Origin: Gammaproteobacteria bacterium
GTDB lineage: Bacteria; Pseudomonadota; Gammaproteobacteria; GRL18
Assembly: GCA_027012135.1 (NCBI GenBank)
Contig: JALUZF010000074.1
Coordinates: 1-35,346, forward strand
DNA length: 35,346 nt
Direction: 5' to 3'
Part shown: positions 1 through 35,346 of the stretch, piece after piece
How positions within the stretch are numbered: the stretch's first letter is position 1
Layout: each line of letters opens with the position of its first letter
Notes under the pieces: model-generated
Seen by the model: the letters and a program-made list of their open reading frames with translations, nothing else
Database searches by the model: none
What the model was told of the DNA's origin: nothing
Position numbers and translations under genes: made by a program

Positions 1-69
1 TGGTAAAGTACTTGAATATACTTGATCTATATCATCTGCTGGCTTTACAGAACAAAGGGGTATTCATTA

Positions 70-597
70 ATGATAAGCAGAGATTTACTGCAGTTAATCA
101 GAAGTACATTTATACTGGACTGGCAAGGCATTCATGGATTGCCGCACTGGTCCAGGGTAAGAGTAAACGGTCTGCAGATTGCTCGCAACAATGCCGCCGA
201 TCAAAGAGTGGTCGAGTTATTTGCTTTTTTACACGATGTTAAGCGGGAGGCTGATTTTAATGATCCTGAGCATGGCCCCAGAGCTGCTGCCTTTATCCAC
301 AGCCTTTCTGATAATCTGCTGAGCATTACGTCTGTGCAAAAAGAGCGTCTGGAATATGCCTGTTATTATCACAGCCGGGGACTGACGGAAGCAGATATTA
401 CTATACAAACCTGCTGGGATGCGGACCGGCTGGATCTGGGACGAGGCGGTGTGCGTCCGGACACCGAAAAACTCTGTACGGATATTGCAAAAGCTCCGGA
501 GTTTTTTGAACAGGCTTATCAGAGAGCAACTTACTGGAACAGAAAACAGAGTTCTGCAAATAAAGAATCCATTGTCCAGGTCTGGAAACCGGGTTAA
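70..597 (+). CDS. HD-domain phosphohydrolase family protein
   Basis: The protein is about 175 aa and cytoplasmic. An HD-superfamily metal-dependent phosphohydrolase is suggested by an early H-x-x-x-H-W stretch (GIHGLPHW), then an HD doublet in FLHDVKREAD, a following HGPRAA, and a late Asp in CWDADRLDLG. These are the usual metal ligands of small HD proteins. The open frame extends upstream to base 22. I chose the ATG at 70 because a purine-rich AAAGGGG lies 9 bases before it and the HD fold starts soon after. The substrate is unknown. It lies upstream of the cbr-like operon but is probably separate, since a TATAAT-type promoter sits between them. Confidence 0.8.
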   Translation: MISRDLLQLIRSTFILDWQGIHGLPHWSRVRVNGLQIARNNAADQRVVELFAFLHDVKREADFNDPEHGPRAAAFIHSLSDNLLSITSVQKERLEYACYYHSRGLTEADITIQTCWDADRLDLGRGGVRPDTEKLCTDIAKAPEFFEQAYQRATYWNRKQSSANKESIVQVWKPG

Positions 598-618
598 ACC
601 TATTAATTTGTGTTCAAG

Positions 619-635
619 TGTTACAAAACGTAACT
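619..635. promoter_or_regulatory. Palindrome TGTTAC-N5-GTAACt, copy 1 (putative CbrB-like site)
   Basis: TGTTAC (619-624) and GTAACT (630-635) are separated by AAAAC. Two close relatives occur at 5677-5693 and 7041-7057. This copy overlaps the expected -35 position of the TATAAT promoter at 642-647, so it could serve as an autoregulatory operator. Assignment to the CbrB-like regulator is inferred from proximity and repetition. Confidence 0.55.
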
Positions 636-641
636 TTGGGC

Positions 642-647
642 TATAAT
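642..647 (+). promoter_or_regulatory. Sigma-70 -10 hexamer for the cbr-like operon
   Basis: A perfect TATAAT lies 7 bases before the ATG at 655. With 17-bp spacing the -35 slot falls on TGTTAC (619-624), a poor match to TTGACA. Transcription would start at about 654-655, so the first mRNA could be leaderless or nearly so. Confidence 0.5.
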
Positions 648-654
648 TCAGACT

Positions 655-852
655 ATGAAACAGCCTGTACAGAATCTGCTTAGGGAACGAGCCTTATTAT
701 TATTTATTGGCGGCTTTTTTCTTATTTGTTCGCCGGTACGTTATTTCTGGGCGGATGAGTTTATGCCCTGGTACAGTCCTTATCTGATCTGGTTTGGGCT
801 TATTATCCTGACCTGGTTCCTGTACCGTTGGTTAAAACGCCATGAATTTTGA
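655..852 (+). CDS. cbrX: Small membrane protein overlapping the sensor kinase (CbrX-like)
   Basis: The protein is 65 aa with two hydrophobic segments (about residues 13-26 and 42-59) and a basic tail ending RWLKRHEF. Its last 11 bases overlap the start of the following kinase gene, which suggests translational coupling. In Pseudomonas a short ORF named cbrX overlaps cbrA in the same way. The name is given here by position, size and membrane character rather than by a demonstrated alignment. No Shine-Dalgarno sequence precedes the ATG, and a TATAAT box ends only 7 bases upstream, so translation may start on a leaderless transcript. Confidence 0.65.
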   Translation: MKQPVQNLLRERALLLFIGGFFLICSPVRYFWADEFMPWYSPYLIWFGLIILTWFLYRWLKRHEF

Positions 853-3800
853 ACTATGGCAGTTATTTGCCTCCGGTGTGTTCTATCTCGGGGTATTGTT
901 TCTTATTGCCTGGCTGGTGGATAACAAACCTCAGTTCTCTAAACTGGCCCGGCATCATTTAGTTTATTCACTTTCTCTTGGTGTTTATGCGACTTCCTGG
1001 AGTTTTTACGGCAGTGTCGGTTTTGCAGAACGTCAGGGTTACAGCTTTTTAACCATCTATCTGGGTGTGACCCTGGCCTGGTTATTATCGCCCTGGCTGT
1101 TTGCACCTATTTTAAAATTAAGCAAGGAGCACCAGTTATCCTCCTTTGCGGATCTGTTCGCTTTTCGTTACCAGAGCCAGTTTGTAGGCATTGTGGTCAC
1201 GCTGTTTATGCTGCTGGGCACTCTGCCCTATATTGCCCTGCAGATCCATGCCGTAACGGAATCCATGCAGGTGCTTACTAATGAAGCCACACCCATAATG
1301 ATTTCACTGGGCTTCTGTTTCACCCTGGTTCTGTTTGCCATTTTATTTGGCGCCCGGCACAGTTCAGCACGGGAAAAGCATGAAGGACTGGTCGTAGCGA
1401 TAGCATTTGAATCGCTGGTGAAGCTCTTTGCCCTGCTCAGTGTCGGTCTGTTTGCCCTGTATTCAGTATTTGACGGTTTCTCCGGTCTGCAGCAGTGGCT
1501 GGCAGATAATCCCGGCAAGCAGCAGGAACTGATGGCGCCCATTGGTGACGGCTCCTGGAACAGTCTTATTTTTCTGTCTTTCTGTGCGGCTCTGTTTCTG
1601 CCGCGACAGTTCCATATGGGGATTAGTGAGAATTTTGACAGCCAGTCTATTCACACCGCCAGCTGGGCATTCCCCGCTCTGCTGCTATTAATGAACCTGC
1701 CGATCCCCATAATACTATGGGCCGGGCAGTTTATGCAGACATCCACATCGGCGGACTTTTATGTGCTGGGCATTACCCTGCACAGTGACAATACCCTGCT
1801 GCCGCTGCTAACCTTTATTGGCGGCCTGTCCGCAGCCAGTGCCATGATGATTGTCACTACACTGGCACTGGCCAATATGATTATGAATCATTTTGTCCTG
1901 CCGGCCATTTTCCCCCGTAATTTCAGCCATAAAAGCACCAATATTTATCAACGACTGCTGCAGGGCAAACGTATTCTGATAACCATTATTATTATGTCCG
2001 GTTTTGCCTTTGACCTGCTGTTGTCAAGACACCAGGGACTGGCTCAGCTTGGCCTGATTTCATTTGTGGCCGTTGCCCAGTTTCTGCCCGGAACTATTGG
2101 CCTGCTTTACTGGCAGGGCGCCAACCGGCTGGGTTTTTTAGGCGGTTTATTTGCAGGCTCACTGGTGTGGGCTTATGCCCTGTTATTACCCCTGCTGGTT
2201 AATTCAGGTTTCCTGTCCCCGGCTGTCTTTGACACAGTTCCTGCCTTCAGCAGCCTGTTTAACAGTTCGGATCACTGGGGTTCAGTAACCTTTGCTTCAC
2301 TATCTGCCAATTTTGTATTGTTTGTGCTGGTGTCTCTACTGACCCGGGCCAGTGCGGCAGAAAATGAAAATGCCTGGAATTGCTGCTCAACAACACTCAC
2401 TCCACCAAAAGGGGTTATGGTGGTGCGTTCCATTGACAGTATCAAGGAACAACTGGCCCTGTTGCTGGGTGAAAACATGTCTGACAAGGAGGTTGAAAAA
2501 GCACTCAGGGATTTGTCTATGGACAGGGATGATACTAATCCCGTACATCTACGCCAGTTAAGGGAACGGATAGAGCGCAATCTTTCCGGTTTGATTGGCC
2601 CCATTCTGGCCAGGGTGGTGGTGAATGAAAAACTGGCACTGGATACCGATACCCGTGATTTTTTTGCCAAAAGTTTCCGTTATATGGAAAACCGCCTGGA
2701 AGATTCCAGAACTCGCCTGGAAGGCGTAGCCGGGGAACTGGATGATATGCGTCGTTACCACAGACAGGTGCTGCAGGATTTACCATTGGGGGTCTGTTCG
2801 GTGGGAATTAATAGTGAAGTAATTAACTGGAACCGTGCCATTGAAGAACTGTCCGGTATTAAGGCAGAACAGATTTTAGGAGAACCTATACAGACACTGC
2901 CCTCGCCTTTGGGAGAACTTTTTTACAGTTTTATCCAGGGTGAAGAGCAGCAATTAAGAAAAATACAGGTACATATTAATCATACCCGGCGAATTTTTAA
3001 CCTGCATAAATCATCTTTAATCAGTTCTTTCCGGCGTTCAAGGCTGAGTGAAAGTATTTCAGGGGATAAAAATACAGGACTGGCCCCTACTGATGGTGTA
3101 GTTCTGCTGGTGGAAGACTTAAGTGATTTACAGGAACTGGAAAACCGTCTGGCCCATAGTGAGCGTCTGGCTTCAATAGGCAGACTAGCAGCCGGAGTGG
3201 CACATGAAATCGGTAATCCGGTGACAGGTATTGCATCAGTAACGCAGAACCTGATGGCTGAAGATGATGAGGACTATTTAAAACAATATCTGCATCAGCA
3301 TCTGGAAGAGGTATTGAATCAGACACGGCGAATAACCACTATTATTCAGTCACTGTCCAGTTTTTCCCGCAGTGGAAATTATCTTAAACCGCCCAGAAAA
3401 CCCTTATCACTTAAACTATGTGTAGATGAGGCAATTCATCTGGTGACTCTGAGCCATAAGGCCAAACACCAGATTATTGTTAATGAATGTTCAGCAGAAC
3501 ATATTATCAGCGGCGATCAACAGCAGTTAATACAGGTTTTTGTAAATCTGATAAATAATGCCAGTGATGCCTCGCAGGATGAAGATATCATTTATATTCG
3601 TTCTTCACAGCAGGGCAATATGATCAGGATTGAAGTCATTGATCAGGGCAGCGGTATTCGTGAAGAAGATAAAAAGCGGCTGTTTGAGCCATTTTTTACC
3701 ACCAAGGCGGCCGGTGAAGGCATGGGGCTTGGGCTGTCCATTGTGTACAATATTATTCATGATCATGGCGGAGATATTAAAGTGACGGATCGAATTGCCA

Positions 3801-3883
3801 GTGAATATGGAACAGGCGCCTGCTTTATTATTGATTTGCCGACTTCCGGTCACAATAAGCAGGAAAACAGCAAGGAAAGTTAA
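842..3883 (+). CDS. cbrA: Sodium:solute symporter-fused sensor histidine kinase (CbrA-like)
   Basis: The protein is 1013 aa. Residues 1 to about 500 form a multi-helix membrane domain of the sodium:solute symporter type. A cytoplasmic helical linker (about 515-600) resembles the STAC segment found in such kinases. A PAS-like domain follows (about 640-760), then HisKA with phospho-acceptor His788 in VAHEIGNP. The ATPase domain shows an N box (NLINNASDAS), DQGSGI, FEPFFTTK and GMGLGLSIV. There is no receiver domain, so it should phosphorylate the separate regulator encoded one base downstream. Domain order and size match CbrA (about 980 aa) of the CbrAB system, which links amino acid and carbon status to sigma-54 transcription. 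CrbS is less likely, because it carries its own receiver and its partner is LuxR-type. Confidence 0.9.
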   Translation: MNFELWQLFASGVFYLGVLFLIAWLVDNKPQFSKLARHHLVYSLSLGVYATSWSFYGSVGFAERQGYSFLTIYLGVTLAWLLSPWLFAPILKLSKEHQLSSFADLFAFRYQSQFVGIVVTLFMLLGTLPYIALQIHAVTESMQVLTNEATPIMISLGFCFTLVLFAILFGARHSSAREKHEGLVVAIAFESLVKLFALLSVGLFALYSVFDGFSGLQQWLADNPGKQQELMAPIGDGSWNSLIFLSFCAALFLPRQFHMGISENFDSQSIHTASWAFPALLLLMNLPIPIILWAGQFMQTSTSADFYVLGITLHSDNTLLPLLTFIGGLSAASAMMIVTTLALANMIMNHFVLPAIFPRNFSHKSTNIYQRLLQGKRILITIIIMSGFAFDLLLSRHQGLAQLGLISFVAVAQFLPGTIGLLYWQGANRLGFLGGLFAGSLVWAYALLLPLLVNSGFLSPAVFDTVPAFSSLFNSSDHWGSVTFASLSANFVLFVLVSLLTRASAAENENAWNCCSTTLTPPKGVMVVRSIDSIKEQLALLLGENMSDKEVEKALRDLSMDRDDTNPVHLRQLRERIERNLSGLIGPILARVVVNEKLALDTDTRDFFAKSFRYMENRLEDSRTRLEGVAGELDDMRRYHRQVLQDLPLGVCSVGINSEVINWNRAIEELSGIKAEQILGEPIQTLPSPLGELFYSFIQGEEQQLRKIQVHINHTRRIFNLHKSSLISSFRRSRLSESISGDKNTGLAPTDGVVLLVEDLSDLQELENRLAHSERLASIGRLAAGVAHEIGNPVTGIASVTQNLMAEDDEDYLKQYLHQHLEEVLNQTRRITTIIQSLSSFSRSGNYLKPPRKPLSLKLCVDEAIHLVTLSHKAKHQIIVNECSAEHIISGDQQQLIQVFVNLINNASDASQDEDIIYIRSSQQGNMIRIEVIDQGSGIREEDKKRLFEPFFTTKAAGEGMGLGLSIVYNIIHDHGGDIKVTDRIASEYGTGACFIIDLPTSGHNKQENSKES

Positions 3884-3884
3884 T

Positions 3885-5252
3885 ATGAAAAGATTACTGG
3901 TTATTGATGACGAGCCCCTGATTCGGGATTCACTCAAACGCCTGCTGGAAAAAAACAACTATCAGGTTCTGACAGCAGAGTCGGTAGAAGATGCGATACA
4001 GATACTGGCTAAACAGGCCTGTGAACTGATCCTCAGTGATTTAAGGCTGCCAGGCGAGGAAGGCACCCGGATACTGGAATACTTTCCTGATATTCCGGTG
4101 ATTATTATGACCAGCTATGCCAGCGTCAGTTCAGCCGTAGATGCCATGAAAATGGGTGCAAAGGATTATATTTCCAAGCCTTTTGATCACACTGAGCTGT
4201 TATTAATGGTTAAGCGTATCCTTAAGGAACGCAAACTGGAAATTGAAAATACAGTATTAAAACAGCAGCTTTCCAGAGAACATCAGGTCTACGGCATGAT
4301 AGGCGACTGTCCTGCTATGCAGGAAGTGAATCAGAGAATACACAAGGTAGCCCCTCTGGATACCTCCGTGCTGATACTGGGAGAAACCGGCACGGGTAAA
4401 GAGCTGGTGGCCAGAGCCATACACGAATACAGTACCCGAAGTGCGGCTTCCTTAATCAGTATCAACTGTGCAGCCATTGCGGAAAACCTGATTGAATCGG
4501 AACTGTTTGGTTATAACAGGGGTGCCTTTACCGGTGCAGACAGGGATCATCCCGGTTTAATTGAAGCGGCAGATGGTGGCACCCTGTTCCTGGATGAGAT
4601 TGGAGAACTGTCTCTTGATATTCAGGCGCATTTACTGCGGGTGCTGCAGGAAGGTGAAGTTCGACGTGTGGGTTCTACTCAGTCCAGAAAAGTAGATGTT
4701 CGTCTGATTGCTGCAACCCATAAAAATCTACAGGATATGGTGGATGCCGGTCAATTTCGTAGTGACCTGTTTTTCAGACTCAATGTCTTTGATATTCGAT
4801 TACCTCCTCTTAAGGAGCGTAATGGCGATATTATTAAACTGGCAGATTATTTTCTGGAGGATATGCGTAAAAAAATGGCCAAACCGGAAGTTCATTTTTC
4901 AGCAGAGGTTCTGGTACTTTTTCAGCAATACGACTGGCCCGGTAATATCCGGGAAATGCAGAATGTTATTGAACGGGCCGTAATTCTGGCAGATGGCAAT
5001 AAAATTACCCAGCAGAATCTGTCCTTATTTACTGAAGAGCAGAATCAGGAAAATTCCAGAGAACAATTTCCTGAATCAGAACCGCTTATGGATGTGGATA
5101 AGGAAAAGTTATCCCTGGATGAATACCTGATCCACTTTTTAAAAGTGAATGAGCATTTAACCGAAACCGAACTGGCCAGACATCTGGGGATCAGCCGAAA
5201 AACATTATGGGAGAAACGTAACCGGCTGAATATACCTAAACGAGCCAGATAA
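3885..5252 (+). CDS. cbrB: Sigma-54-dependent response regulator (CbrB-like, NtrC family)
   Basis: The protein is 455 aa from the ATG at 3885, one base after the kinase stop. The frame is open further upstream inside cbrA, but residue 1 of the receiver fits this ATG, and AAGGAAAG lies just before it. The receiver domain (1-120) has acidic residues D8/D9, phospho-acceptor D52 and K98. The AAA+ domain (about 135-370) has Walker A GETGTGKE (166-173) and the sigma-54 contact loop GAFTGA (213-218). A Fis-type helix-turn-helix sits at the C terminus (LTETELARHLGISRKTLWEK). It is the likely partner of the adjacent kinase and the natural candidate to drive the two sigma-54 promoters at 5767 and 7121. 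Confidence 0.92.
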   Translation: MKRLLVIDDEPLIRDSLKRLLEKNNYQVLTAESVEDAIQILAKQACELILSDLRLPGEEGTRILEYFPDIPVIIMTSYASVSSAVDAMKMGAKDYISKPFDHTELLLMVKRILKERKLEIENTVLKQQLSREHQVYGMIGDCPAMQEVNQRIHKVAPLDTSVLILGETGTGKELVARAIHEYSTRSAASLISINCAAIAENLIESELFGYNRGAFTGADRDHPGLIEAADGGTLFLDEIGELSLDIQAHLLRVLQEGEVRRVGSTQSRKVDVRLIAATHKNLQDMVDAGQFRSDLFFRLNVFDIRLPPLKERNGDIIKLADYFLEDMRKKMAKPEVHFSAEVLVLFQQYDWPGNIREMQNVIERAVILADGNKITQQNLSLFTEEQNQENSREQFPESEPLMDVDKEKLSLDEYLIHFLKVNEHLTETELARHLGISRKTLWEKRNRLNIPKRAR

Positions 5253-5259
5253 ATGGAGA

Positions 5260-5278
5260 AGCAGGATATATGCCTGCT
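5260..5278. terminator. Possible bidirectional hairpin between convergent genes
   Basis: AGCAGG (5260-5265) pairs with CCTGCT (5273-5278) across a 7-base loop. It sits between the convergent cbrB and the small minus-strand gene. No real T-run follows, so termination here is only suggested. Confidence 0.35.
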
Positions 5279-5308
5279 GGCTTTGTTGATGTAAGTATAC
5301 AAAAAAAT

Positions 5309-5542
5309 TCAGCCATCCGATCCCGGCTTTAAATTCGGTAAATTAGCATTGGCAATAACATGTAAAACAATACCGCAGCCAATCAGAAAGACAACACTGG
5401 CCAGCAGGCTGGCAAAAATGGGGTGATCGGTGCTGTTGTCTATTTGCCAGTAAACCGCATAAGATGCCGCCACCAGTGACAGCAGGTAACAGAACATCGC
5501 AATGCCCCAGGAAATTTTCTGGCCGATTTTTCGTTTTTTCAT
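5309..5542 (-). CDS. Small two-helix membrane protein, unknown function
   Basis: The protein is 77 aa with a basic N terminus (KKRKIGQK), two hydrophobic helices (about residues 12-32 and 42-65) and a short polar tail. I do not recognise a family. The ribosome site before the ATG is weak. The gene is convergent with cbrB and ends 56 bases from it. Confidence 0.6.
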   Translation of the reverse strand: MKKRKIGQKISWGIAMFCYLLSLVAASYAVYWQIDNSTDHPIFASLLASVVFLIGCGIVLHVIANANLPNLKPGSDG

Positions 5543-5676
5543 AATTAATAACTCAAATAAATAAACAGGCCATAATTTATCACGTTACAGGTCAACTGAC
5601 CATTGATCCAGGATAACCTGCCTGAACAGTTATGGTCAGTTAATTCATCCGCTGTTACACACAATGTCACCCATGC

Positions 5677-5693
5677 TGTTACTTAACGTAACA
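5677..5693. promoter_or_regulatory. Palindrome TGTTAC-N5-GTAACA, copy 2 (putative CbrB-like site)
   Basis: The arms are perfect: TGTTAC (5677-5682) and GTAACA (5688-5693), with spacer TTAAC. An additional TGTTAC lies 24 bases upstream at 5653, about two helical turns away. The centre is roughly 108 bp before the start expected for the sigma-54 promoter at 5767-5781, a typical enhancer distance. Confidence 0.6.
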
Positions 5694-5766
5694 CCATGGC
5701 TGTGATATTACTGTCATAAGATATTAAAATATTCTATTTAACTGTTTTTTAAAGAAAAATTAAAAC

Positions 5767-5781
5767 TGGCTCTGTTCTTGC
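5767..5781 (+). promoter_or_regulatory. Sigma-54 promoter (-24/-12) for the cNMP-like/FGE-fold unit
   Basis: TGGCTCTGTTCTTGC matches the TGGCAC-N5-TTGC consensus. The invariant GG and GC are correctly spaced and TTGC is intact. The start would be near 5793, giving a leader of about 74 bases before the ATG at 5867. Confidence 0.7.
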
Positions 5782-5866
5782 CTAAATAAAAATAACAGCT
5801 GTTTATCCGTGTATTCGGTTTTCTGCTTTACACCCACAATCAATTAGATACGACAAAAAACATATA

Positions 5867-6274
5867 ATGGCCGAAACATTAAGCACATTAGCACCGGTAA
5901 TGCGGTTTTTAAACCGTCATGAACCTTATAAATCCATGCTGCCGGTGCATCAGGAATACCTGGCCATGCACCTGGAGCAGGTTTTTTACGCCAAAGGTGA
6001 AACCATTTTACAACCTTCGGATGGTCCGGTTGACTGCCTCTATATTATTAAGTATGGCCTGGTGCATCTGGAGCGGACAGATATCAGCTTTGGTGCAGGA
6101 GACAGTTTTCCCCTGTACTGGCTGCTGGAAGGGATTAAAGTGCCTGCGCCGTTAACGGCACAGAAAACCACTATCTGCTTTTGTCTGCATAGACAGGATT
6201 TTGAGTACCTGATGCAGCAGAGCCCGGTTTTTCATATGTACTGTACGCAGGGTATTCACAGCGCCAATGAGTGA
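5867..6274 (+). CDS. Stand-alone cyclic-nucleotide-binding-like domain protein
   Basis: The protein is 135 aa. The cupin-like effector fold of CRP-type proteins is visible in FYAKGETILQPSDGPVDCLYIIKYGLVHL, summarised here by its GETIL and YIIKYG elements, followed by FGAGDSFPL. The C-terminal pattern (CFCLHRQDFEYLMQQSPVF) resembles the first domain of cNMP-CBS-DUF294 proteins. The CBS and nucleotidyltransferase parts are absent, as is any helix-turn-helix, so it is not a CRP-type transcription factor. The Arg of the phosphate-binding cassette is not evident, so a nucleotide ligand is doubtful. Its stop overlaps the next start (ATGAGTGA), which indicates coupled translation. No clear ribosome site precedes its own ATG. 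Confidence 0.75.
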   Translation: MAETLSTLAPVMRFLNRHEPYKSMLPVHQEYLAMHLEQVFYAKGETILQPSDGPVDCLYIIKYGLVHLERTDISFGAGDSFPLYWLLEGIKVPAPLTAQKTTICFCLHRQDFEYLMQQSPVFHMYCTQGIHSANE

Positions 6275-7028
6275 AAACGCAACAGAACTGGAGCAGCTTA
6301 AACAAACTGTTGCTGAACTGCAGAAAGCTCTGGCACAAAAACAGGCTGAACTTGAGGATTGCCTGGGTAACAGGAACCCGGATAACACGGTTTATTCCAC
6401 ATTGGTACAAAAGCAGCAGGAACAGGACTGTTATAAAAAATTCAGGATCTGTGAAGCCAGCTGGGCTGATATTCCTGCCGGACAGTTTCATGAACAGCAC
6501 ATGCCCGCCTTTAAAATGCTGACAACACCGGTTACCTTTGAAATGTATGATCTTTTCTGTGCCGACAGGCATTTACAACCACCGGGTGATGAGGGCTGGG
6601 GACGTGACAACCGCCCGGTTATCAATGTCAGTCATGAAGATGCACAGCAGTACGCTGACTGGCTGTCAGAGCAGACCGGCTGGTTATGTTGTCTGCCTGG
6701 TGAAGAGCAATGGGAGTATGCCTGCCGCGCAGGAACGGTAACAGATTTCTGGTACGGGGATACGCCGGATCCGAGGATGATGGTTATGGGTACCGGTAAA
6801 ACCATGCCTACGCCAGGTTCCAGAATGGCCAATAACTGGGGGTTGTATGATATGCATGGTAATGTCTGGGAATGGACCTCCACCAATAAACATGAAGAAT
6901 ATATTCTATGCGGAGGCAGCTGGTACAACAAGGCCAACTGGCTGACCTGCAGTGCCCGGAATATTGCTTTTCCCAATGAAAAAAACAATAACTGGGGATT
7001 TCGCTTAATCAGTAAAAGTGTTACCTAA
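6267..7028 (+). CDS. FGE/SUMF1-fold protein with N-terminal coiled coil
   Basis: The protein is 253 aa. Residues about 3-35 form a Leu/Gln-rich coiled coil. From about residue 68 the sulfatase-modifying-factor fold follows: PAGQF, NRPVINVSHEDAQQYADWLS, LPGEEQWEYACRAG, GLYDMHGNVWEWTS, CGGSWYNKANW and NWGFRLI. The position after GGSW that holds the first catalytic Cys in true formylglycine-generating enzymes is here YNK. No sulfatase gene is nearby, so a protein-modifying FGE activity is not supported. Many FGE-fold proteins have other roles. It overlaps the preceding cNMP-like gene by 8 bases and is probably a partner protein in the same unit. Confidence 0.85.
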   Translation: MSENATELEQLKQTVAELQKALAQKQAELEDCLGNRNPDNTVYSTLVQKQQEQDCYKKFRICEASWADIPAGQFHEQHMPAFKMLTTPVTFEMYDLFCADRHLQPPGDEGWGRDNRPVINVSHEDAQQYADWLSEQTGWLCCLPGEEQWEYACRAGTVTDFWYGDTPDPRMMVMGTGKTMPTPGSRMANNWGLYDMHGNVWEWTSTNKHEEYILCGGSWYNKANWLTCSARNIAFPNEKNNNWGFRLISKSVT

Positions 7029-7040
7029 TTACACATTAAG

Positions 7041-7057
7041 TATTACTAAACGTAACA
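7041..7057. promoter_or_regulatory. Palindrome TATTAC-N5-GTAACA, copy 3 (putative CbrB-like site)
   Basis: TATTAC (7041-7046) and GTAACA (7052-7057) are separated by TAAAC. A further TGTTAC half-site at 7019-7024 lies 22 bases upstream and spans the stop codon of the FGE-fold gene. The centre is about 98 bp before the start expected from the sigma-54 promoter at 7121. Confidence 0.55.
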
Positions 7058-7120
7058 TTTGTGTAGCCAGTTTTTGATAAGAAAACAACTAAATATTTGA
7101 TTTTTAATGAAAAGATACGA

Positions 7121-7135
7121 TGGCATGATTATCGC
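7121..7135 (+). promoter_or_regulatory. Sigma-54 promoter (-24/-12) for the ABC transporter operon
   Basis: TGGCATGATTATCGC has the invariant GG and GC at the correct spacing and a good -24 element. The -12 element is TCGC rather than TTGC. The start would be near 7147, leaving a leader of about 180 bases with two hairpins. Confidence 0.6.
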
Positions 7136-7148
7136 ACCATAATTAAGC

Positions 7149-7171
7149 TTAACCATAAACGTTAAGGTTAA
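7149..7171 (+). repeat. Inverted repeat in the livK leader
   Basis: TTAACC (7149-7154) and GGTTAA (7166-7171) are separated by 11 bases. It lies at the expected transcript start and may be a 5' stabilising hairpin or an operator. Confidence 0.35.
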
Positions 7172-7282
7172 CTGTCGGGGTCATGCCGGGATACGTTTTC
7201 AGAGCAGTCCTGACATATAGAGAAATAATCAGTATCACAACCGTCCGCTAAGTCGGTTTAAAGGAATGACTGATATAAATAA

Positions 7283-7301
7283 CCGGATAAAACTCATCCG
7301 G
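7283..7301 (+). promoter_or_regulatory. Hairpin just upstream of the livK ribosome site
   Basis: CCGGAT (7283-7288) pairs with ATCCGG (7296-7301) across a 7-base loop. It ends 14 bases before the GAGGA ribosome site at 7316-7320. It could tune translation or mRNA stability. Confidence 0.4.
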
Positions 7302-7327
7302 GTAAATAATAAATTGAGGAACATAGA

Positions 7328-8683
7328 ATGAGTGATAAAAAGAATGCCAATGGCTGGTCACGTCGTGACATTATGAAAGCAGCGGGTGCTTTTACAGCAG
7401 CCGGTGCCATGCCGATGTTTTTCACCCGGGGTGCCTGGGCATCCAAAACCTTTGTTAATGATCCAGGTAATTCCAAAACCGTTAAATTAGGTTTTAACGT
7501 ACCCCAGACTGGTGCTTATGCCGATGAAGGGGCAGATGAACTGCGTGCCTTTAAACTGGCTGTTAAACACCTCAATGGTGAAGGCGACGGCGGCATGATA
7601 CAGACCATGAAGCCAATGAGCCTGAAAGGCAATGGTATTCTGGGTAAAAAAGTTGAGTATGTAACCGGTGATACTCAGACCAAGTCCGATGCGGCCCGTG
7701 CTTCTGCCAAGCGTATGATTGAAAAAGACGGTGTTATTATGTTCTCCGGCGGTTCCTCTTCCGGTGTAGCCATTGCACAGCAGTCTTTAGCTCAGGATAT
7801 GGGTGTGGTCTTTATGTGCGGTCTGACTCATTCCAATGACACCACCGGTAAGGACAAGCGCCGTTACGGTTTCCGTCATTTCTTTAATGCCAAGATGTCC
7901 GGTCTGGCTTTAGGTCCGGTACTGAAAAAAGAAATGGGTACTGACCGTCGTGCCTATCACCTGACTGCAGACTATACCTGGGGCTGGACTCAGGAAGAAT
8001 CCATTAAGGAAACCACCGAAGGTCTGGGCTGGAAAACCGTTAAAACGGTTCGTACCCCTCTGGGTGCCGGTGACTTCTCACAATATATTACACCGGTTCT
8101 GAACTCCGGTGCTGATGTGCTGATCCTGAACCACTATGGTAAGGACATGATCAACTCTCTGACCCAGGCGGTACAGTTTGGTCTGCGTGACAAGATGGTT
8201 AACGGTAAGCGGTTTGAAATTATTGTTCCTCTGTACTCCCGTCTGATGGCACAGGGTGCCGGTAAAAATATTAAGGGTATTTTAGGTACCACTAACTGGA
8301 ACTGGGCATTAAAAGACGAAGGTTCCCAGGCTTTTGTTAAGTCCTTTGGTAATGAGTACGGCTTCCCGCCATCCCAGGCTGCACATACCTGTTATGTACA
8401 GACGATGCTGTATGCTAATGCCTGTGAAATGGCCGGTACTTTCTACCCGCCAGAAGTTATCAAGCAGCTGGAAGGCTTTAACTTTGACGGTATGGGCAAC
8501 GGTCCAACTGAATACCGTGCAGCGGATCACCAGTGCTTTAAAGACGTACTGGTTATGCGCGGTAATGAGCATCCAACCAGCCAGTTTGATCTGCTGGAAA
8601 TTGTTCAGGTGGTGCCTCGTGCCCAGGTTGAATATCCTGCCGATATCTTTGGCGGTGAGTTAGGTCCTTACGAAAAATCCTGA
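7328..8683 (+). CDS. livK: Branched-chain amino acid-type ABC transporter substrate-binding protein (Tat signal)
   Basis: The protein is 451 aa, in the periplasmic-binding-protein type I (Peripla_BP_6) family. A twin-arginine signal is visible as SRRDIMKAAG (11-20), with a hydrophobic stretch and likely cleavage after GAWA (about residue 38). Family features include KLGFNVPQTGAYADEG at the mature N terminus, VIMFSGGSSSGVAIA, and the ligand-pocket region FGLRDKMV. It is longer than classical LivK (about 370 aa) and uses Tat, so the ligand may not be a branched-chain amino acid; amides, urea or other small organics are possible. GAGGA stands 7 bases before the ATG. It is the first gene of the livK-H-M-G-F operon and lies behind the sigma-54 promoter at 7121. 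The gene symbol indicates family only. Confidence 0.88.
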   Translation: MSDKKNANGWSRRDIMKAAGAFTAAGAMPMFFTRGAWASKTFVNDPGNSKTVKLGFNVPQTGAYADEGADELRAFKLAVKHLNGEGDGGMIQTMKPMSLKGNGILGKKVEYVTGDTQTKSDAARASAKRMIEKDGVIMFSGGSSSGVAIAQQSLAQDMGVVFMCGLTHSNDTTGKDKRRYGFRHFFNAKMSGLALGPVLKKEMGTDRRAYHLTADYTWGWTQEESIKETTEGLGWKTVKTVRTPLGAGDFSQYITPVLNSGADVLILNHYGKDMINSLTQAVQFGLRDKMVNGKRFEIIVPLYSRLMAQGAGKNIKGILGTTNWNWALKDEGSQAFVKSFGNEYGFPPSQAAHTCYVQTMLYANACEMAGTFYPPEVIKQLEGFNFDGMGNGPTEYRAADHQCFKDVLVMRGNEHPTSQFDLLEIVQVVPRAQVEYPADIFGGELGPYEKS

Positions 8684-8695
8684 TAGGTCCTGTTA

Positions 8696-8729
8696 AACAG
8701 CGCATAATTTTTTTATGTGCTGTTTTTTT
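8696..8729 (+). terminator. Rho-independent (partial) terminator after livK
   Basis: A 12-bp stem, AACAGCGCATAA (8696-8707) with TTATGTGCTGTT (8713-8724) and one G-U pair, has a 5-T loop and runs into seven Ts (8723-8729). It lies inside the operon, so it probably attenuates transcription and keeps the binding protein in excess of the membrane components. Confidence 0.8.
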
Positions 8730-8748
8730 GCCTGTAAAAAAGTGTCGG

Positions 8749-8788
8749 TACATAAAATATTTTTAACGGTATCAAGATATTTTATGTA
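8749..8788 (+). repeat. Second intercistronic hairpin between livK and livH
   Basis: TACATAAAATAT (8749-8760) and ATATTTTATGTA (8777-8788) are perfect 12-bp arms around a 16-base loop. No T-run follows. Its likely role is mRNA protection or processing; alternatively it is a DNA operator. Confidence 0.6.
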
Positions 8789-8829
8789 TACATACGTTTT
8801 TAAATTTAACAATTATTGAGTGGTTAACA

Positions 8830-9846
8830 ATGGATGCAATTCTATTACAGATCTTAAATGGTCTGGACAAGGGAGGAGCCTATGCCTTAATCGCATTAGG
8901 GCTGACTCTGGTGTTCGGAACCCTGGGTGTGGTCAACTTTGCACATGGGGCCCTGTTTATGCTGGGAGCCTTTTGTTCGGTAACCTTTCAGAAACTGCTG
9001 ACCATTTCCAAACAGGTCAAAGATACCAGCATTACCTTTTTTGATGCTTATAAGGAAATGCCTTACCTGGAATTATGGTTTGGTGATTTTGGTAAAACCA
9101 TTATTGATTATTCCGTACCGCTGTCCATTTTATTTGCTATACCGGTCATGCTGCTGATCGGCCTGGCCATGGAGCGGGGTTTAATCCGGCATTTTTATAA
9201 ACGAACCCATGCTGAACAGATCCTGGTGACTTTTGGTCTGGCCATTGTGCTGCAGGAAATTGTTAAACTGACTTTTGGGGCTAACCCGATACCTACTCCG
9301 GCACCGGAAATTTTCTCCGGTACAGCGGCTATCGGTTCGCTTTTCGGCCTGGGTGAATCGGTGGTTTATCCCTGGTGGCGGCTGATTTACCTTGGCTTTT
9401 CACTTTCCATTATTGCCGCCGTGTTTGCTTTTTTAAACCTGACCACCTTTGGTATGGTAGTCCGGGCAGGTATGATGGACCGTGAAACAGTGGGTTTACT
9501 GGGTATTAATGTTGAAAAACGCTTTACCATTGTCTTTGGTCTGGCAGCGATTGTGACCGGCCTGGCTGGGGTCATGTACTCTCCTATCCTGCCGCCGGAT
9601 TATCATATGGGCATGGACTTTCTGGTGCTGTCTTTTGTGGTAGTGGTTGTTGGCGGTATGGGTTCTCTGGGTGGTGCGGTGGCCGCAGGCTTTTTGCTGG
9701 GTATTCTGCAGTCCTTTGCTTCAATGAACGAAATTAAATCCATTATTCCCGGTATTGATCAGATCATTATTTACCTGGTGGCCGTGTTTATTATTCTGGT
9801 CAGACCGCGCGGCCTGTTTGGACGTGAAGGGGTAATGGAGGACTGA
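8830..9846 (+). CDS. livH: HAAT-family ABC transporter permease (LivH type)
   Basis: The protein is 338 aa and very hydrophobic, with roughly eight membrane segments. It starts with [20 protein letters not shown], followed by [19 protein letters not shown], the conserved LivH/UrtB N-terminal signature. The C-terminal [19 protein letters not shown] segment contains the loop that contacts the ATPases. The first permease half lies 146 bp after livK beyond two hairpins and 2 bases before livM. A soluble insertion (about residues 50-80) sits between the first helices. Confidence 0.9.
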
Positions 9847-9848
9847 TT

Positions 9849-11024
9849 ATGAATATAAATATACCATCCATTAAAAAAGATTTATTTGTCATGCTGATTT
9901 TTTCAGTGGTGATCCTGAGCATGCCCATGTGGTTAAAACCGCTGGGAGCCGGTTATCCGGATCTGCTGCAGAAATTTGCCATCTTTGGCATTTTTGCCGT
10001 GGGCTACAATGTGTTGTTTGGTCTGACCGGTTACCTGTCATTTGGCCATGCGGCTTTCCTGGGTGTGGGTTCCTATACTGCAGTATGGTCGTTTAAACTG
10101 CTGACCATGAATGTACTGCCGGCGATACTGTTCAGCGTTATTCTGGCGGGTATTGCGGCGGCCATAATCGGTTTTATCAGTCTGCGCCGTTCCGGGATTT
10201 ATTTCTCCATCCTGACACTGGCCTTTGCTCAGATGTTCTACAATATGGCTTACTCAGTGCTGACACCTATTACCAATGGTGAAACCGGTCTGCAGTTATC
10301 CAGAAGCGATCCGCGGATTATTGATAATATGATGGCTCAGGCCGGTGCAAGTTTACCCTCTCCTACTCTGTTTGGACTGGAAATGAGCGGTTATTCCGGC
10401 TTTTATTTCTGTGCCGTGTTATTGATTATTGCCTTCTTTATTTCCCAGCGGATTTTCCACTCACCGTTTGGAATGAAGCTGCAGGCTATTAAATCTAACC
10501 AGACCCGTATGAAATATACCGGTTATAATACCCGGCCTTACCTGTTAAGTGCCTTTGTCATTTCCGGTATGTATGCAGGCCTGGCTGGTGCTTTGATGGC
10601 AGTCACCGATCCGCTGGCTGGTGCAGAAAGAATGCAGTGGACTGCTTCCGGTGAAGTGGTGCTGATGACCATTCTTGGCGGTGTCGGTACCCTGATAGGT
10701 CCGCTGCTGGGTGTGGGCATTATTAAATATTTTGAAAATATATTCTCGGCCATGAATGAACAGGCCTTGCTGGCGGCTTATTCCTTTATGCCCGACTGGC
10801 TGGCAAAAGTCATGGTAACTATTACCTCTCCTTTTGTCGGTGAAGGCTGGCACCTGACCCTGGGTGCCCTGTTTGTGGTTATTGTGATCTTCCTGCCCGG
10901 CGGTATTATGGAAGGTCTTGGCAAAATCAAAAACCTGTTTAAGTCTAAAAAGAAAGATACATTTACTGAGCAGATACCACCTAAGTTACCTGAGAAAGCA
11001 GAACCACAGAAGGAGGTATCATGA
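9849..11024 (+). CDS. livM: HAAT-family ABC transporter permease (LivM type)
   Basis: The protein is 391 aa. Multiple membrane helices include the LivM-typical [21 protein letters not shown] and the coupling-loop region [13 protein letters not shown]. The last 35 or so residues are a charged tail (KSKKKD...EPQKEVS). GGAGG stands just before the ATG, and its stop overlaps the livG start by 4 bases (ATGA). It is the second half of the transmembrane pore. Confidence 0.9.
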
Positions 11025-11782
11025 GTAATGTTATTCTTGAAATTGATAATGTGCAGAAATCCTTCGGTGGCCTGAGAGCATTAAAAGATCTGAACCTGCA
11101 GGTAGAAGAAGGCAAAGTACATGCGATTATCGGGCCTAATGGTGCCGGTAAATCCACCATGTTGAATGTCTGTATCGGCCGTCTGGCACCGGACAGCGGA
11201 GTGGTGACCTTTAACGGTGAAAATGTACTGGGCAAGAAGCCTCATGAAATTAACCAGGCCGGTATATCACGGGTGTTCCAGACCCCTGAGATATTTCCCG
11301 ATCTGTCACTGCTGCAGAATGTCATGATCCCGGCCTTTGCCAGAAGGGAAGGATCCTTTAAGTTTAATATGTTCGGCAATGTCTGTAATGAAAAAGAAGT
11401 GCTGGAAGAAGCCAGCCATATTTTACATGATATCGGCCTTAACGAGCAGGAACATGATCATGCCGGCAGTCTGTCCCGCGGTGACAAGCGCCGTCTGGAG
11501 CTGGCCATGTGTCTGATCCAGCACCCCAAATTATTACTGCTGGATGAGCCTACTGCCGGCATGGCAAGACATGACACCAACCGAACTATTGAGCTGTTAA
11601 AGAAAATTAAAGAACGCGGTATGACCAAAGTAATTATTGAACATGATATGCACGTAGTGTTCTCTGTGGCCGATCACATATCGGTACTGGCCCAGGGGAC
11701 TATTATTGCCTCCGGAACTCCGGATGAAATCCGTGGTAATCTCAAAGTTCAGGAAGCTTATCTGGGAGGAGCACACCTATGA
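11021..11782 (+). CDS. livG: HAAT-family ABC transporter ATP-binding protein (LivG type)
   Basis: The protein is 253 aa. It has Walker [11 protein letters not shown]-loop region [12 protein letters not shown], Walker [12 protein letters not shown] and switch His in [10 protein letters not shown]. The C-terminal [10 protein letters not shown] is typical of LivG. The signature motif is LSRGDKR rather than LSGGQ, a variant seen in this family. A near-perfect AAGGAGGT ribosome site precedes the ATG. The gene is coupled to its neighbours by 4-base overlaps at both ends. Confidence 0.93.
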
Positions 11783-12537
11783 GTGATATTCATGTTCCTG
11801 TTGCACCTAAAATCACGGCGACCGGAAGCACTCCGGCCTTTTTTTCCTGCTGGGATCTGCATGCCTATTATGGTGAAAGTTATATTGTTCAGGGTGTCAG
11901 TTTTGATATCCGTGAGGGTGAAATCCTGGCGCTGTTAGGACGTAACGGTGCCGGTAAGACGACCACCCTGAGATCCATTGCACGGGCGTCTTCACCTACA
12001 GTCAAACATGGTGAAATCTGGCTGGATCACAAACCCATTCATAAAATGAAATCTTTTGAAGCGGCCCAGAACGGCGTGGCACTGGTACAGGAAGACCGTT
12101 GTATTATTCCCGGTCTGACCGTAGAAGAAAATTTAAAGCTGGCACAGATAGCTGAACCCGTCGGCTGGTCAATAGAACGAATTTACGAACATTTTCCCCG
12201 CCTGGGAGAACGAAAGGATCAGACGGGGGTAACCCTGTCCGGCGGTGAACAGCAGATGCTGGCCGTAGCCCGTGCTCTGGCGCGTGACATCAAGCTGTTA
12301 TTGCTGGATGAACCCTATGAAGGACTGGCTCCGGTCATTGTGCATGAAATTGAATCCATTCTGGATAATATCAAGCAACTGGGTATTACTACGATTATTG
12401 TCGAGCAAAATGCAATTGCAGCCCTGCGCCTGGCGGATCGTGCTATTATTCTGGATATGGGCGAAGTGGTCTTTGACGGCCTGGCTCAGGAAGTTCTGGA
12501 CAATGAAGAACTGCGCCAGCAATACCTCGCTATTTAA
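11779..12537 (+). CDS. livF: HAAT-family ABC transporter ATP-binding protein (LivF type)
   Basis: The protein is 252 aa. A non-conserved N-terminal extension of about 25 residues precedes the ATPase core. The core has Walker A GRNGAGKTT, signature LSGGEQQ, Walker B LLLLDEPYEGLAP and IIVEQNAIAALRLADR. It should pair with LivG as the ATPase dimer on the cytoplasmic face. It is the last transporter gene. A REP-like palindrome follows 17 bases after its stop. Confidence 0.93.
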   Translation: MSDIHVPVAPKITATGSTPAFFSCWDLHAYYGESYIVQGVSFDIREGEILALLGRNGAGKTTTLRSIARASSPTVKHGEIWLDHKPIHKMKSFEAAQNGVALVQEDRCIIPGLTVEENLKLAQIAEPVGWSIERIYEHFPRLGERKDQTGVTLSGGEQQMLAVARALARDIKLLLLDEPYEGLAPVIVHEIESILDNIKQLGITTIIVEQNAIAALRLADRAIILDMGEVVFDGLAQEVLDNEELRQQYLAI

Positions 12538-12553
12538 GTCAACATCCGCATAT

Positions 12554-12588
12554 CCCCTCTCCCTCGGGAGAGGGCCAGGGTGAGGGGC
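12554..12588. repeat. REP-like palindromic element
   Basis: CCCTCTCCC (12555-12563) and GGGAGAGGG (12566-12574) form a perfect 9-bp stem with a 2-base centre. The segment CCAGGGTGAGGGGC follows; its GAGGGG could alternatively pair with the first CCCCTC. This is the widespread intergenic element whose spurious translation reads PHPGPLPRERG. It lies between livF and the META-domain gene and may act as a transcript 3' end. Confidence 0.7.
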
Positions 12589-12609
12589 TAAAAAACAAAA
12601 GGAAACACT

Positions 12610-13503
12610 ATGCACCACAAAACCACCCTGCTATCCGGCATACTACTAATCTGCCTGCTGTTATCAGGTTCTGCTATGGCTTCAGACATTACGTCTTCTG
12701 CAGCCAATATGACCTATACAGGTATCTACCCTGATAAAACTTTACACCTGAAAAACGGTGCCTGGCAGGGAAAACCTTATATGCCCGGTGCCGCCGTCAG
12801 GCCAAGGGTTGGTCTAATTAAAGACTTTTCCTTTCGTGGTGATCTAAATCATGATGGTCAGCCGGAACAAATCGTATTTTTATGGGAAAGTTCAGGCGGC
12901 TCCGGTACTCGGGTATATATGGCGGTTAACACTTATCATAATGGTCACTGGATTAATCTGGCCACTACGCTGGTGGGCGACCGGGTGCAGCTGCAGATGG
13001 GTCGGGTTAATAGAGGCAAAATTGAACTGGATGTTATTCAGGCGGGAGAAAATGATGCGGCCTGCTGTCCGACCCATCGTGTCGTCAGAAGCTGGTCATT
13101 AAAGGATAATCAACTGATGGAGCATGACCCCCTGTTACTTGGGCAGATTTCAGTCAAGGATCTCCAGGGACCAAAGTGGCAGCTGCTCAAGTTAAACTGG
13201 CAGGAAAAGATCCCGGCTGACATGAATATTTTTATTCAGTTTGATGATCATAAAGTATCCGGTCAAAGTGCCTGTAACCGTTTTACCACTACTATTAAAG
13301 AAGGTAAACTGGCCGGTGAGATCAGTTTTGGACCCATTGCTGCTACCCGCAAGTTCTGCGACCCTCATATTATGGAACTGGAAGAGCGTTTTCTAAATGC
13401 CCTGAAACATGTCAGAGGCTTTGGCTTTATCAACGGCCAGCTGACTCTGGAATGGCAGGATGATTCAGCTGTCAGCACTCTATTTTTTAAAGCGGTTTTA
13501 TAA
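12610..13503 (+). CDS. Secreted META-domain (HslJ-like) protein
   Basis: The protein is 297 aa. A Sec signal peptide ends near SGSAMA (about residue 24). A middle region carries DLNHDGQPEQIVFLW, resembling an Asp-rich FG-GAP/calcium-type loop, and a CCPTHRV segment. The C-terminal 105 residues form a META domain (WQLLKLNW, then SGQSACNRFTTTI, ISFGPIAATRKFC and ERFLNAL). META domains are found in HslJ and other envelope proteins of poorly defined role. AAAGGA precedes the ATG. The REP element separates it from livF, so co-transcription is uncertain. Confidence 0.85.
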   Translation: MHHKTTLLSGILLICLLLSGSAMASDITSSAANMTYTGIYPDKTLHLKNGAWQGKPYMPGAAVRPRVGLIKDFSFRGDLNHDGQPEQIVFLWESSGGSGTRVYMAVNTYHNGHWINLATTLVGDRVQLQMGRVNRGKIELDVIQAGENDAACCPTHRVVRSWSLKDNQLMEHDPLLLGQISVKDLQGPKWQLLKLNWQEKIPADMNIFIQFDDHKVSGQSACNRFTTTIKEGKLAGEISFGPIAATRKFCDPHIMELEERFLNALKHVRGFGFINGQLTLEWQDDSAVSTLFFKAVL

Positions 13504-13530
13504 ATCGGTAAACTGAGTCATTTAATCCCG

Positions 13531-13580
13531 GATTCAATTCATAAGTGCAACTTAATTTAGCTGTATTTATGAGTTGAATC
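13531..13580. repeat. Long inverted repeat between convergent genes
   Basis: GATTCAATTCATAA (13531-13544) and TTATGAGTTGAATC (13567-13580) match at 13 of 14 positions around a 22-base loop. It separates the plus-strand META gene from the minus-strand DUF4166 gene. It lacks a T-run, so it may be a bidirectional 3'-end structure or a small mobile-repeat remnant. Confidence 0.6.
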
Positions 13581-13600
13581 TCTAATAAGTATTAACCTGG

Positions 13601-14194
13601 TTATTTCTTAATTAAATCTGAAATAATTTTAAACGTACCTGTATAACCAAACACCACTCCCAATAATGGATGTTTCATAATGAAGTTCATTTCAAATTCA
13701 CTATTTGTTTTTTGGGATTCAACAATTGTCGTATGGCCAAGAAACAGCCATTCAGGGATTGGAATTAATCTCTTTCCTATCTTCAATACAAAGTGCAGTC
13801 CTTCATAATGGAGTTTATTATCCTCGACATGTACTCGCATACGTAAACCCAGGAATCGGTTTACATACTCGATAAGTTCATTACCCCGATCGTAGACCCA
13901 AACGCTTTTAAAATAGATGTTTCTATTGTTGGGAAAATGAATTGTGCGATTCCAGTATTGCCTGTCACCCCGCATTTGCTTTTCAACAATTGTTGGAATT
14001 TCTTTACCGCGCCGATTAATGAGTGCACCAAGCATATGAAGGAAAGTTAAATATAGCTGCATATATGACGGGTATTCGATATTCAGGTAACCAATATCAG
14101 AATTTGTTTCATACTGATAATGAGTCTGTAAAACAGGCGGCAACTGCTGCCATTGCTCGCCTAATGCTTTTTGCATAAGTGATTCGTTCTGCAT
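13601..14194 (-). CDS. DUF4166 domain protein
   Basis: The protein is 197 aa and soluble. It resembles DUF4166 proteins (LPPVLQTHYQ at the N terminus; a GDRQYWNRTIHFPNNR core; YEGLHFVLKIGKRLIPIPEWLFLG; a final LGVVFGYTGTFKI). DUF4166 often appears fused to or beside SDR oxidoreductases of unknown substrate, as here. AAGGAG stands 7 bases before the ATG, which is 10 bases after the DUF2269 stop. The three genes form a unit on the minus strand. Confidence 0.75.
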   Translation of the reverse strand: MQNESLMQKALGEQWQQLPPVLQTHYQYETNSDIGYLNIEYPSYMQLYLTFLHMLGALINRRGKEIPTIVEKQMRGDRQYWNRTIHFPNNRNIYFKSVWVYDRGNELIEYVNRFLGLRMRVHVEDNKLHYEGLHFVLKIGKRLIPIPEWLFLGHTTIVESQKTNSEFEMNFIMKHPLLGVVFGYTGTFKIISDLIKK

Positions 14195-14204
14195 ATTGCA
14201 CTCC

Positions 14205-14669
14205 TTAATATGTTTTAAAAACCATTAAAAATACCACCAACACCATAGCCGTGAATGCAGGAACACCCAGCCAGAACCATATCCGGGCATATTGCCAGTA
14301 TTTATCAGGTAATGCTTGTTGGTGTTTTACTGATGAATTTGCTATTTTGCTCATCCGAATTTGCAGCCAGACCACAGGTATCCAGAAAAGTCCGGCCAGG
14401 ATATACAGTGCAATACTGGCTGATACCCAGAATGTTGATACAGGAATGCCTGCAAGATACACCATGATTAAACCGCTAACGGGCTGAAAGATTACTGTAG
14501 GGGTTGTAAAAATCCAGTCAGCTAATACCACGTGGCGATTAACCTGTGCGATATGTTCTAAATTTTGACTGCGATCGGCCATCCATTTATAAAAGGCACT
14601 GCCAAGTCCGGTGCCAAATAACAAAACCATACTTAAGATATGTAAATATTTGAGCGTGAGATAAGTCAT
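14205..14669 (-). CDS. DUF2269 family integral membrane protein
   Basis: The protein is 154 aa from the ATG at 14669, with four membrane helices. Family features are LKYLHILSMVLLFGTGLGSAFYK near the N terminus (LHILS and FGTGLG), VSGLIMVYLAG and a final FWLGVPAFTAMVLVVFLMV. An in-frame TTG four codons upstream also reads open. I prefer the ATG because GGAG lies about 7 bases before it and it makes the usual 4-base overlap (ATGA) with the SDR stop. Confidence 0.8.
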   Translation of the reverse strand: MTYLTLKYLHILSMVLLFGTGLGSAFYKWMADRSQNLEHIAQVNRHVVLADWIFTTPTVIFQPVSGLIMVYLAGIPVSTFWVSASIALYILAGLFWIPVVWLQIRMSKIANSSVKHQQALPDKYWQYARIWFWLGVPAFTAMVLVVFLMVFKTY

Positions 14670-15505
14670 AATTTTCTCCAACCAGTATAAATATCCATGG
14701 GCATACGGCCCAGAAATTTAGCAAAAGGTTTTACATCTGAATAATTACCCCTTCTTAACATGCGTATATTATCTGTCTGCATCAGTGGAATAAAATGTTT
14801 AACCAGCCATGCAGTCACCAGACAGAATTTAAAGGGTATTGATACAATACGTGCTTTTGAATGGTTTTCTGATGTGCGTATCAGTTGTAGCCAGTCTTTA
14901 AATAAAATGGCATGCGCTCCAACAACATCTATCGTGATATTTGTATCAGCACTGACCAGACAATGCATAATACAATCGGTTAAATCATTAATATGCACGG
15001 GCTGTACTGGCTGAAGTCCTCCTTCCATAAGAGGTATCACTGGGAAGCGGGCCAGGTGCTTAAAAAATGCCGTACTTTTTCCTCCGCGCCCATAGACCAG
15101 TGAGGGCCGCAAGACAAACCAGTTTACCGGTAATGACCTTAATATATCATCTGCTGACTTTTTAGTGATGTGATAGGGAGCAGATGAATGGTCATCTGCT
15201 CCTAATGCAGAAATCTGTATAATGCGTTTTACATTGGCATCAGTTCCGGCCCGAAACAGTGCTGAAGGTGCCTGGTAATGCAATGAATTAAATGTTTGTT
15301 CCCTGGTCTCATAGATAATACCGACACAATTGATGATAATGTCAACATGGTTCAAATGCGGCATCCAGTCCTTTTTTGAGAGCATTCTGGTGTAATCAAA
15401 CCCATTCTTTCGGCTGCATGCAATCACCGTGTGACCTTTAGATTGCAGCTTTCTGGTAAGATGCCGGCCAATAAAACCACTGGCTCCGGTGAGTAAAATT
15501 TTCAT
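14666..15505 (-). CDS. NAD(P)-dependent SDR/epimerase family oxidoreductase
   Basis: The protein is 279 aa. It begins with the Rossmann signature GASGFIGRHL (about residues 7-16) and has IINCVGIIYE, RIIQISALGAD and YHITKKSADDILR (atypical YxxxK region) and FVLRPSLVYGRGG. This belongs to the extended/atypical SDR group related to the NDUFA9-type and YbjT-type proteins. The substrate is unknown. It is the first gene of an SDR, DUF2269, DUF4166 unit; in some bacteria such modules are fused into one protein. The AraC regulator upstream could control it. Confidence 0.85.
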   Translation of the reverse strand: MKILLTGASGFIGRHLTRKLQSKGHTVIACSRKNGFDYTRMLSKKDWMPHLNHVDIIINCVGIIYETREQTFNSLHYQAPSALFRAGTDANVKRIIQISALGADDHSSAPYHITKKSADDILRSLPVNWFVLRPSLVYGRGGKSTAFFKHLARFPVIPLMEGGLQPVQPVHINDLTDCIMHCLVSADTNITIDVVGAHAILFKDWLQLIRTSENHSKARIVSIPFKFCLVTAWLVKHFIPLMQTDNIRMLRRGNYSDVKPFAKFLGRMPMDIYTGWRKL

Positions 15506-15574
15506 TAGTCCGAATCCCTTTCGGAAATCAAACTGATGCTAATTTCTAATAAGAGTATTACCGGTTCGTTCAAA

Positions 15575-15627
15575 AGCTGTGCTCCTTTATGTGAATAGTT
15601 AAATTCAGCATAAGGTTTGACACAGCT
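15575..15627. repeat. Extended imperfect inverted repeat upstream of the SDR unit
   Basis: The outer arms AGCTGTG (15575-15581) and CACAGCT (15621-15627) enclose inner complementary blocks around CCTTTATGTGAAT and ATTCAGCATAAGG, with an AGTTAA centre. The whole 53-base element could fold into one long imperfect hairpin. It lies in the leader region of the minus-strand SDR unit. Confidence 0.5.
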
Positions 15628-15640
15628 CAGAACTTCCGGA

Positions 15641-15680
15641 ATGATAATTCAGGTGTCAATTCAGGTTCCTAAATTATCAT
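15641..15680 (-). repeat. Inverted repeat at the 3' end of the AraC-type gene
   Basis: ATGATAATT (15641-15649) and AATTATCAT (15672-15680) are perfect 9-bp arms around a 22-base loop. The right arm includes the AraC stop codon. No T-run follows on the minus strand, so a terminator role is uncertain. Confidence 0.4.
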
Positions 15681-16693
15681 TTTGGAGTATTGGAAATATT
15701 AATTTTTCGGTATTTGCCGGGAGTCATGCCAGTTATTTCACGAAAGGCATCGTAAAAGTTAGATTGTGAAGTAAATCCCACACTCAGGCCGACAGAAAGT
15801 ACTGATGCTGAAGGCTCAGCAATTAACATGGCCTTAGCCGCTTCAACTCGCTGTTCCCTGATATAACGGGAGAACCCTTTTCCCAGACGAGTGTTAATAA
15901 GTTCAGATAATTGATGTCCTGATAAATCAAGTCGGCTGGCCAGAGAATTAAGATTAAGCCTGGGATCTTCATATACCTTAGCGTCTTTCATCAATACGGA
16001 TAATTGTTGCATTACTTCATCACAATTAATATTTGCAAGCGTCGTGTTTGTATAGACCTCTTCGGCAGCTTCAACAATTTTGGAAGGCAGTTGAGGAGAC
16101 AGGGCAATTGCCAGGTTTATAAAGATAAATGCCCCTCCGATTGAGCTTGAATACAGGCTGAAAAACAACTTGTTTTCCATTATCGGTAAAGTGAACCCTA
16201 TAATTAACACTATAACGGCAATGATAAAGGTAATGGACAACATGGCGATTTCCAGGTTAAAACGGCTGCGTTGTTCACGTAAGGCATAAACACTGTGTGC
16301 CAGCCATAACAAATACGCAGCGCCAACCGTAAATGAGAGCGGCAACGCCATGGATATAGTTAGCCAGGGTGCGACTATCACTGGTAACAGATGAATTAAA
16401 TCAGTCGGGTGGAATTCTACAGTCCCTTTTAACAGCGGTTTACTGAACAGGTAAAATGCCGGTGCAACGGAAAACAACAAGATAAGATAGAAGCCACTTT
16501 GCATATAGAACAAATCTGAATAAAGATACAGAAAATGAACCAGCTGTAACCCGGCCAATATTAAAACCAGCAATATTCCCATAACACGAACCTGGGGCTG
16601 TTCAGGGTAATACTGAGAATTAAAATGAGTAAACGCTAAAATTATTGCGCTAAAAATTGAATATCCAGTCAATAATATGGCAACTGCCAGCAC
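15677..16693 (-). CDS. Membrane-anchored AraC-family transcriptional regulator
   Basis: The protein is 338 aa. Residues 1 to about 215 contain around seven hydrophobic helices. The last 100 residues are an AraC/XylS DNA-binding domain with both helix-turn-helix elements (LNSLASRLDLSGHQLSELIN; SVGLSVGFTSQSNFYDAFRE) and the family ending GMTPGKYRK. This 7-helix plus AraC layout suggests a membrane receptor that binds DNA directly. The start is GTG, supported by AAAGGA about 9 bases upstream. It lies upstream of, and in the same direction as, the SDR unit, which is a plausible target. Confidence 0.87.
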   Translation of the reverse strand: MLAVAILLTGYSIFSAIILAFTHFNSQYYPEQPQVRVMGILLVLILAGLQLVHFLYLYSDLFYMQSGFYLILLFSVAPAFYLFSKPLLKGTVEFHPTDLIHLLPVIVAPWLTISMALPLSFTVGAAYLLWLAHSVYALREQRSRFNLEIAMLSITFIIAVIVLIIGFTLPIMENKLFFSLYSSSIGGAFIFINLAIALSPQLPSKIVEAAEEVYTNTTLANINCDEVMQQLSVLMKDAKVYEDPRLNLNSLASRLDLSGHQLSELINTRLGKGFSRYIREQRVEAAKAMLIAEPSASVLSVGLSVGFTSQSNFYDAFREITGMTPGKYRKINISNTPK

Positions 16694-16855
16694 GTATTAG
16701 TATCCTTTTATAAATGGTCTTATCAGGTCGGAACTACTACAAATAAAAAAATTAACAATTAAAAATAGTCATAATTCACCTCCATAATAAGCGTACGCAC
16801 AATCATGACTTTTTTGAATATAACGCCTTGCTCACCGGCAATTTGTTAGTTGCAT

Positions 16856-17887
16856 TTATACCACCTTTGAATCTAGTAACTCTTTTATCTGGATAGGTAA
16901 AATGCTACGCGCTCTTTCTGTAATAGCGGCTTCATTCTTTTGCCAGATAATGCCAAGGTATATTATAAATAAGCCGATAGCTGTAAGCGCTATTGGGAAT
17001 AACCAGCTATCCTCAAAGACACTGGATGCTAAATGTCCTAAGTAACCACTACAACCCAACGCACCGAAAATGACAAATACTCGCCTTATTAGTAATACCC
17101 CGACACCAATCATGAAAACATTGATCATGAAATAGATAAATTTAGAAAGTTCACTATCAGAATTTTGGGCTGATAAGCCACACCAAAATGCCATAACTCC
17201 AAATATGTATAACCAAAAAGCATAATCCGCAGTTTTTCTTGCCCTGACATCTACCCAGAATGCCAGGCCGAGCATTAATATCCCACTGTACATTGACACC
17301 AGTTTACGGAGCTCCCATGTTATATCACCACCTGAAATCATTGCTGTTAAATCCATAGACATATACCAAAGAGTTACTGCAATTGGCATAATTAGAAAAG
17401 GATATTTGTATTTCCAGGCTACAACAGTAGCAATGGCTAATGTACCAAGCTCAAGGTATATCCAGTGCCACTTTATGTACCTATGATATTCATTATATGC
17501 GGTTTCATCTGGCCAGAAACCAAATGCCTGCTGTAAGCCATAAATAGCTAAAGGTGTTAATGCTACAACGAAAGTTGCGCAGATACCCGCTGGTATTGCA
17601 TGACCCTTGTTTTGAAAATGATTTGTTAGCTTTAGACCAACGCCTGCATAAATAAGAGAAATAAAGAATATACCCCAACCGCCAAATGACTCCCAACCGA
17701 GGTTCATGAAAAGCGTCATTGCGCCAATAGCAATTAAGCCACCAAAGTAATAAAGAACATGCGTGAAATCGAATATGGGGCCAATATTAGGCTGAGATTT
17801 TAGAAATGCAATTAGCTCATCGGCCTGGTCAGACGTCAGGATATTTTCTTTAACAGCAAGTTTAAGATTTTCCTTAGTTATTTTCAT
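16856..17887 (-). CDS. Multi-pass membrane protein, DUF2157-like
   Basis: The protein is about 343 aa from the ATG at 17887; an upstream ATG at 17920 would add 11 polar residues. The short cytoplasmic N-terminal helix (LKLAVKENILTSDQADELIAFL) is like the start of DUF2157 proteins. About ten hydrophobic segments follow, ending in a charged tail. I chose 17887 because the N-terminal helix begins there and a GGA lies upstream, but evidence is modest. It is monocistronic and its function is unknown. Confidence 0.65.
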   Translation of the reverse strand: MKITKENLKLAVKENILTSDQADELIAFLKSQPNIGPIFDFTHVLYYFGGLIAIGAMTLFMNLGWESFGGWGIFFISLIYAGVGLKLTNHFQNKGHAIPAGICATFVVALTPLAIYGLQQAFGFWPDETAYNEYHRYIKWHWIYLELGTLAIATVVAWKYKYPFLIMPIAVTLWYMSMDLTAMISGGDITWELRKLVSMYSGILMLGLAFWVDVRARKTADYAFWLYIFGVMAFWCGLSAQNSDSELSKFIYFMINVFMIGVGVLLIRRVFVIFGALGCSGYLGHLASSVFEDSWLFPIALTAIGLFIIYLGIIWQKNEAAITERARSILPIQIKELLDSKVV

Positions 17888-18103
17888 AACATTATTTCCA
17901 TTGTGATTTTTTTCTGGCATTTAACATCTTTAATATCCAGAATCTGCAATATTGAGATATAGAGATTCCCTCTGTCTCAATTTCAATATACTACGGATTC
18001 TACTATAAACTTCTTTAAAACAGGTAAGCATGCTTCTGTATATCTCATCTTAATAAGGGAAATATTAACTCATAGGCACAAAGGTGGTATGTTTTTACGC
18101 TGT

Positions 18104-19144
18104 TTACAAAAACCAGTGAGTCAGAGCCCGGCTAAGCCGATCAAACTGCTGAGTGTCGGCAGGCAGGCCAAAACGTACACCGGATGAATTATCCAGCAGC
18201 CGGGTCAATATGCCCTGATGCGCCAGATGGTCAAACAGGCTAAGCGCCTTATGAGTAAATACGGTTTTAAACAATTGGCTGCCGCTTAGTTTTGCCTGTT
18301 GATCAAAATTGTGTATAAAAACAATTAATAGCTTTTCCAGCCTGTCTGATTGTTGTATAAGCCTTTGCCTGTTTTGTTCAATCCATGGAGTATCGTTTAA
18401 AGCTTGTTTTAATACATAACGGGCAGGATGACTTACAGACCAGGGGCCCTGAAAAAATTCAAAATTTTCCAGTACTTTAGGTGGTGCGGCCATAAAGCCG
18501 GCACGGATCCCCGCCAGACCGAAAAACTTGCCAACGGAACGTAATACAATCAGATTATAAGCCTGATTAAAATCGGTATGAGGGAGCAGACTGTATTGTG
18601 GTGTGCAGTCCATAAAGGCTTCATCAATAATCATAAAACCCTTATGCCGGCTTAATTGTTGTTGCCATAATTGCAGGGTTTCAGGAGAATATAAATGGCC
18701 GGAGGGGTTATTGGGATTAATTAAAACCAGTACATTCAGTTCAGGTAAATGATTTTCAATATTATCAGAGGTAAGGTGCATAATTTCGGCTCTGGCCAGC
18801 TGCCAGCTGAATTCATGTTCAGCATAAGCGGGTGTAACCAGTCCAACCCTTGGTCGAGTTGGTATTAAATTGAGTTCTGACAATACTTTGGGTATTAACT
18901 GAATAGCCTCCTGTGAACCCGCAATAGTGATTAAATCCGGGTTTTGATAATAGTCTTGTGCGCATTCTATAAGACCGTCATCAGTTTCAGGCAGACGATT
19001 ATAGACTGCAGTGGGAATTTCAGGGACAGGCCAGCCATTGGGGTTAATCCCCGTAGATAAATCCAGCCAGTCAGACTTTTTAATCTGGTATTTTTTTGTG
19101 GCCGAATTAAGAGCACCGCCATGGGATGGTCGAACCGCTTTCAT
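18104..19144 (-). CDS. cobD: Threonine-phosphate decarboxylase / CobC-type PLP aminotransferase
   Basis: The protein is 346 aa, a fold-type I PLP enzyme of the histidinol-phosphate aminotransferase family. HGGAL near the N terminus and LDLSTGINPNGWP mark the cobalamin branch, which makes (R)-1-amino-2-propanol phosphate for the corrinoid nucleotide loop. PLP contacts are visible in INPNNPSG (143-149), DEAFMD (174-179) and the Schiff-base Lys206 in RSVGKFFGLAGIR. Its ATG immediately follows the cbiB stop with no gap. It is called CobD in Salmonella and CobC in Pseudomonas naming. Confidence 0.9.
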   Translation of the reverse strand: MKAVRPSHGGALNSATKKYQIKKSDWLDLSTGINPNGWPVPEIPTAVYNRLPETDDGLIECAQDYYQNPDLITIAGSQEAIQLIPKVLSELNLIPTRPRVGLVTPAYAEHEFSWQLARAEIMHLTSDNIENHLPELNVLVLINPNNPSGHLYSPETLQLWQQQLSRHKGFMIIDEAFMDCTPQYSLLPHTDFNQAYNLIVLRSVGKFFGLAGIRAGFMAAPPKVLENFEFFQGPWSVSHPARYVLKQALNDTPWIEQNRQRLIQQSDRLEKLLIVFIHNFDQQAKLSGSQLFKTVFTHKALSLFDHLAHQGILTRLLDNSSGVRFGLPADTQQFDRLSRALTHWFL

Positions 19145-20062
19145 TTAAAAACTGATCAGGTTAATAACGGCTGTGGCAAAAAGCCAGAATAAAGTACTGC
19201 GATCCAGCAAACGAGAAGCTTCAATAATACTCTGTGGCTCGGCGGGTTTACCACAGCCCAGACCGGGACGCTCCTTGATTTCACCATGATACTGATCACT
19301 ACCTCCCAGTTGTACACCCAGGGCTCCGGCACCGGCGGCCATAACCACGCCGGCATTAGGACTTTCCCAGAATGGTGCCTGTCTGGCCCAGCATTTGGTG
19401 GCATGGTGCCAGTTGCCCATAAATGCATAAGTTACTGCGGTTAAACGGGCTGGAATATAGTTAAGTAAATCATCCAGTTTGGCAACAAAATAGCCGAAGG
19501 CCTTAAAACGATCGTTTTTATAGCCCCACATGGCATCCAGGGTATTGGTCAGCCGGTATACAACAATACCGGGTGCACCGGCAACCATAAACCAGAAAAT
19601 AGCGGCAAATACGGCATCATTGCCGTTTTCCAGTACCGATTCTGTGGTTGCACGGGCAATATCTTCACTTTCCATGGACTCAGTATCACGGCTGACAATC
19701 ATAGCCAGAGCTTCACGGGCTTTGTCTGTCTGACCAGTCAGCAACGGCTCATAAATATTTCGGGCATGCTGTTTGAGGCTGCTTAAGCCAATAGCCAGAT
19801 AGACGATAAGGATTTCAATAGCATAGCCGATAAAATTATCCGGAGTTAAAAAATCTGTAAGAAACCAGGCCGGGATCAGGCAGACTAATACAGCCAGAAA
19901 ACCATTTACCCGTAACTGTTCATCACTATGCTGAATATGATGATCATTCAGGCGCAGTTCAAGCTGTTCGGCCAGACGGCCGAAACCTACCAGGGGATGA
20001 TATTTTTTAGGTTCAGAAAATAAATAATCAAGCAGTAAGGCGCATGATAGAATAATAAACAT
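19145..20062 (-). CDS. cbiB: Adenosylcobinamide-phosphate synthase (CbiB family)
   Basis: The protein is 305 aa, integral inner membrane. Family features are LLDYLFSEPKKYHPLVGFGRLAE at the N terminus (LDYLF, HPLVGFG), IVSRDTESMESEDIARATTESVLEN (SRDT, ATTESV), NGNDAVFAAIFWF and DAMWGYKN. It attaches aminopropanol phosphate to adenosylcobyric acid, using products of the two neighbouring genes. AAAGGA precedes the ATG. It is divergent from cobQ across 88 bases that hold both promoters, and no cobalamin riboswitch is recognisable there. Confidence 0.92.
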   Translation of the reverse strand: MFIILSCALLLDYLFSEPKKYHPLVGFGRLAEQLELRLNDHHIQHSDEQLRVNGFLAVLVCLIPAWFLTDFLTPDNFIGYAIEILIVYLAIGLSSLKQHARNIYEPLLTGQTDKAREALAMIVSRDTESMESEDIARATTESVLENGNDAVFAAIFWFMVAGAPGIVVYRLTNTLDAMWGYKNDRFKAFGYFVAKLDDLLNYIPARLTAVTYAFMGNWHHATKCWARQAPFWESPNAGVVMAAGAGALGVQLGGSDQYHGEIKERPGLGCGKPAEPQSIIEASRLLDRSTLFWLFATAVINLISF

Positions 20063-20150
20063 GGTGTTCCTTTGATTTAATCCATTAAATTATTACAGTA
20101 ATATAGCCATAACGTTAGCAGAGCATAACATTAAAGAAGCATATTCTAAC

Positions 20151-21626
20151 ATGCAAAACAATAATAAGCAGACAAAAACATTAATGATTCAGGGCACCAC
20201 TTCCGATGCCGGTAAAAGTGTCATGGTGGCCGGCCTGTGCCGCCTGTTTGCCCGAAAAGGCATCAGTGTGGCACCCTTTAAACCGCAGAATATGGCGCTT
20301 AATAGTGCCGTAACCGCACAGGGCGGTGAAATTGGCCGGGCACAGGCGGTACAGGCGCAGGCCTGTTTTCTGCCGCCGCATACGGATATGAACCCGATTT
20401 TACTTAAACCCAATTCTGATACCGGTGCCCAGGTTATTATTCATGGTAAGGCACGGGGCGATATGGATGCCCGCCGCTATCACCAGTATAAAAAAACGGC
20501 TATGCAGGCCGTGCTGGAGTCCCATCAGAGGTTATCTGAACAATATGATTTAATTATTACAGAAGGGGCAGGCAGTCCGGCGGAAATTAACCTGCGGGAA
20601 AATGATATTGCCAATATGGGCTTTGCCGAGGCGGTAGACTGTCCGGTGCTGGTAGTGGCAGATATTGACAAGGGTGGTGTATTTGCCCACTTATACGGTA
20701 CTCTGAGGTTGTTGTCCCATTCTGAACAGCTGCGTATAAAAGGCTTTATTATTAATCGTTTTCGCGGAGATGTGAGTTTGCTTGAGCCGGGTAACCGCTG
20801 GCTGGAACGGGAAACTGCAACACCGGTGCTGGGTGTAATACCTTACCTGCATAATTTACATATTGAGGCGGAAGATGCCATATCCTCACAACAGTTACAG
20901 GCAACAGATGTCCAGCTATTAAATGTGGTGGTACCGGTTTTGCCCCGCATTTCCAACCATACCGATTTTGATCCTCTGCGTCTGCATCCCCAGGTAAATT
21001 TAAGCTATATTGGCGAAGGGGCCGATATTCCAGCGGCGGATCTGCTGATTATTCCTGGATCAAAAAGTGTCCGTCAGGATCTGCAGTGGTTAAGAGATAA
21101 TGGCTGGGATAAGGCCATAGAGCGTCATCTTCGTTATGGTGGTAAGGTGCTGGGGATCTGCGGCGGCCTGCAGATGCTGGGTCAGAGTATTGATGATCCG
21201 CTGGGAATTGAAGGCCGGCCCGGCAGCAATAGAGGGTTGGGCTATTTTGACTATCAGACCATACTGCAAAAAGAAAAATGCCTGCGTCAGGTCAGTGGAG
21301 TTTTTAAGAACAGTCCAGAGATATCAGTCAATGGTTATGAAATCCATGCGGGGCAGACACTGGGCATAACACCACAGCAGGCACTGATACAGTTCAATGA
21401 GCAGTATGACGGTATTCTTTCAGATGATCAGCAGATTATGGCTACCTATCTGCATGGAATTTTTAATCATCCGGATGCTTGTAAGCACTTACTACAGTGG
21501 GCTGGCCTTTTTACCCGGACAAGTTTTGACTATTATGAGTATCAGGAGCAGGCTATTGAACGGGTGGCTGATGCACTGGAAGAACACCTGGATATGAAAA
21601 TGATTGAGCAGATCCTGGATTTTTAA
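20151..21626 (+). CDS. cobQ: Cobyric acid synthase
   Basis: The protein is 491 aa, the usual length. The N-terminal amidoligase P-loop domain has [17 protein letters not shown] (about 15-31) and [10 protein letters not shown]. The C-terminal class I glutamine amidotransferase domain has the nucleophile Cys337 in [11 protein letters not shown] and the catalytic His in YLHGIF. It amidates four carboxylates of adenosylcobyrinic diamide. It is the pathway step before CbiB, encoded divergently. The ribosome site is weak. Confidence 0.95.
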
Positions 21627-21725
21627 ACATTGGGCTGATAAACATCAAGACAAAATCAGTAAGAGAATGTTAATATTTTACGATGAACTATTGCGACAAG
21701 TGCAGTACAAGCTAAGGAATTTTAA

Positions 21726-22883
21726 ATGAAAGTCGGACCAAGAGAGATTATTACCCCGTTTCGCCCTATTCCCCTGGATGTGCCGGAAGGGATGAAGCCC
21801 AATGAGTTTTTTAACAGTACGGAAAATCTGCAGGATCTCTCCCAGAATAATGGTCTGCTGTCCAATCCGGAAAACCTGCTCATGTACCGCAAGGCACTGG
21901 GGCATAGTAATGAATTTGACACGTCTATTATTTTTAATTCTTCCAAGTGTATTCTCGATCCGCTGGGGCGTCCGGTCAGACGAACCCAGTTACCAGAGGT
22001 GACTAAAAACACCTGGAACCGGATGAACCAGATCATGATTGAATACATGATGGAAAAATATCCCGACCCAGCCGATGCCCTGATCCTGGCCGGTGAAGCC
22101 AGCCTGGATTCCACCTGGCCCCTGACAGCACCGGGTGTGCCCAGTATCCGTATGCTGCATAACCACTTTATTGTTTTTAATATGGATCAACTGCGCAATG
22201 CGGAAATGGCGGATCCCAATAATCCAAACCTGACGGACGGCGGCCAGAACAGCCTGTTCCAGGCACATATGCGCTCAGTCTACCGCAAGTTTTTTGAATC
22301 GCTGGATTTACAGATCCTTAAACCTATTCACGGAACTGAATCAGAGATTAGTTTAACCGGTTATCCTCAGGGACTACCAAGCTGGGAGATTCAGGGTGGT
22401 GTGGCTATGCTTAAGAGCACCCACTTCTGGAAAGAATATGATTTAATCCTCAAAGGCTTTCTGGACTTTTATCGCACTTTCTTTACTCAGGTATCCACCC
22501 GCAACGCACCTATTCCGGAAAAGGCCTTTTTTCCGGATGAAATTGAAAACACCCTGTTGTTTGATAATGACTTTCTGGCTGCCGCCAAAAAAGTCCGGGA
22601 TATGTGTATTAAAGATGCGAAGTATGCCAATGCCATCCGCTGGCAGCCGGCCTTTAAGCAGCTGATTTACCGTAATGACCAGGGTAAACTAATTGTCACC
22701 ATTAGTCAGAACTCCATAGGTAATGCCATTACTGAATTATTAGGTGTAGTGGTGCGCCGGGTACCGGATGCCGAAGCCTATGAGAAAACCGAAGCGGCTT
22801 TAATTGAAAAATTACTGGAAGTTCGACAACGCTTAATTAATGCCGACCTGGGCGATCCCATCAGGACCCAATACTGGGATTAA
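21726..22883 (+). CDS. Conserved-looking cytoplasmic protein, function not recognised
   Basis: The protein is 385 aa. It has no signal peptide or membrane segments and a balanced charged composition like a folded cytosolic enzyme. An H-N-H-F stretch (145-148, in RMLHNHFIVF) faintly recalls HIT-superfamily nucleotide-binding proteins, but the full HIT triad is not evident and I do not claim it. AAGGA stands before the ATG. It follows cobQ by 99 bases on the same strand and precedes the separately promoted merR. The frame, codon use and ribosome site all support a real gene. Confidence 0.75.
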   Translation: MKVGPREIITPFRPIPLDVPEGMKPNEFFNSTENLQDLSQNNGLLSNPENLLMYRKALGHSNEFDTSIIFNSSKCILDPLGRPVRRTQLPEVTKNTWNRMNQIMIEYMMEKYPDPADALILAGEASLDSTWPLTAPGVPSIRMLHNHFIVFNMDQLRNAEMADPNNPNLTDGGQNSLFQAHMRSVYRKFFESLDLQILKPIHGTESEISLTGYPQGLPSWEIQGGVAMLKSTHFWKEYDLILKGFLDFYRTFFTQVSTRNAPIPEKAFFPDEIENTLLFDNDFLAAAKKVRDMCIKDAKYANAIRWQPAFKQLIYRNDQGKLIVTISQNSIGNAITELLGVVVRRVPDAEAYEKTEAALIEKLLEVRQRLINADLGDPIRTQYWD

Positions 22884-22913
22884 TATTTTCCCGCATAATA
22901 ATTTTTAAAAAAC

Positions 22914-22945
22914 TTGACTCTGTGCCTATGTACAGGGTTTATCCT
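22914..22945 (+). promoter_or_regulatory. MerR-type promoter with over-long spacer and dyad operator
   Basis: TTGACT (22914-22919) and TATCCT (22940-22945) are 20 bp apart (19 bp to TTATCC). An imperfect dyad CTGTGC-CTAT-GTACAG fills the spacer. This is the architecture used by MerR-family metal regulators, which untwist a too-long spacer. It faces merR itself, about 155 bases downstream. Confidence 0.7.
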
Positions 22946-23001
22946 TGATGATGGTTTAGAAAATAATTGCAGTCATATTAATGGCATAGAAGCAAATAAA
23001 A

Positions 23002-23085
23002 ATGAATATCATCAAGAGCCTCTTACAAAACTATGAGGTTCTATGTATATCTATAATCCTGTTAATATTAATAGCCTTGTGTTGA
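23002..23085 (+). CDS. Possible 27-aa hydrophobic peptide in the merR leader
   Basis: MNIIKSLLQNYEVLC is followed by a strongly hydrophobic stretch ending IALC and a TGA 16 bases before the merR ATG. It would be a single-span membrane peptide with two Cys residues. No good ribosome site precedes it (AGAAG about 9 bases upstream at best), so it may be fortuitous. Its position between a metal-type promoter and merR makes it worth recording. Confidence 0.3.
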   Translation: MNIIKSLLQNYEVLCISIILLILIALC

Positions 23086-23101
23086 ACAGGAGGAAAGCGG
23101 C

Positions 23102-23509
23102 ATGGTCAAAGCTCTGACAATTGGTTATCTGGCCAGAATGGCCGGAGTCAATATTGAGACGGTACGTTATTATCAGCGTACCGGTTTAATAGATGAGCCG
23201 CCTAAACCCAGCTCTGGTTATCGTATTTATCCTCTTCAGACTGTAGATCGTATTAAATTTATTAAACGAGCACAGGGATTAGGCTTCAGCCTGAAAGAAA
23301 TTAATGAGTTGCTTGAGCTGGGGGATGGACACTGTGCAGATGTTCGGGTAAAAGCTGAAGAAAAACGTGCTCATATCGAACAGCAGATTATTGAACTGAC
23401 AAAATTACGCAATACCCTCGATACTCTAATCAACAGCTGTCAAAACACTGATGACTCAGTACACTGTCCCATTGTTGAAACTCTGGCAGGACAGGGTACT
23501 GAATTATAA
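23102..23509 (+). CDS. merR: MerR-family metal-responsive regulator (MerR-like)
   Basis: The protein is 135 aa. The winged helix is at the N terminus (LTIGYLARMAGVNIETVRYYQRTGLI), followed by the MerR-specific PPKPSSGYRIY, the long dimer helix, and Cys78, Cys113 and Cys122. Spacings of 35 and 9 match the three Hg(II)-binding cysteines of MerR (82, 117, 126), shifted by four. ZntR/PbrR-type metal specificity remains possible because they share related cysteine positions. A strong AGGAGG precedes the ATG. No mer resistance genes are in the window, and the promoter at 22914 suggests autoregulation. Confidence 0.85.
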   Translation: MVKALTIGYLARMAGVNIETVRYYQRTGLIDEPPKPSSGYRIYPLQTVDRIKFIKRAQGLGFSLKEINELLELGDGHCADVRVKAEEKRAHIEQQIIELTKLRNTLDTLINSCQNTDDSVHCPIVETLAGQGTEL

Positions 23510-23518
23510 ATCAGCGGC

Positions 23519-24178
23519 TCATTCTTCCACCGGCAGGCCGGAAGCCTTCCATTCGGGAAAACCGTCCTGCAGACGATGGGCTTTAAAGCCCTTTTCTCTA
23601 AGCCGGGCAACCGCTTCAAAGGCCAGAACACAGTGAGGACCTCGACAATAGGCCACCACTTCCTGTTCTGAGTCCAGCTTATCCAGGTGTTTTTCAAGTT
23701 CGGATAAAGGCACATTAATGGCACCCGGTACATGCCCTGACTGATATTCCTCTGCGGGACGTACATCCAGAACGGTCACCAGATCATTGCGAACCCGGTC
23801 AAGCAGTTCGCTGGCCGGAACAGGCTCAAGGTTGTCCTTAACCGTCAGGAACGCATTGACCAGTTGCTGTACTTCTGCCAGGTGGCGTTCCGCTACATTA
23901 CGCAGTGAATTAAACAAATTAATGACATCGTCACCACTGATACGGTAAAACACTTTCAGACCTTTTTTGGTGCTGACCACCAGGCCTGCCTGACGCAATT
24001 GCTGCAGATGCTGGGAGGTATTGGCAACTGACAGCCCGGAGACTCTGGCCAGTTCATCCACACTGCGCTCACCCTGGGCAATAAATTCGAGCAATTCAAG
24101 GCGGTTGCCATTACTCAATGCTTTACCCACCCGGGCAAACTGAGTAAATAAATCCTGTTTGAAATGAACACTTGACAT
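23519..24178 (-). CDS. ArsR-family repressor fused to a rhodanese domain
   Basis: The protein is 219 aa. Residues about 10-95 form an ArsR winged helix (ALSNGNRLELLEFI, VDELARVSGLSVANTSQHLQ, GLKVFYRI). Residues about 122-215 form a rhodanese domain (VLDVRPAEEYQSGHVPGAIN) with active-site loop CRGPHC, Cys178 and Cys183. The DNA-binding half contains no Cys, so any sulfane or redox sensing would go through the rhodanese half. An in-frame TTG ten codons upstream exists; the ATG at 24178 fits the family better. It is convergent with merR (9-base gap) and divergent from the desaturase-family gene. Confidence 0.9.
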   Translation of the reverse strand: MSSVHFKQDLFTQFARVGKALSNGNRLELLEFIAQGERSVDELARVSGLSVANTSQHLQQLRQAGLVVSTKKGLKVFYRISGDDVINLFNSLRNVAERHLAEVQQLVNAFLTVKDNLEPVPASELLDRVRNDLVTVLDVRPAEEYQSGHVPGAINVPLSELEKHLDKLDSEQEVVAYCRGPHCVLAFEAVARLREKGFKAHRLQDGFPEWKASGLPVEE

Positions 24179-24200
24179 AAAACTGAATACCTTTAAAATA

Positions 24201-24224
24201 GTATTCAATAGATTAATTGAATAC
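24201..24224. promoter_or_regulatory. Palindromic operator, probably for the ArsR-rhodanese repressor
   Basis: GTATTCAAT (24201-24209) and ATTGAATAC (24216-24224) are perfect 9-bp arms with a 6-base centre. A further GAATAC (24185-24190) pairs with the left arm. AT-rich ATTC/GAAT dyads of this kind are typical of ArsR-family operators such as BigR. It sits in the divergent promoter region. Confidence 0.65.
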
Positions 24225-24314
24225 TTTAATTATAATTAAAAACTTATATACTCAGCAATTATATCGATAACAGACAATGCTGGCTACCGGTCGTTTAACC
24301 TAACAGGAACAACA

Positions 24315-25199
24315 ATGACATTTAATGAATTTATATTAATTAATGAAATCCCCATTCGGCTGGGTTTCTTTGTTGGTGTATTTGTTGTTATGGCGGTTTG
24401 GGAGTTAATTGCACCCAGACGGGTGCTGACGCTGCCAAAGGAGCGGCGCTGGGTTAATAATCTGGGACTGGTATTGTTTAATAGTCTGGTATTAAGATTA
24501 TTATTCCCGGTCGCGGCTGTGGGTGTAGCGGCTTTTGCCCAGCTAAATGGCTGGGGCCTGCTGAACTATTACCATCTGCACTGGACGTTATCCATACTGA
24601 TTACTCTGGTTGCTATGGATTTTATTATTTACTTACAGCATGTTATGGTTCATGCCGTTCCCCTGTTATGGCGTTTTCACCGGGTGCATCATGCGGATCT
24701 GGATTATGATCTGACGACTGGAACCCGTTTTCATACGGTAGAAATGATTCTTTCCATGCTGATTAAATTTGCCAGTATTCTTGCGCTGGGGGCACCGGTG
24801 GTCGCAGTGGCTGTTTTTGAAGTAATTCTTAATGCCCTGGCCATGTTTAATCATGCCAATGTTAAATTACCGGATGGCCTGGATCGGGTATTACGCTGGT
24901 TTATTGTAACTCCGGATATGCACCGGGTACACCACTCCGTTGAAAATGACGAAACCAATAGTAATTTTGGCTTTAATCTGACCTGCTGGGATCGGCTGTT
25001 TGGTACCTACCGGGAACAGCCTCGCGGTGGCCAGACAGGATTTACTCTTGGTATCCATAACTATCGTGATGTCAAACAGACCAACTGGATTACCGGTATG
25101 CTGATGCTGCCTTTTAAAGGCAGGGTAAGTGAATATGCGATAAATACCCGCTGCTGGTCTGATAAAGACCAGACAGAAGGACAACACAAGCCAGCATAA
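24315..25199 (+). CDS. Sterol desaturase / fatty acid hydroxylase family membrane protein
   Basis: The protein is 294 aa with about four to five membrane helices. The di-iron histidine clusters of the family are visible: YLQHVMVHAVP (HxxxH), RFHRVHHADLD (HxxHH), FNHANV, and a C-terminal MHRVHHSVEN. It would oxidise a lipid-like substrate at the inner membrane; the substrate is unknown. AGGA precedes the ATG. It is divergent from the ArsR-rhodanese gene, sharing the palindrome at 24201, so it is a candidate target of that repressor. Confidence 0.88.
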   Translation: MTFNEFILINEIPIRLGFFVGVFVVMAVWELIAPRRVLTLPKERRWVNNLGLVLFNSLVLRLLFPVAAVGVAAFAQLNGWGLLNYYHLHWTLSILITLVAMDFIIYLQHVMVHAVPLLWRFHRVHHADLDYDLTTGTRFHTVEMILSMLIKFASILALGAPVVAVAVFEVILNALAMFNHANVKLPDGLDRVLRWFIVTPDMHRVHHSVENDETNSNFGFNLTCWDRLFGTYREQPRGGQTGFTLGIHNYRDVKQTNWITGMLMLPFKGRVSEYAINTRCWSDKDQTEGQHKPA

Positions 25200-25429
25200 G
25201 ATGTTTTCATAAACCCTGTAACTTAGTCTGTCTTGCAGCCGGGCACTCTACTGTGCGCTGATTCCAGCTGAATTTTTAATATTAAATATCAAACATCGTG
25301 GATGTTATTTTATTATTTTACGTATACTCTATTAATACAGGAGTGTGTGAGCATACCCTGAACATGGTTTACCCAGAGGATGCTCCTGCCCTGGCTCATA
25401 CAAGAGGCTAATACGTAGAGATATAACAT

Positions 25430-25972
25430 TTGAATCCGGTTGATATTGACAAACTCACACAGGGAAATAAAAAAGCATGGGATCTTTTTGTTGAACAAAT
25501 TTCACCATTGCTGCTGCATATCATAAAAAAAACACTCCTGCAGTATCACCAGTCTACAGATGATATTCCTGATTTTCTTCAGGATATTTTTATCCATTTT
25601 TATAAAGATAATTTTCATGTACTCAAGTTATATGATCCTCAATATGGTCAGTTCTCGACCTGGTGTGGTGTTATTGCCAGGAATAAAGTGATTGATCGAT
25701 TACGCAAAAAATCAATATCAACTGTTCCACTGGATGATGAACATGAACAGCAAGCCGGGGTGGTGCCGGTTAATCGGACAGAAAAAATCAGAATACCGTT
25801 AGATTTATTATCTAACAGGCAACGCCTGGTGATACGTTTGATTTATGAAAAGGATATGGAGGTCTCAGAGGTTGCTGATATGCTGTCAATCAGTCAGCAA
25901 ACGGTACGCAGCCTGCGTCACAAGGCTTTGAGCAAACTAAGAGATTATTTTAATTTGGCAGAGAAAAAATAA
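25430..25972 (+). CDS. ECF-like RNA polymerase sigma factor
   Basis: The protein is 180 aa. Region 2 (about residues 15-85) has DDIPDFLQDIFIHFYKD and FSTWCGVIARNKVIDRLRKK. Region 4 (about 118-172) has LLSNRQRLVIRLIYEKDMEVSEVADMLSISQQTVRSLRHKALSKLRDYF, read here through RQRLVIRL and VRSLRHKALSKLR. No in-frame ATG lies before region 2, so the start must be the TTG at 25430, with GTAGAG about 9 bases upstream. It is the first gene of an apparent six-gene unit and should recognise its own promoter. Confidence 0.85.
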   Translation: MNPVDIDKLTQGNKKAWDLFVEQISPLLLHIIKKTLLQYHQSTDDIPDFLQDIFIHFYKDNFHVLKLYDPQYGQFSTWCGVIARNKVIDRLRKKSISTVPLDDEHEQQAGVVPVNRTEKIRIPLDLLSNRQRLVIRLIYEKDMEVSEVADMLSISQQTVRSLRHKALSKLRDYFNLAEKK

Positions 25973-26059
25973 CGGCGCAGTAAATATTTTCAAAATTTTT
26001 TAGTTAGCCGGGGATGTTTTATACAGGCAATCCGTAAACTTTAATAAGCGAATAAAAAT

Positions 26060-26581
26060 ATGACAGAACATAAACATAAACAAAATGAGCAGAAACTTCT
26101 GCTGTTATGTAAAAAAGGCTTTTCCTGTGAGCTGGACAGGGAGAATATTGATTTTCCGGTAAATGAAGGAATGCTGGCCCGTTATATTAATAACCAGCTG
26201 GATGAAAGTGAACGAGAAAAAGTTGAAGCAAGATTGGCATGGGATGATGAAGCGCTTGAGACTTTGATAGTGGTCAAAGCCGCACTTCAATGCACTGATT
26301 TAGAGAAACCTGACAAGCAGTCTCTTGATGTCCTGAAAAATATTGTTTCAGAGCAGAACAGGTCAAAAAGTCCAGACTGGCTCAGGACGATTTTTTCGTT
26401 CATTAATAAGCAGAGTCTAAGTTTTGGCCTGGGACTGAGTTCAGCATTTGCCCTTGTTCTGATCATTGGGTTTCAGCTGGGTATGACCACCAGATTAAAT
26501 ACTGAAAAAGTGGATGTACTATTATTTGATGAAATCATAATAGTTAATGCTCCAGAAGAACATAGCAGGAGTCATGTCTGA
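26060..26581 (+). CDS. Putative membrane anti-sigma factor
   Basis: The protein is 173 aa. The cytoplasmic N-terminal part contains MLARYINNQLDESEREKVEARLAWDDEALETL, a helical pattern typical of anti-sigma factors (YINNQLD...EKVEARL). The zinc HxxxCxxC motif is absent. One membrane helix lies near residues 115-140 (LGLSSAFALVLIIGFQLG), followed by a short periplasmic tail. It directly follows the sigma gene and overlaps the next start by one base. Confidence 0.7.
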   Translation: MTEHKHKQNEQKLLLLCKKGFSCELDRENIDFPVNEGMLARYINNQLDESEREKVEARLAWDDEALETLIVVKAALQCTDLEKPDKQSLDVLKNIVSEQNRSKSPDWLRTIFSFINKQSLSFGLGLSSAFALVLIIGFQLGMTTRLNTEKVDVLLFDEIIIVNAPEEHSRSHV

Positions 26582-27030
26582 TGCGCTGGTTAAAATCGGC
26601 TTTATTTATTTCTGTATCACTTAATATCGCATTTATTGTGGGTTTTGTTTATACAGGTAAAAACCTGAATAATTTAACTCAGTCACCTGAAAAAAGACAA
26701 CAGCTTTTACAGCAACGGTTAGAACTTTCCAGAGATCAGAAAGTTTTATTTCAGAAGTTGAAAAAGGATGTTTTTATCCTGACAGATAACTATAAACAAA
26801 AAGATGAGAAATTGCTGGAACACTACTGGCAGTCTTTATTAAATGAAGATAATGACTTAGATCATATCCTTGAGGAGATGTCAGATAACCAGTTACGCTA
26901 TCGTCAAAAAGTCACTGCCGACTTTAAAATATTGATTGCGCAATTACACCCTGAACAAAGAGTAAAAATAGTAAAAATTTTAAAACGAAAGAATATTTTT
27001 TTTAGATTAATAAGACAAAAACCAAAATAG
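26581..27030 (+). CDS. CnrX/Spy-like periplasmic protein (possible signal sensor)
   Basis: The protein is 149 aa. An N-terminal signal anchor (residues 5-25) leads to an all-helical, highly charged periplasmic domain. LELSRDQKVLFQKLKKD, the central helix and QLHPEQRVKIVKIL near the end follow the pattern of the heavy-metal-resistance/Spy/CnrX fold. In CnrYXH-type systems a protein of this kind senses the periplasm and controls an anti-sigma factor. The gene order here (sigma, anti-sigma, CnrX-like) fits that scheme. No Met/His-rich metal site stands out, so the signal may not be metal. Confidence 0.65.
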   Translation: MRWLKSALFISVSLNIAFIVGFVYTGKNLNNLTQSPEKRQQLLQQRLELSRDQKVLFQKLKKDVFILTDNYKQKDEKLLEHYWQSLLNEDNDLDHILEEMSDNQLRYRQKVTADFKILIAQLHPEQRVKIVKILKRKNIFFRLIRQKPK

Positions 27031-27050
27031 ATTGTTATAAGGAGTCTATC

Positions 27051-27683
27051 ATGAAAAACAAAACCATAATTAGTATTATTTCACTATTCAGTTTAAGCAG
27101 TCATCTGGTTCAGGCTGACTGGAAAAATTATGTGGCACAACACCCCGAGCTTGAAGCACAGTACCATAGACAGGTTCCAAATTCCAATAAACAATGGTTC
27201 GAAGATTTAGCTTATTTAAAAAAACATCCTAAAGTAGCTGAACAGCTTATTGATAATGCAGACTATCTTGATGACCATCCTAAGGTTTCCAGAGCAATAT
27301 ATAAAAATAAAGAATGGCTCAATAACAATCCTGCTATTGCAAAAACACTCTATAATAATAAACAATTATTAAATAATCACCCTGAACTTTCTAAAGATGC
27401 CTACTCACATAGAAAATGGTTAGCAACACGTCCTGATGGTCAACTTGGCTCGACCAAACGTGCTGCAGAGAAGCATCAAAAAGCGGCCAAAGCGTTAGGT
27501 AAAGATAGGCTTATTACAGGCAACCGGAGCAATCAATTATTTAAAGATGCATCTAATCACCCGGGAACGACTAAAAAGTTATATAAAAAAGCTGAAATGA
27601 ATCCATACAAAACCAGGAAAATTCATCGCCAGGTTAAGAATCATCCATTAAAGGCAAAAAACAAATACAAAAAACATCGTTAA
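27051..27683 (+). CDS. Secreted basic protein with 17-residue repeats
   Basis: The protein is 210 aa. A Sec signal peptide ends near VQA (residue 22). Four 17-residue units run from residue 59 to 126; their H/N-P starts are at 59, 76, 93 and 110, with a partial RP at 127. The consensus is about HPxVAxxLYxNKxWLNN. The C-terminal third is very basic (Lys/Arg/His) with a looser 14-residue HP/NP spacing (170, 184, 198). It is probably helical and surface- or polyanion-binding, but no function is known. A strong AAGGAG precedes the ATG. It is fourth in the sigma-factor unit. Confidence 0.75.
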   Translation: MKNKTIISIISLFSLSSHLVQADWKNYVAQHPELEAQYHRQVPNSNKQWFEDLAYLKKHPKVAEQLIDNADYLDDHPKVSRAIYKNKEWLNNNPAIAKTLYNNKQLLNNHPELSKDAYSHRKWLATRPDGQLGSTKRAAEKHQKAAKALGKDRLITGNRSNQLFKDASNHPGTTKKLYKKAEMNPYKTRKIHRQVKNHPLKAKNKYKKHR

Positions 27684-27814
27684 CAGATTGGAGAGCCAAG
27701 CTGGTGCATCGGTTTTTGGATGTACCAGGTATGGTCAGAATAAGTGAGTGTTTATGATTATCAAAGCGTTAGCTTATAAAAGAAGATGAAACCTGTAATG
27801 GAAGCTCTGGTTTT

Positions 27815-29215
27815 ATGAAGATTTTCGATACTATTTATTATGGTAAAATAATGACTATCTGTTTTGTTATTGTTTTTACTATAACTGATACATCTGCTTT
27901 AACCCTGTCAGAGTCAAAACATTTACTTTCAAGAACAGGATTCGGTGGTTCACTATCAGAAATTAAACCATTACTGCCACTTAATCGACAGCAAGCCATT
28001 GAACTTCTACTTAATGGCATTCAAACCAGGCCACAGAAATCACCTTCTGATAATATAACTAATATCCCTTCTAATATGGCCAGGTTAAAACAGGCCGGCC
28101 CAGGAGAAAAGAAAAGGTTTCGTATGGCACAGCGCAAGCGTGCTCTTGAGCTACAGGCATGGTGGCTTGATGAAATGCTCCGGACCCATTCCCCTCTGAC
28201 TGAGAAAATGGTGTTATTCTGGCATAACCATTTTGTCTCAGCTATCAGAAAGGTGAAATTCTCCAGCCTGATGTATCGCCAGCAACTTCTTTTTCGTCAA
28301 TATGGGCTAGGGAATTATGGCTCACTGCTTAAGGGAATTATTCGGGATCCTGCTATGATCCTCTATCTGGATGGGCAGAAGAATAAAAAGGATCACCCGA
28401 ATGAAAACTTTGCCCGGGAACTACTGGAACTTTTTACTCTGGGTGAAGGTCATTATACCGAAAAAGATATCAAAGAGGTTGCACGTGCTTTTACCGGCTG
28501 GAGTGTGAATCGAAAAACAGGGAAATTTCAATTCAGGAAGCGTCAGCATGATTGGGGTGAGAAGGTATTTCTTGGAAAAAAAGGTTTTTTAAACGGTGAT
28601 GATATTATTAACATCATTCTTTCAAACTCTGCATCATCTCAATGGATTACAAAAAAATTATGGCTTGAATTTATTTCAGACAAACCTGATCCAGAAAAAA
28701 TCAAACGCTGGGCCAATGAGTTTCAACAGTCGGATTTTGAGATAAAACCTTTACTAAGGCGCATATTAAATAGTGATGATTTCTGGGCGGAAGAAAACAG
28801 AGGGCAAATGATCAAGTCTCCAGTGGAACTTCTGGTCGGTTTGCTGCGTTTTTTTGAGATAAAAAAAATGAATACTCAATTGTTAGCCCAGGCAACAAGG
28901 AGCCTGGGACAGACTCTTTTTAATCCTCCAAATGTTAAAGGATGGGTGGGAGGAATATCCTGGATCACTTCAGCTACTTTAATTAAACGTCAACAATTAG
29001 TCAGTCAGTTTGCTCGTGGGAAAGGGATGAGAAAAGCCAATATTTCTGTGTCAGTAATTGAAGAAGTGCTAAAAGAGCTGCGTCACTTTTCAAAAAATAA
29101 TAAAATCATAGAGTCTCTTTTTCTGGTAATTCCCGCTAATATTGTAACAACTGAATCCGATCTTGAACTGGCTATTGCTGACTGGCTGAATGATCCTGTT
29201 TATCAGTTGAAATAG
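27815..29215 (+). CDS. DUF1800 family secreted protein
   Basis: The protein is 466 aa with a hydrophobic N-terminal signal (about residues 13-28). DUF1800 features are HLLSRTGFGGSLSEI, WWLDEMLRTHSPLTEKMVLFWHNHF (WHNHF), RDPAMILYLDG, HPNENFARELLELFTLGEGHYTEKDI (NENFARELLEL), ARAFTGW, and NPPNVKGWVGG. The family is almost always paired with DUF1501, as here, and the function of the pair is unknown. It lies 7 bases before the DUF1501 gene. An ATG at 27851 is an alternative start. Confidence 0.9.
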   Translation: MKIFDTIYYGKIMTICFVIVFTITDTSALTLSESKHLLSRTGFGGSLSEIKPLLPLNRQQAIELLLNGIQTRPQKSPSDNITNIPSNMARLKQAGPGEKKRFRMAQRKRALELQAWWLDEMLRTHSPLTEKMVLFWHNHFVSAIRKVKFSSLMYRQQLLFRQYGLGNYGSLLKGIIRDPAMILYLDGQKNKKDHPNENFARELLELFTLGEGHYTEKDIKEVARAFTGWSVNRKTGKFQFRKRQHDWGEKVFLGKKGFLNGDDIINIILSNSASSQWITKKLWLEFISDKPDPEKIKRWANEFQQSDFEIKPLLRRILNSDDFWAEENRGQMIKSPVELLVGLLRFFEIKKMNTQLLAQATRSLGQTLFNPPNVKGWVGGISWITSATLIKRQQLVSQFARGKGMRKANISVSVIEEVLKELRHFSKNNKIIESLFLVIPANIVTTESDLELAIADWLNDPVYQLK

Positions 29216-29222
29216 GTGTAAA

Positions 29223-30389
29223 ATGAATCGTCGAAACTTCCTCCAGGCTGCTCTCTCATTGGCTCTTTCACCTTATTCTCGTGCAATGGCTGACACCCCG
29301 GTACAGGAAAAAACCCTTGTCCTGATTGAATTGAATGGAGGTAATGATGGACTGAATACTGTTATACCTTATTCGGATCCCGCTTATTATCAACAACGGC
29401 CGACTCTGGCTGTTTCCAGGGATAAAGTCATTCAGCTCAATGAACAGCTTGGCCTGCACCCTGCAATGAAAGCACTCGTTCCCCTCTGGCAAAAGCAACA
29501 GCTTGCTGTAATTTCAGGCCTTGGCTATGCATCTCCTAACCGATCCCATTTCCGCTCGATTGATATATGGGAAACCGCTTCAGATAGTCATGAATATCTT
29601 GAAGACGGCTGGTATGCCCGAGCAGTTAAAAACAGACAGGATCAGGATAAATGGCTTTCTGATGGGGTTATCCTTAGAAGGGGTGAGGGGCCTTTGCGGG
29701 GTAACTGGATGAAAAATATCAGTATCAGGGATCCGCATCAACTAAGCAGAAGAAAGCATAATCCCCATTATCAAAATCGGAACACAATAAAAAACCCGGC
29801 ACTGGCACATATTCTCGAAACACAAAAAAACGTTGATGTTTTTAGTCGGGCCATTAAAGAACAATTAAAAATATTACCGGCTCCCAGTTCAAATTTTCCA
29901 AAAACAAATATAGGTCAACAATTGCAGGTGGCTGCCAATATTATCCGCAGTGAAATACCGGTACGAGTGATCAAGATCGCTCATGGTGGTTTTGATACTC
30001 ACGCCAATCAGAAATTAAAACATGCTCGTTTATTATTACAATTCTCAGAGGCAATTTCTCATTTTAGTCATGTGATGAATGCTACAGGGTATTGGGATAA
30101 AATCATCATGATGACTTATAGTGAATTTGGTCGAAGAGTGGCAGAAAATGGAAGCAAAGGAACCGACCATGGTACCGCAGCACCTCATTTTGTTATGGGT
30201 GGAAATGTTCGTGGTGGCTTATATGGCCAGCAGCCATCATTAAAGTATTTAGATAATGGGGATTTAATCTATACTACGGATTATCGGCAAATGTATCATA
30301 GTGTCTTAAAAGACGGCCTGGGTTTGTTACAGATACCCTTTTCTCAAAAACAATATCCACCAATAGCGGATCTTTTTCATCAAGGATAA
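29223..30389 (+). CDS. DUF1501 family protein with Tat signal
   Basis: The protein is 388 aa. The Tat motif NRRNFLQ is at residues 2-8, followed by a hydrophobic stretch to about AMA. The family core is LVLIELNGGNDGLNTVIPY, HPAMKALVPLW, LGYASPNRSHFRSIDIWETAS, AHGGFDTHANQ, MTYSEFGRRVAENGSKGTDHGT and GGLYG. The fold is alkaline-phosphatase/sulfatase-like. Tat export hints at folding or metal loading before export. It is the last gene of the unit, and a hairpin follows 57 bases after the stop. Confidence 0.9.
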   Translation: MNRRNFLQAALSLALSPYSRAMADTPVQEKTLVLIELNGGNDGLNTVIPYSDPAYYQQRPTLAVSRDKVIQLNEQLGLHPAMKALVPLWQKQQLAVISGLGYASPNRSHFRSIDIWETASDSHEYLEDGWYARAVKNRQDQDKWLSDGVILRRGEGPLRGNWMKNISIRDPHQLSRRKHNPHYQNRNTIKNPALAHILETQKNVDVFSRAIKEQLKILPAPSSNFPKTNIGQQLQVAANIIRSEIPVRVIKIAHGGFDTHANQKLKHARLLLQFSEAISHFSHVMNATGYWDKIIMMTYSEFGRRVAENGSKGTDHGTAAPHFVMGGNVRGGLYGQQPSLKYLDNGDLIYTTDYRQMYHSVLKDGLGLLQIPFSQKQYPPIADLFHQG

Positions 30390-30445
30390 CAAGTGGATGG
30401 GCTCAAAAAATGTATTACTCAGAGTATTATGGTTGTTCATGATAA

Positions 30446-30465
30446 TGCGGGCATGAATGCCCGCA
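30446..30465. terminator. Hairpin terminator between convergent genes
   Basis: TGCGGGCAT (30446-30454) and ATGCCCGCA (30457-30465) form a perfect 9-bp GC-rich stem with a 2-base centre. Only a short CTTTC follows on the plus strand. It closes the DUF1501 unit and lies beyond the minus-strand gene at 30497. Confidence 0.6.
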
Positions 30466-30496
30466 CTTTCAGGTTCTGAGTCCTTTCTCTGGACTC

Positions 30497-30835
30497 TTAT
30501 TGCAGCTGGTATTCACCCGCAGTTTCGTCCCATTTAAAGGTATTGTCTGAGCTTACTCCGGCTGCAGGAGGATTGCTATCCAGTTCCTGAAGCATGCCGG
30601 CCACACTGTTCTGGGCGGTCAGGTTAAAATCGGCTGGATTAACATATTCTTCATATTCCACACTCCAGACTTCCTTGCCGGTATCAGCAATAGTATTAAT
30701 AGGCTGTGGCTGAAGGCTGGTCTCCTGGATTGGGAAGACATCACCGATGCCCGGGTCGCCATGTACAGCATCAGCGTTTGCATTAATAGCAAAAGCAGTG
30801 GTTGCAGCAAAAATTAATGTAGTTAAAGTTTTCAT
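30497..30835 (-). CDS. Small secreted protein, tandem paralogue A
   Basis: The protein is 112 aa. A Sec signal (MKTLTTLIFAATTAFAINANA) leads to a mature acidic chain of about 91 residues. It is closely similar along its whole length to the gene at 31096, sharing VWSVEYEEYVNPADFNLT and the final TAGEYQLQ. I recognise no family. AGAGGA precedes the ATG. It has its own upstream region related to that of paralogue B. Confidence 0.75.
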   Translation of the reverse strand: MKTLTTLIFAATTAFAINANADAVHGDPGIGDVFPIQETSLQPQPINTIADTGKEVWSVEYEEYVNPADFNLTAQNSVAGMLQELDSNPPAAGVSSDNTFKWDETAGEYQLQ

Positions 30836-31020
30836 GGTTGTTTCCTCTTAGTCTGTAATAGATGTTTTAACTTTTTAAAACGTTTTCTGTTTTGTTGAGT
30901 TAACTATACAACAACCACCCTTGCATAATCCTTACATAAGTATTAAATGTTTGTAACGTTTTTATCACGGTAGAGGTTTAAAGTTGAATCCTCGAAATTA
31001 AAAACAGTCAGTAGAAATAA

Positions 31021-31060
31021 AAAAAGCTCTCTGCCTGTCAGTAGGTGCAGAGAGCTTTTT
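31021..31060 (-). terminator. Rho-independent terminator for paralogue B
   Basis: AAAAAGCTCTCTGC (31021-31034) and GCAGAGAGCTTTTT (31047-31060) form a 14-bp stem with a 12-base loop. Read on the minus strand it ends in a run of Ts, 36 bases after the stop of the gene at 31096. It separates the two paralogues transcriptionally. Confidence 0.85.
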
Positions 31061-31095
31061 AAGGGAAATAAAAATGTAATAATTTAGCTTACATG

Positions 31096-31443
31096 TTATT
31101 GCAGTTGATATTCACCGGCAGTGGTATCCCATTTAAAGGTATCACCTGCCTGTGTTCTACCTGCAGCAGGAGGATTGTTTTCCAGTTCCTGAATCAGGCT
31201 GGCAACACTGTTCTGAGTAGTCAGGTTGAAATCAGCTGGATTAACGTATTCTTCATATTCCACACTCCAGACCTGTTTGCCGGTGTCAGCAACAGTATTC
31301 AGAGCCTGTGGCTGAATGCTGGTTTCCTGGATTGGAAAAACATCGTTAATGGCAGGGTCACCGTGCAGGGCATCAGTTCCGGCATTAGCATTAACAGCAA
31401 AAGCAGCAGTAGCAGCAAAAATCAAAGTAGATAATGTTTTCAT
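31096..31443 (-). CDS. Small secreted protein, tandem paralogue B
   Basis: The protein is 115 aa with a Sec signal (MKTLSTLIFAATAAFAVNANA) and an acidic mature part. It contains HGDPAINDVFPIQETS, VWSVEYEEYVNPADFNLT and a C-terminal FKWDTTAGEYQLQ. It differs from paralogue A mainly in conservative replacements and a few inserted residues. AAAGGA precedes the ATG. It has its own terminator at 31021. Function unknown. Confidence 0.75.
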   Translation of the reverse strand: MKTLSTLIFAATAAFAVNANAGTDALHGDPAINDVFPIQETSIQPQALNTVADTGKQVWSVEYEEYVNPADFNLTTQNSVASLIQELENNPPAAGRTQAGDTFKWDTTAGEYQLQ

Positions 31444-31680
31444 GATAGTATCCTTTTCGTTAGTATCTGGTAAGTTGTTCTGTAAACTTATTGTTTTGTT
31501 TTAGTTTCGTTTTCTGTTTTGTTGAGATAACTATACAACAGCCACCCTTTCACCATCCTTACATGAGAATTAAACATTTGTAATGTTACTGTTATATTAC
31601 TCTTATGTTTTATGGGGTTTACCCAAAAAAGAAGATAACAATTTATGTTAGAATAGCTAAAAACTTTACGGGGAAATACT

Positions 31681-32139
31681 ATGCATATATGGGTTGATGC
31701 TGATGCCTGTCCAGTAGTGATTAAGGACATTCTTTTTAAAGCCGCCAAACGAACAAAAATACCCATGACCCTGGTGGCTAACCGCTTTATTCAGACACCC
31801 TCTGTAGACAATATTAAAATGCTTAAAGTGCCGGCTGGCTTTGATGTGGCGGATAATGAGATTGTAAAGCGGGTAGAAAAAGATGATTTGGTGATCACCG
31901 GTGATATTCCACTGGCAGCAGAAGTCATTGAAAAAGGAGCTCAGGCTTTAAACCCCAGGGGAGAGCTTTATTCAGCCAGCAGCATTAAGTCCAAACTGAA
32001 TATGCGGGATTTTATGGACACCATGCGCTCCAGCGGTGTGCAGATGGGTGGCGGCCCACCGCCATTAAACCAGACGGACAGGCAGAATTTCGCCAACCAT
32101 CTGGATCGTATTCTGACTCAGTATCTGAGTCAGAATTAA
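31681..32139 (+). CDS. yaiI: YaiI/YqxD family protein (DUF188, UPF0178)
   Basis: The protein is 152 aa, the family's usual length. Hallmarks are [54 protein letters not shown] and [20 protein letters not shown]. It has a PIN-like fold with conserved Asp residues, but its function is not established. GGGGA lies 9 bases before the ATG. Confidence 0.93.
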
Positions 32140-32157
32140 ATGTTTGAAAAAAACAGG

Positions 32158-32769
32158 CTACATGCCATTGCCGAATTTATCCGTTTCAGTCACGCCGCTG
32201 TCACGCACGGCTTTCAGTGCTGTGCCGTACTGAGCCAGAATGTTTAATGACCATTGCAGTCGTTCACGAATATAGGGATCAGAACGGCTGTCATTATCAT
32301 CAGGATTATCATTTAATACCGATTCCACATGACGGATAATGACCTGTTCCGGGATATAACATAAACGGGAATTTTTATAACTGCTCATACGCAGTTCGGC
32401 AACAGGATAAGCACCGCCGTCACCAGCAGAAACTGATACAATCAGCGCAGGTTTATGAGCCAGTTCATTTTTGCCGAATAACAGAAAAAAGTTTTTCAGA
32501 CCGGCGGGTACCTGGCCATGCCATTCCGGAGTAATCACCACCAGGGCATCACAGGACTGTAACTGTTCGCGGACAGGGTTTAATAAATCCTGCCAGTGCT
32601 GTGCGCCGTCCCAGACACCTTCATCCCATAAAGGCAGTGGATTACCGGCTAGAGAATAAAGCCAGGTTTCATCGCAGATACCCTTTTGCAGTGTGGCTTC
32701 AATATGCTTTGCCACTTTCATGCTCTGGGAATTATTTCGATGACTGCCGCTGATAATTGCTATTTTCAT
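32158..32769 (-). CDS. NADPH-dependent FMN reductase family protein
   Basis: The protein is about 203 aa from the ATG at 32769, where MKIAIISGSHRNNSQS gives the flavodoxin-like phosphate loop. Further family features are LPLWDEG, DALVVITPEWHGQVPAGLKNFF and VSVSAGDGGAYPVAELR. An ATG four codons upstream (32781) is also open. AGGA sits about 11 bases before the preferred start. It probably reduces FMN or quinones in the cytosol. It is convergent with yaiI, 18 bases apart. Confidence 0.88.
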   Translation of the reverse strand: MKIAIISGSHRNNSQSMKVAKHIEATLQKGICDETWLYSLAGNPLPLWDEGVWDGAQHWQDLLNPVREQLQSCDALVVITPEWHGQVPAGLKNFFLLFGKNELAHKPALIVSVSAGDGGAYPVAELRMSSYKNSRLCYIPEQVIIRHVESVLNDNPDDNDSRSDPYIRERLQWSLNILAQYGTALKAVRDSGVTETDKFGNGM

Positions 32770-32781
32770 TGTTTGCTGCAT

Positions 32782-33105
32782 CCTGTTTGTCAGTTTAATC
32801 TTAAAGTGATGGGTACTAAATGAATATTTTCAAGGCTGGTCTTCTGAACCTGAAGTGCCAGATCATACTTTGGTTAAAATATGTTTCAACTTGAAATTTA
32901 TAACCTTTGAGCCTCCATGGATGCGCTCTTTATTAAGAGAAAGGCGTCTTCAGCAAGGAGTACCGTCAATGGATACGGTATTTACGTCTAAATGAGAACT
33001 ATTAAAAATATGTTCCAGCCCTGCCTGAACCTGCATTTTCATGATGGATGTTTTATAATTGACCTCCTGTTTTTAATACGATTGATAAACTGACCAGGAT
33101 AAACC
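32782..33105. other. 324-bp gap between the FMN reductase gene and purC
   Basis: I see no supported gene. A weak hairpin TACCGT (32961-32966) with ACGGTA (32975-32980) is present. A 24-codon ORF at 32917-32991 lacks a ribosome site and recognisable content. The gap should contain the divergent promoters, but I cannot place them confidently. Confidence 0.5.
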
Positions 33106-33999
33106 ATGGTACCTGTACTTTACGAAACTGACCTGAAAAGCCTGCCGCTGATCCATCGCGGTAAGGTCAGGGATATTTATGCCGTTGGTGATGATCACAT
33201 GCTGATTGTTACCACCGATCGCCTGTCAGCCTTTGATGTGATCCTGCCCACACCGATTCCCGGTAAAGGGGCGATTCTGACTGAGGTATCTAATTACTGG
33301 TTTGACTATTTCAGGGACACTATTCCCAATCAGGTATCTGATATGACGCTGGAGCAGGCCATACCTGATGCGGCAGAACGGGAGCAGGTGGAAGGCCGGG
33401 CCGTGATTGTTAAAAAACTCAAAGCCTTGCCCATAGAAGCCATTGTGCGTGGTTATATTATCGGCTCAGGCTGGAAAGACTATCAGAACAGTGGAATGGT
33501 ATGCGGTATTAAGCTGCCGGAAGGCCTGCAGCTGGCTGACAAACTGCCCCAGGCCATTTATACCCCCTCCAGTAAGGCCGCAGTGGGTGAGCATGATGAA
33601 AATATTGATTTTGAGGCCACCGTTAAACTAATCGGTGAAGATCTGGCCGGTCAGATCCGTGATGTTAGTCTGAAACTGTATCAGGAGGCGGCTCAATACG
33701 CTCTGCCCAGAGGAATTATTATCGCTGATACCAAGTTTGAGTTTGGGGTGGATGAGGATAACTGTCTGACCCTGATTGATGAAGCTCTGACGCCGGACTC
33801 TTCCCGTTTCTGGCTGGCTGAGACCTGGCGCCCCGGCAGCAATCCGCAGAGCTTTGACAAGCAGTATGTGCGGGATTACCTGGAAACCCTGGACTGGGAC
33901 AAAACCCCGCCCGGTCCTGAACTGCCGGAGGATGTGGTCAACAATACCACGGCAAAATACCAGGAAGCTCTGGAGCGTTTAACCGCGAAACAGAGCTAA
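33106..33999 (+). CDS. purC: Phosphoribosylaminoimidazole-succinocarboxamide synthase
   Basis: The protein is 297 aa, the long SAICAR synthetase form. Signatures are LIHRGKVRDIYAVGDDHMLIVTTDRLSAFD, GKGAILTEVSNYWF, AIVRGYIIGSGWKDY, YTPSSKAAVGEHDENI, GIIIADTKFEFG and DEALTPDSSRFW. It joins aspartate to CAIR in purine synthesis in the cytosol. AGGA stands 6 bases before the ATG. Confidence 0.96.
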   Translation: MVPVLYETDLKSLPLIHRGKVRDIYAVGDDHMLIVTTDRLSAFDVILPTPIPGKGAILTEVSNYWFDYFRDTIPNQVSDMTLEQAIPDAAEREQVEGRAVIVKKLKALPIEAIVRGYIIGSGWKDYQNSGMVCGIKLPEGLQLADKLPQAIYTPSSKAAVGEHDENIDFEATVKLIGEDLAGQIRDVSLKLYQEAAQYALPRGIIIADTKFEFGVDEDNCLTLIDEALTPDSSRFWLAETWRPGSNPQSFDKQYVRDYLETLDWDKTPPGPELPEDVVNNTTAKYQEALERLTAKQS

Positions 34000-34046
34000 C
34001 CTCAAACAAGACAAATAGAATTAACCCAATCTCCCGGAGAGAAAAC

Positions 34047-35346
34047 ATGAATTTTGACAAAATCGGCTTACAGGTACCGGAAATTTTATTACCCAATAAG
34101 GATGTGGATCTGCATAAATGGTCGGTAGTGGCCTGTGATCAGTACACCTCACAGCCGGACTACTGGGCAAAAGTGGCGGAAATAGCCGGTGATGCACCTT
34201 CCACGCTGAATGTCATATTCCCAGAAGTATTTCTGGAAGATGATGATGGCGATAAGCGTATTGCCAGTATTAATAACACCATGCAGAAATACCTGGACGA
34301 AGGTATTTTAGTGCCTATGGACAAACCGGGCTTTGTGCTGGTGGATCGTAAAACCTCACAGGCGCCTTCCCGTAAGGGGCTGGTAGTGGCCATTGACCTG
34401 GAACATTATGACTTTAATAAGGGTTCGCAGACTTTAATCCGTGCCACCGAAGGCACGATTGTGGATCGACTGCCGCCGCGAATTAAAGTCCGTCAGGATG
34501 CGGCCATTGAACTGCCTCATATTATGGTGCTGATTGATGATCCGCAGCGTACGGTCATTGAACCCTTGTTTGAAAAAAATCCTCAGCCCCTGTATGACTT
34601 TGAACTGATGATGGACAGCGGCCATATCAAGGGCTATGCTATTGATACCCCGGAACTGATCCAGCAGGCTGTCGATGCGCTGACCCAACTGGCCGATCCG
34701 CAGGTATTTGCCGACAAGTACAATGCTCAGGGGCGTGATGTACTGCTCTATGCCATGGGGGACGGCAACCATTCCTTAGCGACCGCCAAAGCCATCTGGG
34801 AAAAAATTAAGGAGGAAGCGGATGATATACAGTCAGTAATGGATAATCCAGCCCGTTTTGCTCTGGTGGAACTGGTGAATATCCATGATGAAGGTCTGCA
34901 GTTTGAACCTATCCACCGGGTGATTTTTAATGTCAACCCGGAGCAGTTATTAAATGATATGCAGGCGCATTTTAACGGCAACTGTTCAGTGGTTCGCTGT
35001 GATAATGAAGCCGATATGAAAGCCAGAGCCGAAGCCGCCACGGGTGATAATGTGCATATTGTCCCCTTTAATGATGCTTCCGGTTATGGCTATATCCAGA
35101 TCACCAACCCGGAATATACTCTGGAGCTGGCCACTATTGAGTCATTCTTAAATGATTATCTTGAACAGAATGGCGGTAAAGTGGACTTTATTCACGGTGA
35201 TGAAGTGGTTAATGAACTGGGTGTTAAGGAAGGCAATATGGGCTTCTTCTTCCCGCCGATTTCAAAACACAGTCTGTTTAAAACCATTATTTTTGACGGC
35301 GCCCTGCCCAGAAAAACCTTCTCTATGGGTGAGGCGGATGAAAAAC
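34047..35346 (+). CDS. DUF1015 family protein (3' end beyond window)
   Basis: The open frame has at least 433 codons with no stop before the window ends. The start ATG at 34047 has GGAGA 6 bases upstream, 47 bases after purC. DUF1015 features are KWSVVACDQYTSQPDYW, a DRLPPRIKVRQDAAIELPHIMVLIDD core (RxxAxxELPHI), LYAMGDGNHSLATAKAIWE, FIHG and a C-terminal FDGALPRKTFSMGEA. The family's function is unknown. Only a short C-terminal piece should be missing. Confidence 0.88.
   Translation, partial: MNFDKIGLQVPEILLPNKDVDLHKWSVVACDQYTSQPDYWAKVAEIAGDAPSTLNVIFPEVFLEDDDGDKRIASINNTMQKYLDEGILVPMDKPGFVLVDRKTSQAPSRKGLVVAIDLEHYDFNKGSQTLIRATEGTIVDRLPPRIKVRQDAAIELPHIMVLIDDPQRTVIEPLFEKNPQPLYDFELMMDSGHIKGYAIDTPELIQQAVDALTQLADPQVFADKYNAQGRDVLLYAMGDGNHSLATAKAIWEKIKEEADDIQSVMDNPARFALVELVNIHDEGLQFEPIHRVIFNVNPEQLLNDMQAHFNGNCSVVRCDNEADMKARAEAATGDNVHIVPFNDASGYGYIQITNPEYTLELATIESFLNDYLEQNGGKVDFIHGDEVVNELGVKEGNMGFFFPPISKHSLFKTIIFDGALPRKTFSMGEADEK

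Follow-up and report, generated by a model that had tools for sequence, protein, structure and literature searches.

We identify a five-gene core, coding in order for an ECF sigma factor, an anti-sigma-like protein, a CnrX/CpxP-like sensor, a DUF1800 protein and a DUF1501 protein, which recurs across several lineages of proteobacteria, where the ECF and DUF1800 proteins belong to different subfamilies. In the gammaproteobacterial contig from which we started, these genes probably constitute an envelope-responsive ECF sigma operon, in which the DUF1800 and DUF1501 proteins would be the main output, reached through transcriptional read-through. The linkage of a sigma/anti-sigma/CnrX-like trio to the DUF1800-DUF1501 pair, which a sequence-only reading had proposed from this single locus, is thus borne out.

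The window, by which we mean the whole stretch of DNA analyzed, is one entire contig of 35,346 nucleotides (G000:C74). All six co-directional genes that had been read from the sequence within 25430-30389 are present there (Table 1), with successive intergenic gaps of 87, -1, 20, 131 and 7 bp. The same operon occurs in the independent assembly of a congener (G004), where it is split between two contigs (C70 and C235) with identical gene order and 85-92% protein identity, and is therefore not an assembly artefact. This is the one genome with the operon among five congeners examined; the four other genomes of the genus lack the DUF1800 gene, the repeat protein and an ECF of this kind. The GC content of the operon is 38% versus 45-47% in the flanks, and this composition, together with the patchy distribution, would fit horizontal acquisition.

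Table 1. Genes and candidate promoters of the operon in the window
Feature	Coordinates	Strand	Description
Candidate ECF promoter GGATGTT-N14-CGTA	25300..25324	+	upstream of the sigma gene; conserved in G004
ECF sigma factor	25430..25972	+	180 aa, TTG start; TIGR02937, Sigma70_r2, Sigma70_r4
Candidate promoter, second copy	26012..26036	+	upstream of the anti-sigma gene; conserved in G004
Anti-sigma-like protein	26060..26581	+	173 aa; cytoplasmic N-terminal part, one TM, short periplasmic tail
CnrX/CpxP-like sensor (Metal_resist/LTXXQ superfamily)	26581..27030	+	149 aa, membrane-anchored, periplasmic; assigned by profile homology
17-aa helical repeat protein	27051..27683	+	210 aa, predicted exported; lineage-specific insertion
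DUF1800 protein	27815..29215	+	466 aa, predicted exported; PF08811, 369.7 bits (gathering cut-off 26.1)
DUF1501 protein	29223..30389	+	388 aa, Tat-type signal; PF07394, 113.6 bits (gathering cut-off 27)

The first gene product exceeds the curated cut-offs of TIGR02937 (84 bits versus 42.9), Sigma70_r2 (32.7 versus 24) and Sigma70_r4 (53.2 versus 24.1), and with sigma2 and sigma4 domains in about 180 residues it is a member of the ECF family. It shows 35-42% identity to the ECFs of a set of modules from another class of Pseudomonadota, which we term class A, and forms a strongly supported group with that of locus L140 (39% identity over 174 residues; E = 3e-47). The ECFs of a second set of modules, termed class B, share only 21-30% identity with it. 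The product of the second gene, which begins 87 bp after the sigma gene, is predicted to cross the membrane once, at about residues 120-138, and this fits the architecture of a one-TM anti-sigma factor. No Pfam or NCBIfam family was recovered for it above cut-off (NCBIfam antisigma only with E = 0.047); in profile-profile comparison it matches the class-A genes occupying the same slot (E = 1.2e-4), 2 of 11 of which touch zf-HC2. The class-B anti-sigma proteins form another family, characterized by the motif MTPERF..AYG..RRWP..ER.

The third protein has a predicted N-terminal TM segment at residues 7-25 and, searched on its own, lacks a Pfam or NCBIfam match above cut-off (LTXXQ with E = 0.78; no match to Metal_resist). 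Its relationships emerge from profile comparisons: a profile of alpha/beta module sensors only, with the window excluded, recovers it with E = 1.7e-8, and profile-profile searches link it to ten module sensors of other lineages (A8; window left out; E = 3.6e-6) and to the class-A sensors (E = 1.8e-10). All nine class-A sensors in turn match Metal_resist, which is also matched by class-B sensors, and when all module sensors are combined in one profile, the top PDB match is CpxP (E = 0.0045). The AlphaFold model of the window sensor is all-helical and of low confidence (pLDDT 47), and CpxP, STV, CnrX and Spy are its top structural neighbors, none of them significant. On the basis of the profile homology, the N-terminal TM segment and a helical periplasmic domain (the helical part being of low confidence), we place it in the CnrX/Metal_resist-LTXXQ superfamily. 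A phylum-wide search with the sensor profile, partly circular in that the matches or their relatives had been used to build it, gave nine best matches of 179-224 bits followed by the next at 99 bits, and eight of these nine lie beside a DUF1800 gene. A CnrX profile made from two close rows and run over the class yielded weak matches only, none adjoining a sigma factor or the DUF pair.

The closest gammaproteobacterial relatives of the window DUF1800 protein (36-48% identity at the top) belong to free-standing DUF1800-DUF1501 pairs, and the nearest among them (L058, L059 and L061-L068) are found in varied contexts. The neighborhoods of the 14 closest relatives contain no sigma factor, which first suggested a chance linkage; this view was reversed by a survey of the phylum, covering 398 Pseudomonadota genomes, 105 of which carry DUF1800, with the loci read individually. 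Five of the first 60 loci (L124, L127, L131, L137 and L140) combine an ECF, a CnrX-like gene, DUF1800 and DUF1501 on one strand, and a further 20 loci, partly picked from one enriched family, added three sigma-linked modules. Plasmids supplied five more, in Rhizobium lusitanum, R. tropici CIAT 899, Burkholderia cenocepacia, a Caballeronia sp. and Ensifer adhaerens, from records drawn by DUF1800 similarity, of which five others drawn alike are not sigma-linked; four further annotated plasmid loci also have no sigma factor. On Ensifer adhaerens plasmid pC the regulators, annotated by NCBI as a sigma factor, a hypothetical protein and a 'periplasmic heavy metal sensor', are adjacent to the DUF pair but convergent with it. 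ECFs near DUF1800 in L108, L121 and L122 were excluded from the module, as they are on the opposite strand and have no CnrX-like gene. The survey of DUF1800/DUF1501 loci for adjacent sigma factors that the sequence-only reading had recommended thus shows that the linkage recurs, with ECF and CnrX-like genes both present at 15 of 130 pair loci, but also that about 115 of the 130 pairs are not sigma-linked. Hence the sigma module is one control route for the pair rather than its defining partner.

The class-B modules, with their different ECF/anti-sigma family, occur in Rhizobiales and Burkholderiales. A class-A ECF is present in 16 of 23 genomes related to that carrying L140, and the order ECF, anti-sigma, CnrX-like, DUF1800, DUF1501 is seen at all 15 class-A loci whose downstream sequence could be read, one of which ends inside DUF1800 at a contig end. 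These 15 loci span two families (genus g399 and one other family); the sixteenth class-A ECF locus (L267, in genome G788) has the sensor and no DUF pair next door. The spacing between sensor and DUF1800 genes is short in class-A loci (e.g. about 10 bp in L140). L256 and L266 also have flanking genes in common (a photolyase and a transporter), so that some of the class-A conservation is general synteny.

Phylogenetic analysis bears on whether the module was assembled more than once. A DUF1800 tree of 129 sequences accounts for the sigma linkage with 5 changes, of which supported branches force at least three, compared with about 14 for shuffled labels. In a closer tree the DUF1800 proteins of the window and of the L140 type are not sisters (AU p 0.039, a marginal value), though their ECFs group as sisters. 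It thus seems that different DUF pairs have become linked to the same type of ECF module. Such independent joining would be the strongest, if indirect, argument for a functional link, although repeated loss could yield part of the pattern.

The fourth gene, lying between those for the sensor and DUF1800, codes for a protein with a signal-like N-terminus and an exact 17-residue repeat (register 51, 68, 85, 102, 119). Its model is helical, with an overall pLDDT of 68 and values of 81-93 per block over residues 21-120; a fold search returned mostly helical-repeat proteins, none significant, and no Pfam or NCBIfam model matched it above cut-off, MTB_hemophore scoring 22.8 versus 32 bits. A scan of genome contigs recovered this protein only in the G004 congener and as one stand-alone homolog (G090; 40% identical, with no sigma or DUF gene nearby), and a scan of plasmids recovered no homolog. 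The secreted repeat protein that the sequence-only reading had included in the module is real, of exported type and genuinely repetitive, but in such a context it is confined to the window's genus, the only one in which it fills this slot. We regard it as an accessory local insertion outside the five-gene core. In Mesorhizobium-like class-B loci (the name being inferred from group f219) a different small exported protein occupies the same slot (L137, 7913-8194).

Comparison with G004 also uncovered a bipartite site, GGATGTT-N14-CGTA, preceding both the sigma and the anti-sigma genes. Exact matches number three in the window's own genome, two of them at the operon, and two in G004, both at the operon; as the motif was derived from these very sites, its rarity and conservation are the only independent points. 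No such site lies upstream of DUF1800 in the window, and no match of that kind was found upstream of class-A ECFs elsewhere. The gap between the repeat protein and DUF1800 genes is 131 bp in the window; in G004 it holds an extra ORF and measures about 870 bp. Given this gap and the lack of a candidate promoter before DUF1800, the DUF genes could be transcribed separately.

These features suggest a mechanism in which the one-TM anti-sigma protein would keep the sigma factor at the membrane, while the CnrX/CpxP-like protein would read the state of the periplasm and thereby control the anti-sigma factor. The sigma factor, once released, might transcribe its own operon from the GGATGTT-N14-CGTA candidate promoters, and read-through would then bring up the main output, an exported DUF1800 protein together with a DUF1501 protein that leaves by the Tat route, to which the window's genus would have added the exported helical-repeat protein between sensor and DUF1800.

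The DUF pair is the best candidate for the output of the sigma factor. DUF1800 is single-copy in the window's genome and had no match among PDB sequences. DUF1501 begins with a twin-arginine N-terminus (MNRRNFLQ), and across 13 diverse members its invariant residues are the RR near the start, D42, S108-H109, D258-T-H260, E301 and D315-H316-G. Against PDB sequences it gave alkaline phosphatases below threshold (E = 0.55), besides chance-like ORC3 matches. The invariant aspartates and histidines would suit a metal hydrolase of the alkaline-phosphatase type, exported by the Tat route, and the pair most likely comprises an enzyme and a partner with a substrate in the envelope or at the surface. 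A more specific proposal, which we advance tentatively and with less than even confidence, is that DUF1800-DUF1501 is an effector of envelope repair or remodeling (a Tat-exported metal-dependent hydrolase and its partner), brought independently in several proteobacterial lineages under the control of its own ECF module, with a CnrX-fold sensor that detects envelope damage and not metals; the window operon would be the class-A form with the helical-repeat protein added.

The likeness to CnrH-CnrY-CnrX of Cupriavidus metallidurans, on which the sequence-only reading had modeled the first three genes, raises the alternative of a CnrX-like protein that is a metal binder, for Ni/Co or some other metal, with the DUF pair as a metal-resistance output. 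The two systems do each combine, within a single operon, an ECF sigma factor, a one-TM anti-sigma protein and a helical periplasmic sensor anchored in the membrane. The C. metallidurans gene order is cnrYXHCBAT, and CnrX has periplasmic metal ligands (His). In the window the order is sigma, anti-sigma, sensor, the anti-sigma protein is not recognizably CnrY, and both RND efflux genes and conserved metal ligands are missing. No efflux pump was found in the operon or seen in the related modules. Although the Metal_resist matches of class-A and class-B sensors and the NCBI name of the Ensifer sensor would favor a metal signal, histidine is absent from the sensors of L131, L173, L194 and L199, several module sensors have neither histidine nor cysteine, and of the three histidines of the window sensor two are kept in G004 and H123 is not. 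The module is therefore not characterized by a CnrX-type metal site. With the low-confidence sensor model resembling CpxP, Spy and CnrX alike, and none significantly, we consider metal sensing of the CnrYXH type highly improbable and the analogy with metal systems best abandoned, and the term 'CnrX-like' appears to hold for fold, topology and remote homology only.

It is also unlikely that, within this genus, the DUF pair merely moved beside a sigma operon that is unrelated to it and does not regulate it. Such a move would suit the free-standing state of the nearest DUF1800 relatives and the patchy, AT-rich nature of the operon, but the five genes are found together with ECFs of two families and DUF1800 proteins of several subfamilies, and chance would have to be invoked at least three times. 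Alternatively, the DUF proteins might be part of the signal rather than the output, binding the sensor or making its ligand in a self-contained loop with targets elsewhere. All the non-sigma products are indeed predicted to be exported or membrane-bound, and every module has the sensor and the DUF pair as its constant periplasmic components. Yet free-standing DUF pairs without a sensor form the majority, and the pair must therefore have a function of its own, leaving this alternative with a very low probability.

The preferred reading, an envelope-responsive sigma operon with the DUF pair as output, has partial parallels in other systems. CpxP and Spy (LTXXQ), the best, though sub-significant, fold neighbors of the window sensor, are soluble proteins of the Cpx/Bae two-component responses, whereas the window sensor is membrane-anchored and its gene adjoins that for the anti-sigma protein. 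In Azospirillum brasilense Sp7 the rpoE8 operon is tricistronic and self-activated, and combines an ECF, a hypothetical protein and a 'periplasmic heavy metal sensor' as in the window module, but no DUF1800 or DUF1501 genes are named in it (PMC12826043). The DUF pair, including a Tat-type DUF1501, occurs at chitin synthase loci of Dickeya, Pectobacterium, Brenneria and others, where it is tied to chitin synthase, with no sigma factor mentioned in the portion of the source drawn on here (PMC5122149). Our literature search recovered no report linking DUF1800 to sigma factors; this gene context may already feature in the ECF classification of Casas-Pastor et al. 2021.

For genome annotation, these observations imply that the label 'periplasmic heavy metal sensor' beside ECF genes can mislead about metals. 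For the widespread DUF1800 and DUF1501 families, both uncharacterized, a dedicated and repeatedly assembled sigma module provides a switch that can be induced and points to the compartment in which they probably act, and Rhizobium tropici CIAT 899 and Ensifer adhaerens are candidate strains in which the module might be tested.

The tandem small exported proteins next to DUF1501, which recovered no match in Pfam, are preceded by regions sharing 88% identity with each other (window 30881-30960 and 31508-31587), and a tandem pair of such proteins likewise adjoins DUF1501 in the congener G004 (L015). At the other G004 locus, L014, the sequence preceding DUF1800 is similar to the end of the repeat gene. 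In the class-B module L137, a small exported protein occupies the corresponding slot, with orthologous stretches in four further DUF1800-DUF1501 loci (L131, L172-L174). An EF-hand-like reading frame is located 5' of the ECF gene.

Features at and around the DUF1800-DUF1501 loci and on another contig
Feature	Position	Strand	Remarks
MerR regulator	window 23102-23509		adjoins ArsR-type HTH-rhodanese fusion
ArsR-type HTH-rhodanese domain fusion	window 23519-24208	-	adjoins MerR regulator
Small exported protein, tandem copy 1	window 30497-30835	-	starts MKTL(T/S)TLIFAA...
Small exported protein, tandem copy 2	window 31096-31443	-	starts MKTL(T/S)TLIFAA...
Additional ORF, 135 aa	L014 2906-3313 (G004)		cNMP-binding domain; between repeat gene and DUF1800
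Small exported protein	L137 7913-8194; orthologues in L131, L172-L174		GCGxGWHPNxWGRC, His/Trp-rich tail; between sensor and DUF1800
Candidate promoter, third genome-wide copy	G000:C35:40505-40529	-	

The third copy of the candidate promoter apparently lies within, or close to the start of, a 529-aa ORF; no counterpart of it was found in G004, and the match is probably due to chance.

Other gene linkages of DUF1800-DUF1501 were also recovered. On two Azospirillum plasmids (L268, L269) SRPBCC and sialidase-family genes are directly followed by the pair, with glycosyltransferases farther upstream in L268. At L108 (7692-8574) a different ECF and a small membrane protein, with no CnrX-like gene at the locus, are encoded divergently from DUF1800-DUF1501, an arrangement that perhaps constitutes a third type of linkage.
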